This document shows positions 1-64,000 of a DNA stretch of 64,000 nt, in pieces. The stretch's first letter is position 1; each line of letters begins with the position of its first letter. Where the stretch lies: positions 1,891,001 to 1,955,000 of the forward strand of contig CP018226.1 in NCBI GenBank assembly GCA_016865015.1. The letters run 5' to 3'. The notes under the pieces are model-generated. The model saw only the letters and a program-made list of their open reading frames with translations, did no database searches and was not told the DNA's origin. Made by a program: the position numbers and the translations under genes. The DNA is from Rhizobiales bacterium IMCC20636 (GTDB lineage: Bacteria > Pseudomonadota > Alphaproteobacteria > Rhizobiales > GCA-2746425).

Positions 1-376
1 ATTCGGCCTTTTCACCATTGGCAAAAAGCCGGTCGGTTATGGTCGTATCCTTCTTCAGCTTTGCGTGCCGGTCTGCATGCACTGCCGCGCAATAGATGCA
101 GCGGTTTACCAGCGATGCACCCAATGCGCCCAGCTCGCGCTCGGGGCGTGACATCCCACCGGGATCATACATGATGGCGTTGAACAAAGGCGTTCTGACG
201 GTCAGGCTTTCAACGTCATGTGCCAATGTCAGCACATATTCTGAAACCTTCGTGTTGGATGGCGTTACCTGAAGTGCATGCAGTTGTTCGGGCGTGGCTT
301 CATCGAGCTTGACCGGCTCAACGCGCGGCTGCCAATGCGGCACATTGCGGGTAAATTTATGTATGATCTGGTTCAT
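1..376 (-). CDS. AhpD/CMD-family alkylhydroperoxidase-domain protein (3' end outside window)
   Basis: Partial gene reading off the left edge. The start is the ATG at 376-374, which overlaps the stop of the upstream CMD gene (ATGA). About 125 residues are visible. They include an ER..G...ASLVNR segment followed by C-I-Y-C-A-A-V-H, the CxxCxxxH redox motif of AhpD/carboxymuconolactone-decarboxylase-like peroxidases. In that family the two Cys and the His form a thiol relay for peroxide reduction. It is the third gene of a minus-strand operon with a flavin monooxygenase and a second CMD-fold protein. Related paired CMD proteins are known to lie beside flavin-dependent monooxygenases. Peroxide removal or thiol-disulfide exchange for the neighbouring flavoenzyme is inference. 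Confidence 0.85.
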   Translation of the reverse strand, partial: MNQIIHKFTRNVPHWQPRVEPVKLDEATPEQLHALQVTPSNTKVSEYVLTLAHDVESLTVRTPLFNAIMYDPGGMSRPERELGALGASLVNRCIYCAAVHADRHAKLKKDTTITDRLFANGEKAE

Positions 377-855
377 CCAGCACTTCCTTGCATAAGTCTC
401 AGTCCTGCAATCACCCGAACCTGGTAGGCGATGAAAGCGACCAGTTCGCAAAGACGCACAATATCCGGATCGGACACCCCGGCAGCCTGTAAATGGACCA
501 CGTCACCGGCTTCAATCTCGCGGGTTCGATTTGCAACCTTGTCGACGAACGCTACCACTGATTCCAATTGATAGGCCTTTCCCGTCTCGTTGGGATCCGC
601 CAATTCGGACTTGTCACCCGCACTCGAAAGATAGTGCGCAGCCAGTGTGTCATCTGCAGCCAGTTGGGCCACACGTGCCGCTAGGGCAGCACGTAAATCG
701 TGTCCGAATGCTCCAAAATCCTTCGGTCGCAATACAGCGTCTTCGGCGTCCTGAGACATTTGAATGATATTTTCGCGGCGCTTCGCAGCTTCCGCAACAT
801 TGCCACCAGGAGGAAGGCCGGCCTTGCTTATTATGGTCGTCTCAGTGAGATTCAT
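373..855 (-). CDS. CMD-domain protein (carboxymuconolactone decarboxylase fold)
   Basis: A protein of about 160 residues. I choose the ATG at 855-853 rather than the longer frame from 909, because this ATG overlaps the TGA of the upstream monooxygenase (ATGA) and the gene is then coupled at both ends. The C-terminal half (..DIVRLCELVAFIAYQVRVIAGLRLM) has the helical pattern of CMD-fold proteins. It has one Cys and no CxxC, so it is probably not a peroxidase by itself. It resembles the companion CMD proteins encoded next to an AhpD-like partner and flavin monooxygenases. A partner or oligomerisation role with the downstream CxxC protein is inference; no substrate can be named. Confidence 0.8.
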   Translation of the reverse strand: MNLTETTIISKAGLPPGGNVAEAAKRRENIIQMSQDAEDAVLRPKDFGAFGHDLRAALAARVAQLAADDTLAAHYLSSAGDKSELADPNETGKAYQLESVVAFVDKVANRTREIEAGDVVHLQAAGVSDPDIVRLCELVAFIAYQVRVIAGLRLMQGSAG

Positions 856-2324
856 GCGTTCTGGCCTTCTCTGGTCCGTGTGGTTGTCTCCAAATCGGTT
901 GCTTCCCATTCATCGCCCAACAATTCAGGGGAGGCATAGTCCTGCATGCCCTGCCAATGAGTCTGCACGTCCTCAGCGTAGAGCTTGGCGGCAATGGACC
1001 GTGACAACCATGCCGCGCCATTGCTGATCCCGGGGATGTCACCGCTGATCTTGCCCAGACTTGCTGATGCGCCGTAGTTGAAGCAATAAACATTGTTCAG
1101 CCAGGGGGCCGTTCCGGGCTGCTTCTCCTGGAAGGTGAAATCGGTGTTGAGATAGGGGAAGCGCCCCAGATCATCGGATTCTTCGCCCTCTGGCGGCGTA
1201 TAGACATCTTTCCACAGCAGGATTTCGCCTGCGACATCGCCGAACTCGGTCCGCGCCATGGGGTCGATGACAAAGCCTGTGCCAAGGATCACAAAGTCAG
1301 CCTCATAAGACGTGCCATCCGCAAAATGGATGATGGCAGCATCACCGGACTTCTCGATGCGTGTCGTTGCCTTTCCGAAATGAAAATAGGCATTCGAATG
1401 ACGGCTGACGCGCAATGTCGAACCGCGCGGTGAGGGCGTCTGTGTGGAGAAACTGTATTGCATGAAGCGCCAGCGCCACTCATCAGGCAGGTCTGCAAAA
1501 CCTGCGGTGAAGCCGTAGCTGCCAATGCCCATCATTTTATTGACCGTGGGCATTTCCTTGCGACGGATCAGGTGGCGCACTTCCGCAGCGCCATGTTCCA
1601 GGGCCTCTGCCGCATTGTCGACTGCAGACGCGCCGACACCAATGACGGCGACCCGTTTGCCCTGAAGAGCGGGGAAATCAATGTCGTCGGAACTGTGTGC
1701 CCAAAGGTGGTTCGGCAAATTTTCGATGAATTTTGGAATGTTCGGGCCGCCGGTGCCGTCACGCCCTGTCGCAAATACCAGTTTTCGGGTCAGGATTGTA
1801 CCGGTTTCTGCGCCGGAAACCGTAAGGCGCAACAGATCGCCTTCCGGTTCCACGTGGTCAACCGAGATGCCGTTCTCTACTGGAATATCAAGTGCATCGC
1901 GGTACCAGCAAAGGTAGTCCATCCACATGGGGCGTGGAATCTTGTCGAGTTCCTGCCAGGCCTGTGTACCAAATTGGGCGCGATACCAGGCCTGGAATGT
2001 CAATGCGCCATGGCCGAAGGCGGGGCCGGTCAGAACTTTGGGCGACCGAAGTGTTTCCATCCGCGCATAGTTGAGCCACGGACCCTCCCGACCTTTGGCC
2101 GCGCGATCCAGAACGCGAACGTTTTTGATGCCACCTGTGGACAATCCCAGCCAGGCAACCAGCCCGCACATGCCGCCACCAATGATGACGACATCTGTTA
2201 CGCCGTCCTTCTGTGGCACCCAGCTTTTGCCCGGATAGCACAGAAACGCCAAATCTTCCCTGATCCGCTCTTCAAGAGCAGGCAGGCCATGGCCATCAAT
2301 GGGAGAAAGGTCCTTATCTTGCAT
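852..2324 (-). CDS. FAD/NAD(P)-dependent monooxygenase-like oxidoreductase
   Basis: A 490-residue flavoprotein. A first dinucleotide-binding motif (VVIIGGGMCG, about residues 45-54) binds FAD. A second (VAVIGVGASA, about 225-234) fits NAD(P)H, and an FATGRDG segment (about 184-190) and a late VILGTGF segment match the ATG-type motifs of class B flavin monooxygenases and lysine/ornithine N-hydroxylase relatives. Such enzymes use NADPH and O2 to hydroxylate or oxygenate a substrate in the cytoplasm. It is the first gene of the operon with the two CMD proteins, coupled by an ATGA overlap. Substrate unknown. The length fits the family. Confidence 0.85.
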   Translation of the reverse strand: MQDKDLSPIDGHGLPALEERIREDLAFLCYPGKSWVPQKDGVTDVVIIGGGMCGLVAWLGLSTGGIKNVRVLDRAAKGREGPWLNYARMETLRSPKVLTGPAFGHGALTFQAWYRAQFGTQAWQELDKIPRPMWMDYLCWYRDALDIPVENGISVDHVEPEGDLLRLTVSGAETGTILTRKLVFATGRDGTGGPNIPKFIENLPNHLWAHSSDDIDFPALQGKRVAVIGVGASAVDNAAEALEHGAAEVRHLIRRKEMPTVNKMMGIGSYGFTAGFADLPDEWRWRFMQYSFSTQTPSPRGSTLRVSRHSNAYFHFGKATTRIEKSGDAAIIHFADGTSYEADFVILGTGFVIDPMARTEFGDVAGEILLWKDVYTPPEGEESDDLGRFPYLNTDFTFQEKQPGTAPWLNNVYCFNYGASASLGKISGDIPGISNGAAWLSRSIAAKLYAEDVQTHWQGMQDYASPELLGDEWEATDLETTTRTREGQNA

Positions 2325-2362
2325 TCAATGTGTCCTATGGAAAGGCTGGAAAAAGCTCAGCA

Positions 2363-3700
2363 TCAGTTTGTCCGTTGGCTCCAGGTCGGGTGTAAATCGT
2401 CGATGTGGTAGGAGTGAACATGCAAGTGTTGCAGGCCTGTGCCCGGTTCAGTTGTCAAATGAGGGTGGTCGGTGGGCAGATCCGGATGGGTATGTGGCAG
2501 TTCTTGAGGATCATCTGCAGGCCAGACAAAAAGCGCAGCGATTGTTACCGCAACGCACATCATTGACAGGATGAGCAGAGCCAATTCCAGTGATGTATAG
2601 CCAGCCAGCCATCCCGCCAACGGATAGGCAATCATCCAACCGGCATGACTCAGCGAAAATTGCGCGGCAAACACCGCTGGCCGATCACGCGACGAAGCGG
2701 ACTTTGCTATGACAAGCCCACCGGGAGTCAATGTCAAAGATGACGCTATGCCAAACACGACCCAAATCAGACCTGGCGCCTGAAGGCTTGACGGCGGTGC
2801 CAGTGCAAATGCCGCACCTGCAATTGCGAACCCAAACGTTCCTGCGAACATTGTCGTGCGATCACTGGTTTTGCGCAGCATTTTTGGGACAATGACCGCG
2901 CCCAGAACAGCGCCGGCTCCGTAGCACGCCATGAGAATTGGATAAAATTCATCCGCATCGCCGAGGCGGGCTCCGGCATAGACAACGGAATTGACCAGTA
3001 CCCAGGCCATTGCAAGTGACAGTGCAAATTTAAGCAGGACCAGTCCGCGTAGCCTTGGTGTGCGCCAATGAATCCAAAGTCCGTATCCTGTCCGTTTCAG
3101 AAGCGATCCGCCGCGGCTTGTGAACGTACCTTGAGGCACACTGACCCAGAGCAGCGCCAGAACCGATCCCGAAAAGGCGAGTGCAGCTGCGTAGAACAGC
3201 GCTTCACCGGACACCACATTCAGCAGTGTTGCTGCAATGACGGGACTTAGAACCGCTTCCAGTGTGTAGGCTATGCGTGACCATGACAGCGCCAGAGAGT
3301 AGTCATGTTCATCTGGCAGCACGTCAGGAATCACGGCCTGAAACAGCGGCGTAAAACCTGCTGACAATGCGAAAAATGCCACGGCCAGCGCCACTATTTC
3401 CCAGACCTCGGTGGCAAAGGCCATCGGAATCAGCAACAGCATCCTGCCGAAATCAAGCGAGACCAATACACGTTTGCGGGGCATTCCGGCTGACAGGGTT
3501 TCTGCCAGCGGCGCCAGAAATACATAGGCGATCATTTTCAATGCCAATACAAACCCAAGCACCTGACCGCCCGAGCCTGTGCCGCCAATACGGAAGGCTA
3601 ACAAGGAGAGTGCAACTGTGAGCAAGCCGACGCCCACCAACGAGCAAATTTGTGCGGCAAACAGACGCCTGAATGCCTTGTTTGCGAGCGGGCCGGTCAT
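2363..3700 (-). CDS. MFS transporter with histidine-rich C-terminal tail
   Basis: A major facilitator transporter of about 445 residues with roughly 12 hydrophobic segments, resembling EntS/YbdA-like exporters and sugar-efflux MFS proteins. I use the ATG at 3700; a TTG five codons upstream is possible, and neither has a strong ribosome site. The last ~50 residues are hydrophilic, with about ten His plus Asp, Pro and Glu (HTHPDLPTDHPHL, then LQHLHVHSYHIDDLH), an unusual cytosolic tail that could bind metal ions. It lies 38 bases upstream of the monooxygenase on the same strand and is probably its operon leader. Substrate not predictable; metal sensing is inference. Confidence 0.85.
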   Translation of the reverse strand: MTGPLANKAFRRLFAAQICSLVGVGLLTVALSLLAFRIGGTGSGGQVLGFVLALKMIAYVFLAPLAETLSAGMPRKRVLVSLDFGRMLLLIPMAFATEVWEIVALAVAFFALSAGFTPLFQAVIPDVLPDEHDYSLALSWSRIAYTLEAVLSPVIAATLLNVVSGEALFYAAALAFSGSVLALLWVSVPQGTFTSRGGSLLKRTGYGLWIHWRTPRLRGLVLLKFALSLAMAWVLVNSVVYAGARLGDADEFYPILMACYGAGAVLGAVIVPKMLRKTSDRTTMFAGTFGFAIAGAAFALAPPSSLQAPGLIWVVFGIASSLTLTPGGLVIAKSASSRDRPAVFAAQFSLSHAGWMIAYPLAGWLAGYTSLELALLILSMMCVAVTIAALFVWPADDPQELPHTHPDLPTDHPHLTTEPGTGLQHLHVHSYHIDDLHPTWSQRTN

Positions 3701-3831
3701 AGTGCCCAGCACCAATTGCCAGTCGCGATCAAGCCAGCGTGAGATGTTTCTGGTTCCAGAAATTGGAAATGTAACTGGTTGCTTGCTTTGTTCGACACAA
3801 GTCTGGATTTGTGGCCGAGCGGGAATGAAGT

Positions 3832-3859
3832 GCAGACCGGGTTTGGCTGGCCGGTCTGC
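3832..3859. promoter_or_regulatory. Inverted repeat in MFS/LysR divergent region
   Basis: GCAGACCGG and CCGGTCTGC form perfect 9-base arms around a 10-base loop. It sits between the divergent MFS and LysR genes. It could be an operator for the MFS operon or a hairpin in its leader transcript; there is no T-run. Confidence 0.35.
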
Positions 3860-3934
3860 TGCTTGCGCGCCTGAGTGTCAATTACGTTTTCGAACGACAC
3901 TGCCATTACCCCTTACCAATAGTCCCTTGGTTGG

Positions 3935-3953
3935 CTATACGTTTTACGTATAG
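3935..3953. promoter_or_regulatory. Perfect palindrome upstream of LysR gene, probable LysR-type operator
   Basis: CTATACGT and ACGTATAG are perfect 8-base arms around TTT. The site contains the T-N11-A pattern typical of LysR-type binding boxes and lies 43 bases before the LysR start, in the region divergent to the MFS operon. Autoregulation and control of the MFS-monooxygenase operon are inference. Confidence 0.5.
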
Positions 3954-3996
3954 TATCGCCTTCAGAATAACTCATTGTAATTTTGGGTTCGCAAAT

Positions 3997-4926
3997 ATGT
4001 CAATAAAGAATAATGACCGTCCGGATATGCGGACACTGGAAGCCTTCACAGCCGTTGTGAGTTGTGGCTCGATGACTGGCGCTGCACAAATGTTGCAAAT
4101 CAGCCAGCCAGCCGTAACGCGCATGATCAGGGATCTCGAGAAACGGGTTGGCTTCGATCTGTTCGAACGCAATGGGCCGAAAATATCTCCCACCGAGAAG
4201 GGAATGCTGTTCTTTGAGGAATCCACGCGTGTTATTGCCAATGTCACACATCTGACCGATCGCGCTCATGCCATTCGTGATGGCAGAATCGCGGCAATCG
4301 ACATTGTTGCCACACCAACCATGTCCGCGGGGCTGGTGGCCTCCATCTTGTCCCGGATCAAGAATATTCTGCCTGACTTTATCCATGTCGAAACGACCAA
4401 TGCTGAGCGGGTCGTTCATGCCCTGCGACAGCGGACAGCTGATCTTGGATTCTCTGCCTTTCCGTTAGAGCACGAACGTTTGGTATGTCTTGAGCGTTTT
4501 GACTCAAACCTGGTTGCTCTTGTTCAGGAGGGCGGCCCACACGACATTCCAGAACCACTGTGTTTGACAGTTTTTTCCAATGAACGGCTCGCAACAGTTG
4601 GCAATAGTTACCGAATTCGGCGCGCAATAAACCGTTCACTGGATAATCAGGGTGTGATACCTGCGTCAGAATTTGTAACGAACTCTTCTATTAACGCGGC
4701 GATGGCCGCGCGTGCAGGACTGGGAATCGGTATCTGTGATCCGGTCACGGCCTATGGTGTTCCGATTTCAGGCGTTTCGATTCGGCCTCTTGCCCAGCCT
4801 ATTCCATATAGCTGGGGCTTATTTGCTGCAGATGGAAAAATTTTGGGTGATCAGCTGAAACTGGTCACTGAGGCTTTCGCCATGGAAAGCCAGGAGATCA
4901 TTCGCAAAGTCACCAGCCTCTCATAG
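3997..4926 (+). CDS. LysR-family transcriptional regulator
   Basis: A 309-residue LysR regulator. I take the ATG at 3997; an extended frame to 3931 would read through the palindromic operator. The N-terminal helix-turn-helix has the family pattern (LEAFTAVVSCGSMTGAAQML, then SQPAVTRMIRDLEKRVG.DLFER) in the first ~70 residues. The remainder is a LysR substrate-binding domain. These proteins are usually tetrameric activators that sense a small molecule and regulate a divergent operon. Here the divergent genes are the MFS transporter, flavin monooxygenase and CMD proteins. The inducer is unknown. Confidence 0.9.
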   Translation: MSIKNNDRPDMRTLEAFTAVVSCGSMTGAAQMLQISQPAVTRMIRDLEKRVGFDLFERNGPKISPTEKGMLFFEESTRVIANVTHLTDRAHAIRDGRIAAIDIVATPTMSAGLVASILSRIKNILPDFIHVETTNAERVVHALRQRTADLGFSAFPLEHERLVCLERFDSNLVALVQEGGPHDIPEPLCLTVFSNERLATVGNSYRIRRAINRSLDNQGVIPASEFVTNSSINAAMAARAGLGIGICDPVTAYGVPISGVSIRPLAQPIPYSWGLFAADGKILGDQLKLVTEAFAMESQEIIRKVTSLS

Positions 4927-5361
4927 AGGGGAGGGCCGTGATGCATACTACCGCTGTCACGGTATACCCAGAACACCTTGTTCAACCCGGTTCATTCTCT
5001 GAACGCACCCATCAGCGTCCCATGTTCCATCTATTCGCAGCCCCAGCAGCTGTGATGGATTCGGCATAACTCATTCCTGCTTCAGTTTGTAATTGGGGAT
5101 GTGTCTGCAATATCGGAGATGAATCATGCGTCACCGCGCATCAGATTCCAAACTCGCGCGCTTTCCGGCTGTTGCGGTAAGGCAGCATCTATTCTCTTTC
5201 AAAGTGGGTTTTGATCAATGAGTTTGGTTATGGGCACGCCTCAGCTATCTGTTTTCATTGTGGAAATCGTTCTTTTAAATTCGGTTACCCCTCGCTGAAC
5301 CTCAATGTCAAGACCCTTAAAAACCCCAATTGACGAACGAATTGCTAAATAATTGTTTCAC
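4927..5361. other. Intergenic region with no convincing gene
   Basis: About 435 bases between LysR and the ROK operator. A weak hairpin (CCGTGA at 4936-4941, TCACGG at 4957-4962) may end the LysR transcript. A 31-codon frame at 5126-5221 has a GGAG sequence eight bases upstream, but its composition does not look coding and it has no recognisable product. The 3' part is AT-rich, as expected before the promoter of the ROK operon. Confidence 0.4.
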
Positions 5362-5390
5362 GCACGCAATCTATTGTATTAATTGCGTGC
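5362..5390. promoter_or_regulatory. Inverted repeat before ROK gene, probable operator
   Basis: GCACGCAAT (5362-5370) and ATTGCGTGC (5382-5390) are perfect 9-base arms with an 11-base AT-rich centre. The site lies 40 bases before the ROK start. Its length and AT-rich centre are like sites bound by NagC/Mlc-type ROK repressors, so autoregulation of the ROK-ABC operon is likely. Confidence 0.5.
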
Positions 5391-5430
5391 ATAAGGTAAC
5401 TAATAGATATTGGACAAGGAGAATTTCAAA

Positions 5431-6699
5431 TTGACGCGGGTAAAAGCTGGAAAAGAGAGCCGGAGACGATTGTTGCGGACGTTGGTCGAGCAAGGTCCGA
5501 CTCCCAGAGCCGTTCTGGCTGATCATCTTGGTGTCACACCTTCAGCTGTTTCTCGTCTGGTCCGAGAGTTGATTACCGCGGGCGTATTGGAGGAGGGGGA
5601 AAAGTTTTCCCCCCAGGTGCGGCCAGGACGGCAGTTCGTTGAAGTCCGGTTTGCGCCCAATGCACTTTACGTCATTGGTGTGGGACTTGAGGCCTTCTCC
5701 CAGGCCGTCGTGATGTCCAATCTGAATGGCGAAGTCGTGGCTTCGGTTTCGCTTGGGCTGACATCTTTCCGTGACGAGGAGGCTGTTTTTGACCGGATTG
5801 CAACAGCGGTTGACGACATGCTTCGCGAAACCGGAGTTTCTATCGACAGAGTCATTGGCATGGGAATCGCTGTCGTCGGGATCGTCGATACGCCGACCGG
5901 TCGTGTGGTGCAGTCCGCTCATTTGGGCTGGGCCGATGTGCCAATTGCTGCTGAGGTAAGCGGCCGCACCGGAATCCCTGTCGTGGTGGAAAATCTGCTG
6001 CATTCCACAAACCTTGCCGAACATGCATTCGGCGTCTCCAAGGGCGTCGGGAGTGTTCTTCTCATACGGACAAGTTTGTCAATTGGCGCCAGTCTGATTG
6101 TCGATGGCAAACTGGTTTTGGGTGGATTCGGGGAGGCGGGGCAGATTGCCCATGCGCCGACTATTGATGGCGAAGAGGCCTGCTATTGTGGCTCGTCAGG
6201 CTGCCTGGAGACAGAGGCGTCGGGCCGGGCACTTCTCGCTCGCTCGGATCAGCGCAGTTTCAAAGATATGGCAGCCGAGGATCTGGGGTCGCTGTCGAAG
6301 AGTCTTGCAGAATTGCTGGAATTGGCAAAGAGCGGCGATGCCGTAGCTGCCGAAAACCTGCTGGCCTGCGGCCGTGCTCTGGGCCGCGCGATGGAGTGGC
6401 CCATCGCGGTTCTGGACCCCGATTGCATTGTCTTGTCTGGGCCGGTGGGCCGAGACCCAAATTATGTGACTGGTGTGAAAGAGGGCCTTGCAATGCATGG
6501 CGGACATTCGCGCACGACACATTGCACCCTTGCAGTGAGCATGATGCCAATCCGGCAAACGGCGATCCGATTGGCCATCGCCGAATTTCTGACAATGCGC
6601 GATCTGGATGTTGAAAGACTTGAGAGAGCGATGGAATGCGTGGGCATTGAAGGTGAAGGTCACGCATCGAAACGGCTGAATGTTGGGTTTTCAGTCTGA
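5431..6699 (+). CDS. ROK-family transcriptional regulator
   Basis: A 422-residue protein with an N-terminal winged helix-turn-helix (LADHLGVTPSAVSRLVREL, about residues 29-47) and a ROK sugar-kinase-like domain. C-Y-C-G-S-S-G-C at about 251-258 is the ROK zinc motif. The start is the TTG at 5431, nine bases after AAGGAG; a TTG at 5410 would add seven residues. Regulators of this type (NagC, Mlc, XylR) repress sugar operons until a sugar or sugar phosphate binds the ROK domain. It is the first gene of the sugar ABC operon, and the NagB-like gene at the end suggests an amino-sugar-like inducer (inference). Confidence 0.9.
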   Translation: MTRVKAGKESRRRLLRTLVEQGPTPRAVLADHLGVTPSAVSRLVRELITAGVLEEGEKFSPQVRPGRQFVEVRFAPNALYVIGVGLEAFSQAVVMSNLNGEVVASVSLGLTSFRDEEAVFDRIATAVDDMLRETGVSIDRVIGMGIAVVGIVDTPTGRVVQSAHLGWADVPIAAEVSGRTGIPVVVENLLHSTNLAEHAFGVSKGVGSVLLIRTSLSIGASLIVDGKLVLGGFGEAGQIAHAPTIDGEEACYCGSSGCLETEASGRALLARSDQRSFKDMAAEDLGSLSKSLAELLELAKSGDAVAAENLLACGRALGRAMEWPIAVLDPDCIVLSGPVGRDPNYVTGVKEGLAMHGGHSRTTHCTLAVSMMPIRQTAIRLAIAEFLTMRDLDVERLERAMECVGIEGEGHASKRLNVGFSV

Positions 6700-6746
6700 A
6701 TTTGGTTCATGCCTCGACCATCGAGGCGGGAAGAAGAGGAAATGAT

Positions 6747-8006
6747 ATGATAATCAAGAATTGGACTCGAACTGTTGCCTTGGCACTTGGACTATCCGCG
6801 AGCTTCGCGGCCTGCCCGGTTTTTGCAGAACAAAAACTGACATTGCTCACTTGGAACGCACCACAAAACGAGCCGATGTTTAGGGCCTGGATGGATTCTT
6901 TCAAGGAAACCCATCCGGATGTGGAATTCGAATGGCTCGACAAGACCGGTGGAGACTGGGCAACTTTTTATCAATCTCAGCTTGTTGCCGGAACACCGCC
7001 GGATATCATTAATGTTCAGGGCACATTGTGGGCCGAATATGCGGCCAATGATTACATTGTTGACCTGACCCCGTACCTTGAGAAAGAACCAGAGGTTCGC
7101 GACCGCTTCGCGGAGCAGATTCTCGATTACTGGACGCTCGATGACAAGGTTTACGGCATACCCTATTATGTCAATAAGAGCCTGCTGTTCTACAACAAGA
7201 TCCTGTTCGAAAAAGCGCAGATATCGGCACCGCCTGAAACCGTAGAAGAATTGCTCGAGCAGGCTGAAAAAATAGCTGCACTGAGTGATGAAACGACGGG
7301 CTTTGTCACGTTGAATTTCGATTGGCTCTACTGGCCTCTGTTCGCGTCACAAGGGGTGGAGATGTATTCACCGGATGGAACTGAAGCCGCTTTCAACACG
7401 CCAAACACGGTCAAGGTGCTGACACATCTCGCAGAATTGACCAAAAGCGGCGCCATCAACGGGATTGCCTGGACAGGACGCTGGCGGGAGCCAAACAGTG
7501 CTTTTGCCGCAGGAACGGTGGGCATGTATCAGGCCCATGGGGGCGCATACTACAATTTTCGGTCAATGGGTGACTGGATCAACAGTGACACTGTAGGTGC
7601 AACCGAGTTTCCAGGCGGAGTTGGCGTGTTCAACTCCCACGGGTTTGCAATCTCCAAGGCCTCCCAACAGACAGAACTGGCTTGGGAGTTCGTCAAACAT
7701 ATCACTTCCGAAAAGTGGGCTATGGGTACGGCGCAGCGTATTACGCGGACCGTGGGTCAACCTGCAATTGATGAAGCATTGCTTGAGGAACTCTCGACCA
7801 GCGATCCGACTGGATATGACGTCATGAATGCACAGCGCTCCAATCTGGATCAGCTGACGGCCACCTGGAACTCGCCGCTGGATGCGAAGCTCAAAGAAGC
7901 CTTCTGGCCAGATATTCAGTCGGCACTGCTCGGCCAAAAAGATCCGCAGCAGGCGCTGGAGGACGCGGAACGCAAGGTCAACCGGATTCTCAAACGAGGC
8001 CGGTAG
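6747..8006 (+). CDS. Sugar ABC transporter substrate-binding protein (family 1)
   Basis: A 419-residue periplasmic binding protein of the MalE/UgpB type. The start is the ATG at 6747 behind AGAGGA; the longer frame overlaps the ROK gene end. Residues 1-28 form a Sec signal peptide ending at VFA-EQ. The mature start (LTLLTWNAPQNEPMFRAWMDSF) and the FKETHPDV..EW..., TPPDIINVQG and P.YVNKSLLFYNKILFEKA segments are typical of carbohydrate binding proteins. It would deliver an oligosaccharide or sugar derivative to the two permeases at 9195-10908. A stable hairpin follows the stop and may keep its mRNA more abundant than the downstream genes. Confidence 0.92.
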   Translation: MIIKNWTRTVALALGLSASFAACPVFAEQKLTLLTWNAPQNEPMFRAWMDSFKETHPDVEFEWLDKTGGDWATFYQSQLVAGTPPDIINVQGTLWAEYAANDYIVDLTPYLEKEPEVRDRFAEQILDYWTLDDKVYGIPYYVNKSLLFYNKILFEKAQISAPPETVEELLEQAEKIAALSDETTGFVTLNFDWLYWPLFASQGVEMYSPDGTEAAFNTPNTVKVLTHLAELTKSGAINGIAWTGRWREPNSAFAAGTVGMYQAHGGAYYNFRSMGDWINSDTVGATEFPGGVGVFNSHGFAISKASQQTELAWEFVKHITSEKWAMGTAQRITRTVGQPAIDEALLEELSTSDPTGYDVMNAQRSNLDQLTATWNSPLDAKLKEAFWPDIQSALLGQKDPQQALEDAERKVNRILKRGR

Positions 8007-8040
8007 ACACCTGAAACTTCTTATCGTCTTGAACAATTAT

Positions 8041-8062
8041 CCGGCGGCACACCTGCCGCCGG
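8041..8062 (+). promoter_or_regulatory. Intercistronic hairpin after the binding-protein gene
   Basis: CCGGCGGC and GCCGCCGG form an 8-base GC stem with a 6-base loop, 35 bases after the binding-protein stop. There is no T-run, so mRNA stabilisation or partial attenuation is more likely than full termination. Confidence 0.5.
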
Positions 8063-8101
8063 AACCAGATATTATTTCTGAAAAGTCGGAGATTTACACA
8101 C

Positions 8102-9139
8102 ATGAAATTCGGATTGATCGGTTTCGGGGCTTGGGGCAAACATCATGCGAAAGCAATTTCGCAAGCGCCCGATGGAGAGTTGGTTGCCATTGCTACCAGC
8201 AATGAGAAAACGGCTGAAGAAGCGCGCGCCCACTATCCTGGAATTGCCGTCCATGACGACTACCGGGAGCTGCTCGCCCATCGCGAAATCGAAACAGTTG
8301 ACGTGGTCGTGCCGAACCATTTGCACGGCAAGATTGGCGTGGACGTCCTGGATGCCGGAAAAAATCTGCTTCTGGAAAAGCCGATGGCCACAAGTCGTGA
8401 AGATTGTGATGCATTGATCGCGGCGCGTGATCGCAGCGGACGCCTGATGAGTGTCGCCCATGATTATCGTACGTCGCAACAATATGTACATATCAAGGAA
8501 CTGATTGAAGCTGGTGATCTCGGACAGCCGACTTACGTGAATATCAATCTGTTCCGAAACCCTTTCCGGCTCGGTTCGCAAGGATGGCGTTTCTCGCCTG
8601 AAATGGTGGGATCATGGATCCTGGAAGAGCCTGTTCATTTTTTCGATCTGGTGCTGTGGTACATGGAACCGCTCGGCGACCCCGTCTCCATCATTGCAGC
8701 CAGCAGTTCCAGTGATGAAACGCTTGGACTCCACGAAAACCTGAGTTGTATCATCCGCTATGCCAGTGGTGCCTTTGCAGTCATTTCTCAATCACTGGCC
8801 GGTTTCCAACATTTCACCCAGGTTCAGGTAGTGGGAACTGAAGGCTCGGCCAGATCTGTCTGGTCCGGTCAAATGGATCGTGACCCGACACCCAAGGTTG
8901 GACTGGATGTCCGCACCCGACATCTGAAATTCGAGCGCGGTGTCAATGAGTGCGAGTCGGTGCCACTTTCCGCCGACAGCGAGGGTTTCAAGCTGCAGAG
9001 TCAGATCAACCGGATCATCAAGGCATTTGAGCTTGGTCACGAGCCGACACCGGGAGAAGAGGCGCGCAAGCGGGTCGTCATCTGCCTGGCCGCTGAACAA
9101 TCATTGAAGGAGGGGCAGGAGGTGCAACTGGTCTTCTAG
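8102..9139 (+). CDS. Gfo/Idh/MocA-family oxidoreductase
   Basis: A 345-residue NAD(P)-dependent dehydrogenase. The N-terminal Rossmann motif (GLIGFGAWG, about residues 4-12), the EKPMA motif (92-96, carrying the conserved Lys) and a conserved His/Asp pair (VHFFD, about 178-182) define the family. Members oxidise ring or hydroxyl groups of inositols, glucose or uronate derivatives, or catalyse other redox steps on sugars. It sits inside an ABC importer operon between the binding protein and the permeases, so it probably acts on the imported sugar. The exact substrate cannot be told. Confidence 0.9.
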   Translation: MKFGLIGFGAWGKHHAKAISQAPDGELVAIATSNEKTAEEARAHYPGIAVHDDYRELLAHREIETVDVVVPNHLHGKIGVDVLDAGKNLLLEKPMATSREDCDALIAARDRSGRLMSVAHDYRTSQQYVHIKELIEAGDLGQPTYVNINLFRNPFRLGSQGWRFSPEMVGSWILEEPVHFFDLVLWYMEPLGDPVSIIAASSSSDETLGLHENLSCIIRYASGAFAVISQSLAGFQHFTQVQVVGTEGSARSVWSGQMDRDPTPKVGLDVRTRHLKFERGVNECESVPLSADSEGFKLQSQINRIIKAFELGHEPTPGEEARKRVVICLAAEQSLKEGQEVQLVF

Positions 9140-9194
9140 TTCAGACGCCAGCTTCGACAACGTCCTTGTAGATTTCGAAATATGGGTTGAGGAA

Positions 9195-10085
9195 ATGTTT
9201 GGTAAAAAGAGAACCAGGGAACTGTTGCTTGTCAGTTTTCTTCTGACACCTGCACTGTTGATATTCTTCGTCTATCGCATCCTGCCACTGCTTTGGAATC
9301 TGGTGTTGTCATTCACCTTCTGGAGGCCGGCAAAAACGCCGGAATTCGCTGGATTAGAACATTATAACGAGATGATTTTCTACGACGATGTGTTTTGGGA
9401 AGCTCTCAGCAATACAATCATCTACATGGCAGGGATGCCGATTGCCATCGCACTGGCAACCATCGTTGCGCTGCTGGTCAATGCCCGCGTAGGCGGCCGG
9501 AATATCTATCGGTCAGCAATCTTCATTTCCTATCCGATGATGCCGGTTGCGGTCGGTATCATCTGGCAATGGCTCTACAATGAGCGGGTGGGTCTGATCA
9601 ATTATGTATTGCTCTCGCTCGGCATCATTGACGACCCAATCGCCTTTCTCCAATCGACGACCTATGCGTTGCCCTCCGTGATGCTTGTCGGGATCTGGCA
9701 AATTCTAGGATTTTTCATGATCATCCTGTTGACCGGACTTCAGTCGATTTCGCAAAATCTGTATGAAGCTGCGGCAATTGACGGGACCAGCAATTGGCGT
9801 CAATTCTGGCGCATTACCTTTCCGCTTTTGAGGCCGTCACTGTTTCTGTGCTTTGTAATCGGCGTCATTTCATCCTTCACAAGTTTTGATCTGATCTATG
9901 TGATGACAGGTGGCGGACCCGGACATGCCACCGAACTGCTGATCACCTACATTTACAAGACAGCCTTCGAGCTTTCCTCCTTTGACTATGCCGGTGCGCT
10001 GACGATCATGATGTTCGTGCTGTTTCTTGGCATCACACTGATCGCCAACCGAATAGCTGGTGGCGAAGCTGGAAAGATCGAGTGA
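9195..10085 (+). CDS. Sugar ABC transporter permease (MalF/UgpA type)
   Basis: A 296-residue inner-membrane protein with about six transmembrane segments. An EAA loop (YEAAAIDGTSNWRQFWRITF) in the C-terminal third contacts the ATPase. The ATG at 9195 has TTGAGGAA just before it. It is the first of two permeases. The next begins eight bases after its stop, in a tight operon with the binding protein and ATPase. Confidence 0.93.
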   Translation: MFGKKRTRELLLVSFLLTPALLIFFVYRILPLLWNLVLSFTFWRPAKTPEFAGLEHYNEMIFYDDVFWEALSNTIIYMAGMPIAIALATIVALLVNARVGGRNIYRSAIFISYPMMPVAVGIIWQWLYNERVGLINYVLLSLGIIDDPIAFLQSTTYALPSVMLVGIWQILGFFMIILLTGLQSISQNLYEAAAIDGTSNWRQFWRITFPLLRPSLFLCFVIGVISSFTSFDLIYVMTGGGPGHATELLITYIYKTAFELSSFDYAGALTIMMFVLFLGITLIANRIAGGEAGKIE

Positions 10086-10092
10086 GGACCGC

Positions 10093-10908
10093 ATGATGAG
10101 AAAAAACCGAACATGGCCGATCCATCTGGCACTGATTACAATCTCTATGGTGATGCTGATCCCGTTTTATTGGGTGCTGAAAACCAGTGTGGCGGGAGAA
10201 AACATTTTTGCCTATCCGCCATCGATCCTGCCCAAGGACCCCCATGTCTTCTTCTTCGTGGATGTCTGGTATTTCATCCCGTTTGTCAGATATTTCTTCA
10301 ACAGCATATTTGTCGTGACCATTGTAATCGCGCTCAATCTCGTCTTCAACGCGATGGCCGGTTATGCGCTGACCAAGAATTTTCGGGGCAAGAAGGTCGT
10401 CATGCTTCTGCTCCTGTCCTGCATGATGATACCGTTCCAGGCGACCATCATTCCAGCCTATCTGGTGACAGCGAAGATGGGGCTTTTGAACAGCTATATC
10501 GGGCTTGCCCTGCCGGAACTGTCCCACATCATCTGCATACTGATTTTCAAGGCCAGTTTTGACGCTGTACCGAAATCGCTTGTCGAGGCAGCCCGCATCG
10601 ATGGGGTTCCGGAGTGGAAGATCATTTTCAAGGTCATGCTGCCACTCTCCAAGTCAGCGATAGCCACAAACGTCATCCTGTCCTTTATCTGGTCTTGGAA
10701 TCAGCTTTTGTGGCCTCTGATCATTATTCGGGACACTGAAATGCAGACCATTCCGCTGGGGCTGTCCTATTTTCTCTCCTACTTCGAGGACACCACCGGC
10801 GCGCTCTACGCGTTCTGTGTGATGGCGCTTGTGCCCACCATTTTCGTATTCCTGCTTGCACAACGCCAATTCATTGAAGGTCTGACATCCGGAGCGACCA
10901 AGGAATGA
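10093..10908 (+). CDS. Sugar ABC transporter permease (MalG/UgpE type)
   Basis: A 271-residue partner permease with six predicted membrane spans and an EAA loop (VEAARIDGVPEWKIIFKVML). I take the ATG at 10093 rather than the longer frame from 10060, which overlaps the previous gene; GAGG lies five bases upstream. Its TGA overlaps the ATG of the following small membrane protein (ATGA), so the two are translationally coupled. Confidence 0.92.
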   Translation: MMRKNRTWPIHLALITISMVMLIPFYWVLKTSVAGENIFAYPPSILPKDPHVFFFVDVWYFIPFVRYFFNSIFVVTIVIALNLVFNAMAGYALTKNFRGKKVVMLLLLSCMMIPFQATIIPAYLVTAKMGLLNSYIGLALPELSHIICILIFKASFDAVPKSLVEAARIDGVPEWKIIFKVMLPLSKSAIATNVILSFIWSWNQLLWPLIIIRDTEMQTIPLGLSYFLSYFEDTTGALYAFCVMALVPTIFVFLLAQRQFIEGLTSGATKE

Positions 10909-11288
10909 TGATCTTCAGAGCACTGGTTTTCAACACGTTCACGCTGGCGCTCCTTGCCGTCGCCGCGATCGTTGCCTCAATCAATATCTATGTCTCTTTT
11001 CACGATGACGGCATCCTGATGGGGATTGTAACAGGTCCCGATGGAGCGCCTGTGCCAGGGGTGGAAATCACCGTTTACAGGACCGCTCTTATCGGACTGG
11101 ATGAAGTCGAAACCCAGGTGACCGATCTCAATGGCGGGTTCCGCTTCCAGGGACATGATCTGCATCATCCCATCTTGCAGGCAAAATCCGAAACGCTGGG
11201 AAATTCCAGTCTGCACCGGATACGGCTGCTGTTCCGCAATCAGAATAAAATTCTGGAAGATCCGATCATTTTGGAGGTCGAAGAATGA
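10905..11288 (+). CDS. Small membrane-anchored transthyretin-like (carboxypeptidase-regulatory-like) protein
   Basis: A 127-residue protein with one N-terminal hydrophobic segment (about residues 5-28) followed by a beta-rich domain: G-I-V-T-G-P-D-G-A-P-V-P-G-V-E-I-T-V-Y (about 40-58) and TDLNGGFRF (about 73-81). These are the signature strands of carboxypeptidase-regulatory-like/CnaB-type transthyretin folds. The anchor probably displays the domain in the periplasm. It is coupled to the permease by ATGA and is followed after 28 bases by the ATPase gene, so it is embedded in the importer operon. Importers of this class normally lack such a subunit. A role in guiding substrate to the permease or stabilising the complex is speculation. 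Confidence 0.75.
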   Translation: MMIFRALVFNTFTLALLAVAAIVASINIYVSFHDDGILMGIVTGPDGAPVPGVEITVYRTALIGLDEVETQVTDLNGGFRFQGHDLHHPILQAKSETLGNSSLHRIRLLFRNQNKILEDPIILEVEE

Positions 11289-11316
11289 CAAACACAGCTT
11301 CTGGAAGGAAGATTTC

Positions 11317-12408
11317 ATGGCCACGGTAGAACTGAAGAACGTTATCAAGCGTTATGGCGATCTCGAAGTTGTCCATGGTGTCGATCTGGCGATTGCCGAC
11401 AAGGAGTTTGTTGTTCTTGTCGGCCCATCTGGATGCGGAAAGAGCACGATCCTGCGCATGATTGCCGGACTTGAGGATATCTCGGACGGTGAAATCCTGA
11501 TTGATGATACGGTCGTGAATGAGCTTGAACCCAAGAACAGAAACATCGCGATGGTGTTTCAGGATTACGCACTCTATCCCCATCTGACTGTGCGACAAAA
11601 CATGTCCTTTGGTTTGGAAAATCACAAGATTGCCAAGGCCGAAATTGGCAAACGTGTTGCCGATGCCTCGGTCATTCTGGGTCTGGAAGACTACATGGAT
11701 CGCAAGCCGCGACAGCTGTCTGGCGGCCAACGGCAACGCGTCGCAATGGGGCGCGCCATTGTACGCAATCCAAAAGTGTTTTTGTTTGATGAACCTCTGT
11801 CCAACCTTGATGCCAAGCTTCGCGGCGTGATGAGAACAGAGATCAAGAAGCTTCATCAGCGGGTCGCTACAACTGTGATCTTTGTGACACATGATCAGGT
11901 CGAGGCCATGACTCTGGCTGATCGCGTTGTCGTCTTGAAGGACGGGCATGTTGAACAAATCGGTACGCCTGAAGAGGTGTATCACACGCCGGCCAGTGTT
12001 TTCGTGGCGGGGTTCATCGGCAGTCCGACAATGAATTTCATCACCGGTTCTGTTTCCTCAAGCGGAGACTCTGTCCGGCTTGCCGACAATTTTGTCCTGA
12101 CGCCGCCAGAGCATTGGCACGCCGCGCTGGCGGGAAGACGTGAAGTCACTGTCGGAATTCGTCCGGAAACCTTTCATGTTGCGGATGCAGAGGATGCTTC
12201 CGTACTGGACATAAAAATCGACGTGGTTGAGCCATTGGGGTCCGATACCATGATCTTTTTCAAGATCGATAGTGCTGAGGCCGTTGCGCGCGTTGTCCCA
12301 AAACTGGGTCTCAGATCCGGCGACACGTTAAGCGTTTCTGTCGATACTCAGGCCATCCATTTCTTTGACCCGGAAAATGGCCAGTCGCTTCGGGGATCGG
12401 AAGCATGA
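11317..12408 (+). CDS. Sugar ABC transporter ATP-binding protein (UgpC/MsmX/MalK type)
   Basis: A 363-residue ATPase starting at the ATG at 11317 behind GGAAGGAAG; the longer frame from 11131 overlaps the preceding gene. Walker A is GPSGCGKST (about residues 36-44), the signature is LSGGQRQRVAMGRAI, Walker B is VFLFDEP, and the switch His lies in FVTHDQ. A C-terminal regulatory OB-fold (TOBE) region follows, as in MalK. It powers the MalFG-type permeases just upstream. The TGA overlaps the ATG of the PHP-type hydrolase (ATGA). Confidence 0.95.
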   Translation: MATVELKNVIKRYGDLEVVHGVDLAIADKEFVVLVGPSGCGKSTILRMIAGLEDISDGEILIDDTVVNELEPKNRNIAMVFQDYALYPHLTVRQNMSFGLENHKIAKAEIGKRVADASVILGLEDYMDRKPRQLSGGQRQRVAMGRAIVRNPKVFLFDEPLSNLDAKLRGVMRTEIKKLHQRVATTVIFVTHDQVEAMTLADRVVVLKDGHVEQIGTPEEVYHTPASVFVAGFIGSPTMNFITGSVSSSGDSVRLADNFVLTPPEHWHAALAGRREVTVGIRPETFHVADAEDASVLDIKIDVVEPLGSDTMIFFKIDSAEAVARVVPKLGLRSGDTLSVSVDTQAIHFFDPENGQSLRGSEA

Positions 12409-13937
12409 GTTTGGATCCGTTTCGCCAGTTTGTTCCGCTTATCGGTGATCTGCACAATCATTGCGGCATTTCTTACGGGCATGGCAGTCTTGATGATGCA
12501 TTGCGCAATGCTGCTCAAAGACTGGATTTTGTCTCGGTCACCGGCCATGCCTCATGGCCGGATATGCCTGATCCCAACGACAGCAACCAGAATCTGGTCG
12601 CGTTTCATACAGAAGGTTTTGCGCGGCTAGCCAAATCCTGGCCCGAAATACGTGAACAGACGCGTGCTTTCGCAAAATCTCATTCAATTGTGCCGTTTCT
12701 TGGATTTGAGATGCATTCACTGGCCGATGGGGACATCACCATCGTCTATCGCGATCTGGATGGTGACCTGCTTGATTGCGATGGTGTTCCCGCATTGCAG
12801 CGGGAACTGCGGAGCCTCAATCGTTCTGGTCATCCGGTTCTGGCCTTTCCGCATCATATTGGCTATCGCCGGGGTCACAGAGGCATCAACTGGGATGTTT
12901 TTGCCGATGATGTGTTCCCGTTGGTGGAGATTGCCTCCATGCATGGCTGTTCGGAAAGCGATGAGGGGTCGAAGCCTTTCCTGCACACGATGGGACCTGC
13001 TGACCACAAGAGCACCATGCGGTACGGCTTGGCGCAAGGACATCGCTTTGGCGTCATAGCTTCAACGGATCACCATTCAGCTCATCCCGGAAGCTATGGT
13101 CATGGTCTCGCTGGCGTGTGGTCCACCGATCGAAGTCGTGAAGCGATCTGGGAGGCGCTGCTTGCGCGACGCACCTGGGCGATGACCGGCGACCGGATTG
13201 ATTTGCAGTTCTCGATCAACGGAGTTGCGATGGGCGGAAACATTGCTCCGGGCGGAGAGAACAACGTGGACATCGCAGTTGAGGCTGGATCGCCGATTGA
13301 TTGCGTTGACGTAATCCGAGATGGGGCCGTGATCCGGCGTTTTTCTCCCTATGAAATCAAATCGGCTCAGGCCGGTGATATGGTGCGGACCAAGATCACT
13401 CTGGAACTGGGTTGGGGGCCGCGCAATGCGCGCTATCCGTGGCAGGCAAAACTTGGTTTGTCAGAGGGTCGGATTCTTGCGGTCGAGCCTCGTTTCAGGG
13501 GGCGTGAGATCGTTTCACCAACTGACAGCGCCGATGGTATTCCGGACACCTGCTTTGAGTCCGAATGGCAGCAGGATGATCAGAGTTCCATTTCACTGAA
13601 CACTGTCACTTATGGAAACCCAACGAACACCACACAGGCCACCCAAGCCATTTGCATGGATGTCGAAATGCCGCTTGATGGACATGTCCACGCGCAAATC
13701 AATGGTCGGAATTTCGACGTGCCGCTCAGGCGCCTGTTGCAAGGTTCCGTTGCGGAGCCAATGGCCGACATGCCCGCGACGTCGATCCGGTTCCATCGCG
13801 CGCCGTTGCCGCATGAATTCCAGTGGAATCTGGAATGGACAGACAAGCCGGGCCCTGACGCGGGCTACTATTATGTCCGCGTCAGATTGCAGAACGGGCA
13901 TTTCGCCTGGGCCAGTCCGATCTTTGTCGGCGCATAG
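12405..13937 (+). CDS. PHP-superfamily metallohydrolase (DUF3604 / CehA-McbA-like), copy 1
   Basis: A 510-residue protein. GDLHNH (residues 14-19) and TGH (46-48) give the first His cluster of a PHP-type metal site. PHHIGY, MHGCSESD and a late STDHHSAHPGSYG segment supply the remaining ligands. No signal peptide is visible. The family is poorly characterised; members include carbamate/ester hydrolases and putative phosphoesterases. It is coupled by ATGA to the ABC ATPase gene, which argues for action on the imported compound. A clear paralogue lies at 26866-28359 beside a different importer, sharing these motifs and the RGHRG.NW and GWGP.N/S segments. The reaction is unknown. Confidence 0.8.
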   Translation: MSLDPFRQFVPLIGDLHNHCGISYGHGSLDDALRNAAQRLDFVSVTGHASWPDMPDPNDSNQNLVAFHTEGFARLAKSWPEIREQTRAFAKSHSIVPFLGFEMHSLADGDITIVYRDLDGDLLDCDGVPALQRELRSLNRSGHPVLAFPHHIGYRRGHRGINWDVFADDVFPLVEIASMHGCSESDEGSKPFLHTMGPADHKSTMRYGLAQGHRFGVIASTDHHSAHPGSYGHGLAGVWSTDRSREAIWEALLARRTWAMTGDRIDLQFSINGVAMGGNIAPGGENNVDIAVEAGSPIDCVDVIRDGAVIRRFSPYEIKSAQAGDMVRTKITLELGWGPRNARYPWQAKLGLSEGRILAVEPRFRGREIVSPTDSADGIPDTCFESEWQQDDQSSISLNTVTYGNPTNTTQATQAICMDVEMPLDGHVHAQINGRNFDVPLRRLLQGSVAEPMADMPATSIRFHRAPLPHEFQWNLEWTDKPGPDAGYYYVRVRLQNGHFAWASPIFVGA

Positions 13938-13972
13938 GTCGGGTGCAGAACACATATTGAAAGGAAACGACC

Positions 13973-14836
13973 TTGAATCAGGATTATGAAGGTTTCGACG
14001 CTTTGACCGCCAAGGTGTTGTCGATGGACGCCGCTGAAATCCGGCAGCGCTGCGCCAGCCAATTGATCGAGCATCCATCCAACGAGCACATGATCCAGGC
14101 CCTGGCTGAACGGATGTTGGCAGACTATCAGGATACGCTGAAATCTGGCCGAGCACATTGTGTCATGATCGTACCGGTCGGTCCGGTTGGACAGTATGAT
14201 ATCATTGCCGAATATTGCGTTCGCGAGAAATTATCGCTGGATCGCCTGACGCTCATTGCCATGGATGAATATCTGACGGCGGCGGGGGACTGGATTTCCA
14301 TCGATGATCCGCTGAGCTTCCGAGCCCATCTCGATCGCCATCTGCTCGAAAAACTGCCTGCCGATCTGCGCCCTGCCGAACTTGTCGTGCCGGACCCGAC
14401 CGATCTCGGCTACATTCCGCGTTTGATTGAGGAAAAAGGCGGGGTCGATATCTGCTATGCGGGAGTGGGCATAACGGGCCATCTTGCCTTCAACGATCCG
14501 GTGCCAGGACGGGACGACCCCATCTGGTTTTCACAATTGCCGACTCGTGTGGTCCAGTTGACGCCCGAGACGCGCCTGATCAATTCCGTGACGGCTTCGG
14601 GTGGAAATACACTGCGTATTCCGTTCCAGGCGGTGACTGTCGGGATGGCTGAAATCCTGTCCAGCCGTTTGCTGCGGATCTGGATGAACCGGGATTGGCA
14701 GCGTGCAGCCATCCGCAGATTGCTGTTTGGCCCGGTTACCGGCGCATTTCCCGCTTCGCTGGTGCAGACGCATTCCAATGTCACCATCGATGCGGTTGCA
14801 TCGGTTCTGGATTCGGCAGAACCCGGACTGCGTTAG
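13973..14836 (+). CDS. NagB-like glucosamine-6-phosphate deaminase/isomerase family protein with altered active site
   Basis: A 287-residue protein starting at TTG 13973 behind AAAGGAAA. It keeps the overall NagB pattern: MDEY (Asp98, equivalent to E. coli Asp72) and GVGITGHLAFNDP (164-176). However, the residue equivalent to catalytic Asp141 is Thr168 and that of Glu148 is Asp175; the ring-opening His is kept (His170). The true deaminase reaction (GlcN6P to Fru6P plus ammonia) is therefore doubtful. It may act as an isomerase or deaminase on another sugar phosphate, or as a lactonase-like relative. It is the last gene of the ROK-ABC operon and is consistent with an amino-sugar-like substrate. 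Confidence 0.75.
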   Translation: MNQDYEGFDALTAKVLSMDAAEIRQRCASQLIEHPSNEHMIQALAERMLADYQDTLKSGRAHCVMIVPVGPVGQYDIIAEYCVREKLSLDRLTLIAMDEYLTAAGDWISIDDPLSFRAHLDRHLLEKLPADLRPAELVVPDPTDLGYIPRLIEEKGGVDICYAGVGITGHLAFNDPVPGRDDPIWFSQLPTRVVQLTPETRLINSVTASGGNTLRIPFQAVTVGMAEILSSRLLRIWMNRDWQRAAIRRLLFGPVTGAFPASLVQTHSNVTIDAVASVLDSAEPGLR

Positions 14837-15030
14837 AATACAGCGGGTCGGATGCGGGAACTCATTTGGTATTGATTTTGGGAGAGGTGACAATGATCAC
14901 TTCGCCCATTTCTGCATCGTGAAATAGCTAAACTTCTGATCCGCAGCTATCAGTTGAGAAAACCACACGTAAAAATTGCAAACAACCGCCGTGTTGTTGC
15001 GCCTTTTGCCTGTGGGAAGCGTCTTGGATA

Positions 15031-16626
15031 TCATGACAGATCAATAGAGAAGATCGCTCCAGATTGAGGGTATGCATCGACGTCAGAGTCAGCTAGCCGT
15101 ACTCTCGCTGAAGTAACGATCAGGCGATTGCGAGCGGGATCAAAGCACACCCCGGATGGACGCGGAACCGGGACAGGATGCGATGCTATCTTCTTCCCGC
15201 TGATGTCCAGTTGAATAATTTCTGCTCCATCCCAATGGCAGGTAAAGAACGTATCATCGGGGCCACGTGACAGGCCGCTGGGCCGGCCGGCACCATCTGT
15301 CAAAATTTCATTCTTGCTTTCCAGTTGTACAGATCCGTCTTCCAGATTGTAGCGGTAGCAGGACAACATTCGTTCCATTGAGTCGACGATGAGCATTCGA
15401 TCGTTCTGTTCGGTAAACGCTATCCCGTTCGGCAAGCTGAATCCGGGGAGCGTGGTTGGCTCAGACGTCAGAGTGTCATAGCGGTGGAGCAGGCCGGTTC
15501 CGCGAGACGTGGCCATGTCCATTATACCCAGCCATATCCTGCCACGGGCATCCAGTGCGCCATCATTATAGCGAAACCCGGCAGGTATACCTGGAGCTGT
15601 GCGTGACCATGTTTCGTTGCCTGCCCGATCAAACAGGGCGAGCCTTGTCTGTTGTGCGGCGAGATACTGGCCTTGTTCCAGTGACAACAGCGCACCAACG
15701 ACTTCGCCCAGAGGCGTCTGCCTTACCTGATTTTCCCCGTGTTCCAAACGCAGGATCGCCGGTGCCAGAATATCGATCCACGTGATGCCATCCTCATCGA
15801 CATTCGGACTGTCGCCAATCAGGCAGCGCGTTTGTGCAAGGCAGGAGACGTTCGGGTTCTCTATGGCAGCCTTGTTGAATGGCACTTCGATACCAAACGG
15901 ATACCCACCTCTGCGTTTTGATATCACGCGTGCTGCCTGAACGACGGCTGCCCCCAGGTCGTGCAACGAAGAGGAAGCGTCTCCATACAGACATACTGCG
16001 GCAACGGGGCTGCCGGAAAAATCGAAGATGGGGGCTGCAACGCCCAGCTGGCCCCGAGAGAGTGGCTCTTGATCTATCGCGTAAAATCTTGACCGCGTGA
16101 CACCCAATCGCGATTTCATCTCGTGTGTGTTTGCAAGATCGAGTTGATCCAGTTCGTCATCCAGGCGGCCCCAATCTTCATAGGCCAACATTGCCAACCC
16201 GCCTGCGCAGGAAGTTACCGGCATTGTTTCACCAATTCGCCACCCGGATTTGTTGCCGAGTTCGCTTAATTCGATGCAGGTTGCCATATTGTCAGAGCGG
16301 ACCATGAGCAGTGCCGAAGCCCCAGTGTCCCGGGCAAGCCTGTCGAGTTCTTCACGTGCAGATTTTCGTAGATCGGTATCGCTCCAAACACCTTGGGCCA
16401 ATTCCAGCAGCTTGGGCCCCAGCGTCAACCGCCGTGTCGACTCGCTTTGCTGAAGGAACCCTTCTTCAGTGAGCGCGGAAACCATTCGATAGACTGTTGG
16501 CCGAGGCAGCCCCGACTCTCGTGCAAGATCCGCAGGTTGAATTCCATCGGACCTTTCTTTGACGATATCCAGCAGGGCCAACGCTTTGCGAAGCGATTCG
16601 GCACCCTTAGTCGATTCCTTTGCCAA
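15031..16626 (-). CDS. IclR-family regulator fused to an SMP-30/gluconolactonase-like beta-propeller
   Basis: A 531-residue two-module protein, about twice the usual IclR length. Residues ~10-65 are an IclR winged HTH (LARESGLPRPTVYRMVSALTEEG), ~75-245 the IclR effector domain, and ~260-531 an SMP-30/gluconolactonase-like six-bladed propeller. In the propeller Asn354 (RYNDG) and Asn400 (LPNGIAF) match metal ligands, but the usual N-terminal Glu is Asp272 (GDSP) and the catalytic Asp of the PDG motif is Ser450 (PSG). The propeller may therefore bind a lactone or acid sugar without hydrolysing it, acting as a second sensor (inference). It is divergent from the TRAP operon, which it probably controls through the palindromes at 16680-16713. 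Confidence 0.88.
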   Translation of the reverse strand: MAKESTKGAESLRKALALLDIVKERSDGIQPADLARESGLPRPTVYRMVSALTEEGFLQQSESTRRLTLGPKLLELAQGVWSDTDLRKSAREELDRLARDTGASALLMVRSDNMATCIELSELGNKSGWRIGETMPVTSCAGGLAMLAYEDWGRLDDELDQLDLANTHEMKSRLGVTRSRFYAIDQEPLSRGQLGVAAPIFDFSGSPVAAVCLYGDASSSLHDLGAAVVQAARVISKRRGGYPFGIEVPFNKAAIENPNVSCLAQTRCLIGDSPNVDEDGITWIDILAPAILRLEHGENQVRQTPLGEVVGALLSLEQGQYLAAQQTRLALFDRAGNETWSRTAPGIPAGFRYNDGALDARGRIWLGIMDMATSRGTGLLHRYDTLTSEPTTLPGFSLPNGIAFTEQNDRMLIVDSMERMLSCYRYNLEDGSVQLESKNEILTDGAGRPSGLSRGPDDTFFTCHWDGAEIIQLDISGKKIASHPVPVPRPSGVCFDPARNRLIVTSARVRLADSDVDAYPQSGAIFSIDLS

Positions 16627-16679
16627 GAAAAAATTCCCCCGCGATCAAAACTCTTGCGTCAGTGACTTCATTTAAGTAT

Positions 16680-16694
16680 GTTCACATTGTAAAC
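16680..16694. promoter_or_regulatory. Imperfect palindrome, possible IclR-type operator 1
   Basis: GTTCACATTGTAAAC has 6-base arms with one mismatch around ATT. It lies in the IclR/TRAP divergent region, five bases from the second palindrome. Confidence 0.35.
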
Positions 16695-16698
16695 ACAA

Positions 16699-16713
16699 GT
16701 CCATTATATGGAC
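16699..16713. promoter_or_regulatory. Perfect palindrome, probable IclR-type operator 2
   Basis: GTCCATTATATGGAC has perfect 6-base arms around TAT, the length and spacing usual for IclR-family sites. It is 17 bases before the start of the TRAP binding-protein gene and would block or recruit polymerase there. Confidence 0.5.
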
Positions 16714-16730
16714 AAATATTGGAGGATGCA

Positions 16731-17693
16731 ATGAATTTTTTGAAACCAGCACTCATCGGCGCGATCATCATCGGGGCATCCATCCCGGTGCATGCCCGTG
16801 ATCTGGTGGTAGCTGTCGCGGATCCGGTGGGCTCTCTTAAAGATCAGATGTGCCAACGTTTTGTAGACAGCGTTCGCAGTGAAATTCCCGACCTGGGTCT
16901 CAATTATGTCCAGGGCGAAGCGCTTGGCTCGGCAAAATCCGTCATGGAGCAACATGTCTCCGGTACGGTCGATATCTTCTGCAATGAGATCGTCTGGTTC
17001 GCAAACTATGTAAACGATCTGCAGATTCTCGGCTGGGGTTTCACCTTCCGCGATCCGCAGCACATGGTGAATTTCTTCGACAGCGAGCTTTTCGACCCGA
17101 TTGAGGAAGAAGCTATTTCCAAAGGCGCACGCATTCTTGCTGCGCGCCCTACACAACCGCGCATGCTGTTCACGAAAGAGCCAGTTGGATCAATCGATGA
17201 TATCCAAAACATCAAGATGCGGGTTCCGCAGTTGAAATCTTATCTGGAACTGTGGACAGCATTGGGCACATTGCCAACACAAGTTAGCTGGAGTGAGGTT
17301 TATCTGGCGCTGAACACCGGTGTTGTTGTTGCTGCTGAGGGGCCTCCGACCGATGCAGGCAAGCAAAACTTCCACAAGGCGGCCCCGTTTGTTACCCGTA
17401 CCGATCATCTCTATTCCACGGTGCACATTTCAATCAATGAAGCGACCTGGCAAAGCCTTTCGGGAGAGCAGCAGACAAAACTGGCTGATTTGGCCAATGC
17501 GGCAACAGAGTGGGGCATGAATCAGGCTCAGGCTGAAGTGCAGGAGGTGCTCGATGGTTTTGTCAGTGAAGGCGCGACCATTTCCGAAATCGACAAAGCG
17601 CCCTTCCAGCAAAAAGTTGAAGATGCTGTTGGTCGTATGGAATCCGAGGGACTTTGGCGGCCAAATCTGTGGAAAGATATTCAGGGCCTGTAG
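16731..17693 (+). CDS. TRAP transporter substrate-binding protein (DctP family)
   Basis: A 320-residue periplasmic protein starting at the ATG at 16731 behind GGAGGA. Residues 1-20 are a signal peptide ending at VHA-RD. The middle contains RMLFTKEPVGSIDDIQNIKMRVPQ, with the conserved Arg that binds the carboxylate of TRAP substrates, and the QVSWSEVYLALNTGVVVAAEGP segment typical of DctP. The ligand is thus expected to be an organic or sugar acid. It begins the TRAP-enolase-SDR-GMC operon. Confidence 0.93.
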   Translation: MNFLKPALIGAIIIGASIPVHARDLVVAVADPVGSLKDQMCQRFVDSVRSEIPDLGLNYVQGEALGSAKSVMEQHVSGTVDIFCNEIVWFANYVNDLQILGWGFTFRDPQHMVNFFDSELFDPIEEEAISKGARILAARPTQPRMLFTKEPVGSIDDIQNIKMRVPQLKSYLELWTALGTLPTQVSWSEVYLALNTGVVVAAEGPPTDAGKQNFHKAAPFVTRTDHLYSTVHISINEATWQSLSGEQQTKLADLANAATEWGMNQAQAEVQEVLDGFVSEGATISEIDKAPFQQKVEDAVGRMESEGLWRPNLWKDIQGL

Positions 17694-17710
17694 TCATATA
17701 AAATCTGATC

Positions 17711-17730
17711 GGCGGGCCTGCTGGCCCGCC
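17711..17730 (+). promoter_or_regulatory. Intercistronic hairpin after TRAP binding-protein gene
   Basis: GGCGGGCC-TGCT-GGCCCGCC is a perfect 8-base GC stem with a tetraloop, 17 bases after the stop. Only short T clusters follow. It probably stabilises the binding-protein mRNA or attenuates read-through. Confidence 0.55.
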
Positions 17731-17758
17731 TGATCCTTCTTGGGAAGGTCTTGGGCCA

Positions 17759-18328
17759 ATGCTTCTACTAATCCGCAGGATATTGAATCTGGTCGGTAGA
17801 ATTGAACTTGCTACCGCTGTCACAATTCTCGGGGGGATTGTTGTAATCATACTAAGTCAGGTTTTCTCCAGATATGTTTTGGGAAAACCGTTGATCTGGG
17901 CAGAAGAACTCGCAACTTATTTGCTGATCTGGTTGGGATTTGTTGCCGCATCAGCGGCCTACAAGTTGAGGCGGCACATTGCCATTCAAACCTTTCAAAG
18001 CCTACTTCCCGAAACAGCGCTTCGTGTTTCAGGCGCACTCATTCATCTTTTGATCCTGGTCATACTGACAATTGTCATCTGGCACATTCCAGATGCCATG
18101 CGCACAGAACGGATGCAAAGCACCGTTGGCCTGCCGATCAATATTGGGCTTCACTGGTTTTTCACTGTTCCGACTTTGGTCTCCTGCATTTCCATGGGGA
18201 TTTCTGCTCTCTTCTATGCCGCTGACTCCCTGTTTGGCAGCAGAGAGCCACTGCTGGTCGCCCAGATTGATCCAAGTCTGAACGACGACATTCTTCCGGA
18301 CACTCCACACGGAGGAGCAGAAGCATGA
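17759..18328 (+). CDS. TRAP transporter small permease (DctQ family)
   Basis: A 189-residue membrane protein with four hydrophobic segments. FSRYVLGKPLIWAEELATYLLIWLGFVAASAAY is characteristic of DctQ subunits. The C-terminal ~35 residues are a soluble acidic tail. Its TGA overlaps the ATG of the large permease (ATGA). With the DctM protein it forms the sodium-driven translocator fed by the upstream binding protein. Confidence 0.93.
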   Translation: MLLLIRRILNLVGRIELATAVTILGGIVVIILSQVFSRYVLGKPLIWAEELATYLLIWLGFVAASAAYKLRRHIAIQTFQSLLPETALRVSGALIHLLILVILTIVIWHIPDAMRTERMQSTVGLPINIGLHWFFTVPTLVSCISMGISALFYAADSLFGSREPLLVAQIDPSLNDDILPDTPHGGAEA

Positions 18329-19611
18329 ATACCTTGCTCTTGATGCTGGGCATATTTGCCGTCTTGCTGGTGCTTGAGGTGCCAGTCGCGTTCGCAATGC
18401 TGGCTGCATCCGTATCGTATATGCTGATCGATGGATTGTTTCCTGTTACCGTCATCATTCAGCGTATGGCGCCCGGGTTGGAAAGTTTTCCATTCCTGGC
18501 AATTCCAACATTCATCCTGGCCGGTAATTTGTTGAACCAAACGGGCGTTGCCGAGCGCATATTTGCATTTGCGCTGGCGCTGGTGGGGCACATCCGAGGT
18601 AGCCTTGCCCATGTCAATGTGATCGCAAGTATCATTTTTGCTGGAATGTCCGGAGTTGCTGCCGCTGACGCAGCGGGGCTTGGTGCGATTGAAGTCCGAG
18701 CGATGAAGAAGGCAGGTTTCACTGCCAGCTTCAGCGCTGCCATAACGGCAGCTTCATCGATCATCGGACCGATTATTCCGCCAAGCGTTATCATGGTGCT
18801 GTATGCCGTGATGGCTCAAGTCTCAATCGGGGACATGTTCCTTGCTGGGATCATTCCCGGGTTGCTGATGGGTGTGGTGCTCATGATTACCGTGTATCTG
18901 CTTGCGGTCAGCGGCAAGATTGTTGCGCCTGTTCGCAAACGCGCGACGGTTGGGGAGGTGGGACAAACATTTGTTCGTGCGCTGCCTGCCTTGTTTGCGC
19001 CTGTTCTTTTGGTCGGTGGGCTGTTGCTCGGCGTTGCAACACCGACAGAACTTGGTGCGATGACTTGTGCATACGCCATTGTGCTTGGTTTGAGCTATCG
19101 TACATTGTCGGTGGAGCGTCTGCTTTATGCGTTGCGTGAGACAGTGGCGTCTTGCGGCATCATACTGTTTCTGGTCGCAGTCGGCATTCCGTTCAGCTGG
19201 ATCATTGCGGTCAACAATCTGCCATCAATCCTCACCGAAACTATCCTGTCCATCAGTTCTGACCCGTTGATGGTGCTGCTCATAATCACCGCAGGGCTTT
19301 TTGTAGCTGGCATGGTGATGGAGCCAACCCCGATTTTGCTCATTGCTGTGCCGATGGTTTATCCGTTGATTCAAGCCGTTGGCATTGATCCGGTACATTT
19401 CGGGGTGGTCGTGGTTCTGAACCTTGTAATCGGTGTGACCACACCACCAATCGGTATGATCCTGTTCATCATGATGGATGTCGCGAAAATCTCGATGAGG
19501 GAGCTTTGCGTCGCGATGCTGCCTTTCTATGTGCCGCTCGTTTTGCTGTTGGGACTGGTCATCTTGTTGCCGGGACTAACGACGTTTTTACCAAACCTTG
19601 TGGGAGGTTAA
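18325..19611 (+). CDS. TRAP transporter large permease (DctM family)
   Basis: A 428-residue protein with about 12 membrane segments. Family landmarks are PTFILAGNLLNQTGVAERIF, IFAGMSGVAAADAAGLGAIEV, ITAASSIIGPIIPPSVIMVLY and VVVVLNLVIGVTTPPIGMILF. It catalyses sodium-coupled uptake of the acid bound by the DctP protein. It is separated by three bases from the enolase-superfamily gene, in one operon. Confidence 0.95.
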   Translation: MNTLLLMLGIFAVLLVLEVPVAFAMLAASVSYMLIDGLFPVTVIIQRMAPGLESFPFLAIPTFILAGNLLNQTGVAERIFAFALALVGHIRGSLAHVNVIASIIFAGMSGVAAADAAGLGAIEVRAMKKAGFTASFSAAITAASSIIGPIIPPSVIMVLYAVMAQVSIGDMFLAGIIPGLLMGVVLMITVYLLAVSGKIVAPVRKRATVGEVGQTFVRALPALFAPVLLVGGLLLGVATPTELGAMTCAYAIVLGLSYRTLSVERLLYALRETVASCGIILFLVAVGIPFSWIIAVNNLPSILTETILSISSDPLMVLLIITAGLFVAGMVMEPTPILLIAVPMVYPLIQAVGIDPVHFGVVVVLNLVIGVTTPPIGMILFIMMDVAKISMRELCVAMLPFYVPLVLLLGLVILLPGLTTFLPNLVGG

Positions 19612-19614
19612 GTC

Positions 19615-20772
19615 ATGAAGACAACCCTGACATCACTGCGTGCTATCCCACTCACAGCCAGCTTTGCTGAGATTTATGGGGGGGATGACCGCATTCCCGA
19701 GGAAATCCGCAGGCCTGCCAGCCATTTTCAATCCATTCCACGGATTGGCCAGTACACCACTTTGGTGCTGGCCGAGTCCTCGGACGGTGCACTTGGAATT
19801 GGTGAGTGCTTTGGATTGCCGACACCCTATGCTGCCACCGAAATGATCAACCGGGTTATTTCACCAACTTTGACGGGGGCAGCGCTTTCTGATCCATCTG
19901 CAATGTTGGCAAATCTTTACCGCTACTTTTTTGCCCTGGGTCATACAAAAGGTCCGGGAATGGAGGCGATGAGCGGGGTCGATATTGCGCTGTGGGATTT
20001 GCTTGCCCGACGCGCCGGAAAGCCTCTCGCAAACTATCTGGGTGCTGAAGTCAAACCCATTCCAACATATGTAAGTCCGGTGCCATTCCTTCCGACACCT
20101 GAGCGTTCAGCCATTGCTGCAAAATCTTTGGCTGAAGGATTTGGAGCGCTGAAACTGAAAGTAGGGCGCAGCGCCAGTGAGGATATACCCTTTATTGCTG
20201 CCGTCCGTGAGGCGATTGGTCCCAATAGAAAACTGATGCTCGATGCCAATTGTGGTTACAGCCTGGAAGAAGCGCTCGTGCTTGTTCGGGAAATCAGGGA
20301 ATTGGATATCACATGGCTTGAAGAACCACTTCCACCAGATGATGTGAAGGATCTTCGTCGACTTTCAGACCTGTCAGATATTCCATTGGCAGGAGGCGAG
20401 AACGAGTTCACTCCGCAAGCCATGGCAAATCTTTTAGATGAGGCCAACATTGCTATTGTGCAGCCGAACATTTCTCGTGCTGGCGGAATTAGTGGGTTGA
20501 TGGCTATTGGAGAAATTGCACAAGCTCGAGGAGCAAGTGTTGCACCACATGGCGTGGGGGCTGGTGTGGTGCTTGCTGCGACCCTTCATACCGCCGCAGC
20601 CATGCAGGCTTTTCAATGTTTTGAGATTAACCGGCTGCCAAATCCGCTGCGTGATGATTTGTTTGCCAGTCCCAAATTAGATCAGAATGGCAATGCGTTG
20701 CCGCCCGAGGGTAATGGCCACGGTGTTGTTTTTGACAATGCAGCCATTCAACGATTTTCAGACATAGGCTGA
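19615..20772 (+). CDS. Enolase-superfamily enzyme, mandelate racemase subgroup (acid-sugar dehydratase-like)
   Basis: A 385-residue TIM-barrel enzyme. Lys180/Lys182 (LKLKVG), the metal ligands Asp210, Glu236 and Glu262, and His312 (APHGVG) fit the mandelate-racemase subgroup, which abstracts the alpha-proton of carboxylate sugars. The Asp that normally pairs with the His is Asn285 (IVQPNISRAGG), so the His-Asp dyad is altered. Dehydration of an aldonate or uronate is the likely reaction, but the change may affect which face is attacked. The gene follows the TRAP importer, consistent with an imported acid substrate. Confidence 0.88.
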   Translation: MKTTLTSLRAIPLTASFAEIYGGDDRIPEEIRRPASHFQSIPRIGQYTTLVLAESSDGALGIGECFGLPTPYAATEMINRVISPTLTGAALSDPSAMLANLYRYFFALGHTKGPGMEAMSGVDIALWDLLARRAGKPLANYLGAEVKPIPTYVSPVPFLPTPERSAIAAKSLAEGFGALKLKVGRSASEDIPFIAAVREAIGPNRKLMLDANCGYSLEEALVLVREIRELDITWLEEPLPPDDVKDLRRLSDLSDIPLAGGENEFTPQAMANLLDEANIAIVQPNISRAGGISGLMAIGEIAQARGASVAPHGVGAGVVLAATLHTAAAMQAFQCFEINRLPNPLRDDLFASPKLDQNGNALPPEGNGHGVVFDNAAIQRFSDIG

Positions 20773-20787
20773 GAATGGAGAATACAC

Positions 20788-21543
20788 ATGATACAGGGCA
20801 CTAAATCACTCGAAGGAAAGACTGCGATTGTAACAGGCAGTGGACGTGGAATTGGACGCGCGATCGCAGAAAACCTCCATTTTCAGGGTGCACAAGTGGT
20901 GATTGCAGATATTCACTTTGACAATGCCAAAGATACTGCGGATGCGTTGGGCGTCGGTGCATTAGCGGTGCATGCAGATGTTTCCAGTGCTGATGCCGTT
21001 TCGAGGATGATTGAAGCTACATTGAATGAATTTGGTGGCGTTGACATTCTGGTGAATAATGCCGGTACAGACAAAGCAGTGCCGATCCTCGAGATGGAAG
21101 AAGCCGAGTGGGACCGGTTGATGAATATAAACCTCAAGAGTGTGTTCCTGTGTACCAAGGCCGCATTGCCATCAATGATTGAACGAGGCGGCGGGAGCGT
21201 GATTTCAACATCTTCAATTGTTGCACGCCAAGGGGCCATGAATGGCGGTATCCATTACGCATCCACCAAAAGCGCAATAATCGGGTTCACCAAGACACTT
21301 GCACGTCAAATGGCGGACCAGAACATTCGCGCCAATTGCATTGCGCCTGGCGTTATAGACACTGACTTGATCCGGGAACACATGCCCAATGACATGCGGA
21401 CAAAGATCGAAGGTTCAATTCCAGCAAAGCGTTTGGGCAAAACGGCGGAAATCGGGTCCGTAGTCTCCTTTCTGGCATCTGATGCCGCATCCTATATCAA
21501 TGGTGCGACCATCGATATCAATGGTGGATTCTGGATCGGATGA
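20788..21543 (+). CDS. Short-chain dehydrogenase/reductase (FabG-like)
   Basis: A 251-residue SDR. TGSGRGIG (16-23) binds the nicotinamide cofactor, NNAG is at 90-93, and the catalytic Ser (near 143), Tyr157 and Lys161 (YASTK) are present. The C-terminal INGATIDINGGFWIG is typical. Classical SDRs of this size oxidise or reduce hydroxyl groups on sugar acids or ketoacids. It lies 15 bases after the dehydratase gene, suggesting it acts on the keto-deoxy product or an isomer of it (inference). Confidence 0.93.
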   Translation: MIQGTKSLEGKTAIVTGSGRGIGRAIAENLHFQGAQVVIADIHFDNAKDTADALGVGALAVHADVSSADAVSRMIEATLNEFGGVDILVNNAGTDKAVPILEMEEAEWDRLMNINLKSVFLCTKAALPSMIERGGGSVISTSSIVARQGAMNGGIHYASTKSAIIGFTKTLARQMADQNIRANCIAPGVIDTDLIREHMPNDMRTKIEGSIPAKRLGKTAEIGSVVSFLASDAASYINGATIDINGGFWIG

Positions 21544-21544
21544 C

Positions 21545-21964
21545 ATGCAAAATTTTCTGACATTAGACCTCGTTGATGCACGAAATCTGGTTGATGCGGC
21601 TTGTGAAGCATCTGAATTAGCCGGTGTGAACCAAAACATTGCTGTGGTGGATAGGGCGGGAGAGCTATTGTTGTTCTTGCGCATGGACGATGCCAAAAGC
21701 ATATCTGGTCAGATGGCTATCAACAAAGCATTTACAGCTGCTGGCACACGGACCCGCACGGATGCGATTGCATCCCGAACAGAACCTGGGGAACCAGGTT
21801 GGATGATTCAAACCCAGCACGGTGGACGATTTACCACATTGGGCGGAGGAGTTCCTGTGCAGGTTGATGGACAAACTATCGGTGCCATCGGGGTGAGTGG
21901 GGGAAGCGTTGCCGAAGACATCGAGATCGCAGACTTCGCGGTAGCAAAATTTCACAATCAGTAA
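21545..21964 (+). CDS. GlcG/HbpS-family protein
   Basis: A 139-residue protein starting at the ATG one base after the SDR stop. Residues LDLVDARNLVDAACEASELAGVNQNIAVVDRAGELLLFLRMDDA and the later GGGVPVQVDGQTIGAIGVSGGSVAEDIEIADFAV are the hallmark of the GlcG/HbpS fold. Members bind haem or cobalamin-like ligands, or accompany glycolate-type oxidases and aldehyde/alcohol dehydrogenases. Here it precedes a GMC flavoenzyme; an accessory role for that oxidase is inference. Confidence 0.88.
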   Translation: MQNFLTLDLVDARNLVDAACEASELAGVNQNIAVVDRAGELLLFLRMDDAKSISGQMAINKAFTAAGTRTRTDAIASRTEPGEPGWMIQTQHGGRFTTLGGGVPVQVDGQTIGAIGVSGGSVAEDIEIADFAVAKFHNQ

Positions 21965-21985
21965 TTTACCTTGAGAAATTGGCCC

Positions 21986-23671
21986 ATGGATTTTGACTGG
22001 ATCATTGTCGGAGGTGGGAGCGCGGGTTGCGTTCTGGCAAACAGGCTGTCGTCGGTCAGCCGCAATCGCGTATTGTTGATTGAAGCTGGCTCTGATCGTT
22101 CCGGGAATGATGAAGACAACCGGTTTCGAGACATCTACCCAGGTCGCATTGCTTTTGATCCTGAATTTTTATGGCAGGATATTCGCCAGATTAATGTTAG
22201 TGCTGGAAGCAGCAAAAAAACCGGTTCCTATGAACAGGCACGGATTTTAGGTGGTGGCTCGGCAATCAATGGCCAAGTCGCAAACCGGGGCACTCCAGAG
22301 GATTATGACGGGTGGGAAACTGCCGGAGCAGAGGGCTGGAACTGGAAATCTGTACTTCCATATTTTTGCAAGTTGGAAACTGATGTCGGTGGCACCAGCC
22401 ACATGCATGGCAATGTGGGTCCAATCCCAATTCATCGCGTGCCGGAAGATACCTGGCCAAAATTTACCAATGCTGCCAAACAAGCATTTCTGGATATGGG
22501 CTATCCGGCTATTCAGGATCAAAATTCGGAATTCTCAGATGGCTTTTTTCCTCTTCCATTGTCTAATGACGGTGAACGTCGAGTTTCGACAGCGCATGGC
22601 TATCTGACACCGGAGGTTAGGAAAAGGCCGAATCTCACCATCCTTTGCGATGCTGAAGTTGTTGATCTGATCTGGAAAGACAATCGCGTGCTTGGGGTGG
22701 TGGCGTTGACTCCAGATGGTCAGAAAGAGATTCTGGCCAATGCTACGATACTGAGCATGGGAAGCATTCACTCGGCCGCTTTCTTAATGAAAAACGGTAT
22801 TGGCAATCCAACCAAACTTCAGGAAATTGGTATTGCACCCAGGGTCAGGTTAGATGGTGTTGGCAGCAATTTGCAGGAGCATGCCGGTGTTTCGGTTTCT
22901 GCATATCTTCACCGTGACGCGCGCAATTTCAACACACGGCGGCACGGTGTTCTTGGATTGCGCAGCAGTTCCAATTTACCAGATTGCCCCGACGGGGATA
23001 TGTACACCATGGTCCTTTCCAAGTCGGCCTGGCATTCTTTGGGGGATCGAATTGGAACCATACTCAGTTGGATAAACAAGCCGTTTTCCAGAGGTGATGT
23101 GCGGTTGCAGCGCGATCACGGCGGTAATCTCACCACTGAGGCACACTTTAATCTTCTAGGGGATCAGAGAGACACAGAGCGACTCGTATCGCAGATCCGG
23201 TTCCTTGCGCGCTGCTTGAGGAATGATGGTTTCAATGGTTTGGTGGCCGATGCCGGGCCCTCTGTCTATTCAGGAGCCGCTAAAGCTCTTGGGGAAGTTT
23301 CTGTGCTGAACCATGTGACCACCCAATTTGTTTCCAAGACCCTCGATTATTTCCCTGCGCTTCGAACACAGATCTTGAAGGCCTTTATGTGCAGCGGTTT
23401 CACTCTGGATAATTTGCTGGAAGATGAGGCTGCTATGGACTTGTATTTGAAACGTTCGGTGTTCGGTCAATGGCACGCATGTGGAACTTGCCAAATGGGA
23501 AGAGCAACTGATCCAATGGCGGTTGTCAGCCCCTTGTCAGGTGCGGTTCATGGTACTGAAGGTCTGCACCTCATAGATGCATCCGTCATCCCGATTATTC
23601 CGAGAGCAAACCTGAATTTACCGGTTATCATGGTGGCCGAGAAATTCGCAGATCAGTTGAAGGATCAGTAA
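21986..23671 (+). CDS. GMC-family FAD oxidoreductase
   Basis: A 561-residue flavoenzyme. I start at the ATG at 21986; a TTG at 21971 is weaker. GGGSAG (9-14) binds FAD. ARILGGGSAINGQVANRG is the GMC signature 1 region, and WHACGTCQMG near residue 496 carries the catalytic His. The second catalytic position is Asn in the C-terminal NLNLPVIMVAEKFADQL block. The family oxidises primary or secondary alcohols, including choline and sugars. It is the last gene of the TRAP operon. Only modest similarity to the GMC protein at 42298-43935 is visible. Confidence 0.92.
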   Translation: MDFDWIIVGGGSAGCVLANRLSSVSRNRVLLIEAGSDRSGNDEDNRFRDIYPGRIAFDPEFLWQDIRQINVSAGSSKKTGSYEQARILGGGSAINGQVANRGTPEDYDGWETAGAEGWNWKSVLPYFCKLETDVGGTSHMHGNVGPIPIHRVPEDTWPKFTNAAKQAFLDMGYPAIQDQNSEFSDGFFPLPLSNDGERRVSTAHGYLTPEVRKRPNLTILCDAEVVDLIWKDNRVLGVVALTPDGQKEILANATILSMGSIHSAAFLMKNGIGNPTKLQEIGIAPRVRLDGVGSNLQEHAGVSVSAYLHRDARNFNTRRHGVLGLRSSSNLPDCPDGDMYTMVLSKSAWHSLGDRIGTILSWINKPFSRGDVRLQRDHGGNLTTEAHFNLLGDQRDTERLVSQIRFLARCLRNDGFNGLVADAGPSVYSGAAKALGEVSVLNHVTTQFVSKTLDYFPALRTQILKAFMCSGFTLDNLLEDEAAMDLYLKRSVFGQWHACGTCQMGRATDPMAVVSPLSGAVHGTEGLHLIDASVIPIIPRANLNLPVIMVAEKFADQLKDQ

Positions 23672-23867
23672 TGGTTCGCAGAGGTGAATTTATGGTCAAG
23701 CTTTTCGAACATCGAAGAGGACCAGTTTGTCAGACTTCACGTTGATTGCTGGTCTTGAATTTGTGGCTCAGCACGGTTTGATTTGAAATGAGTCGAAAGA
23801 ATCTGGCGCTCATCGTGTGGAACAGGCTCATATCTGAGGTGAGTTGGCTGCATATAACCGCTCCATA

Positions 23868-23884
23868 TAGGTGCCGTGCACCTA
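23868..23884. terminator. Short palindrome between convergent genes
   Basis: TAGGTGC-CGT-GCACCTA has perfect 7-base arms. It lies between the ends of the GMC and TetR genes, about 40 bases beyond the TetR stop. No T-run follows, so termination is only a possibility; a protein-binding site is the alternative. Confidence 0.3.
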
Positions 23885-23921
23885 CAAACGCAGTGCTTGA
23901 TGTGGAGCCTCTAGGTCATGT

Positions 23922-24551
23922 CTATTGACACCGGACTAATCTGAGAACGGCTTCTTCACAGTGGTCCTGCCGCTCTTTGATTGCGGATTTGGTCATCATG
24001 TCCTGATCGAAAATCGCGCTTAGGGTGTGGATGTTCGAGAGATAGAAATATGTCACACCGACCAGCGTGATGTAGAACTGGACAGGGTCGATATTCGATC
24101 TGAACACGCCGTCTGCTTCGCCTCTTTTCAAGACAGAGGCAATGATCTCGACGAGCGGCTTATGCATGTGCCTGATCTTGTCGGATTTCTTGATGTGAAC
24201 AGCGCGCTGCAAATTTTCGCTGTTGAGCAGTCGCATGAATTCCGGGTTTTTGGAGTGATATGAAAATCCGAACTTCACAAGTTCCTGGATTGCCTCGATT
24301 GGATCCAGGTCTGCCAACTTCAGCTCTGCTTCATGACGTCTGATTTTTTCGTATGACTGCTCCAGCACACTTTGAAACAGATCATCCTTGTTACCAAAAT
24401 AGTGGTAGAGCATTTGCTTGTTGATGTTGGCGCGCTTGGCAATCGCATCGATACGCGCGCCCTGATAGCCAAACTCCGAAAACTCTCCAAGCGCGGCTTT
24501 GAGGATTTGTGCTTTGGTCCGTGCCGCGTTGCGTTTTGCAGGTTTTTCCAA
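23922..24551 (-). CDS. TetR-family transcriptional regulator
   Basis: A 209-residue regulator. The N-terminal HTH (AALGEFSEFGYQGARIDAIAKRANINKQMLYHYFGNKDDLFQSVLEQ) is typical of TetR proteins. The C-terminal half resembles the RutR/TetR_C helical ligand domain. It is encoded downstream of the GNAT and epimerase genes on the same strand, with a 224-base gap. Its regulon may include those genes or the divergent PHP-TTT operon through the site at 26736-26751 (inference). Confidence 0.92.
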   Translation of the reverse strand: MEKPAKRNAARTKAQILKAALGEFSEFGYQGARIDAIAKRANINKQMLYHYFGNKDDLFQSVLEQSYEKIRRHEAELKLADLDPIEAIQELVKFGFSYHSKNPEFMRLLNSENLQRAVHIKKSDKIRHMHKPLVEIIASVLKRGEADGVFRSNIDPVQFYITLVGVTYFYLSNIHTLSAIFDQDMMTKSAIKERQDHCEEAVLRLVRCQ

Positions 24552-24775
24552 TGCGCAAGCCCTCCTTATTGGTTTTGCCGGATGATCGGCTGTTGTCCCC
24601 CCCTAAAGTTCAGAGGATCGTTTGTGAGCGTTAAAACTGAGAGTGGATATTAGGGTGTTTGCCATCGGTCAAGGTTCGCCACAACAAAACTATCATCCGC
24701 AAGTTTTGGATAGATGGGATTGAAATAATCAATTTTGGGTTGATTTGACCAGAGTCATCTCATTGTCGTCAAATC

Positions 24776-25642
24776 CTATCCAAGTTCAGGGCCAGCAATT
24801 GCGAACAGATTTTCCGGATCGCCGAATGGTTGCTCAATCCCTTTCGCCATACGTGTGAAACCCCGCTGCCTGGTGAAGCCGTGGCGTTCGAGCCGTTCTG
24901 TAAGCGCGACTTGATGATTCACAGCATCTATGAACACAGGTCCTTTGATTTTTGAGAGAGCTGCGTCAAGCATTGAGAGTGCAGAAGATGTTTCAGTTGC
25001 AATAATGGGTCCAATCTGGGTCGCGAGTCGACCGTCACGTCCCAACAGATATCCGTCACCCGATGGCGTGATGGATGAAAACTCAGCGCCATGCAGCATC
25101 TGATGTTGCAGAATTTCTGGACGGCTTCCGCCAAAATTCTTCGCGTCGATTTCAAATATTCTTTCAGGATCTGGCGGGGTTGTCACAAAGTTCCCTGCAG
25201 TCTGCAGATCAATGGTTTCGACGGCCTCGTGTTGCCATCTGCTTAAATTGAAATGAGGAACAAATCCCAATGGGCGATAAACATGTTCTCCATCGGGTGT
25301 GGCATCCAGCATGGGTGTGCGCCCCGATTGCTCCAGCCTTTTGATGCAAACGTCCAGCAGCTGTGTTGCCAAGCCTTTTCTGCGCCAGTCACTGGAGACC
25401 AGAACCATGCTGATCCAGCCAAATTCAGGTCCGAAGGGCAGGGCGATTGCACTGGCAACGATCTGCCCGGTTGGCGCTTGAAAACCGAAAGCATCGCCAG
25501 CTTGCATCATCATCAACCAGTCCGCGCTGGTTTGATTCCAATGGGCTTCCCTGGACAGCGCCATGGCTGCTTCGACATGGCTTTCGCCAAGATCAATCAG
25601 CGTAAGCTCGTTGCTGCTGGAACTTGTATCAGTACGCACCAT
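24776..25642 (-). CDS. GNAT-family N-acetyltransferase with tandem GNAT domains
   Basis: A 288-residue protein. The start at ATG 25642 overlaps the end of the upstream gene by 14 bases. The first GNAT domain is complete: WISMVLVSSDWRRKGLATQLLDVC holds the R/Q-x-x-G-x-G/A acetyl-CoA loop (RRKGLA). A degenerate second acetyltransferase-like half follows (DGYLLGRDGRLATQIGPIIATETSSAL). Family members with this layout acetylate amines of small molecules. It is coupled to the epimerase-like gene, so an amino-sugar or amine substrate is conceivable, without proof. Confidence 0.85.
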   Translation of the reverse strand: MVRTDTSSSSNELTLIDLGESHVEAAMALSREAHWNQTSADWLMMMQAGDAFGFQAPTGQIVASAIALPFGPEFGWISMVLVSSDWRRKGLATQLLDVCIKRLEQSGRTPMLDATPDGEHVYRPLGFVPHFNLSRWQHEAVETIDLQTAGNFVTTPPDPERIFEIDAKNFGGSRPEILQHQMLHGAEFSSITPSGDGYLLGRDGRLATQIGPIIATETSSALSMLDAALSKIKGPVFIDAVNHQVALTERLERHGFTRQRGFTRMAKGIEQPFGDPENLFAIAGPELG

Positions 25643-26672
25643 CGCGGGCCTCAAAATGGGTCGGTTTGCCCAGGTTTGTCTGTTCATGTGATACCCAATC
25701 GGCCACCCAGTCGATCATTTGGTCCATTGAGACAGTCGGTTGACCAAACAGAGACTGTGCCTTTGCTGTATCCACCAGCCAGGCAGAGCTTGCTTCACGG
25801 CCTGTGATCTTTGCGACCTTGTTCATCCGGCTGGCAAATTGTTCTGCAAGCCAGCGAATTGAGGTCACTTGAGAACCGCTGATATTCAGCGGCCAGGACG
25901 GGACTTCGCAATATTGCAGGGCGCGGAGTGCTTGTGTGTTTGCATCACCTTGCCAGATCACATTGGCATGACCCATGGTCACATCAATCTCGTTGCCACG
26001 ATACACCGCATCTGCAACGTCAAACAGAACGCCATAACGCAAATCAATCGCGTAGCTGAGGCGAAGCAGGCATCCCGGCGTGTTCAATTTGTCTGAGTAA
26101 TATTGAAAAACCCTCTCTCTACCAATGCATGATTGTGCGTATTCGCCGGGCGGGTTCGGCTTCAAATCTTCGGTTGCGCCATTGGATGTCACCGATACGA
26201 ACGGGTAGACACATGCGGTTGAGAACGCAACGATGCGGGCATCGGGAAAGGTCTCCGCAACCATCGCCGGGCAAAGAACATTCATTGCCCAGGTCAGACT
26301 TTCTGCCCCGGCCGAGCCGAATTTCCGCCCTGCCATAAATATGATATTTTCAACCTTTGGTAGCTGTGCAAGTTGATCCTTGTCCATCAGGTCACACGTG
26401 ATCGGCTGGACGCCCCAACTCCTGAGTTTGTCTGGCATGGTGGGGTCGGAAAACCGCGCGACACCGATTATGTTTTTGCCCGGTGCTGCGCGTTTTGCCA
26501 GTCGCGCCAAAGTCGGTCCCATTTTTCCGCTCACGCCCAAAACCATGATGTCTCCATCAAGCGCCTTGAGGCTGTCAATCAGCTCCTGACTTGGTCTTGT
26601 CATGAATTCTTCGAGTGATTCTTCGTCGGCAAATGAGGCTGGGTGAGCGCCATTCTGTTGAGCAAGGGGCAT
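25629..26672 (-). CDS. NAD-dependent epimerase/dehydratase-like protein with altered catalytic motif
   Basis: A 347-residue extended-SDR-like protein, started at the ATG at 26672. GVSGKMG (46-52) is a Rossmann GxxGxxG motif and STACVYP (151-157) holds the usual Ser/Thr region. The YxxxK motif reads YAQSC (Tyr178, Cys182), so the catalytic Lys is replaced. Either the family uses another base, or the protein binds NAD without classical epimerase chemistry. Upstream of the GNAT gene, divergent from the PHP-TTT operon. The length fits the family. Confidence 0.8.
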   Translation of the reverse strand: MPLAQQNGAHPASFADEESLEEFMTRPSQELIDSLKALDGDIMVLGVSGKMGPTLARLAKRAAPGKNIIGVARFSDPTMPDKLRSWGVQPITCDLMDKDQLAQLPKVENIIFMAGRKFGSAGAESLTWAMNVLCPAMVAETFPDARIVAFSTACVYPFVSVTSNGATEDLKPNPPGEYAQSCIGRERVFQYYSDKLNTPGCLLRLSYAIDLRYGVLFDVADAVYRGNEIDVTMGHANVIWQGDANTQALRALQYCEVPSWPLNISGSQVTSIRWLAEQFASRMNKVAKITGREASSAWLVDTAKAQSLFGQPTVSMDQMIDWVADWVSHEQTNLGKPTHFEARDGAY

Positions 26673-26735
26673 GATTTTCTCTTCCAAATCAATATTCAGG
26701 CATTTTCTGTCAGGCAAAGGTCAGAAATAATTTGA

Positions 26736-26751
26736 CTTCGTCGCGACAAAG
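26736..26751. promoter_or_regulatory. Palindrome in epimerase/PHP divergent region, possible operator
   Basis: CTTCGTCGCGACAAAG is a 16-base palindrome with one mismatched pair around GTCGCGAC. It overlaps a TTGACT promoter-like hexamer. TetR at 23922-24551 is the nearest candidate binder. Confidence 0.35.
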
Positions 26752-26865
26752 ACATTTGTATAACTAGTTGGTGATAAATCAAATGGAAAATCTGAAACTG
26801 CTATTGGCAGTGTTTTCCACAATGCGGCAGGCCAGATGTCGAGTCGAACTGGCGAGCGGAGATGT

Positions 26866-28359
26866 ATGACGCAAGCAACGCAAATACTTTTCGGTGACAT
26901 TCATAACCACAATGCGCTTGGCTATGGCATCGGTTCGCTTGAACGCAGCATTGATGTTGCGCGAACACATCTCGATTTTTTTGCATTTACCGGCCATTCA
27001 AGCTGGCACGATATGGTGCCAATGGAAGGCGGCCGGGAGCAGCACTGGATAAAAGGTTTCGCCCGGCTTGAAGAAGCTTGGCCATCAGTGCAAAATCTGA
27101 TTGCCGCCGCCAACCGTGATGACGAGTTTTCCGCCTTTTTGGGATTTGAATGGCATTCCAGCCAGTTTGGCGACCAATGCGTGGTTTACCCGACCGATCA
27201 CGAAATGATGGTGTTTCCAGACAATGTTCAGGCTCTGCGCGCTCATTGCCAAGCCAAGAACGCCCTTATGATCCCGCATCATATTGCGTACCCAGAGGGG
27301 CATCGCGGGGTTAATTGGGGTGAATTTACCGAGTGTTGCACGCCAGTTGTCGAGATCTTTTCAGAACATGGAAATTCTGAAGAGGACCGGGGACCACTGA
27401 GCTATTTCAACCACGCCATGGGACCACGCGAAACGTCGCAGACGGTGGCGGCCGGACTTGAGAACGGGCTCCGATTTGGCTTTGTTGCCTCAACGGACAG
27501 CCATAGCGGCTTTCCCGGTGCTTATGGTGAAGGATTGATGGGAGTGCACAGCGTTGGTCTTGATCGTGGTTCGATTCTTGAGGCCATCCGCAATCGTCAT
27601 ACCTATGCATTGACCGGGGATCGAATTCTGGTTGATTTCAGTGTTGATGGAGCCATTATGGGGTCCACGATTGCCGCCGGAACAGAAGTCGAGGTGGCGT
27701 ATGATGTGCGCTGCCCGGATGAGTTGGATGTGGTCGAAATCATTCACAATGGACAAATTGTACATCGGGATTACCCGAAAACGGATATCGCCCTTAATGC
27801 AGCAACTGCCAGACCATTCCATGTCAGGCTTGAATGGGGATGGGGACCGTGGAGCGATCTGGCCCTGGACCGGGTTGCGGACTGGGTATTCAATCTGAAC
27901 ATAAAAGATGGAAAGATTTTGAACGTGTTTCCGTGCATGCAATCGGGTCCGTTTGACGAAGATCGCCGTCATCGCTTCAATCAAAGCTCGGAGACGGAAC
28001 TCGACATCGTATCCTATTCTGCGCGCAAAGGGTCCTACCGGCAAAACCCCAACCAGAGCGTGGTTCTGGAAATGCTTGGCAATGCCGATACCGAATTGCG
28101 CTTGGAAATGACACAGCCTACGCACAAAATTTCGACATACAGGATTTCGGATTTGCATAGTGGATCACAGTCCATGTTCACCGGGCCATACCCAACGGAA
28201 TGTTACCAATGGCACCGGTTGGTGGCTGAACCGTCGAGCCGGGTAAATGCAAAAACCAAGCTGAAACTGGATAGTGGAAAAAATCATATCTATCTGAAAG
28301 TGAAACAGAAAAACGGTCACATTGCCTGGGCGAGTCCGGTTTTCATCAATTACGACTGA
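26866..28359 (+). CDS. PHP-superfamily metallohydrolase (DUF3604 / CehA-McbA-like), copy 2
   Basis: A 497-residue paralogue of the protein at 12405-13937. I start at the ATG at 26866 behind GCGGAGA. The metal-site motifs are conserved in the same order: GDIHNH near the N terminus, TGHSSW, PHHIAYPEGHRGVNW, SEHGNSEED and STDSHSG. The C-terminal beta-rich third, ending KNGHIAWASPVFI, matches NGHFAWASPIFV in copy 1. No signal peptide. It heads the TTT-importer operon, as copy 1 belongs to the ABC operon. A shared chemical step on two different imported substrates is the simplest reading (inference). Confidence 0.8.
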   Translation: MTQATQILFGDIHNHNALGYGIGSLERSIDVARTHLDFFAFTGHSSWHDMVPMEGGREQHWIKGFARLEEAWPSVQNLIAAANRDDEFSAFLGFEWHSSQFGDQCVVYPTDHEMMVFPDNVQALRAHCQAKNALMIPHHIAYPEGHRGVNWGEFTECCTPVVEIFSEHGNSEEDRGPLSYFNHAMGPRETSQTVAAGLENGLRFGFVASTDSHSGFPGAYGEGLMGVHSVGLDRGSILEAIRNRHTYALTGDRILVDFSVDGAIMGSTIAAGTEVEVAYDVRCPDELDVVEIIHNGQIVHRDYPKTDIALNAATARPFHVRLEWGWGPWSDLALDRVADWVFNLNIKDGKILNVFPCMQSGPFDEDRRHRFNQSSETELDIVSYSARKGSYRQNPNQSVVLEMLGNADTELRLEMTQPTHKISTYRISDLHSGSQSMFTGPYPTECYQWHRLVAEPSSRVNAKTKLKLDSGKNHIYLKVKQKNGHIAWASPVFINYD

Positions 28360-28418
28360 GCAGCAGGAAACACTGAAATTGCAGATCTAAACCGAAACTG
28401 AACATTAGAGAGGACATC

Positions 28419-29378
28419 ATGTTTAATTTACGCAAATCAAAGCTTGTAGTCGCCGCAATGCTTGGCATTGCAACCCTGGCATCTCCAGAGCCGGTCGTGG
28501 CTCAGTCATTTCCGGACAAGCCGATTACGTTTGTCGTGCCTTGGGGCGCAGGAGGCCGCACAGATATCGTTGGTCGGATGGTTTCCAACGTCATGGGGTC
28601 TATTCTTGAGCAGCCGATTGCTGTGGTGAACCGTACCGGTGGGCGTGGCGCCGTTGGAACCAAGTCTGTTCTGGACGGCGAAGCCGATGGCTACACCGTT
28701 CTGGTGACGACACCCGGCAATCAGATTCTTGCACCATTGTTCAATGATGTTGGTTTTGTTCCCAGTGATTTCCGTGGGATCGGCCGTGTTGCATCCGGAT
28801 CGGTCATATTTGCCAGCAACATGGATCAGCCATTCACCGACGGAGCCTCTCTCATCGAGTATGCGCGTGCGAATCCGGGCGCAGTGACGTATTCGGCGGT
28901 CAAGAACAATCTGCCTTGGCTTGCAGCTGAATCGCTTGCGGAAAAGGCCGGAATCAAATTCCGGCATGTGCCAGCCGGTGGGGATTCCGAAGCGGTGCCA
29001 ATGGCACTGGGCGGACACGTCAATCTGGTTGCCTCATCAAGCTACAATGCGATCGCCAGTCAGATCGAAGGCGGCGAAATGCGTGCGCTGATCGTATTTG
29101 CCAACGAGCGCATGGAAGCGTTGCCAGATACGCCTACCGCGATTGAACTTGGCTACGCGGTTACCGCAAGCCCGTGGACAGGCATCGCTGTGTCGAAAGG
29201 TGTGCCTGAAGACAGAATCGAAATCCTGCGCAATGCGCTTGCCGAGGCAATGGAAACCAAGTCAATTCTCAATTTCGCCAATTCTTCCGGCACGACGCTG
29301 TCCTATCTTGACGGCCCGGGCTTCGAAGCACAGTGGGATGCAGAATTTACCGACTTCCAGTCCGTCGTCAAAAAATAG
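28419..29378 (+). CDS. Tripartite tricarboxylate transporter substrate-binding protein (TctC/Bug family)
   Basis: A 319-residue periplasmic protein. The signal peptide ends near VVA-QS (residue 28). The mature start FPDKPITFVVPWGAGGRTDIVGRMV is the Bug-family signature, and the two-domain pattern with KSVLDGEADGYTVLVTTPGN is typical. Bug proteins bind carboxylates such as citrate, glutamate or nicotinate derivatives and present them to a TctAB permease, encoded immediately downstream. It has its own ribosome site (AGAGAGGA). Confidence 0.93.
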   Translation: MFNLRKSKLVVAAMLGIATLASPEPVVAQSFPDKPITFVVPWGAGGRTDIVGRMVSNVMGSILEQPIAVVNRTGGRGAVGTKSVLDGEADGYTVLVTTPGNQILAPLFNDVGFVPSDFRGIGRVASGSVIFASNMDQPFTDGASLIEYARANPGAVTYSAVKNNLPWLAAESLAEKAGIKFRHVPAGGDSEAVPMALGGHVNLVASSSYNAIASQIEGGEMRALIVFANERMEALPDTPTAIELGYAVTASPWTGIAVSKGVPEDRIEILRNALAEAMETKSILNFANSSGTTLSYLDGPGFEAQWDAEFTDFQSVVKK

Positions 29379-29390
29379 GGACCGGGTTGA

Positions 29391-29858
29391 ATGCGGGAGA
29401 TAAACAAGAATATCTGGTCTGGCGGCGTATTGCTGGGGCTCTGTGTGGTGCTCATCATTCAGATACCCGGGCAGGTCGGTACAACGACCGATGATTCCCT
29501 GTCGCCCGCATTCCTGCCAATGCTTGTGACGGCACTGATTGCTGTCATGAGCGTTTTTCTGATCGTGCAAGGGGTTTTGACCAAGGATATTGCTACGGCA
29601 ACACCTGTGAAACAGACTTTTGCAGAGATTGGCTATGTCGGCCTCTGCATTCTTGTCATGATCATCTATGTCGGAATTTTAAAATGGGTCGGTTTCATTG
29701 TGGCAACCTTTGCCGTGATCGTGGTGCTGGCCCTGCTTTATGGCAATCGCAACTGGCTGCAAATCCTGATCACGGCGATGGTGGCCCCCCCCGCGATCAT
29801 GCTGTTTTTTCGCTATACAATGCTTGTGTTGCTGCCCGAAGGCACGCTTTTCAACTAG
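29391..29858 (+). CDS. Tripartite tricarboxylate transporter small membrane subunit (TctB family)
   Basis: A 155-residue protein with four hydrophobic segments. TTDDSLSPAFLPMLVTALIAVMSVFLI and the closing FFRYTMLVLLPEG are TctB features. It begins 12 bases after the binding-protein stop and is followed after 59 bases by the large TctA subunit. Confidence 0.9.
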   Translation: MREINKNIWSGGVLLGLCVVLIIQIPGQVGTTTDDSLSPAFLPMLVTALIAVMSVFLIVQGVLTKDIATATPVKQTFAEIGYVGLCILVMIIYVGILKWVGFIVATFAVIVVLALLYGNRNWLQILITAMVAPPAIMLFFRYTMLVLLPEGTLFN

Positions 29859-29917
29859 GATGTTGTCTCGCTTTCGAGAGTGAGTCCAGATCCTAAGCAC
29901 TTACAGGACCTGCAAGA

Positions 29918-31420
29918 ATGGATCAGATCCTCGTCGGGTTGGAGCAAATCCTTCAACTCCAGAATATATTGCTCATGATCGTCGGCCTGATCGTCGGAAT
30001 CGTGATCGGGGCCATACCGGGGTTGAATGTGCCATTGGCTGTCGCTTTGGCGCTGCCCTTCACATTCAGCCTGCCGCCGCTTGCTGGAATTTCGATGCTG
30101 ATCGGCATCTACAAGGGCGGCACCTATGGTGGATCAATTTCAGCTATCTTGTTGAATGTACCAGGCACACCGGCGGCGGCCGCAACCGCGATAGACGGCA
30201 ACGCGCTGGCGCGACAGGGCAAGGCTGGCAAAGCTCTGAAACTGTCAATCTATGCATCTGTGTTTGGTGAATTGGTGAGCGATATCGTGTTGATTGTCGC
30301 GGCCGCACAGGTTTCCCGATTTGCCTTGAAGTTTGGTCCACCGGAGTTCTTTGCGCTCGGGCTGTTTGCACTCACCATCATCGGGTTGATATCCGGAACA
30401 GGTCTGGTGCGCGGTATTATTGCAGGGGCGTTGGGCTTTCTGCTGTCGATGGTCGGGATTGATCCGGTCGAAGGTGGCGCGCGCATGACATTTGACATTT
30501 ACGAGCTGTCGGGCGGCTTGAAGTTCATTGCGCTGATCATCGGAGCCTTTGCCATTTCGGAGGCGCTGGTTCAGGTTGAAAAGAGCGCAAGGCCCGGCAC
30601 AAAATTGAAAGTGCTCGAAATTTCCCCCCATAAGGCTGACAACAATGTGTCCAAAGCCGAGTTCATGCAGGTTTTGCCCGCCATGTTGCGCGGCACGCCA
30701 CTGGGGGTGGCAATTGGTGCAATTCCGGGCCTTGGTTCCTCTATCGCTGCGTTTTTGAGTTACGGACTTGCCAAAAAACTGTCGAAAACCCCTGAAGAAT
30801 TCGGCAAAGGATCGCTTGAGGGTGTCGCTGCAGCTGAAAGTGCTAATAATGCTGTTACAGGGTCCACCCTGATACCGTTGCTGACGCTCGGAATCCCAGG
30901 AGACGTGATCACTGCCATCATGCTTGGGGCACTGACAGTGCATGGGATTGTACCGGGGCCGACCCTGTTTCAACAACAGGGCGATTTCGTTTCGGCGCTG
31001 TTCATTTGCATGTTGATCGTGACCTTTCTGCATTTCTTCGTCGCAATGCTTGGCCTGCCTTTGTTTATTCGTGCTGTGCGGATACCGCGCGGCATTCTGT
31101 TTCCATTGGTCATTGTGCTGTGCGTCACCGGAGCATTCGTCGCGACATCCAGCATTTTTGACACCATGGTGATGCTTGGATTTGGTGTGCTGGGTTATCT
31201 GATGGTGAAGTTCGGCTTTCCAATTGCACCCATGTTGATCGGGTTCATCCTGGGGCCTTTGGTCGAGATGTCTCTTCGCCAAAGCCTGATCATTTCAGGC
31301 AATTCACTTGATATCTTTTTCACACGTCCCGTGTCGGCGACGCTTCTCACGCTGACATTGATCATTATCATTACCGTTGGTTGGCAACGCTTCAAGGAGC
31401 TAAAACAGAATGAAAATTGA
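29918..31420 (+). CDS. Tripartite tricarboxylate transporter large permease (TctA family)
   Basis: A 500-residue membrane protein with about 11-12 spans. GAIPGLNVPLAVALALPFTFSLPPLAGISMLIGIYKGGTYGGSI and, in the repeated half, GAIPGLGSSIAAFLSYGLAKKLSKTPEEFGKGSLEGVAAAESANNA are TctA signature regions. It is the cation-coupled translocator of the system. The last 11 bases overlap the start of the MLE-type gene, so the two are probably co-translated. Confidence 0.95.
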   Translation: MDQILVGLEQILQLQNILLMIVGLIVGIVIGAIPGLNVPLAVALALPFTFSLPPLAGISMLIGIYKGGTYGGSISAILLNVPGTPAAAATAIDGNALARQGKAGKALKLSIYASVFGELVSDIVLIVAAAQVSRFALKFGPPEFFALGLFALTIIGLISGTGLVRGIIAGALGFLLSMVGIDPVEGGARMTFDIYELSGGLKFIALIIGAFAISEALVQVEKSARPGTKLKVLEISPHKADNNVSKAEFMQVLPAMLRGTPLGVAIGAIPGLGSSIAAFLSYGLAKKLSKTPEEFGKGSLEGVAAAESANNAVTGSTLIPLLTLGIPGDVITAIMLGALTVHGIVPGPTLFQQQGDFVSALFICMLIVTFLHFFVAMLGLPLFIRAVRIPRGILFPLVIVLCVTGAFVATSSIFDTMVMLGFGVLGYLMVKFGFPIAPMLIGFILGPLVEMSLRQSLIISGNSLDIFFTRPVSATLLTLTLIIIITVGWQRFKELKQNEN

Positions 31421-32543
31421 ACATATTGAATTGCTGCCAATTCGCCTGCCAATCGGCTCGGTCCTGACATTACCCCGTGGTGCGTCCAGAACCCTCAGCG
31501 AAGGCAAGCAGATTATCCTGGTCAAGATGACCGCTGATGATGGGACTGTCGGCTGGGGCGAGGCCGGACCCAGTCGGCGATGGTCAGCTGAATCCACCTA
31601 TTCGACCTATACGACGCTCAAGGAATATCTCATCCCGGTTCTGATCGGCCGAAACGCGTTTGATATTGCCGGAATCCACGCTGCCATGAACACCGAGATC
31701 GCGCCAGGGCTTGATCCTGGGCAACCGATTGCCAAGGCAGCGATTGATCTGGCGGTGCACGACATGGTTTGCAAACGGCTCGGGATCAACCTTCAGACCT
31801 ATCTGGGGGCAGCTGCGCTGGACAGAATACCGCTGGCGTATCTGGTGTCTGCGCCCAATCCCGACGCTATCTCCAAAGTGGTTGAGGAAGGTCTCGCACA
31901 GGGATATCAGGGCTTCAAGGTCAAGGTTGGGCACAATCCGGATATGGATCTTGCAAATATGAAGGCGGCAATGGCTGCAGCGCCCGGCTGTATTGTCTGG
32001 CCCGATGCAAACCAGGGTTACTCCCTGGATCAGGCTCTGCGGATGGCACGGGCTTTTGAGGCTTTGGGAGTGGAATTGTTTGAGCAACCGATCCCGATGA
32101 CGGATGTCTATGGAATGAAAAAACTGCTCTCCTCGACGACGATGAACATATCGTTGGATGAGGCTGCGATGGGCATTCCCTATCTGATCGAGTTGATCCG
32201 CCGCGAAGCTGTCGAAGGGTTGGTCATCAAGGTCAACAAGGTTGGTGGTTTATTCTATGCAAGGCAAATGTGCGATCTTGCCCGCAATGCCGGACTCAAG
32301 GTGATTGGCAGCGGATTGATGGATGCTCCCATCGGATATCATGCGTCAGTTCAATTGTTCGCGGCCTACGGTATGGATTTCCCCGCCGATCTGAATGGAC
32401 CGCAACATATGTCAGACGATTACCTGCTTAAGCCGCTGCCGAAAGACAAGCAGAATGCACTTGTCACCACACAGCCTGGCATCGGCTATGAAATCGACGA
32501 AGATCGTGTCCGCAATGATCTGAAACTTGAGTTGCACATTTAG
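31410..32543 (+). CDS. Enolase-superfamily enzyme, muconate-lactonizing subgroup
   Basis: A 377-residue enzyme. Lys170/Lys172 (FKVKVG), metal ligands Asp199, Glu225 and Asp250, and Lys274 (VIKVNKVGG) reproduce the KxK...D...E...D...K pattern of the MLE subgroup, at nearly the numbering of Pseudomonas muconate cycloisomerase. The subgroup includes cycloisomerases, N-acyl amino-acid racemases and dipeptide epimerases, so the reaction cannot be fixed. Overlap with TctA ties it to an imported carboxylate. It differs in subgroup from the enzyme at 19615-20772. Confidence 0.9.
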   Translation: MKIEHIELLPIRLPIGSVLTLPRGASRTLSEGKQIILVKMTADDGTVGWGEAGPSRRWSAESTYSTYTTLKEYLIPVLIGRNAFDIAGIHAAMNTEIAPGLDPGQPIAKAAIDLAVHDMVCKRLGINLQTYLGAAALDRIPLAYLVSAPNPDAISKVVEEGLAQGYQGFKVKVGHNPDMDLANMKAAMAAAPGCIVWPDANQGYSLDQALRMARAFEALGVELFEQPIPMTDVYGMKKLLSSTTMNISLDEAAMGIPYLIELIRREAVEGLVIKVNKVGGLFYARQMCDLARNAGLKVIGSGLMDAPIGYHASVQLFAAYGMDFPADLNGPQHMSDDYLLKPLPKDKQNALVTTQPGIGYEIDEDRVRNDLKLELHI

Positions 32544-32637
32544 AGTGGTAGCAACCAGGATTTCATGTGTGACCGCGCCGCGCCGCTGTGCGACCATTCA
32601 ATGTGATGCGCATTGGGTTTTTCCAAATGAACTCTGG

Positions 32638-34017
32638 TCATGTCGATTGCCTTTGACCACCAGCCAATGGCAGATGCACGCATATGCTCAGCCCATGGGA
32701 CTGACGGTTTTGAATTGTGATCGGAATTGAATATATTTCTGTAATCTCCTTGACGATGGAGAGCCCGATTCCAGTGCCGGGTGTGCTCTCATCAAATCGT
32801 TTGCCGCGTTCCATCATCGAGGCAATTCGAGCTGGTTCCACGCCCGGACCATCATCTTCAATGGTCAATTGAAAAGACCCTTCAGACGGTCGAACTGCAC
32901 CCGAAATCGCGACGTGTGCTGCCGCCCACTTGCTGGCGTTTTCAATGATGTTTCCGAGCAATTCCCGCAGATCATGGGGATCCATTGCGATCACGCATTG
33001 ATCGGGCAGTTCAAGGTCCCAAACTAGTTCTGCAGACATTGGAACGCGTTTCAGAGTTCTCACAACATCGTTGATCAGATTTGTGGCATCGGCATCTGAT
33101 TTTCGCGCATCTGGCGTTGGCGTGAGTTTACTTCTCAGCAATTCATGCCGGATGTTGGCTTCCATCTGTTCGGTCAGTTCAACGATTTCATCGCCGGTGA
33201 TGGTTTTGCCATTTTCGATGAGTTTCTCTGCATTGGTCCTGATCACAGTCAAAGGTGTTTTCAAACTGTGTGCCAAATCACCGGACCGCTTGCGCGCGCG
33301 CTCCAACGCATCTTTCTGCGAAGCGAGCAGATCATTCACGGCCTCTGTCAGGCGGCTGATTTCTATCGGAAAATCTCCCTCAAGCCTGCTTGCTTTGCGG
33401 TTTTTCACCTCATCAAGGGCCACGGATACCCGCTCAAGGGGGCGCAAGCCTATTTTCACTTGCAGGAATGTCCCAAGTAGCAAAAGGCCACCAAGTGCCA
33501 GGAGGTAGGGGATCATATCTTTCAAGAACTGATCGCGGGCATTGGTGATTACCGACTGATCCATCGCTGCGGCCAGGCGCAACATTCGGGCGCCGCTTGG
33601 TGCGGCAACCACAAGCACGCGCTCCTGAACAACCACTTTGGTATATTCCGGACCGTCAAGTACATATCTGTGGACCTCCGCCACATCATGACCGTCATCG
33701 GGAAGCTGCAAGACCACATCCCAGAGTGATCTTGAGCGCAATTGCTGCCCAACTTCACTATCATCGATTTGCCAGTAGAGGCCGCTATAGGCGTTTTCAA
33801 AGCGCAAATCAGACAGGCCCGCTGGTGGCAACAGTTGGCCATCGGGTGTGAATTCAATTTCAGCGGCCAGTTGATTGACATAATTCTTGAGCTCCTCATG
33901 CACCCGCCGTTCAAGATTCTGGCTGAAAAGCGCCAGGAAAATGAACGCGGCAAGGATCAGAACAGCACTGATGATTGCGGCCGAGACAAGAACGAAATTG
34001 ACGCGTATCGAGCGCAT
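32638..34017 (-). CDS. Sensor histidine kinase (PhoQ-like)
   Basis: A 459-residue kinase with two membrane segments (about residues 8-30 and 166-186) flanking a ~135-residue periplasmic sensor region. A HAMP-like linker precedes the H-box DLAHSLKTPLTVI (dimerisation and phosphoacceptor His), then the ATPase N-box (NIIENASKWA), DDGPGV and GTGIGLSIV. The ATG directly abuts the TGA of the response regulator. The architecture resembles PhoQ-type kinases that sense cations or the envelope. The adjacent PepSY and cytochrome b561 genes suggest envelope redox or metal stress as the cue (inference). Confidence 0.93.
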   Translation of the reverse strand: MRSIRVNFVLVSAAIISAVLILAAFIFLALFSQNLERRVHEELKNYVNQLAAEIEFTPDGQLLPPAGLSDLRFENAYSGLYWQIDDSEVGQQLRSRSLWDVVLQLPDDGHDVAEVHRYVLDGPEYTKVVVQERVLVVAAPSGARMLRLAAAMDQSVITNARDQFLKDMIPYLLALGGLLLLGTFLQVKIGLRPLERVSVALDEVKNRKASRLEGDFPIEISRLTEAVNDLLASQKDALERARKRSGDLAHSLKTPLTVIRTNAEKLIENGKTITGDEIVELTEQMEANIRHELLRSKLTPTPDARKSDADATNLINDVVRTLKRVPMSAELVWDLELPDQCVIAMDPHDLRELLGNIIENASKWAAAHVAISGAVRPSEGSFQLTIEDDGPGVEPARIASMMERGKRFDESTPGTGIGLSIVKEITEIYSIPITIQNRQSHGLSICVHLPLAGGQRQST

Positions 34018-34683
34018 TCAAAGCGCTCCGTTTTCAAGAATATAGCCGAAACCGCGTTTGGTCTTGATGATGTTGGGGCCCAGTTTTTTGCGCAGGCGAC
34101 CAACCAGGACTTCAACGGAATTACTGTCGCGTTCAAAGTCTTGCGCATAGAGCTGATCGGTCAACTCCATTTGTGAAACGACCCGGCCGTCCTGCGTTGC
34201 AAGATATGTGAGACAACGCATTTCCATTGGCGTCAATTTCACAGGTTGACCATCTATGCTCACAGCCTGATGAATTGTGTCGATACGAATATTGCCGACC
34301 GAAATTATTGATGAGGCCTGACCCGATGATCTGCGAATAAGAGCGCGCAGACGCGCCAGAAGTTCTGCCATTTGAAAAGGCTTGGCCAGATAATCATCGG
34401 CACCAGCATCGATGCCTTCGACGCGCTCCGCCCAATCCCCGCGGGCAGTCAGGATTAGGACAGGCAGCCTTTGGCCGTTCTCGCGCCAACGCTTGAGGAC
34501 CGACAGGCCATCCAGGACAGGAAGGCCAAGATCGAGGATGATTGCTGCATAGTCTTCGGTGTCTCCCAAGAACCAGGCGTCTTCCCCATTGTCCACTTGC
34601 TCAACAAGATAGCCATTACGTTCCAGCACATCCCGCACATTGCGACTGATCAAAGGGTCATCTTCAACAAGCAAGATACGCAT
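34018..34683 (-). CDS. Response regulator, OmpR/PhoP family
   Basis: A 221-residue regulator. The receiver has Asp8/Asp9, phosphoacceptor Asp51 (ILDLGLP) and Lys101 (LAKPF). The C-terminal ~95 residues are an OmpR-type winged helix (RSNSVEVLVGRLRKKLG-like pattern, ending RGFGYILENGAL). The stop of the upstream PepSY gene shares one base with this ATG (TAATG), so they are translationally coupled. It should control the PepSY and cytochrome genes around it. Confidence 0.95.
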   Translation of the reverse strand: MRILLVEDDPLISRNVRDVLERNGYLVEQVDNGEDAWFLGDTEDYAAIILDLGLPVLDGLSVLKRWRENGQRLPVLILTARGDWAERVEGIDAGADDYLAKPFQMAELLARLRALIRRSSGQASSIISVGNIRIDTIHQAVSIDGQPVKLTPMEMRCLTYLATQDGRVVSQMELTDQLYAQDFERDSNSVEVLVGRLRKKLGPNIIKTKRGFGYILENGAL

Positions 34684-35120
34684 TAATCGTTCTCAACGCT
34701 TATGATGCGTCCGGTTTCGGCATTGACATAAACTTCGAGAAGCCGGCCAGACTGACTTATGATCTTGAACTCATAAATCCATTGTCCATCTTCTCGCTCA
34801 ATCTCGACATCAATGATATTCGCGCCAAATCGCTCGACGATGATCGCTTTCAGCTCGGAAAGCGGTAAAATCTTGCGTGCGGTGACCGCATCATGCAGAG
34901 CGCCCAGCTTGTTCTGCTCGCCAGCGAAGCCCCCACTGAAATTGCCGTTGCTAGCGGTACCATCTTTATCGACATCACGGCCTGAGCGATGTTCTGACTG
35001 ACGGTGATCATCACCGTCGGCCCAGGCAGAACCGCCGCCCAGAAAGGACGAGCTTGAACTGCCACCGCCGCACACTGCGATGCATAGGCTCAGAAATGTG
35101 AGGTATGCCCAATTTTTCAT
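34683..35120 (-). CDS. PepSY-domain exported protein, first gene of the two-component operon
   Basis: A 145-residue protein with an N-terminal hydrophobic export signal (residues ~5-20) then an unusual Gly/Ser-rich stretch. The C-terminal ~60 residues are a PepSY domain (LSELKAIIVERFGANIIDVEIER...YEFKIIS..GRLLEVYVNAETGRIISVEND). PepSY domains occur in periplasmic inhibitors and in regulators associated with two-component systems. Its position directly before the regulator and kinase genes suggests it modulates the sensor. A second, shorter PepSY protein is divergently encoded. Confidence 0.85.
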   Translation of the reverse strand: MKNWAYLTFLSLCIAVCGGGSSSSSFLGGGSAWADGDDHRQSEHRSGRDVDKDGTASNGNFSGGFAGEQNKLGALHDAVTARKILPLSELKAIIVERFGANIIDVEIEREDGQWIYEFKIISQSGRLLEVYVNAETGRIISVEND

Positions 35121-35254
35121 AGGTGCCTTATATCATTTCCAACCTGACAATCTGCTGAAATTCCCAGACAGCTTTCCGTCAGCTTCCATGGTCTAGAACT
35201 TGCTCATCAGCGGCGCACTCGTCAGCCGGTGAAACTTCAACCAAAGGAAGCACT

Positions 35255-35533
35255 ATGAAAAACCTCATCATTACTGCCGCGTCGATCTTAACCTTTGCAG
35301 CTGCCATGCCTGCTTACGCTTCAGATGACGCGCATTGCGGAACTGCAGACCGCTCGAGCTGGATGAGCGAAGAGGCCTTGAAAATGAAGGCGACCGAAAT
35401 GGGCTATGATGTCAAAAAAGTGAAGGTGGAAGAAGGTTGTTTTGAAATCTACGCCATAAAGGACGGCAAGCGGGTTGAAGCGTATCTCCACCCTGTGACC
35501 GCGGAAATTATCCGTGTGAAATCTGATGACTGA
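35255..35533 (+). CDS. Small periplasmic PepSY-domain protein
   Basis: A 92-residue protein with a signal peptide ending at AYA-SD. The rest is one PepSY domain (KMKATEMGYDVKKVKVEEGCFEIYAIKDGKRVEAYLHPVTAEIIRV) with two Cys. It overlaps the cytochrome b561 gene by eight bases, indicating a functional pair. Divergent from the two-component operon and probably its target. Confidence 0.88.
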   Translation: MKNLIITAASILTFAAAMPAYASDDAHCGTADRSSWMSEEALKMKATEMGYDVKKVKVEEGCFEIYAIKDGKRVEAYLHPVTAEIIRVKSDD

Positions 35534-36086
35534 CATCCCAGCGCAGCAACCCGGTCGCGATTTGCGGCCGGATACCGATCGGGTATGGGACCCTCTGGTC
35601 AGGATCTTTCACTGGTCTTTGCTTGGCTTTTTCGCATTCGCTTATGTCACGGGCGATGAATGGGATTGGGCACATGAGCGGGCTGGATACATAGTTGCCA
35701 GCCTGATCGCAATTCGCATTGTCTGGGGCATGGTCGGTTCAAAACATGCTCGCTTCTCTGACTTCATCTATCGTCCAACCATTGTGCTGGCATATTTGAA
35801 GGACACAATTGCCATGAGAGCGAAACGCTACATGGGGCACAACCCTGCAGGTGGAGCGATGGTCGTTGCACTGATCCTGGTAATTCTCGGAATTTCAGTT
35901 TCAGGATACATGATGACCATGGACATGTTCTGGGGAGAAGAATGGGTCGAGGACATTCACGAAATTTTTGTGAACGGCACACTTATTCTGATCGCTCTTC
36001 ATGTCGTTGGCGTTGCTGTGGCCAGTTTTGAACATAAGGAAAATCTCGTGAAGTCCATGATCATGGGACGAAAGCGCAGAAACTGA
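35526..36086 (+). CDS. Cytochrome b561-family di-haem membrane protein
   Basis: A 186-residue protein with four membrane helices. His29 (FHW), His50 (AHERAGY), His145 (DIHE) and His159 (ALHVVGV) are placed to ligate two b-type haems as in bacterial cytochrome b561 and Ni/Fe-hydrogenase-b-like subunits. It probably moves electrons across the inner membrane to a periplasmic acceptor. Its coupling to the PepSY protein suggests electron supply to a partner or ferric/cation reduction (inference). Confidence 0.9.
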   Translation: MTDIPAQQPGRDLRPDTDRVWDPLVRIFHWSLLGFFAFAYVTGDEWDWAHERAGYIVASLIAIRIVWGMVGSKHARFSDFIYRPTIVLAYLKDTIAMRAKRYMGHNPAGGAMVVALILVILGISVSGYMMTMDMFWGEEWVEDIHEIFVNGTLILIALHVVGVAVASFEHKENLVKSMIMGRKRRN

Positions 36087-36105
36087 TTTCAGCGTATCTG
36101 CGCGA

Positions 36106-36136
36106 CCGGGTGACCGAACCTGCATTGGTCACCCGG
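36106..36136 (+). terminator. Hairpin after cytochrome b561 gene
   Basis: CCGGGTGACC and GGTCACCCGG are perfect 10-base arms with an 11-base loop, 20 bases after the stop. No strong T-run follows, so it is a probable terminator or a 3' stabiliser. Confidence 0.6.
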
Positions 36137-36598
36137 CCAAAATCTTCCATCATATATGCCAACTGCAGGACGGGTCGTCCGGCACGGCTCAACCGACGAC
36201 AGGCCATGGTAGAAAAATGATCGGCTCCAAGCGATCGCATCTGCGCTGATCCAGATCAAAGCCTATGATGCTTTTTTCAAAGATAATGAAATCAGTTGAG
36301 CACCGTGATGAGGCTTCGCTGGATGCGAATACAACATGGCAGTTGCAAGCCAGATTTGAAGGGCGCTGGAGGATTTTTGCAAACGAATAGGCTCAAAATT
36401 CTTTTTCGAACTTCGTGGGATCAACCGTGACAGGTCAATGGAATGGGTATTCAATTTGGTCTTGCAACGGGTGGCTCCCGAAATCTTGCATTGGAGGAGT
36501 AACACGACAAGATCTGATACAACAATGTACCATCATGGTCTCTCATGCGAGCATAGCCACGGGATCAATTTCGATCTGAGCAATATTGGAAACACGTC
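36137..36598. other. Intergenic region with no gene seen
   Basis: About 460 bases. Frames longer than 60 codons exist on both strands but have no coding composition and no family resemblance. The promoter of the MBL-fold gene is expected near its right end. Confidence 0.4.
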
Positions 36599-38196
36599 AT
36601 GGAAATCACACTTCGGTTCTGCGGTGCCGCCCGTACAGTTACTGGCTCCTGTTTTCTGGTCACGACGCCGGATTGCCAGTTTCTGGTTGATTGCGGCCTT
36701 TTCCAAGGCCCCAAAACGGTCAGAGAACTGAATTACAACCCTTTCCATTCGACGCACCCAAAATCGACTTTGTGCTCCAGACCCATGCCCATATTGACCA
36801 TGCAGGGCTTCTGCCAAAGCTGGTAAAGGCCGGTTTCGAAGGCAGAATACATGCGACCGAGGGCACTCGCGACCTGCTGACTTTCATGCTTCCAGATAGC
36901 GGTTACATCCAGGAAATGGAGGTGGAAAAACTGAACAGACGCAAGGCACGGCACGGCAAATCCAAAGTCGAGCCGATCTATACACAGGCTGACGCTGAAC
37001 GGACCCTGGAGGCCTTCAACATTGTTGCCTATGAGCGCTGGATCGATGTTGGACACGGTGTTCGCGCCCGTTATTGGAACGCAGGCCACATTCTGGGTTC
37101 TGCTTCCATTGAAGTGGAAATCCAACGCGGTACTGACCCAGCGACATCGCCCTTGCGCTTGCTTTTTTCTGGAGATATCGGGCCTGACAACAAGCTGTTT
37201 CATCCAGATCCTGATGCCCCGAAAGGGTTCGACTATATCATTTGCGAATCCACCTATGGAGGCCGTTTGCGCGCACGGAAAACGCCGGATGAGCGCCGCA
37301 AAGAGCTTGCTGGCGAAATCGGCAAGGCTCTTGAAAACGACCGAATTCTACTGATTCCGGTGTTTGCTGTTGAGCGCACACAGGAACTCATCACGGATAT
37401 CCTGACACTGCAGGAAGCTGGAGAAATCCCTACAGTGCCCATCTTTCTGGACTCGCCTCTGGCTATTCGGGTGACCCGCGTATTCGAGAAACATGCAAGG
37501 AACCTCGAAGAATTGAGCGAACGGCCCAGCCTGCTGGGAAATCCGAATATCAGGCCCACTGAATCGGTGGAACAAAGCAAAGCAATCAACCGGGTAGGGG
37601 GGGGGGCCATCATCATGGCTGCCAGTGGCATGTGTGACGCCGGTCGCATCCGCCATCATCTGAAAAAGTGGCTCTGGCAGCGCAATGCGACTGTGCTGTT
37701 CGCCGGCTACCAGGTGCCAGGCACTCTGGGGCGGCTTTTGGTGGATGGCGTTAAGAGCGTGAAAATTCATGGTCAGGAAATCAAGGTGCAGGCCACAATA
37801 CGCGCACTTGATATTTATTCCGGTCATGCTGATGGCGCGGAACTGGTTGAATGGGTCCAAGAACGTGAGCCGGTCAGCCGGGCGATTTTTCTGGTTCATG
37901 GAGAGGAGGAATCTGCCATGCTATTGAAGGCTGCGCTCGTTGAACATGGTCTGGACGGAGAACGCATTCTGATTCCTGCCCTCGACGATGAAGTTGAACT
38001 GCTCGGCGAGAAGCAGCTGCCGGTCTTCAGGGACGTCGAACGTCGTCTTCCACTGGACGCGCCCATCAAGCAAGACTGGCATAATGACCTGGCGCAGTTC
38101 AGCTTTGATGTGAGGGAGGTGTTCGAGCAGGCGGCGGACGACAAAGCCCGCGCAAAACTCATTCGCCGGTTGCGACGGGCGTTGGACAATGACTGA
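36599..38196 (+). pseudogene. MBL-fold/beta-CASP RNase-like protein with apparent frameshift
   Basis: Best read as one gene of ~532 residues broken by one missing base near 36740-36744. The first frame (36599 on) gives MEITLRFCGAARTVTGSCFL...LNYNPF; the second continues PFPFDAPKIDFVLQTHAHIDHAGLLPKL. Together they reconstruct an archaeal-type/CPSF-like beta-CASP nuclease: HAHIDH metal motif, GHILGSAS, FSGDIG, and ...GMCDAGRIRHHL with ...SGHADG near the C terminus. A run of ten G (37607-37616) lies further on but does not break the frame. Sequencing error, a recent loss or, less likely, recoding could explain the break. Confidence 0.75.
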
Positions 38197-38210
38197 ATGA
38201 CAAACCCATC

Positions 38211-38257
38211 TTGTCCGGTTGCCACGCCGCTCCGACAGCCGCATGGCAACCGGACAA
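38211..38257 (+). terminator. Strong hairpin after MBL-fold gene
   Basis: TTGTCCGGTTGCCA and TGGCAACCGGACAA are perfect 14-base arms around a 19-base loop, 14 bases after the stop. It lacks a T-run but is the strongest stem in this part of the window; probably ends the transcript. Confidence 0.6.
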
Positions 38258-38410
38258 AGAGTGCTTCAAAGCCTGTCAGGTCAGCAAGATGATCAGTCGG
38301 GGTGACCTGCTGCCGATTGTGGCCTCGCCAATGTGAGCTTTAACAGCTCGCTCTTCATATCGCATGAGGCTTGGAAGTCCCATGGTTGGGTGTAATGTTT
38401 TGAGTTGTCG

Positions 38411-38584
38411 TCATCCGGATGTTTTATCCCCACGATGCCCACGGTAAGATTGAGCCAGGTGCGTAATGATCTTCGCAGCTTCTACCGCACCATTTGGGCT
38501 GGAGAGGCTTTGTGTTGCCCGTTTCATCTCTGTACGCCGGACGGGGTCCAGAATGGCTTCAAGTGCCTGGATGAGGTTTTCCAG
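38411..38584 (-). pseudogene. C-terminal gene fragment truncated by the IS6-family element
   Basis: A 57-codon open stretch on the minus strand begins exactly at the inferred IS end and closes with TGA at 38413-38411; an in-frame stop lies just inside the IS. The peptide (LENLIQALEAILDPVRRTEMKRATQSL..PNGAVEAAKIITHLAQ) has the amphipathic look of the last helices of a GT-B glycosyltransferase or UDP-sugar epimerase. No other part of such a gene is nearby. Identity is uncertain; the abrupt join to the IS is what supports it as a remnant. Confidence 0.45.
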
Positions 38585-39399
38585 GTGCTGTCAGACGAAT
38601 GCGAACCAGTCTCAGTTTGGCACAAATCGCTTTTATTTAGGCCGCACAAAGTCCCCGCCACTCAGCGAGTGCGGTGGTTCGATTGGTCTTGAAATTGTTC
38701 CGGCTGTAGAGGTGGCGTTGCTGGTTGAAATGGTTTTGAATTGAAGCGTGAACGGTGACGAATTTCTGCAAACTTTGCATCTGTCGGAAGCGCAACATTG
38801 CCCGTTCTCGTCGTCGGAAGGGCAGGTGGGAATTCTCCGCCCGGTTGTTTAACCAGCGACCGGTGTGCTGCCGTTTAGCATTGCCAATGACCTTCATTGC
38901 GGCACCATAAGATCTAAGCTTGTCGGTCACGATAATGTTTGGTGGACCGCAGCGTTTCATGGATTTCCTTAGGAATTTCAAGGCTACCCTGCGATCCCGG
39001 CGCTTTGTCACATAGGATTCCAGAACCTCGCCTTCGTCATCAACAACGCGCCATAAATAGTGCGTCTTGCCATTGATCTTCACGAAAACCTCATCCAAAT
39101 GCCACTGTCAGTTTGAATATGATCGCTGGTTCTGAATTCGTTTCTTGCGAATATCAGCGGCGAACAATGGCCCAAATCGATTCCACCAAAACCGGACTGT
39201 CTCATGACTGATGTCGATGCCGCGCTCGTGCAGAAGGTCCTCCACATTCCGGAGCGACAGCGGAAATCGCACATACAGCATCACGGCCAAGCGAATGACT
39301 TCAGGCGATGTTTTGAAGTATCTAAAAGGGGAGGGTTTTGTCATGCAACGAGGCTAATTTGTTGGTCGCTCGAATTCAAACGGTCTAATCTGACAATGT
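38585..39399. mobile_element. IS6-family insertion sequence (degenerate)
   Basis: About 815 bases, within the usual IS6 range. Imperfect inverted termini share GTCAGA (38590-38595 and its complement at 39389-39394). The boundary at 38585 agrees with the truncated frame to its left. No target duplication is visible. The single transposase gene is inactivated by a stop codon. Confidence 0.55.
38637..39344 (-). pseudogene. IS6-family transposase with in-frame stop
   Basis: Two in-frame pieces: MTKPSPFRYFKTSPEVIRLAVMLYVRFPLSLRNVEDLLHERGIDISHETVRFWWNRFGP... and, after a TGA at 39110-39108, QWHLDEVFVKINGKTHYLWRVVDDEGEVLESYVTKRRD. The IS6 family normally has Trp at this place (..SNW.WHLDEV), so one G-to-A change of TGG explains the stop. 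DDE residues are otherwise visible: Asp of DEVFVKI, Asp of IVTDKLRSY and Glu of RAENSHLPFRRRER. The gene is inactive unless the stop is suppressed. Confidence 0.85.
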
Positions 39400-39410
39400 C
39401 AGGAGAGTTG

Positions 39411-39459
39411 ATCTGCTAGTCAAAGTGCCTCTGTGGGGGGGCCCAATTGACTAGCAGAT
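39411..39459. repeat. 13-base inverted repeat beside IS6-like element
   Basis: ATCTGCTAGTCAA (39411-39423) and TTGACTAGCAGAT (39447-39459) are perfect arms around a 23-base centre with a run of seven G. It lies 12 bases beyond both the inferred IS end and the end of the GH88 gene. It may be the GH88 operon terminator (no T-run) or a relic of the insertion. Confidence 0.6.
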
Positions 39460-39471
39460 ATTGGAGGGAGG

Positions 39472-40656
39472 CTATGTGAGTCGTTCGTATTTCTCGATGA
39501 ATTTTCCGGGAAATGCGATTCGAACCAGTGCTTCGGCAAAGAAATAATCGCCGAACATGACTGCTGCATCGGGCCCGATCTTGTGTGGTTCCGAGTAACA
39601 ACCATGCATCAGAATGCCGCGATGGCCATCCTCTGTCGCCAGATAGTCTTCGCAAAGGCCTTTGATCAGCCATTCGGCTTTGCCACGCCAGAACTCTGCT
39701 GTTGCCTTGTCAGGGTGCAGATCAGCGAGATCGAGGAGGCCGGCGGCCATGATGGCGCTGGCCGATGAATCCTCGGGCGCATCATCATCGGATGAATCAA
39801 AATCATAAGGGGGGACGACTTTGTCGCCCAACGCATCAAACCATTTTTCCGAAATCGCGATGGCCTGCTCAAGATAGGACACTTTGCCCGAATTGGCTGC
39901 GGATACCGTCAGGCCCATCACTGCCCAGCCTGTGCCGCGTGACCAGTAACTATCATCATGGGCACCCTGAAAGGTGTAGCCACGCAACCTGTCGCCCGTC
40001 ATGGTGTCATATTCGACCGCATGGAACTGGGTATTGTCGGGGCGATTGAATGAAAGCATTGTCATTTGGGCATGGGCTTCTGCGGCAAGACGGAAACTTG
40101 CATCGTCAGCTTGTTTGCCAGCCCAATAGAGCAGTGGAATATTGGCCATGGTGTCGATGGCCGAAGCCGCCCGTCCGCGTGGATCAGTCATTGGACCCCA
40201 GGAAGAAACATAGGCTCCCTTGTCGGTGACAACCAGGCGCGACCGCAGCTTGTCTGCTGCGCGCAATCCAATGGCGCGATACCGCTCATCACCGGTGATA
40301 CGGAACAATGGCATGGCGGAGCTGAGAAAAATGAAGCCAATGTCGTGCGTGTTGCCATCACCGGCGCGCTCTTCGACCAATACCATACGGTCTTTCGCCA
40401 GTTTCAGGTATTTCTCGTCGCCGGTGTGCAAATAGCTGGTCAACAGCAATCCGACCCAAAATCCGCAGAACCAGTTTCCATGGCTCCAGTCCTTGCCGGT
40501 ATATCCGGCAGACACAGCCACCGACATTGTGTCCCAGCTGCCGTCCGGTTTTGTGACATAGGGAAAGGCCGCGCCGATCCTGGTTTCATCGGCAAGTGTC
40601 TTGCTGGCAATAAGATCAAGAGCTCTGGTGATATGTTCTGATACTTGTCTGGACAT
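39472..40656 (-). CDS. Glycoside hydrolase family 88 unsaturated glucuronyl hydrolase
   Basis: A 394-residue (alpha/alpha)6-barrel protein without a signal peptide. Asp105 (THDIGF) and Asp168 (AIDTM) match the two essential Asp of Bacillus unsaturated glucuronyl hydrolase, with the WSRGTGW segment also typical of GH88. The family removes the 4,5-unsaturated uronic acid left by polysaccharide lyases, by hydration of the vinyl ether, from glycosaminoglycan, gellan, ulvan or pectin fragments in the cytoplasm. It is the last gene of the GMC-LacI-DUF1349 operon. It is strong evidence for catabolism of lyase-cleaved uronides. Confidence 0.92.
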   Translation of the reverse strand: MSRQVSEHITRALDLIASKTLADETRIGAAFPYVTKPDGSWDTMSVAVSAGYTGKDWSHGNWFCGFWVGLLLTSYLHTGDEKYLKLAKDRMVLVEERAGDGNTHDIGFIFLSSAMPLFRITGDERYRAIGLRAADKLRSRLVVTDKGAYVSSWGPMTDPRGRAASAIDTMANIPLLYWAGKQADDASFRLAAEAHAQMTMLSFNRPDNTQFHAVEYDTMTGDRLRGYTFQGAHDDSYWSRGTGWAVMGLTVSAANSGKVSYLEQAIAISEKWFDALGDKVVPPYDFDSSDDDAPEDSSASAIMAAGLLDLADLHPDKATAEFWRGKAEWLIKGLCEDYLATEDGHRGILMHGCYSEPHKIGPDAAVMFGDYFFAEALVRIAFPGKFIEKYERLT

Positions 40657-40670
40657 TTTTTTCTCTGAAA

Positions 40671-41243
40671 TTATGAATGGAGCGCGTTTTGAATGGGCGC
40701 AATTATTTGAAAATCTGAAAAGCTTGCGGTCAGGCCGGACCTTTCCGGAGAGCAGACAAATGGCCCGATCAGGGCAGGGCTATCCGGGAATTCAGCAACG
40801 CGCATAAGTTGCCACGAGCCGTCTGCGCTTTGGAAATGAGCGATGATGGCGCCATTGTTCCGTGTCAGCCTGACTGCCTGGGAACCAGTAACCAGGGGCT
40901 GCGGAATGACGGACCAGTCCGAGCTTCCGCGTGTCACTACTATGCTGAAGTTGGTGACACCGTCCGAGTGTTCGACACCAAGTTTCAGCCAGGTCTCCTC
41001 GTCAATCCGCAGCATCATGCCTGCCTGATCGTAAAGCTCCTGGTAATCAGCCTCAAAGCTGAGTGTTGCCGTGAAATCATCTGGTGCAGCAATCCCCCAG
41101 AAATGGCCGCTGTCGCGGAAGAACCCATAGTGAGTCTTGCGCCAGAAATCCGTGGTTGCTCCAGTGGTTGCATGCAGCACATCACCTTCGAGTTTCCAGT
41201 CCGGTGGTGTGTTGATCCATGATCCATCAGATAATCGGGGCAT
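40671..41243 (-). CDS. DUF1349-domain protein
   Basis: A 190-residue beta-sandwich protein (concanavalin-like fold expected). The start ATG at 41243 lies six bases after AAGGTGA and overlaps the LacI gene by 17 bases; an ATG at 41249 is possible. WRKTHYGFFRDSGHFWGIAAPDDFTATLSFEADY and GMMLRIDEETWLKLGVE are characteristic of DUF1349 (enzyme-of-regulation YesU-like). Family members often sit in glycan loci and may bind carbohydrate. Located between LacI and GH88. Confidence 0.85.
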   Translation of the reverse strand: MPRLSDGSWINTPPDWKLEGDVLHATTGATTDFWRKTHYGFFRDSGHFWGIAAPDDFTATLSFEADYQELYDQAGMMLRIDEETWLKLGVEHSDGVTNFSIVVTRGSSDWSVIPQPLVTGSQAVRLTRNNGAIIAHFQSADGSWQLMRVAEFPDSPALIGPFVCSPERSGLTASFSDFQIIAPIQNALHS

Positions 41244-42288
41244 TGGCATCACCTTCACTCTCTGAAGTGGGGTGCGAGCTCCCACAACTGGCCCTGACAA
41301 TCAGGCGTGGCGGATAGGTTATATCCAGCGGGTCTTTCTGCGAGTCTTCCATTTTCCGTGCCAGAATAGCCTGCCCGATTACCTGGCCGAGTTTCTCGGC
41401 AGGTGTCGCCACGGATGTGAGCGGAACAGGCTGCAGCGCAGCTTCGGGAATGTCATCATATCCGATAACGGCAATGTCCTTGCCCGGAGTCAAACCGGCC
41501 GCAGTGATGGCGTCCATCGCACCAATCGCGACCAGGTCATTGTACGCAATCAAAGCTTTCGGGGCCGCATTCCGGCTCAATAATTGCGCAACAGCCTGTT
41601 GCCCGAAGAGGCGTGTTGATCCGCCGTTGCAGATCCATTCCTGACGCAGTTCGATGCTGTGGCGCATCAGGGATGCTGCGAAGCCGGCATAACGCTCGCC
41701 ATAGGCGTGGTTGGATTCATACCCACCGATGAACCCTATTTCACGGTAGCCCAGCTTGATCAGATGATCGGCGGCGATCTGCATGCCAACCAGGGGATTG
41801 GCTCCGACATAATCAAATGGACTTTGTCCGATACGCCGAACAGCCATGATCATGGGGCGACGGCGATTTTCAAATGCCCTGAGATCATCCCGATTTGTCC
41901 CGGAAGCGGGAACAATCACCAGACCTCCAATTTCTGACTGCCACAGATTGTTCAACAGCTTTGACTGACGCTCAACGGAATCGTGCGAGGACAGCATTGT
42001 TGCAAAGTGTCCGGCATCTTCCAGTGCGCCATCAAGCCCCTCGAACAGGGCATGAAAATACGGGTTGGCAATATCGTCCACAATCAGCGCAAACTGTTCG
42101 TTGGTGTCTGCTTTTGGAGCCGCAGCCTTGCGTTTGTAGCCGATCTCCTCAATGACACGAATAACAGATTGCCGTGTCTCATCCCTGAGGTTGCCCTTGC
42201 CTTGCATTACAAGCGACACGGTGGTCGCTGACAGGCCTGCTTTAGATGCAACGTCCCGGATTGAGACTTTCTTTTTCGAATCTGGCAT
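41227..42288 (-). CDS. LacI-family transcriptional regulator
   Basis: A 353-residue regulator. The N-terminal HTH plus hinge (VSIRDVASKAGLSATTVSLVMQGKGNLRDETRQSVIRVIEEIGYKR) is followed by a periplasmic-binding-protein-like effector domain (YDDIPEAALQPVPLTSVATPAEKLGQ near the end). It starts nine bases after the GMC stop. The divergent promoter region has two matching 13-base palindromes (44004-44016 and 44123-44135) of LacI-site form, so it likely represses both this operon and the Rbs-type operon. The effector is expected to be a sugar acid or its product. Confidence 0.93.
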   Translation of the reverse strand: MPDSKKKVSIRDVASKAGLSATTVSLVMQGKGNLRDETRQSVIRVIEEIGYKRKAAAPKADTNEQFALIVDDIANPYFHALFEGLDGALEDAGHFATMLSSHDSVERQSKLLNNLWQSEIGGLVIVPASGTNRDDLRAFENRRRPMIMAVRRIGQSPFDYVGANPLVGMQIAADHLIKLGYREIGFIGGYESNHAYGERYAGFAASLMRHSIELRQEWICNGGSTRLFGQQAVAQLLSRNAAPKALIAYNDLVAIGAMDAITAAGLTPGKDIAVIGYDDIPEAALQPVPLTSVATPAEKLGQVIGQAILARKMEDSQKDPLDITYPPRLIVRASCGSSHPTSESEGDANAPII

Positions 42289-42297
42289 GGGCAGTTC

Positions 42298-43935
42298 CTA
42301 TACCTGAATGGCCTCGGGCTTCGGGAAGAACGTGCGTTGTGGCACCGCCTGAAAAAGAGGGGCTTCCCCCCGTATCATGGCTGCAGCCTTCTCACCAATC
42401 ATGATGGCAGGCGCGTTGGTATTTCCACTGTTGAGGTATGGCATGATGGAGTTATCGCATACGCGCAAGCCTTCCAAACCATGCAGTTTCAACTCAGGAT
42501 CCACGACTGACATATCGTCGGTTCCCATCTTGCAGGTTCCAACCGGATGGTAGTCAACAGAGGCATATTCGCGAGCATATTCAAGAATCTGTTCGGGCGT
42601 CTTTTTGTCAGCGCCTGGATAACGTTCGCTCTTGATATGTTGTGCAATGGCCGGCTGGGCCAGAATTTCACGCACATGCCGGACCGCGCGAACCGACATG
42701 TCCCGATCATATTCCGTATCGTGATAATTTGGATCGATGATCGGCATATCAGTCGGGTTTGACGAGCGCAGTGTTACCTCGCCCCTGCTGGTCGGGCGCA
42801 TATTGCAGGTGTTGATGGTCAGGCCGTTTCCGGGAACATGTGTGCGCGCCCCATTTACAACATAGGCCGGTAGAATATGGGTTTGCAGGTCAGCGCGCCC
42901 GGTTCCGTGGCTGTCGATGAAACATCCACCTTCGGCGACAGGTGAGGTCGCTGCCCCGTTCCTGTAAAGTGCGTATTGCAGGCCGTGTCTGATATTCTGA
43001 GGGAATTTGTGCTGCCCATCATATGAGATCGGCTTATGAAGATCGCAGACGACATAGGTATTCAAGTGGTCCTGATAATTTTTGCCGACACCATCCATAT
43101 GGTGCTGCATATCGATTCCAAGTTTTTTCAATTCGTCTGTAGGGCCGATGCCCGACAATAATAGCAGTTGGGTTGTTCCGATTGTGCCCGATGACAAAAT
43201 CACCTCGCGATCACATCGGACTGTTTCCACCTTGCCATTGTTGATATATTCCACGCCAACCGCGCGCCTGTTCTCGATGATGACCTTTGTGGTCTGGGTA
43301 TGTGTCATGACCGTGAGATTGGGGCGCTTCATGGCTGGACGCAGATAGCAAACCGCTGCAGACGCCCTGCGCCCATTGTGCTGGGTAACCTGATAAAGAC
43401 CAGCACCAAGCTGGTCATCTCCGTTAAAATCAGGGTTGAGCTTGTTGCCTGCCTGCTGGGCTGCCCGGATGTAATCCTTGCAAATGACATGCGGTGAACG
43501 CTGGTTTGAGACCTTCAGTGGCCCGTCGGTGCCATGATATTCGTCTGCAACCGTATCGTTGCATTCTGCGCGCCTGAAATAGGGCAGAACATTTTCATAT
43601 GCCCAACCGGAATTTCCAGATTCTGCCCAGCTGTCATAATCCTCTTTTTGCCCGCGGATATAGATCATTCCGTTAATCGAACTTGAGCCGCCCAGGGTTT
43701 TGCCCAAAGGGAACCAAAGCTCTCTATTGTTGAGGTGCTTTTGCGGCGCCGTGGAATAGCAATAGTTGACACTTGGGTTTTGTAATTTGGCGAACCCACC
43801 GGGGATATGAATCATGGGGTTGCGATCTGGCCCGCCAGCTTCAAGCAAAAGAACTTTCACGTCTGCGTCTTCTGTCAGCCTGTTGGCGAGAACACATCCA
43901 GCCGAGCCGGCCCCAACAACGATATAGTCATACAT
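42298..43935 (-). CDS. GMC-family FAD oxidoreductase (choline/alcohol dehydrogenase-like)
   Basis: A 545-residue flavoenzyme started at the ATG at 43935, nine bases after GGAGGA. GAGSAG (8-13) binds FAD, GKTLGGSSSINGMIYIRGQ is GMC signature 1, and YHPVGTCKMG with the closing NSGNTNAPAIMIGEKAA holds catalytic His and Asn. Similar to choline dehydrogenase and polyethylene-glycol/alcohol dehydrogenases. It leads the LacI-GH88 operon, and an aldehyde dehydrogenase is encoded in the divergent operon; together they could oxidise an alcohol to an acid. Confidence 0.92.
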   Translation of the reverse strand: MYDYIVVGAGSAGCVLANRLTEDADVKVLLLEAGGPDRNPMIHIPGGFAKLQNPSVNYCYSTAPQKHLNNRELWFPLGKTLGGSSSINGMIYIRGQKEDYDSWAESGNSGWAYENVLPYFRRAECNDTVADEYHGTDGPLKVSNQRSPHVICKDYIRAAQQAGNKLNPDFNGDDQLGAGLYQVTQHNGRRASAAVCYLRPAMKRPNLTVMTHTQTTKVIIENRRAVGVEYINNGKVETVRCDREVILSSGTIGTTQLLLLSGIGPTDELKKLGIDMQHHMDGVGKNYQDHLNTYVVCDLHKPISYDGQHKFPQNIRHGLQYALYRNGAATSPVAEGGCFIDSHGTGRADLQTHILPAYVVNGARTHVPGNGLTINTCNMRPTSRGEVTLRSSNPTDMPIIDPNYHDTEYDRDMSVRAVRHVREILAQPAIAQHIKSERYPGADKKTPEQILEYAREYASVDYHPVGTCKMGTDDMSVVDPELKLHGLEGLRVCDNSIMPYLNSGNTNAPAIMIGEKAAAMIRGEAPLFQAVPQRTFFPKPEAIQV

Positions 43936-44003
43936 TTCAGCGAATCCTCCCACTGTCACTCAACCTGACCAGCACTTATAAAGCGGACTGAACAGATAGC
44001 AAG

Positions 44004-44016
44004 TGTTTACTAAACA
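44004..44016. promoter_or_regulatory. LacI-type operator, site 1
   Basis: TGTTTACTAAACA is a perfect 13-base palindrome with one central base, 69 bases upstream of the GMC start and suited to control the leftward operon. Confidence 0.6.
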
Positions 44017-44122
44017 AAAATGGGAAAATTGGCGTGTTTTTGCGGTTTTATTGGTGGATATGTTTAGTTTTTATGGGGTTTTCACAAAATTTTGGCGAAT
44101 TTCTAACTAGCTGTTGACAAAA

Positions 44123-44135
44123 CGTTTAGTGAACG
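44123..44135. promoter_or_regulatory. LacI-type operator, site 2
   Basis: CGTTTAGTGAACG matches the first site at the GTTTA core with one mismatched pair, and lies between the -35 and -10 elements of the rightward promoter, where repressor binding would block transcription. Confidence 0.6.
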
Positions 44136-44199
44136 TAAAGTTGGCGTCGCTGGATAGCTACACTCTAGAAAATCAACAAATCCAACAGGGAGACGTAAA

Positions 44200-45174
44200 A
44201 TGACTACAAGACGTCAAGTACTGTCACTTATCGCTTCGACTGCCATGGCCGTCGGTTTGAGCACAAGCGCCATGGCGCAGGATAATCCATATGGTTCACC
44301 ACCTTGGACCATCGGCTTCAGTCAGGACACCATGGATCATCCGTGGCGCGCCTACATGGTCACATCCGCGGAAGCACAGGCAGCGAAATACCCCGATCTG
44401 ATCAAGGAATTCATTTACACAGATGCTGGCGGATCGAACGAGAAACAGATCGCTGATATCGAAGATCTTATTTCGCGCGGTGTTGATCTTATCATGATGA
44501 GCCCGCGTGAAGCGCAGGCCCTCGTACCATCCGTCGATGCTATCAAGGCCGCAGGCATTCCGCTGGTCGTGCTTGATCGTGAAGTTGTCGGCGATGACTA
44601 CAATGTCTTTATTGGTGGCAACAATCTGCAAATCGGTGAAGAGCTTGGCAAATATACGCTGGCCAATGCCGGTAATGAATTCAAATATCTTGAAATTGAA
44701 GGCATTCCAGGTGCCACGCCGACTATTCAGCGCCATGAAGGCTTTGCATCACAAATCGAAGGTGAAGCAGGCATCGTGCGTCTCGACGCTCAGCCCGCGA
44801 ACTATGATCTGGCTCCAGCTATTCCCATCGTTGAAGATTGGCTGACCAAGTACCGGGGCGAATTTCAGGTTATCTACGCACATAATGACCCTATGATTCT
44901 GGGTGCGATCAATGTGCTGAAGGAAGCCGGATACAAGCCGGGTGATGTTTTCCTCGTTGGTGTTGACGGGCAGCGTGAAGCCTTTGAAGCGATCAAGGAT
45001 GGCTGGTTGCAGGCGACTGCCATCTACGCGACAGGTGGCGCTCTTGGTCTGGATATCGCTGTGCGTGTCCTGAAGGGCGAACCAGTGCCAAAACGTATCA
45101 TCACAGAAACACCTGTGATCACACCGGACAATGTCGACGATTTCTACAACGCCGACTCCCAATACGTTCGCTAA
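44200..45174 (+). CDS. Sugar ABC transporter substrate-binding protein (RbsB-like, family 2)
   Basis: A 324-residue protein. A signal peptide ends at AMA-QD (residue 27). The mature protein reads WTIGFSQDTMDHPWRAYMVTSAEAQAA, then LISRGVDLIMMSPREAQALVPSVDAIKAAGIPLVVLDREV, characteristic of ribose/galactose-type binding proteins. Unlike most, it is separated from its ATPase and permeases by two acyl-CoA metabolism genes. The ligand may be a polyol or non-classical sugar derivative (inference). Confidence 0.92.
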   Translation: MTTRRQVLSLIASTAMAVGLSTSAMAQDNPYGSPPWTIGFSQDTMDHPWRAYMVTSAEAQAAKYPDLIKEFIYTDAGGSNEKQIADIEDLISRGVDLIMMSPREAQALVPSVDAIKAAGIPLVVLDREVVGDDYNVFIGGNNLQIGEELGKYTLANAGNEFKYLEIEGIPGATPTIQRHEGFASQIEGEAGIVRLDAQPANYDLAPAIPIVEDWLTKYRGEFQVIYAHNDPMILGAINVLKEAGYKPGDVFLVGVDGQREAFEAIKDGWLQATAIYATGGALGLDIAVRVLKGEPVPKRIITETPVITPDNVDDFYNADSQYVR

Positions 45175-45187
45175 TCTGACGTATGCA

Positions 45188-45219
45188 TTACAAGCCCCTG
45201 CGATATCGGGGGCTTGTAA
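45188..45219 (+). promoter_or_regulatory. Intercistronic hairpin after binding-protein gene
   Basis: TTACAAGCCCC and GGGGCTTGTAA are perfect 11-base arms with a 10-base loop, 13 bases after the stop. No T-run. It probably raises binding-protein expression relative to the distal genes. The following 240 bases hold no gene I can support. Confidence 0.6.
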
Positions 45220-45463
45220 CCGTCATCATTCAGGTGGTGTTTTCAGCGCATCAAACGCCAAGCATCTGTCAAAGCCTGAAAACAAAAAGCATGAGATTCT
45301 CAAGATGCTCTGGACCGTTCGAGGCTGGGTTGAGGGGCTCAAATCCAAATATCCCCAAACCGGTTTTGTTGATGAAGTCTGCCCCCTCGCTTTCAGGTTG
45401 GGGCCGGCCATCGGAACTCAAACGACGCAATCTATAGTAACAATTAAGCGGGAGGTCTGAACC

Positions 45464-46243
45464 ATGAATGCATCCAACAAGGACCTTATTTTGTGTTCGT
45501 CCCCGTCAAACGGCGTGCTGCTGCTGAAGCTGAATCGTCCGGAAAAGCGCAATGCGCTGAACAATGAAATGATTGCTCAGCTGGCTGCCCGGGTGCGAAC
45601 CGCTGAAGGCACAAAAGGGTGCCGAGCAATTGTTATTTCCGGTGAGGAAAAGTTTTTTTCCGCTGGCGCGGATGTCGTGGAGATGCGCGATCATGGCATT
45701 CAAGCCATTCAAAATCGCACGCGTGCTGCAGACTGGTCCGTGATCGCAACAACCAGGGTGCCCCTCATCGCAGCGGTTTCCGGCATTTGCTTTGGGGGTG
45801 GGCACGAACTTGCGATGCTGTGCGACGTGATGATTGCATCGCCATCAGCCATGTTTGGTCAGCCAGAAATAAAACTGGGACACATTCCCGGAGATGGGGC
45901 AACCCAGCGCCTGCCACGTCGAATCGGGAAATATGCTGCGATGCAAATGATTCTCACGGGAGAGCCGATTGATGCAGCTTCTGCATTGCGATTGGGCCTG
46001 GTGAATGAGCTTGCCGAGAATGCAGAAGAGCGAGCACTCGAAGTGGCAAGGCTCATGGCGCGCCATTCATCGAAGGCGCTTGGCCTGGCAAAAGATGCCG
46101 TTCTGGCCGCGGAGGAATTGCCTCTGTCTGCCGGACTGGAACGCGAGCGGCGCAATATTGCGCTGGCTTTCACCACACGAGATCAAAAAGAAGGGTTGAA
46201 CGCATTTTTCGAGAAGCGCGCAGCCGAATTCACAGACGAGTAG
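45464..46243 (+). CDS. Enoyl-CoA hydratase/isomerase family protein
   Basis: A 259-residue crotonase-fold enzyme. GGGHELAM supplies Glu115 and FGQPEIKLG supplies Glu135, matching the two catalytic Glu of enoyl-CoA hydratases; SAGADVVEM and GIPGDGATQRL-like segments form the oxyanion and CoA sites. It hydrates an enoyl-CoA or catalyses a related crotonase reaction. Between a sugar-type binding protein and a CoA-transferase, it suggests that part of the imported substrate becomes an acyl-CoA. Confidence 0.92.
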   Translation: MNASNKDLILCSSPSNGVLLLKLNRPEKRNALNNEMIAQLAARVRTAEGTKGCRAIVISGEEKFFSAGADVVEMRDHGIQAIQNRTRAADWSVIATTRVPLIAAVSGICFGGGHELAMLCDVMIASPSAMFGQPEIKLGHIPGDGATQRLPRRIGKYAAMQMILTGEPIDAASALRLGLVNELAENAEERALEVARLMARHSSKALGLAKDAVLAAEELPLSAGLERERRNIALAFTTRDQKEGLNAFFEKRAAEFTDE

Positions 46244-46274
46244 ACCTGAAGGTTGAAAACGAAAGGAGAGCAAA

Positions 46275-47462
46275 ATGCAGTTGGATGGAATACGCGTCGT
46301 TAGTTTTAATCATTTTCTGATGGGGCCATTGGGTATTCAGTTTTTGGCCGATCTCGGCGCTGATGTCATTTCAATCGAACCGATCAAGGGAGCATTCCAA
46401 CGTCATTGGGGTGGTGCCGATGCAAAAAAAGCTGGTGGTGAAACCACGCTTGAACTTGTTGCGAACCGCAACAAGCGTAGCATTTGTCTTGATTTGAAAG
46501 ATCCGGAAGGTTTGGAAATTGCCAGGAAACTGACTGCTACAGCCGATGTGGTCGCAGAGAATTTTCGACCAGGAGTGATGGACAAACTTGGTTTGGGCTA
46601 TCAAGCCCTGAAGGAACTCAATCCAAATGTCATCTTTGCAGCTGCCAGTGGCTTTGGCCCTGACGGTCCTTATGTGAATCGTCCAGGACAAGACATGATT
46701 GCCCAGTCCTTGTCCGGAATGGCGTGGATTACCGGCAAAACCGGCGAGGCTCCGAGATTGGTGGGAACCTCTGCAATTGATCACCATGGTGCCATGGTTT
46801 ACGCCGCCGGCATTCTGGGGGCACTGGTACAAAAGGCGCGAACCGGAAAAGGCTGTCGGGTGGACGTGAACCTGTTCTCTGCCGCGATGAATTTGCAAGC
46901 AGAATCACTGGTCTGTTATTTCAATGGAAACAAGCCGGAATCAGCGCAGCAGCCAACGCATGTCGGCAGTTGGTATCACGAAGCGCCTTACGGAATTTAC
47001 GAGACGGCAGATCGCTATATCGGCCTTTCACTCGGGAATCTTGAAGCAATGCTGGATGCCATCGACGTTGGCGACACATTCAAGGCTTCTCAAAGTGAAG
47101 CCTATGTGAGACGAGAAGAGATCTCTCAGGTGTTTGCAACACAGCTTAAAACCAAAACGTTTGCAGAGTGGGCAGACATTTTTGAAGCACGCAAGCTCTG
47201 GTTTACCCAGGTCAATGACTATGACGACCTGGCAGCTGATCCCCAACAAATCCACAATGGTGATTTGATCGAAGTCGAAGCCTGGACCGGAGAGCCGGTT
47301 ACACTGTTGGCCAATCCGGTGCGTTATGACGGGGTCTCAGCTCCCATTCGTCTGGCGCCGCAAAAACTGGGCGCTCAGACGACTGAAATACTGACCGAAC
47401 TTGGACTGGATGAGAGTGAACAGGAAGCTCTACTGAAAAAAGGCGCTATCGGAACTGCCTGA
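46275..47462 (+). CDS. Class III CoA-transferase (CaiB/BaiF family)
   Basis: A 395-residue protein. GIRVVSFNHFLMGPLGIQFLADLGADVISIEPIKG at the N terminus, NKRSICLDLKDPEG and VAENFRPGVMDKLGLGY are family hallmarks; Asp140 in GQDMIAQSLSGMAW is placed as the likely catalytic Asp. It moves CoA from an acyl-CoA donor to a carboxylic acid. The 31-base gap from the hydratase gene shows an operon pair: activation, then hydration. Confidence 0.92.
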   Translation: MQLDGIRVVSFNHFLMGPLGIQFLADLGADVISIEPIKGAFQRHWGGADAKKAGGETTLELVANRNKRSICLDLKDPEGLEIARKLTATADVVAENFRPGVMDKLGLGYQALKELNPNVIFAAASGFGPDGPYVNRPGQDMIAQSLSGMAWITGKTGEAPRLVGTSAIDHHGAMVYAAGILGALVQKARTGKGCRVDVNLFSAAMNLQAESLVCYFNGNKPESAQQPTHVGSWYHEAPYGIYETADRYIGLSLGNLEAMLDAIDVGDTFKASQSEAYVRREEISQVFATQLKTKTFAEWADIFEARKLWFTQVNDYDDLAADPQQIHNGDLIEVEAWTGEPVTLLANPVRYDGVSAPIRLAPQKLGAQTTEILTELGLDESEQEALLKKGAIGTA

Positions 47463-47492
47463 GTTTGCCGGTAGCGTCAGAGGGAGGAAACC

Positions 47493-48998
47493 ATGCTTCT
47501 TGAAGCAAAAGGCATAGCAAAAAGCTATCCAGGCGTTAAGGCGCTGAAGCAGGTTGATTTTTCAATCGATGCGGGGGAGGTGGTCGCCGTTGTTGGTGAA
47601 AACGGCGCTGGTAAATCAACGCTGATGAAGATCCTTGCAGGCGCAATTCAACCAAATGAAGGCACGCTGCATCTTGATGGAAAACAGATCGAGTTTGCGG
47701 GCCCGCTGGATGCACAATCCCGTGGTATCTGCACGATCTACCAGGAATTGATGATCGTCCCGGAGCTGTCTGTGGTCGAAAATGTATTTCTTGGACATTT
47801 GAAACAAAAGAATGGGTTTCTCGACTGGCCAACGATGCGCAAACAGGCTGCAGAAATTCTTGATCGGCTCGGCCTGAAGGCACCGCTTGCTGCCAAAGCC
47901 GGAGACCTGAGTGTTGCAGAACAACAGCTGATCGAAATTGCCAAATCTCTCAGCCGGAATTCGCGTCTTCTCATCATGGATGAGCCAACGGCTTCACTCT
48001 CCAAAGATGAAGTCGCCAATCTTTTCAATCTGGTCAGGTCCCTGCAAAAGGATGGAATTGCGGTCATCCTGATTACCCACCACCTGCACGAAATTTTCGA
48101 AATTTGCGACCGGCTGATTGTTTTGCGTGACGGGGATTATGTGGGTGCGGCGACGACAGATGAAATCGACGAGGATGATCTGGTCGAGATGATGCTTGGC
48201 CACAAGGTTCAGATCGACAAGTCGTTGCATCGCGCAGCTGTACAGCATGACCAGATTGTGCTGGAAGCGCGACATCTTACCAGAAAACCCGAACTCGATA
48301 ATGTCAGTCTTTCTCTCCACAAGGGCGAAGTGCTTGGCATTGCGGGATTGATGGGCGCCGGGCGAACTGAACTTGTCCGTGCGTTGTTTGGTGCCGACCC
48401 CTTCGAGACCGGTGAAGTGAAGGTCAATGGAAGCCTGGCCGTGCTTTCATCACCCCGGGATGCACTGGATCATAAAATCGGTCTGGCTCCGGAAGACCGC
48501 AAGACCCAAGGTCTCATCCTATCAATGCCAATCGGGCACAATGTCACACTGCCCTCCCTGTCGGATCACAGCGGCACTTTGGGTTTGAATTTGAACTCTG
48601 AAACGCGAACGGCCGCGAAACTGTGTGAACAGCTATTTGTGAAATACGCAAACCTTGATCAAGCCGTTGGCAATCTGTCCGGTGGAAACCAGCAAAAGGT
48701 TGTTCTGGCCAAGCTGTTGGGCGCAGGTACGGATATCTACCTGCTCGACGAGCCTACTCGCGGGATTGATATTGGCGCGAAAGAGGCGATTTTCGATCTC
48801 ATCTGGGACCTCACCAACCAAGGCAGCTCAGTCATCATAATCTCCTCTGTGATCGAAGAACTCATTCGTGTTTGTGACCGGATTGTCTGTCTTCACCTTG
48901 GGCGGGTTACCCAAAGCTACAACCGCGACGAGTTCGATCTGAACCGGATCATGTTGAACGCCATGGGCAAATCAGCCGATACGGAGGCCGCAGAATGA
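47493..48998 (+). CDS. Sugar ABC transporter ATP-binding protein (RbsA/MglA type)
   Basis: A 501-residue protein with two ATPase halves. The N half has GENGAGKST and the C half lacks a normal Walker A but keeps LSGGNQQKVVLAKLL and YLLDEPTRGIDIGAKEAI, as in RbsA. The C half opens with GEVLGIAGLMGAGRTELVRALFG. It drives the two permeases after it and overlaps the first by an ATGA junction. With RbsB-like protein and permeases it forms a complete importer. Confidence 0.95.
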   Translation: MLLEAKGIAKSYPGVKALKQVDFSIDAGEVVAVVGENGAGKSTLMKILAGAIQPNEGTLHLDGKQIEFAGPLDAQSRGICTIYQELMIVPELSVVENVFLGHLKQKNGFLDWPTMRKQAAEILDRLGLKAPLAAKAGDLSVAEQQLIEIAKSLSRNSRLLIMDEPTASLSKDEVANLFNLVRSLQKDGIAVILITHHLHEIFEICDRLIVLRDGDYVGAATTDEIDEDDLVEMMLGHKVQIDKSLHRAAVQHDQIVLEARHLTRKPELDNVSLSLHKGEVLGIAGLMGAGRTELVRALFGADPFETGEVKVNGSLAVLSSPRDALDHKIGLAPEDRKTQGLILSMPIGHNVTLPSLSDHSGTLGLNLNSETRTAAKLCEQLFVKYANLDQAVGNLSGGNQQKVVLAKLLGAGTDIYLLDEPTRGIDIGAKEAIFDLIWDLTNQGSSVIIISSVIEELIRVCDRIVCLHLGRVTQSYNRDEFDLNRIMLNAMGKSADTEAAE

Positions 48999-50851
48999 CT
49001 GCTTCACTCAAAGCATTTGTGTCTCAGGGCAATTTCATCATTCTGATGGCACTGGTCATCGTGGCGGGCATTGCGTCGGAGCATTTCTGGACTGCTGAGA
49101 ACATCCTCAACGTTATCCGCGCAGCTTCGTTGATCGGCATCATAGCGATCGGCATGAATGTCGTGATAATAGGCGGAGGGATCGATCTGTCGGTCGGATC
49201 GGTTGTTGCATTGACTGGCGCTGTTGCGGCCAGTCTCTGGGTCTCTGACGCCCCGTTTTTCCTGTTTATTGCCATTCCGCTGCTGGTGGCTTTTGCTGTT
49301 GGTTTTGCCAATGGCGCACTGGTCAGCTGGTTTGGGCTACAGCCGTTCGTTGCCACACTTGTGCTGATGACAGTGGCGCGTGGTGCCGGACTTGTCTATA
49401 CGGGCGGCCAGCCGATCTATGCCGACTACCCTGATGCATTCATGTATCTGTCGCGCGGCACCATACTGGGCATACCTGTTCCATCGGTTCTGTTTATCAT
49501 TGCTGCCTTTGTGACCTGGTATGTGATGAAATGGCGCGTTTTCGGCCGTGAGGTCTATGCGATCGGTGCAAATGAAACAGCCGCCCGGCTATCGGGTGTC
49601 AATGTTGGCCGGGTCAAATTCAAATCCTACCTTTATTGCGCATTGCTGGCAGGCGTATCAGGGCTGGTGCTGACCAGCCGGATGGAATCCGGTCAGCCTG
49701 GCCAGGCCGGTATTTTCTGGGAGTTGGATGCAATTGCTGCCGTTGTCATCGGCGGCACATCAATCCGCGGTGGAAGTGGTTCGGTCTGGGGTGGCTTTGT
49801 CGGGGCGTTGATCATCGGGATTGTCGCAAACCTGTTCAACCTGTTGGGCGTCGGCCCGGCGTGGCAGCAGGTTGCCAAAGGTGCGATCATCATCATAGCC
49901 GTGATGCTTCAGGCGTTCAGCGATGGCGGACGTGTAAGCTCATTTGCCGCCATGTTGCCAAATCTACCACGCCTCCGTTCGATCCTGACGCCATTGGCAG
50001 CGATCTTGATCATACTTGTGGTGGTCAATGGCGTGCTGTTCAAGACGGCTCCATCCCTGTTCCAGATTGATCTGGCAAAATCGCCCTATACGCGTGCAAA
50101 CAATCTCGAACTGACGCGTGTGTATCACAGGGCAATCCCTCTTTATGAAGAAGTGATTGAACGTTTCCCAGACAGCAAATATGCCTTGTTGTCACGTATT
50201 GGAATAGCCAACTCGGCTCGCGGAAGCGGGGAGTTGGTCCTGGCAGAACAATCCTATTCCGAGCTTCTGGACGACTTGCATAAGGGCGCTATTCCGGAAG
50301 ATATGCGGTTTGAAATTCTGAAAAACTTTGCAGAACTTTTACAGGAAACGGGCAATTCAGAAGCTTTTGAACTGGTTTATGCCGAATTGGCTGAAAACTT
50401 TCCGGACAGTGATGCCACGCGGGAGGCCAAGGTTTTTCTTGATCAATTGCGCGCTGCGCAAGACGTTGGTGAGGCTGGCATCCCAGACAATGCCCCGGTC
50501 CTGTTGAGCGCAAGCGGAATCGACCTGCCCGACAGTGTCAAACTGGGCGAGCGGTTCGATTTGAAAATCAAAATCGAACCGAATGGCGAGCAATCTGCGG
50601 ATTTCTCACTGATGTCCTCACTGGCTTTCTGGAAAGGGTTCAAGCTGGTGAAAGCGGCGCCGAATCCCCGATCGATCTCGGAGTTTTGGGGCCGCCGTGC
50701 CTGGTCATTCGCCAAATTGTCGGAGCCCGTTGAGGTCATTGTCACTCTCGAAGCTATCAAGACAGGCACCTTCAAGTTTGATCTCGATGTGGAACGGAGT
50801 TTTGACGTGCTGGAATACGGTCTTGTCAAATCCATAACCGTGGAGGAGTAA
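48995..50851 (+). CDS. Sugar ABC permease (RbsC type) with C-terminal TPR-containing extension
   Basis: A 618-residue protein, about twice normal RbsC length. Residues 1 to ~347 are an RbsC-like permease with ~8-10 membrane spans (GMNVVIIGGGIDLSVGSVVALTGAV; VIGGTSIRGGSGSVWGGFVGALIIG). After the final span, ~355-485 is a helical repeat region with TPR character (YHRAIPLYEEVIERFPDSKYAL; LAEQSYSELLDD; EAFELVYAELAENFPDSDATREAK), and ~500-618 is a beta-rich domain. The whole is a single uninterrupted frame with consistent codon use. The extension could contact the binding protein or a partner enzyme (inference). Confidence 0.88.
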   Translation: MTASLKAFVSQGNFIILMALVIVAGIASEHFWTAENILNVIRAASLIGIIAIGMNVVIIGGGIDLSVGSVVALTGAVAASLWVSDAPFFLFIAIPLLVAFAVGFANGALVSWFGLQPFVATLVLMTVARGAGLVYTGGQPIYADYPDAFMYLSRGTILGIPVPSVLFIIAAFVTWYVMKWRVFGREVYAIGANETAARLSGVNVGRVKFKSYLYCALLAGVSGLVLTSRMESGQPGQAGIFWELDAIAAVVIGGTSIRGGSGSVWGGFVGALIIGIVANLFNLLGVGPAWQQVAKGAIIIIAVMLQAFSDGGRVSSFAAMLPNLPRLRSILTPLAAILIILVVVNGVLFKTAPSLFQIDLAKSPYTRANNLELTRVYHRAIPLYEEVIERFPDSKYALLSRIGIANSARGSGELVLAEQSYSELLDDLHKGAIPEDMRFEILKNFAELLQETGNSEAFELVYAELAENFPDSDATREAKVFLDQLRAAQDVGEAGIPDNAPVLLSASGIDLPDSVKLGERFDLKIKIEPNGEQSADFSLMSSLAFWKGFKLVKAAPNPRSISEFWGRRAWSFAKLSEPVEVIVTLEAIKTGTFKFDLDVERSFDVLEYGLVKSITVEE

Positions 50852-50853
50852 GC

Positions 50854-51819
50854 ATGGCCTTGCTGAAAAAATATCCATACGTTGTCGTGTTGGTCATTAT
50901 GGCGATTGCCTTTGGCGCGCTCGCGCCAAGCTTCCTTGATGCTGGCAATCTTGCGAACGTCCTCAAACAAGCTTCACTTCTGGGGTTCGTCGCTCTGGGC
51001 ATGTGTTTTGTGCTGATTGGTGGCGGTCTGGATTTGTCGGTGGGGTCGGTGGTTGCATTATCGTCAGTTCTGATCGCCGGGCTGTCAGCCACCCTGCCGC
51101 CAATCATCAGCATTCATGTTGCTCTTCTGGCCGGAACCTTGATTGGCATCTTCAACGGTGTTTTTGTGACAGCCTTCAGGTTTCAGCCGATTATCGTCAC
51201 CATCTCGAGTATGGCCATCGTACGTGGCATTGCGATGGCTTATTCGGACTCGCGTCCAATCTTCGGCACCTTGCCAGATGAGTTGTTTTTGTTGGCCGAC
51301 GGTGTGATTTTCGGATTTCCGGTTCCCACATTGCTGTTTTTTCTGGCCTGTCTGCTGTCGACCCTGTTCCTGCGATTTACCGCACTGGGTCGGCAAATCT
51401 ATCAGGTTGGCGGCAATGAAGAAGCCGCGCGGCTCGCTGGCATCAATATCGCACGCGTCAAAATCACGACGTATGCAATCAGTGGGTTCCTGTCTTCTGT
51501 TGCCGGGCTGATGCTGGTCGCGCGCATGCAATCAGGCGAAGCCGTTCGCACAGGTGTTGGTTGGGAACTTGATGCCATCGCAGCCGCTGCCATCGGAGGC
51601 GTTTCTCTGATGGGCGGGATTGGCACGGTTCTGGGCACGCTTTGTGGTGCCCTGATTATCGGGATGATGGCGAATGCCTTCAACCTGCTGGGAGTGAACC
51701 CCTATTGGCAGCGGATCGTGATTGGTCTCATCCTGGCCATTGCCGTCGCCAGCTACTCAAGTGGAAATCTGAAACGTGTTCTGACCGCGCTGCGCGGCAA
51801 GACTTTACGAAAGGCCTGA
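50854..51819 (+). CDS. Sugar ABC permease (RbsC type), second subunit
   Basis: A 321-residue permease of normal size with the RbsC landmarks LGMCFVLIGGGLDLSVGSVVAL and GGVSLMGGIGTVLGTLCGALIIGMMANAFNLLGVNPYWQ. It starts two bases after the fused permease stop. The two permeases probably form a heterodimer, of which only the first has the extra domain. Confidence 0.93.
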   Translation: MALLKKYPYVVVLVIMAIAFGALAPSFLDAGNLANVLKQASLLGFVALGMCFVLIGGGLDLSVGSVVALSSVLIAGLSATLPPIISIHVALLAGTLIGIFNGVFVTAFRFQPIIVTISSMAIVRGIAMAYSDSRPIFGTLPDELFLLADGVIFGFPVPTLLFFLACLLSTLFLRFTALGRQIYQVGGNEEAARLAGINIARVKITTYAISGFLSSVAGLMLVARMQSGEAVRTGVGWELDAIAAAAIGGVSLMGGIGTVLGTLCGALIIGMMANAFNLLGVNPYWQRIVIGLILAIAVASYSSGNLKRVLTALRGKTLRKA

Positions 51820-51823
51820 CCCA

Positions 51824-53308
51824 ATGACCAAACTCATGCTCCCGGAAGCTCCCCGCGCAAATGGATATTATATTGACGGCAAATGGTTCGATGGCGAGAA
51901 CCGTGACCGCCTTGATCGTGTTAGCCCGGGGCACGGCATCACCGTCAGTTCGGTCGCGTTGTGTACCGAGCAAGACACCGATATTGCCGTACAGGCTGCG
52001 CGCCGCGCATTTGAAGATGTCTGGGCCGATACACCCGGTGCAGAACGCGGACGTATTCTGATCCGTTCAGCTCAGGGCATTCGCGACCGTCTGGAGGAAA
52101 TGGCCTATTGGGAAACACTGGAAACCGGCAAGCCGATCAGCCAGGCCCGGGCTGAAATCGAGGGTGCTGCCGACCATTATGAAGCTGCTGCGGGCATGGC
52201 CCGGATGGTGACTGGCGAAACCCACAACAATTACGGGACCGGCATGTTGGGTCTCGTGACAAAGCAACCAATAGGCGTTGTCGGACTGATAACGCCGTGG
52301 AATTTTCCGTTCATCGTGCTTGCAGAGCGGCTGCCATTCATTCTGGCTGCTGGTTGTTCGGTGGTTTTGAAGCCATCCGAGTTCACCTCGACAACCAGCC
52401 TTATATTTGCAGATATTCTGACCAAGGCAGGTCTGCCCAAGGGCGTCTACAACGTTGTCACAGGACTGGGTCCCGTTGTTGGGGAAGCACTGACGGCCCA
52501 TAAGGACGTCGACATGGTTTCCTTCACCGGGTCACTTGCCGTTGGCGAACGCGTGCTTTCAGCTTCAAAGTCGAACCTCAAGAAGGTCGGGCTGGAACTT
52601 GGTGGCAAGAACCCGCAGATCGTGTTTGCAGATGCTGATCTGGATGATGCTGCGGACGGGATTGTATTTGGCCTGTGTTTCAATGCCGGCCAATGTTGTG
52701 TTTCAGGGTCACGCCTGATCGTCGAAGCTTCGGTGGTTGAGGAATTCAAGGAGATCGTACTGGCCAAGCTGGCCAAGGTCCGCATTGGCGATCCGCTGAG
52801 TGAGGACATCCAGATGGGGGCCATTGTGACGCCTCAGCATCATCAGAAGATCCTTGCCTATATCAAACAGGGTATTGCAGAAGGTGCAAAGCTGGAATGT
52901 GGTGGAGAAGCCATGGATGTTTCCGGTGGGGAGTTCATTGCGCCAACGCTGTTCTCGGGCGTCTCGCGCGATATGGTCATTGCCCGGGATGAGATCTTTG
53001 GTCCTGTCCTGTCCGTGCTCAATTTCGAGACGCAGGAGGAGGCGATCGCGCTTGCGTTGGATACCGAATACGGACTTGCAGCCTCAGTGTGGAGCAAGAA
53101 TATCGACAAGGCGCTTGGCACGATCCGCAAGATGCGCGCAGGTCGATGCTGGGTGAACACCACCATTGTTGGCGGGCCTGAACAACCGATGGGCGGGTTC
53201 AAACGCTCTGGAAACGGACGCGAATGCGGGATGATGGGTGTCGAGGAATATATGGAAGTCAAATCCATCCATATTGCCCTGGGGGACCGCGAACACTGGG
53301 TTGACTGA
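51824..53308 (+). CDS. Aldehyde dehydrogenase family protein (betaine-aldehyde-dehydrogenase-like)
   Basis: A 494-residue NAD(P)-dependent dehydrogenase. PWN (158-160), the Glu258 general base in LELGGKNP, and Cys292 of FNAGQCC are the family active-site elements. It oxidises an aldehyde to a carboxylate. It is the last gene of the Rbs-type operon, five bases after the permease. With the divergent GMC enzyme it could complete a two-step alcohol-to-acid oxidation before CoA activation by the CoA-transferase (inference). Confidence 0.94.
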   Translation: MTKLMLPEAPRANGYYIDGKWFDGENRDRLDRVSPGHGITVSSVALCTEQDTDIAVQAARRAFEDVWADTPGAERGRILIRSAQGIRDRLEEMAYWETLETGKPISQARAEIEGAADHYEAAAGMARMVTGETHNNYGTGMLGLVTKQPIGVVGLITPWNFPFIVLAERLPFILAAGCSVVLKPSEFTSTTSLIFADILTKAGLPKGVYNVVTGLGPVVGEALTAHKDVDMVSFTGSLAVGERVLSASKSNLKKVGLELGGKNPQIVFADADLDDAADGIVFGLCFNAGQCCVSGSRLIVEASVVEEFKEIVLAKLAKVRIGDPLSEDIQMGAIVTPQHHQKILAYIKQGIAEGAKLECGGEAMDVSGGEFIAPTLFSGVSRDMVIARDEIFGPVLSVLNFETQEEAIALALDTEYGLAASVWSKNIDKALGTIRKMRAGRCWVNTTIVGGPEQPMGGFKRSGNGRECGMMGVEEYMEVKSIHIALGDREHWVD

Positions 53309-53421
53309 ATTGGCTGTCAGGAAAGTCGGGCTGCAAACTGCTTGCTGCCTGGCCTGACGAAGGGCACTTTTTTTGGGAGTCGACCTGTGGGGGCGAACGT
53401 TTGATTAGGGGTTGCTGACGT

Positions 53422-53535
53422 TTACCTTGTGTGAATGAGCGTTGCGGCGATCGAGATGAAGGCTTTGAAACTCTGGTCGGTTTTGCAAGAGCGCATTGCT
53501 ATCCCTCTGTTTTCCTTCAGTTTGCCAAAGTAGTT
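53422..53535 (-). pseudogene. C-terminal remnant of IS5-family transposase
   Basis: A minus-strand reading NYFGKLKENRGIAMRSCKTD, then QSFKAFISIAATLIHTR, closing at TAA 53424-53422, has the exact look of IS5-family transposase C termini (RIA.RY.KTD.SF.A.I..AA..I..R). An in-frame TAG at 53538-53536 and loss of everything upstream show it is dead. It is cut off at the right by the IS3-family element. The remainder of 53309-53421 shows no gene. Confidence 0.65.
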
Positions 53536-53804
53536 CTAGAGTATCCGTCTTGCTCAAGCCAGTTTTGGCGTCCATTTTCTATCTTCTTTGATCTGACCTG
53601 AGACCCGTTTCTTCCTCCAAATTTTGATAGAATTCGTCCCAACGATTTGGAGACGAATAAATGAGACGTTCACGGTTCACGGAAGAGCAAATTATCAGGA
53701 TGATCAAAGAGCAGGAGGCTGGAATGCCGACTGCGGAGGTTTGTCGCAAGCACGGCATCAGCACTGCGTCATTTTACAAGTACAAAGCGAAGTTTGGCGG
53801 CATG

Positions 53805-53841
53805 CCCTTTCAGTGATGCAGGCATCACCTGCCGGGTAATA
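53805..53841. repeat. 37-base hairpin insertion 1 inside IS3 OrfA
   Basis: This stretch interrupts the codons expected to read GGM-D-VSDA. Within it GTGATGC and GCATCAC form a perfect 7-base stem with a 2-base loop. It ends with CCTGCCGGGTAAT, which matches the end of the second insertion (CCTGTCGGGCAAT) at 11 of 13 positions. Both begin C(C/A)CTT. Confidence 0.6.
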
Positions 53842-54590
53842 GACGTGTCCGATGCTCGCAGGCTGAAGACGTTTGAAGATGAGAACGCCAAGTTGAAGCG
53901 TTTGTTGGCCGAGCAGATGCTGGATAATGCCATGCTGAAGGACTTGAACTCAAAAAAGTGGTGACGCCCGCCGCCAGAAGGCAAACCGTGGCTCATCTTT
54001 GCAAAGCGCATGGGGTGAGCCAGCGACGGGCGTGTGATGTGCTCAATGTTGACCGATCCAGTGTTCGCTATCGAAGCGTTCGACCTGACGATGAGCATCT
54101 GCGCACAGCCATGAAGAAGGTCGCCGCTGAGCGACGTCATTTTGGCTACAGGCGTATCCACGTGATGCTTGAGCGCCAGGGCATTTTCATGAACCAGAAG
54201 AAGCTAAGAAGGCTTTACCGCGAAGAGAAGTTGCAGGTGCGCAAGCGCGGCGGTCGCAAACGGGCTTTGGGCACGCGCAGGCCTATGGTTCTGCCCAGCA
54301 GAGTCAACGAACGTTGGAGCCTGGACTTCGTGTCGGATGCCTTCACTGACGGCCGCCGGTTCCGCGTTCTGGCTGTGGTTGATGATTACAACCGCGAATG
54401 TCTGGCGCTCGTTGCCGATACCTCGCTATCAGGCCTGCGCATGACTAGGGAGCTGGACACAATTATTGAACGGCGTGGAAAGCCTCGCACAATTGTCAGC
54501 GACAATGGCACGGAGATGACAAGCATGGCCGTTCTTAAATGGTGCCAGGAAAAGGGCGTGGAATGGCACTACATCGCTCCCGGCAAACCC

Positions 54591-54628
54591 CACTTCTCGG
54601 CGGCGCTTCGCTTGCCTGTCGGGCAATG
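54591..54628. repeat. 38-base hairpin insertion 2 inside IS3 OrfB
   Basis: It separates APGKP from MQNG.VESFNG, which are adjacent in IS3-family OrfB proteins. Internal GGC-GG/CTTGCC stretches can fold with wobble pairs. The last 13 bases match those of insertion 1 except for two C/T changes. A missing base in the codons just downstream gives a net frame change of +1. Confidence 0.6.
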
Positions 54629-54895
54629 ATGCAAAACGGGTCGTCGAGAGTTTCAACGGCAGCTTTAGAGCTAAATGTTTGAACGAGACACTCTTCTCAT
54701 CATTACTCCAAGCGCGCCTGCAGATCACCAACTGGAAGGAGGACTACAACCGCCAAAGACCGCATTCATCACTGGGCAATATCACGCCTAGTGAATTCGC
54801 CATGAAAATGGCACTGGAAAAACAGGCCGCACGAGGGCAAAAAGAAACCGACGAGTTCTCCAAATAGCCGGAGGAAAGTCGGGTCTCAGGTCAGA

Positions 54896-54975
54896 AGCGT
54901 TGCCGTTTTTTGATCCATCAGGCCGAGAACTGAGTCAAACTTGGCCGCCGTAACGATTTTTCGGTTCGTGGCCAT
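54896..54975 (-). pseudogene. 5' fragment of a small gene cut by the IS3-family element
   Basis: From ATG 54975 the minus strand reads MATNRKIVTAAKFDSVLGLM then DQKTAT up to the IS end. This resembles the start of DUF3489-like winged-helix proteins (..KLD.VL.LL....GAT...), but the match is from memory and short. The continuation is not found past the element. The remaining bases to 55200 show no gene. Confidence 0.3.
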
Positions 54976-55200
54976 CGCATCGGTTACATACAAGCTTGAG
55001 CGTCTCATTCGATTTGAAGTTGGGAGGCCAATTTATTGTTCACTTCGGCCATCCATTTTAGTGGCGCGCAGTTTAGCCGATAGCCGTCTTTACGATTCGA
55101 TTGTGCTGCGGTTCGGAAATGAATTTCTTTAGGGTTGAATGTAGGGTGAAATCCCTGACCGTATCTAAAGTTTATTTATTCAATATCTTAGCAAGGGGAA

Positions 55201-55290
55201 TGGCGGAGAGGAAGGGATTCGAACCCTCGAAACGCTTTCACGCTTACACCCTTAGCAGGGGCGCGCCTTCAACCACTCGGCCACCTCTCC
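55201..55290 (-). tRNA. tRNA-Ser(GCU)
   Basis: On the minus strand the gene begins GGAGAGGTGGCCGAGTGG, has the anticodon loop CTGCTAAG (anticodon GCT), a long variable arm, the GGTTCGAATCC T-arm and a CCTCTCC acceptor strand followed by G and an encoded CCA (90 bases). The acceptor stem pairs over seven bases. The 3' side faces the insertion-rich region at 53400-54975; a tRNA next to such sequences is a common integration site. Confidence 0.95.
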
Positions 55291-55530
55291 ACCGCCGGGG
55301 ATAGCGCGATGCATTGCGGTAGTGCAAGGGTTTTTTCCATGCCATTCACAAATTTGTCGTTCAGGTGCAGTTGCCGGCGGAAATTTGGGGCTTTTTTGCT
55401 GTGATCTGTCCAATATTGAAGTTGAGGGACGGCTTCTGAACGCAGCGCCGAGAGTTTTTTTGAAACTTATTCCATGACTGCACCGTAGACCTTGTAGTTC
55501 CAAGTTCAACAACCCCCGGAGAGTTCAACC

Positions 55531-56124
55531 ATGATTCACTTTCATTCTTCTGTATCCACTGGCAATAACACATTTTTTGGCAAGACGCTTTTTGCCTGGT
55601 CCTGCGGGCCTGTTCTGGCGCTTGGGCTGCTGCTGGGGCAGGCACAGGCCGTCGGCACTGACAGTTCTGAGCCACCACAGCCGACAGAGACAACGCAGAA
55701 ATGCAAGGACGGGCAGATATGGGACAAGGACACAAAAACCTGCGTCTCAGCTCAGCAAGGCATGTTTGATGATGACACGCTTTTTGATGCGGCCCGGGAG
55801 CTTGCCTATGACGGCCAGTATGAGCACGCCATCGACCTGTTGCAATTGGCGCGCAATCCCGATGACCCGCGTATCCTGAATTATCTTGGTTTCTCGAACC
55901 GGAAAGCTGGGCGGATGGATGTTGGCATGGGTTATTACAAGGAAGCCTTGAAGCGTGATCCGGACTATATTCTGGCGCGGTCCTATATGGGGCAGGCCTA
56001 TCTGCAGCAGAACCAGCGCAATGCAGCCCGCGATCAGCTTCTGGAGATTGAAGCCCGTGGCGGCAAGGGCACCTGGGCGCACACAGCGCTGGTGATGGCC
56101 ATGCAGAACGCCAGCACATACTGA
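55531..56124 (+). CDS. Exported TPR-repeat protein
   Basis: A 197-residue protein. A long N-terminal hydrophobic signal ends about residue 41 (GQAQA-VG). A short Cys-bracketed segment follows (KCKDGQIWDKDTKTCV), then about three tetratricopeptide helices pairs (ARELAYDGQYEHAIDLLQLA; YLGFSNRKAGRMDVGMGYYKEALKRDPDYILARSYMGQAYLQQNQRNAARDQL). It is probably periplasmic or lipid-face and mediates protein contacts. No operon partner. The promoter is expected in the 240-base gap after the tRNA, where I see no gene. Confidence 0.88.
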   Translation: MIHFHSSVSTGNNTFFGKTLFAWSCGPVLALGLLLGQAQAVGTDSSEPPQPTETTQKCKDGQIWDKDTKTCVSAQQGMFDDDTLFDAARELAYDGQYEHAIDLLQLARNPDDPRILNYLGFSNRKAGRMDVGMGYYKEALKRDPDYILARSYMGQAYLQQNQRNAARDQLLEIEARGGKGTWAHTALVMAMQNASTY

Positions 56125-56146
56125 TCTGCGTTAATAATTCTGAATG

Positions 56147-56183
56147 AAAAAAGGCCGTGACGCTGATTTGCAACGCCACGGCC
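56147..56183 (-). terminator. Rho-independent terminator of the sulfhydrylase gene
   Basis: GGCCGTGACG (56153-56162) pairs with CGCCACGGCC (56174-56183) with one mismatch, and six A on the plus strand (56147-56152) give U6 on the minus strand. This is the most typical terminator in the window. It may also serve the converging TPR gene. Confidence 0.85.
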
Positions 56184-56217
56184 CATTCTATTGTCGTCTG
56201 GTTGTTGTCAGGTCAGA

Positions 56218-57495
56218 TCAGGCGAGGGCCTGTTCCAGATCAGCAATGATATCTGCCGGGTCTTCGATGCCGATGGATACGCGCACCACATCGGGGCCAG
56301 CACCAGCCGCTTTTTTCTGTTCATCAGACAATTGGCGATGGGTTGTGGAAGCCGGGTGGATGATCAGGCTTCTCGTATCCCCAAGATTGGCAAGATGTGA
56401 GAACAGTTCGACTTTTCCGACCATGGCAACGCCAGCATCATAGCCACCAGAGACGCCAAAGGTGAACACGGCACCGGCGCCCTTTGGCATGTATTTCTGC
56501 TGAAGCTGATGATAACGATCACCTGGCAGGCCCGCATAGGACACCCAGGCCACCTTCGGATGGTTTGACAGGAATTCAGCCACCTTCAAGGCATTTTCGC
56601 AATGGCGCTGCATGCGCAGGCTCAAGGTTTCGATGCCGGTCAGAATGTTGAAGGAATTGGTCGGTGAGATAGCCGGTCCCAGATCCCGCAGGCCGAGCAC
56701 ACGGCAGGCGATGGCGAAAGCAAAATTGCCGAAAGTTTCTCCAATCACCATGTTGTTGTATTCAGGGCGAGGCTCGCTGAGCATCGGGTAGCGGCCTTCA
56801 CGCATCCAGTCGAATGTGCCGCCATCGACAATGGCACCACCCATGGAATTGCCATGGCCGCCAAGGAATTTTGTCAGGGAATGCACAACGATATCTGCGC
56901 CATGTTCAAAAGGACGGCACAGATAAGGTGTGGCCATCGTGTTGTCGACGATCAGCGGGACACCAGCGCGTTTTGCAATTTTGCTGACCGCTTCCAGATC
57001 GGTCACGACGCCGCCGGGATTTGCCAGGCTTTCGACAAAGATTGCCTTGGTTTTTGGCGTGATTGCATCTTCGAATGAGGACAGATCATCGGTATCCGCC
57101 CACACAGTGTTCCAGCCGAAATTCTTGAAGGAATGGTTCATCTGGTTGATGGAACCACCATACAGTTTCTTGGAGGCGACGATTTCATCGCCAGGCTTCA
57201 TCAATGTGTGGAAGATCAGCAATTGCGCGGAATGACCAGAGGCAACCGCTACCGCTGCCGTGCCGCCTTCAAGGGCAGCAACGCGCTCTTCCAGAACCGC
57301 TGTGGTCGGGTTGGTGATGCGGGTGTAGATGTTGCCGAATGCCTGCAGACCAAACAGGCTTGCAGCATGATCAACATCATCAAACACAAAGGCTGTGGTC
57401 TGGTAGATGGGGGTGACCCGCGCGCCGGTGGTGGGGTCGGGTTTGGCACCTGCATGGACTGCAAGCGTGTCAAATGATGGGCCGTTTTCAGACAT
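56218..57495 (-). CDS. metY: O-acetylhomoserine aminocarboxypropyltransferase / sulfhydrylase (MetY-like)
   Basis: A 425-residue PLP enzyme. [11 protein letters not shown] holds the Lys that binds [38 protein letters not shown] and [10 protein letters not shown]...[24 protein letters not shown] are typical of the Cys/Met metabolism family, and the C-terminal [18 protein letters not shown] matches MetY more than cystathionine synthases. It makes homocysteine from O-acetylhomoserine and sulfide (methionine synthesis). It is a single-gene unit with promoter at 57547-57576 and terminator at 56147-56183. Confidence 0.93.
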
Positions 57496-57870
57496 GGGCG
57501 TTCCTCGATTTTGTGTTCAGTGTTCAATTCAGTCTTCTGGGCAGATGTCATAGCGGATTTATGCCAAGGCTGGCAAACAAAGCATTGCCCGGAAAACCGC
57601 GTGTCAGGGAAAATCCGTGTTCATCTGCGTTGATAGTCAGGAATTAAAACCATTTCGGTTGGCCTGTAGGCAAATGGGTCAGAAGATATTCTCGGTGCAT
57701 GAGCTCCGAAAGACCGAACAGGAGAATTCTGTAAGACGAAAGAGAATTCACGATTGTTTAGCGTAACTTACGCGCGTGATTTACGTATTTATACCAGCCA
57801 GATGTGATGGTCCTGTCGTTCAAATTGCAAATTTTTGCAGTCTGAAAATTAGATCAAAAGGAGAAAAATC
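57496..57870. other. Divergent region between metY and hypothetical gene
   Basis: 375 bases with no gene. Left-facing: a sigma70-like TTGCCA/TATGAC pair at 57571-57576 and 57547-57552, 18 bases apart. GCGTAACTTACGC (57761-57773) is a perfect 13-base palindrome about 100 bases before the hypothetical gene and could be an operator. I looked for a SAM-II-like riboswitch before metY and saw none. Confidence 0.4.
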
Positions 57871-58383
57871 ATGTCCGGAACTATAAAATTTACTCGGGAT
57901 CTTGCCGAGTGGGGAAGCCGTGTGCGTGACTTTGAGCGCGCAGACGATGTTGGAATTGTGTTCACTGAATTGCTGTGGTTCTTTGGAACTCCGTTTTATC
58001 CAATTGACACGCTGATGAGAGCTCGGATCAGTTCAGCATGGCTTGGAAACGGAGAGGCAGTGGAAGAAGACGCGCTTGATTTGATTCTGCGCATGCGCCT
58101 TGAAAGTGATGACAGTTCGGATGAGTATTCTTTCTATGAAATTGTTCTCAGGGGAGACAGTGCTCCTTTTTATGCCGGCTTTGTCGACGGCACAAATTTG
58201 CGTGTTCTTGACGAAGTGGTAAATGGCCACAGAGTTCTTGAAACAGACTTTGAGGGCGATGTCTGGCGATTTGTCTTCGTGCCAGGCTTGGGAAACGGCG
58301 CGGGTCAATACCAGTTTCAACAGATTGTTGGTGCAGCTGAAACGGCCAGCATACGTGCTCGGGGCAAGCGACTTCGCCGATAG
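57871..58383 (+). CDS. Protein of unknown function (170 aa)
   Basis: A 170-residue cytoplasmic-looking protein, with a good ribosome site (AAGGAGAAAAATC) before the ATG. It is acidic in the middle (EEDALDLILRMRLESDDSSDEYSFYEIV), has many aromatic residues and a Gly-rich near-C-terminal stretch (FVPGLGNGAGQYQ), and ends in a basic tail (RARGKRLRR). I recognise no domain. It stands alone between metY (divergent) and a MAPEG gene (convergent), with a 13-base palindrome upstream and a hairpin downstream, so it probably is independently regulated. Confidence 0.7.
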   Translation: MSGTIKFTRDLAEWGSRVRDFERADDVGIVFTELLWFFGTPFYPIDTLMRARISSAWLGNGEAVEEDALDLILRMRLESDDSSDEYSFYEIVLRGDSAPFYAGFVDGTNLRVLDEVVNGHRVLETDFEGDVWRFVFVPGLGNGAGQYQFQQIVGAAETASIRARGKRLRR

Positions 58384-58422
58384 ACTGTACGATCTCTTTA
58401 GCTCGTAACCGTATAAGAAAAT

Positions 58423-58447
58423 GTCGGCTTCCGAACAAGGGAGCCGA
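58423..58447. terminator. Hairpin between hypothetical and MAPEG genes
   Basis: GTCGGCTTCC pairs with GGAGCCGAC allowing one bulge, around a short loop, 40 bases after the hypothetical gene stop. Probable terminator for one or both convergent genes; no long T-run. Confidence 0.5.
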
Positions 58448-58552
58448 CTGCCAGGATGCATCACAGCATAGCCTGAGTCTGATCGGGCATCAGCTTTAGA
58501 CCGGTTAGACTGCCATTGGTCAGTCGATCACTCAGTATTGGTGGGATGCCCC

Positions 58553-58975
58553 CTATTTGAAAATCAGCCAGATCCCGTGTCCTGCCAGGCCCAATGCCAA
58601 AATCAGCGTGACCAGTGCAGACAGGCCAAAACCGACAAAGCGTTGCCATCCCGGCGCGTCTTCCTGAATGAAATGCCAGGCGTGCAGGATGCGACCCACG
58701 ACAAACAGAATGCCGAGAATGTGCAAGACGAAGGCCGGAGTGCCAATCAGCGCGGCAATTGTCAGCAAGATCAGTGTGATCGGCATGTTTTCCGCTGCAT
58801 TGGCATGGCCGCGCATTGTGCGAATGAGATGTTTGTTGCCGCCATCACCTATGGAAATGCGGTGTTTCCGGCGCAAAGTTCCCGTGCTGTTGCCCAGCCA
58901 GATCAGAATGATGGCGCAAAGCGCTGCATATATGCCGACCGCTGCAATGGCGGAGGGATCGAATGGTATGGTCAC
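58553..58975 (-). CDS. MAPEG-family membrane protein
   Basis: A 140-residue protein with four membrane helices. RTMRGHANAAENMPITLILLTI is the family's signature (cf. R.f.N..E....). These are small membrane-bound glutathione/eicosanoid-type transferases or related proteins of unknown bacterial function. It stands alone, convergent with the hypothetical gene and divergent from the TTT operon. Confidence 0.9.
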   Translation of the reverse strand: MTIPFDPSAIAAVGIYAALCAIILIWLGNSTGTLRRKHRISIGDGGNKHLIRTMRGHANAAENMPITLILLTIAALIGTPAFVLHILGILFVVGRILHAWHFIQEDAPGWQRFVGFGLSALVTLILALGLAGHGIWLIFK

Positions 58976-59294
58976 TGCGTTTCCTGTTTCTTCGTTTTCT
59001 GTTGGACTGAATATAAGGTTGGATCGTGTCAGAGGATAGATGTTTCGCGGACCTTATGCCGGTAATCGCGCAGCGCAAGCATTTTCAGACCTTTCCTCGC
59101 GTCATGATCCCTTGGACAATGCCTCAGCACCCGCAAAACTCAAGGCGTGACAGGGCCTTGCTCTGCCTGCAGTTGAGATGCAAAAGTTCCACTCAGCGGA
59201 ACGAATGTGTATTTCGATAGAGTTTGAGAGGTGGATCAGCCTTACTCATCATGAGTCGATGTGAAACTCGAAATTCAAATTGGGAGGAATTAAA
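58976..59294. promoter_or_regulatory. Upstream region of second TTT operon with operator-like palindrome
   Basis: No gene in these 319 bases. ACTCATCATGAGT (59244-59256) is a perfect 13-base palindrome 38 bases before the TctC start, at the expected operator position. No local regulator gene is visible; the controlling protein may lie beyond the right edge. GGGAGGAAT is the ribosome site. Confidence 0.4.
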
Positions 59295-60254
59295 ATGCAT
59301 AAAAAAATGGCCGTCGTTGCAGGAGCGTTGATGTTGTTTGCAACAGGTGCAAGCGCAGAATATCCAGAAAAACCCATCCAGTGGGTCTTCCCGAACAAAG
59401 CCGGAGGCGGCATTCACAATCTTGCCCTGGCAACGTTGAACATCATTCAAGGTGACATCCCACATTCTATCACGGTAACAACGATGCCTGGGGCCGGAAC
59501 GGTTGCGGGGACGCGATATGTTGCCGAGCAACCGGCTGATGGTTACACATTCCTGTTCATCCATGATGCACCATTTCAAACCAGCGCCATGGGCCTGCTC
59601 GGTTTTGAACTTCTGGACCAGATTGAGCCGGTTGCCCGTGTTGCGGAGTTTTGCCTCGGTCTGTTCGGAGCCGCGGATGCGCCATATTCGGACCTGAAGG
59701 GACTGCAGGCCTATGCGACAGAGCATCCAAATGAGGTGAATGCTGCCATCAATATCGGGTCGTTGTCACACATCAATATGCTGCGTCTGGAAGAAGAACT
59801 TGGCATTGATCTCAATCTTGTTTCTGTGGGTGGCGGGGGCGCTGCCAGTCGTCAGGCTCTGATATCGGGGGAGATCGACCTGATTGATAACTCGCCTACA
59901 GAAATCGGATCTCAGGTGCGTGCAGGCGACGTGACAGCCTTGGCCTGGTATGGGAGTGAACGCCATCCGGCGCTGCCTGATCTCAGCACGATGGACGAGC
60001 AGGGTTTTGAAACTCCTCGGACAAGCTGCGCCTATGGATATCTTTGGGGACGCAAGGATATGCCGCAGGATGTCAAAGACTATTGGAGTGGCGTGTTTAA
60101 CGATGCGTTTGCAGATCCGGCGAAAAGAGACGAGTTGATGGAGCGCACCAATATGCCATCAGCATTGCTGACGGGTGAGGAGCTTGCAACGTTCTCGAAA
60201 GAAATGAACGATGAGCGTCGGTCCGCATTTGAGCGTTTTGGTCTGGTCAAGTAG
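59295..60254 (+). CDS. TTT substrate-binding protein (TctC/Bug family), second system
   Basis: A 319-residue periplasmic protein starting at ATG 59295. The signal peptide ends near ASA-EY (residue 20). The mature start YPEKPIQWVFPNKAGGGIHNLALATL is Bug-like, though the usual P-x-G-P-GG-triad part reads NKAGGGI, suggesting a somewhat divergent ligand pocket. It presents a carboxylate-bearing compound to the TctAB permease encoded after it. A long hairpin follows the gene. Confidence 0.9.
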   Translation: MHKKMAVVAGALMLFATGASAEYPEKPIQWVFPNKAGGGIHNLALATLNIIQGDIPHSITVTTMPGAGTVAGTRYVAEQPADGYTFLFIHDAPFQTSAMGLLGFELLDQIEPVARVAEFCLGLFGAADAPYSDLKGLQAYATEHPNEVNAAINIGSLSHINMLRLEEELGIDLNLVSVGGGGAASRQALISGEIDLIDNSPTEIGSQVRAGDVTALAWYGSERHPALPDLSTMDEQGFETPRTSCAYGYLWGRKDMPQDVKDYWSGVFNDAFADPAKRDELMERTNMPSALLTGEELATFSKEMNDERRSAFERFGLVK

Positions 60255-60305
60255 CAGAACGGGGAAGGGGCCGGCTTGGGTGTTTCGGGTCGGCCTGTTT
60301 CTGCT
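60253..60305 (+). terminator. Nested hairpin after second TctC gene
   Basis: AGCAGAA (60253-60259) pairs with TTCTGCT (60299-60305), enclosing an inner GGCCGGC/GTCGGCC stem; TTT follows. Likely a partial terminator that keeps binding-protein expression higher than permease expression. Confidence 0.55.
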
Positions 60306-60467
60306 TTAAGGCTTTCGTCCGTTCTATTGATATTCTGACAGATGACGAATTCCCGGATTTGTTTGCCGGGGACGGCGCGAATTCGTGATGTCAGGGCATT
60401 TTGAGCGTTCTGTGTTGATTGTGCTCACACGAACTGCGAGGGCCGACTGATGAGGGGGGAATTCAAA

Positions 60468-60935
60468 ATGCGAGATATCGTATCAGGCATATTGTTGACT
60501 GCATTCTCGGCAGTGATGTACTGGCGCGCGACGCAGATCGCCGATCCTGGCTATGATTTGCTTGGCCCGGGGTTTTTCCCCAAATTTGCTGTGGCATTAA
60601 TGGGAATTTTGTCTGCAACTCTGCTGGGCGTGGCCGTGTTGAAGCAAGTGCGTCAGGCCGCGTCTGCTGAACGCGCGGGACCAGTGAACTGGTCACTCCC
60701 TGCGGATTTCATCAGGCAGAGTCTGATTGTGTTGTTGCTGGGCGCCTATGTGTCCATTCTGATTGCAGGATGGGCCAATTTCGAGTTGGCTTCCGTACTC
60801 TTTGTGCTGTCAGCCGGAGCCGTTCTTGCGCCACTGAGAGCCAAACCACTGATCATTTTGGGCATCACAACGGCTCTGGCAGTGTTTGTGGTTTCCTACA
60901 CGTTTCGCAACATTCTTTTTGTCAATCTTCCATAG
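60468..60935 (+). CDS. TTT small membrane subunit (TctB family), second system
   Basis: A 155-residue protein with four hydrophobic segments. ATG 60468 is favoured because AGGGGGGA lies seven bases before it; an ATG at 60450 would place that site inside the gene. GYDLLGPGFFPKFAVALMGILSATLLG is a typical TctB region. The large subunit follows after nine bases. Confidence 0.88.
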   Translation: MRDIVSGILLTAFSAVMYWRATQIADPGYDLLGPGFFPKFAVALMGILSATLLGVAVLKQVRQAASAERAGPVNWSLPADFIRQSLIVLLLGAYVSILIAGWANFELASVLFVLSAGAVLAPLRAKPLIILGITTALAVFVVSYTFRNILFVNLP

Positions 60936-60944
60936 TGAGTGGGC

Positions 60945-62447
60945 ATGAACGACCTTCTTAACTCTCTTGCATACATGGTCGGGCCAATGCCGATGCTTTA
61001 TTGCATTATCGGCGTGATTGCCGGTGTTGTTGTTGGCGCCATCCCAGGGTTGGGAGGCGGCATGCTGATGGCGCTGGTCCTTCCTGCCACGTTTGCCATG
61101 GACAATCTTCTTGCCCAGGTGCTGCTGATCGGGATTTATGTGGGCGGAGTGACAGGTGGCCTGTCATCAGCCGTTTTAATTGGTGTTCCTGGTACGCCAG
61201 CAGCAGTCATGACGGCGATTGATGGTCATGCACTGGCCAGAAAAGGCTTTGCAGCGCGTGCCCTTTCGATCGGTATCATGGCGTCCCTGTTTGGGGGCAT
61301 CGTGTCCTGGCTGGTTCTGGCCAGCCTGTCTGCGCCACTGGCACGGCTGGCATCGCAACTTCAAAGCTTTGACTATTTCGTCTTCATTGCACTCGGCTTG
61401 ATACTGATTGCGTTTGCCGGTCAGGGATCCGTTCTGAAATCATTGATTTCAGGCGTCCTGGGGATCAGTCTGGCGCTTGTCGGGTTCGACAGTATTTCGG
61501 CAACAAACCGTTTCACTTTCGGGGTGCCGTCACTATCGAACGGGTTTGATCTGCTTGCGGTTCTTATCGGCGCGTTTGCCGTGCGCCAGATGCTGGTTGA
61601 TTCAAGTGAGGACCGCCAGATCGTGCAACAGGCGTCTGCGCGTCTGCCCGAGATTGTTCATGAGCTTGGCCGACCCTTCCGCTATTTCGGCAATCTGATC
61701 AGGTCATCTCTGATTGGCACCATTATCGGACTGATGCCGGGCATCGGCGCGAATATTGGAGCTATCGTGGCCTATTCGGCCGCGAAGGGCCTGTCCAAGA
61801 ACCGGGATGAATTCGGCAAAGGCAGCGAGGAGGCACTGGTCGCCTCGGAAAGCGGAAACAATGCGACGGTTGGCGGCGCGTTGGTGCCGATGATCGCGCT
61901 GGGCATTCCAGGTTCTGGTCAGGATGTGCTTCTGATGGCGGCCCTCATTTTGCACCAGATTCAGCCGGGACCACTTCTGGTTTCCGAACATCCAGAAGTG
62001 TTTTACGGCATTATTTCAACCTATCTGGTTGCCAATATCGTTACCCTTTTCGTGATGGTTCTGTCCGTGCGCTATCTTCGATCAGTGCTTTCGGTCCCCA
62101 AATATTTGTTGGTTCCTCTGGTTCTGATGCTCTGCACGGTTGGGGTGATCTCGACAAACAACCGGGTCGAGGACACGGCAATCATGTTCGCATTTGGCGT
62201 TCTTGGTCTATTTATGTCGTGGTTCCGGTTTCCGCTTGCACCATTTGTCATCGGTTTCATTCTTGCCCCATTGGCTGAAGAGCGGTTGCGGACTGCTGCC
62301 GGGACAGCGCGTGGCAACTGGCTTGAACTGCTGATGACGCCAGTCCCCTTGATCGCCATCGCACTGCTGATTGCCATTGGGCTGATATCCATCATCGGTC
62401 GAATGCATTTTCGGAACCAGATGGGCACGCGATCCAGGCAAAACTAG
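60945..62447 (+). CDS. TTT large permease (TctA family), second system
   Basis: A 500-residue membrane protein with about 11-12 spans. GAIPGLGGGMLMALVLPATFAMDNLLAQVLLIGIYVGGVTGGLSSAVLIGVPGTPAA and the second-half LMPGIGANIGAIVAYSAAKGLSKNRDEFGKGSEEALVASESGNNATVGGALVPMIALGIPG are TctA signatures. The ATG at 60945 is more likely than GTG 60939. It shares the TctA repeat with the first TTT system; the two systems are paralogous importers. Confidence 0.94.
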   Translation: MNDLLNSLAYMVGPMPMLYCIIGVIAGVVVGAIPGLGGGMLMALVLPATFAMDNLLAQVLLIGIYVGGVTGGLSSAVLIGVPGTPAAVMTAIDGHALARKGFAARALSIGIMASLFGGIVSWLVLASLSAPLARLASQLQSFDYFVFIALGLILIAFAGQGSVLKSLISGVLGISLALVGFDSISATNRFTFGVPSLSNGFDLLAVLIGAFAVRQMLVDSSEDRQIVQQASARLPEIVHELGRPFRYFGNLIRSSLIGTIIGLMPGIGANIGAIVAYSAAKGLSKNRDEFGKGSEEALVASESGNNATVGGALVPMIALGIPGSGQDVLLMAALILHQIQPGPLLVSEHPEVFYGIISTYLVANIVTLFVMVLSVRYLRSVLSVPKYLLVPLVLMLCTVGVISTNNRVEDTAIMFAFGVLGLFMSWFRFPLAPFVIGFILAPLAEERLRTAAGTARGNWLELLMTPVPLIAIALLIAIGLISIIGRMHFRNQMGTRSRQN

Positions 62448-62483
62448 CAAAACCCAAAAACAATAAAATTCGAAAGCAAATCC

Positions 62484-64000
62484 ATGCGACCACCCAACTT
62501 TCTTCTGTTCATGACCGATCAGCATCGGGCTGACCATCTGGGTTGTTACGGTAACCCGATTGTCCAGACGCCCAATATTGACGGGATTGCAAACCGTGGA
62601 CAGCGCTTTGATAATTTCTATGTTGCCTGTCCAATTTGCATGCCAAACCGAATTGCCATGATGACCGGGCGTATGCCGAGCACCAATGGATCCCGCCATA
62701 ATGGTATTCCGCTTGATCTTGAAGCGGTGACGTATGTCGATCTGCTCAGAGCCGCCGGCTATAAAACAGCATTGATCGGCAAGAGCCATCTTCAGAACAT
62801 GACCGGCCGTCCCCTGGACGATAGTTCAGGATCGAAAACAGATGATCTGGTTGAGCCGCCTGAAGGTCTCAGTGATGCTGTTCGCGACAGACGAACAGGG
62901 CCGCTTTATGAAGCGGAGATGATGAAGCTGTGGGCAAAGGATCCAGATCGCGAGATTCAACTTCCCTATTATGGCTTCGACCATGTTCGCTTCGCAAACG
63001 GACATGGAGATCAGGTTCATGGTCATTACGATCGTTGGCTTCTGGACCGCCATCCTGACCCGGACGCCTTGCGTGGCCTGTCTTCATCTTTGGATTCGCC
63101 CGGGCTGGAAGCTCCTCAGGCCTGGCGAACTGCGATGCCCGAAGAACTCTACCCAACCAGCTATGTTGCCGATGAGACGCTTTCATTTCTGGACGGGTTT
63201 GCAAAGGGGGATCAGAGCCAGCCGTTTTTCATACAGTGCTCCTTTCCTGATCCGCATCATCCATTCACACCTCCGGGACGCTATTTTGATCTTTATGATC
63301 CTGACGCGATCCCGCTGCCTGAAACCTTCGATACGGTTGGAAAGGACGAACATCCTTTTCTCGCTGCGCTCCGCGCAGAAACATCTGCAGATAATGCCGA
63401 CAATGCAGGCCCGAGACCCTTTGTGGTGACAGATTCTGGCGCAACCCGGCAGATCATAGCCTTGACCTACGGCATGATCACAATGGTTGACGATGCGGTC
63501 GGTCGCGTCCTTGACGGTTTGCGGGCGCGTGGTCTGGATGAGAACACCATTGTCATCTTCACCAGCGACCATGGCGACTTCATGGGAGATCATGGTCTGA
63601 TGCTGAAACATGGGCTTCATTACGATGGCGTTTTGCGGGTTCCATTCATATGGTCAGAACCTGAGAAACAGAGCGCCAGCACCAGTCAACAACTGAGTGG
63701 TTCCATTGATATTGGTACAACCATCCTGGCGCGTGCAGGACTGGCTCCCCAAAATGGGTCCCAGGGCATGGATATCATGTCCGGCACGACCTCCAGTGAA
63801 TTGGCTTCCCGTCAGGGGATGTTCATCGAGGAAGATGAATTGGGCATCCATCTTGGCAGGGAAAATGGCATGCGCACGCGCAGCTTTGTGACCGGAAGAT
63901 GGAGGCTGAGCCTGTTCGATGGGATGGATTATGGTGAACTCTTCGATCGGGAAACTGACCCACATGAGATACAAAATCTTTGGAATTCACCTCAACATGC
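62484..64000 (+). CDS. Sulfatase (Cys-type, formylglycine-dependent), 3' end outside window
   Basis: At least 505 residues, running off the right edge. MTDQHRADHLGCYGNPIVQTPNID at the N terminus carries the metal Asp/Gln (residues 12-13), and C-M-P-N-R-x4-TG (52-62) is the C-x-P-x-R signature in which Cys is converted to formylglycine. FPDPHHPFTPPGRYF and FTSDHGDFMGDHGL hold the other ligand residues. No signal peptide, so cytoplasmic. Cleaves a sulfate ester of a small organic or sugar substrate. It starts 36 bases after the TctA stop, so it is likely fed by that importer; the imported compound may be sulfated. Confidence 0.9.
   Translation, partial: MRPPNFLLFMTDQHRADHLGCYGNPIVQTPNIDGIANRGQRFDNFYVACPICMPNRIAMMTGRMPSTNGSRHNGIPLDLEAVTYVDLLRAAGYKTALIGKSHLQNMTGRPLDDSSGSKTDDLVEPPEGLSDAVRDRRTGPLYEAEMMKLWAKDPDREIQLPYYGFDHVRFANGHGDQVHGHYDRWLLDRHPDPDALRGLSSSLDSPGLEAPQAWRTAMPEELYPTSYVADETLSFLDGFAKGDQSQPFFIQCSFPDPHHPFTPPGRYFDLYDPDAIPLPETFDTVGKDEHPFLAALRAETSADNADNAGPRPFVVTDSGATRQIIALTYGMITMVDDAVGRVLDGLRARGLDENTIVIFTSDHGDFMGDHGLMLKHGLHYDGVLRVPFIWSEPEKQSASTSQQLSGSIDIGTTILARAGLAPQNGSQGMDIMSGTTSSELASRQGMFIEEDELGIHLGRENGMRTRSFVTGRWRLSLFDGMDYGELFDRETDPHEIQNLWNSPQH

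Follow-up and report, generated by a model that had tools for sequence, protein, structure and literature searches.

Very small hairpin inserts in insertion sequences of Alphaproteobacteria

Two inserts in an IS3-family element

The window, that is, the whole 64-kb stretch of DNA that was analysed, contains an IS3-family element with an OrfA and an OrfB gene, and two short hairpin stretches lie within these genes (Table 1). This IS is the sole full copy in its own 4.79-Mb genome. It is about 1,300 nt long, compared with about 1,220-1,226 nt in its eight best plasmid relatives. Relative to the related sequences, one base is also missing near 54639, after the second insert. As this adds a further lesion to OrfB beyond the second insert, the copy is judged to be dead by its sequence.

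Table 1. Features of the IS3-family element and its two inserts (positions in the window)
Feature	Position	Strand	Remarks
Host IS3-family element	53592..54895	+	16-nt perfect inverted repeats at both ends
Inverted-repeat arms of the host element	53592-53607 and 54880-54895		16 nt, perfect
OrfA of the host IS	53661..53816	+	TGA inside first insert now ends OrfA (ORFs, alignment)
First hairpin element	53805..53841	+	37 nt, in OrfA, stem GTGATGC/GCATCAC; 43.2 bits
OrfB part, DDE transposase	53958..54629	+	Now terminates at second insert
Second hairpin element	54590..54627	+	38 nt, in OrfB; covariance-model match 54592-54628, 38.2 bits
GATG target motif, 3' junction of second element	54628..54631	+	Alignment, site table
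Rest of OrfB	54679..54867	+	ORFs, alignment with relatives

The borders were obtained from an alignment of the window IS with nine relatives, seven of which (L041, L053, L056, L059-L062) lack any such stretch within the IS. The extra stretches noticed in the original prediction are thus real; its borders for the first insert were exact, while those for the second (54591-54628) are better drawn one base to the left. The empty sites derived from the relatives are GGCATG|GACGT for the first insert and AACC|GATGCA for the second. Of the other two relatives, L054 (a Rhizobiaceae MAG) carries five related inserts in its IS3 and L055 (Hoeflea alexandrii) a single one, in both orientations. At the IS3 site of the second window insert, L054, L065, L066 and L105 likewise carry an element, as would be expected if the stretch belonged to the IS, yet the seven relatives are empty. 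Because the site is empty in these seven and the element of L054 at the same site has a different stem, the stretches are insertions rather than an original part of the IS. Another element was observed at L041:1449-1485, within what is left of a different IS3 copy and a few bases away from where the window-IS relative in G002 begins.

Sequence, structure and target site of the element family

A first model (R1) was built from eight inserts (two from the window, five from L054 and one from L055), whose alignment shows conserved ends and covariation in the stem. A second model (R2) was trained on 22 elements, with no sequence from the window, L054 or L055. With filters off, R2 recovered the two inserts from the 64-kb window at E-values of 8e-10 (43.2 bits) and 2e-8 (38.2 bits), the next-best match reaching only 13.4 bits; since R2 was trained without these sequences, their detection involves no circularity. 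From the recurrence of the 13-base tail in ordinary sequence one might suspect a chance resemblance between two unrelated decay insertions, but the independent model refutes this explanation, which we regard as extremely improbable. Weak model matches of 12-16 bits at window positions 56698-56737, 58-94 and 18115-18136 were taken as chance.

The family comprises elements of 34-43 nt that consist of CCCTCTC(A/G)GCG, a variable paired stem and CTGCCGGGCAATG. Among 73 non-redundant sites, 43 elements start with CCCTCTC, and 34 end with CAATG and 12 with CAGTG. The element has a single central hairpin, and neither end is the inverted repeat of the other. The original prediction that only the stem structure and the 3' end are constrained therefore has to be extended: the stem is indeed paired but variable and the 3' end constrained, but the 5' end CCCTCTC is conserved as well. 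Its foldable core is unremarkable when each insert is folded by itself (z of -1.25 to -1.41), but was recovered as covariation across the family. Stem covariation was 0.426 in a plain alignment of 22 rows (0.194 shuffled, at most 0.144 slid) and 0.522 in 70 distinct rows fitted to R1 (0.214 shuffled). The case for the structure rests on this family-wide signal and not on single-insert folds. Rfam covariance models gave no match to the elements of six loci at E-values up to 1.

The 13-base tail CCTGYCGGGYAAT has ten exact matches in the own genome, against none for the reversed pattern. The eight matches outside the host IS share no common hairpin by eye, and none scores above 16.1 bits with R2. 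We rejected the tail alone as a family marker, these eight matches being ordinary sequence. A search of the genome with the tail alone therefore does not recover family members outside the IS; the model, however, revealed a third copy at G000:C1:3335085-3335121, inside an IS5-type transposase. The original prediction was essentially right, although the 13-base tail by itself is not diagnostic.

The base preceding the element is C at 50 and T at 14 of the 73 sites, and the four following bases are G at 50, A at 48, T at 42 and G at 39, with the complete GATG at 20. No target duplication was found at the clean sites in the alignments of the window IS3 and of an IS110-type element. In the latter, the junction lies in the noncoding end (L155, L206-L209), the region carrying the bridge RNA in the IS110 family. 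It is empty in three plasmids (L207-L209), where it reads GGCCCT|GATGG or GGCCTT|GATGG, and is filled by three variants, one of 37 nt in L155, one of 41 nt with a different stem in L206 and a third in L085. L085 is the most diverged of the six IS110 sequences and is adjoined by an IS3-type gene. As the filled and empty flanks are alike, these are read as independent, precise insertions without duplication, and we read the pattern as one IS110 site hit independently and site-specifically by three variants. The alignments together show an element that inserts at a C|GATG-like site with no visible target duplication.

Carriers, distribution and possible movement

Transposase sequence was detected within 350 nt of 90 of the 101 copies scoring at least 28 bits (tblastn with elements masked, E up to 1e-3), and for 79 of these the match came through a query from another locus. 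The queries were mostly element-adjacent ORFs verified with Pfam; plasmid pNGR234a proved a poor source of transposase queries and contributed only four genes. Controls gave no transposase match at 28 own-genome loci with the 13-mer only or at 61 window positions (0/89). All 15 own-genus copies above 28 bits fall among the 90. Transposase-type Pfam families were matched by 31 of 40 element-adjacent ORFs (E up to 0.01, with L064 just inside at 0.0096) and by four of ten ORFs in a further set that included expected negatives; L125 is a transposase. Among the families were IS3 (rve, HTH_21), IS5 (DUF4096, DDE_Tnp_1), IS1182-like (DUF772), IS21 (IstB), IS91 (Y2_Tnp, Zn_Tnp_IS91) and IS630-like (DDE_3), the IS names being assigned in this analysis. 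The IS types carrying elements are thus IS3, IS5, IS1182, IS21, IS91, IS630-like and IS110.

Five more of the 101 copies lie in IS DNA by other evidence: L081 by identity, as it repeats the sequence of L092 and L105, L155 by alignment with the IS110 noncoding end, and L103, L097 and L091 as IS3 by eye only. The other six were judged to lie outside IS DNA, with L157 and L163 located on plasmids and L179, L184, L187 and L190 in G317. The 101 still include near-copies (e.g. L116-L119, L108/L109) and leave out ten hits plus a few others below 28 bits, L159, which nearly duplicates L165, and another six copies belonging to the G355 IS5 pair. Outside the 101 there are also L206 (IS110), L213 (G317), L214 (IS5), L215 (intergenic), L216 (one copy beside a transposase match) and L217 (unassigned), five of them plasmid places. 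The copies examined are evidently nearly confined to IS DNA. The original prediction of a palindromic mobile element targeting IS or coding DNA agrees with this for IS DNA, once in an IS noncoding end, but not for coding DNA in general.

Relative to the gene, 57 of the 90 transposase-adjacent copies are sense and 33 antisense, and element length is divisible by three at 19 of the 73 sites. Both orientations and the loss of frame indicate a DNA-level insert that breaks genes. An insert acting at the RNA level and sparing the transposase, either a mini-intron or a translational bypass element, would fit the position in coding sequence and a reuse of sites that resembles homing, but the 33 antisense copies, the noncoding IS110 site and the frame, which is not kept, speak against it. 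We rejected this explanation as very unlikely.

Several interrupted carriers occur in multiple copies. In G120, two IS3 copies that seem fresh apart from the element share 99.7% identity along 1,077 nt and are open on either side of it, and one and the same 42-nt element is present in all five IS5 copies spanning its site. In G355, each of four full IS5 copies carries two elements and none lacks them; these carriers (L178, L183, L186, L189) are nearly identical copies of a 0.93-kb IS5, and the one that was read also has a stop codon. As every full G355 copy bears hairpins, interrupted IS carriers still multiply, and the near-identical copies show that element-bearing ISs have multiplied. The IS1182-type copies of G120, about 73-76% identical, have an identical 37-nt element at a homologous site, which would be due to either repeated insertion or gene conversion. 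At L158:1100-1480, about 150 nt are missing from an IS5 copy between one known element site and another, and we read this deletion as a product of recombination between two elements.

With R1, 15 copies above 28 bits were found in four of the five genomes examined for the family. At least 15 of 199 order-level genomes carry copies (E up to 1e-3), with at least 18 in one, as do at least 8 of 385 class-level genomes (E up to 1e-4), and the genome of L054 has at least 12 (E up to 0.01). These counts, few per genome, are lower bounds, because scoring covered just 17 to 150 of the roughly one thousand initial candidates per genome; the genome samples overlap. Copies are also present on Rhodobacterales plasmids (short-query blastn), from which 15 places were taken for inspection; all 11 places from the first two runs score at least 28.5 bits. 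One 37-nt query gave no match in 20,395 E. coli records, and a gapped pattern search of viral contigs found nothing. G317 has a related subtype with the stem GTGTGC/GCACAC (L179, L184, L187, L190, L213), four copies of which lie by eye between ordinary genes and may represent an intergenic relative. A weak copy of 19.9 bits at L055:83-118 interrupts an apparent tRNA 3' half, in which ARAGORN calls no tRNA.

As for a mobiliser, the own genome has no Y1 transposase (PF01797), and among 15 element-bearing or related genomes Y1_Tnp exceeded the cut-off in three, none of them in the own genus. No element and no parent transposon with the same ends was found near the Y1 genes of these three genomes. 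A Y1/RAYT mobiliser was rejected, being neither correlated with the presence of the element in these 15 genomes nor located near elements.

IS200/IS605 elements move by a chemistry in which the ends form hairpins, a short target motif is constant on one side and no target duplication arises. The fixed motif outside one end, the lack of duplication and the hairpin of the present element recall this chemistry. Taking these observations together, we consider it probable that the two stretches are very small non-autonomous mobile hairpins of Alphaproteobacteria that insert precisely at C|GATG-like sites, prefer ISs and depend on an enzyme supplied in trans. Directly apparent from the sequences are the family with its ends, the covarying stem, sites both with and without the element, the preferred target and the reuse of one site by different variants. 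The enzyme would move the element perhaps as a folded single strand; the element would disable transposases where it inserts and would persist by riding IS copies mobilised in trans. The preference for ISs may reflect targeting of them, a better chance of persisting and spreading when carried by IS copies, or uptake in a donor host.

Alternatively, the hairpins could be passengers, that is, an ordinary REP-like repeat that lies between genes in an unsampled donor lineage, was picked up by tolerant ISs, is immobile in the present hosts and reaches them by horizontal transfer of the ISs. The intergenic-looking copies in G317, the lack of Y1 transposases in the own genus and the multiplication of ISs with elements on board are consistent with such an origin. 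However, the scored candidates of the 199 order-level and 385 class-level genomes (overlapping samples) revealed no genome with many intergenic copies, and five elements within the 1.3-kb IS of L054 and five within about 750 nt of an IS5 in L165 suggest local targeting, so that we hold the passenger origin to be possible but unlikely. Less likely still is a homing or genome-defence system that would recognise ISs of unrelated families as such, noncoding ends included, silence them by inserting at conserved C|GATG sites and spread between IS copies, guided by flanking IS sequence or by the multicopy state of the IS.

Comparison with known systems

We file the present element as a small non-autonomous mobile repeat outside any named family. 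Rickettsia palindromic elements and the small dispersed repeats of cyanobacteria are likewise very small mobile palindromes, some of them inside genes; to our knowledge, neither is known to be confined to insertion sequences. Compared with MITEs, the element has no terminal inverted repeats and no duplication at clean sites. REPs, as characterised in PMC3733652 (which also mentions the Rickettsia palindromic elements) and PMC2817692, are 20-40 bp hairpins with a GTAG or CGTC tag, a constrained end and a variable stem; they are mainly extragenic, often near RAYT genes and present as multiple variants per genome. The present element resembles them in hairpin size class, constrained end, variable stem and several variants per genome. 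In contrast to REPs, it has the ends CCCTCTC and CAATG/CAGTG at most of the 73 sites and no GTAG/CGTC tag, lies mostly beside transposase sequence (90/101, the G317 copies excepted) rather than extragenically, and has no link to RAYT genes (Y1 in 3/15 genomes, with no element in those loci). With the termini of PATEs (PMC3119063) and IS200/IS605 elements, it shares a palindrome, the absence of duplication and a one-sided short motif. However, known PATEs are far longer, apart from 52-bp core-deleted forms, and no related autonomous element was found near the Y1 genes examined.

The open literature yielded no earlier report of such a hairpin largely confined to many unrelated IS families, and four spellings of the 3' tail retrieved no earlier description. 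Few mobile DNA units in bacteria would be as small as this element. Two questions become testable, namely which chemistry brings a 37-base hairpin to C|GATG and why IS DNA is where it comes to lie, and annotators can use the model to spot inserts in broken transposase genes.

By analogy, the closest precedent is the SMRs of Haloquadratum walsbyi, which PMC3119063 describes as elements that have inverted terminal repeats and a length of about 80-110 bp, with no transposase gene and no target duplication. They insert chiefly into IS605-type elements and PATEs, though mostly not in the transposase ORF itself; the authors suggest a defence against transposons, and the mechanism of SMR mobilisation is not established there (PMC3119063). 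Going by that account, both elements are very small, lack a transposase gene and a duplication and reside inside other mobile elements, whereas the present one has 34-43 nt and one hairpin and occurs in many IS families, mostly within transposase genes. Taken with the archaeal SMRs, it suggests by analogy that transposon parasites or silencers may be more general than assumed.
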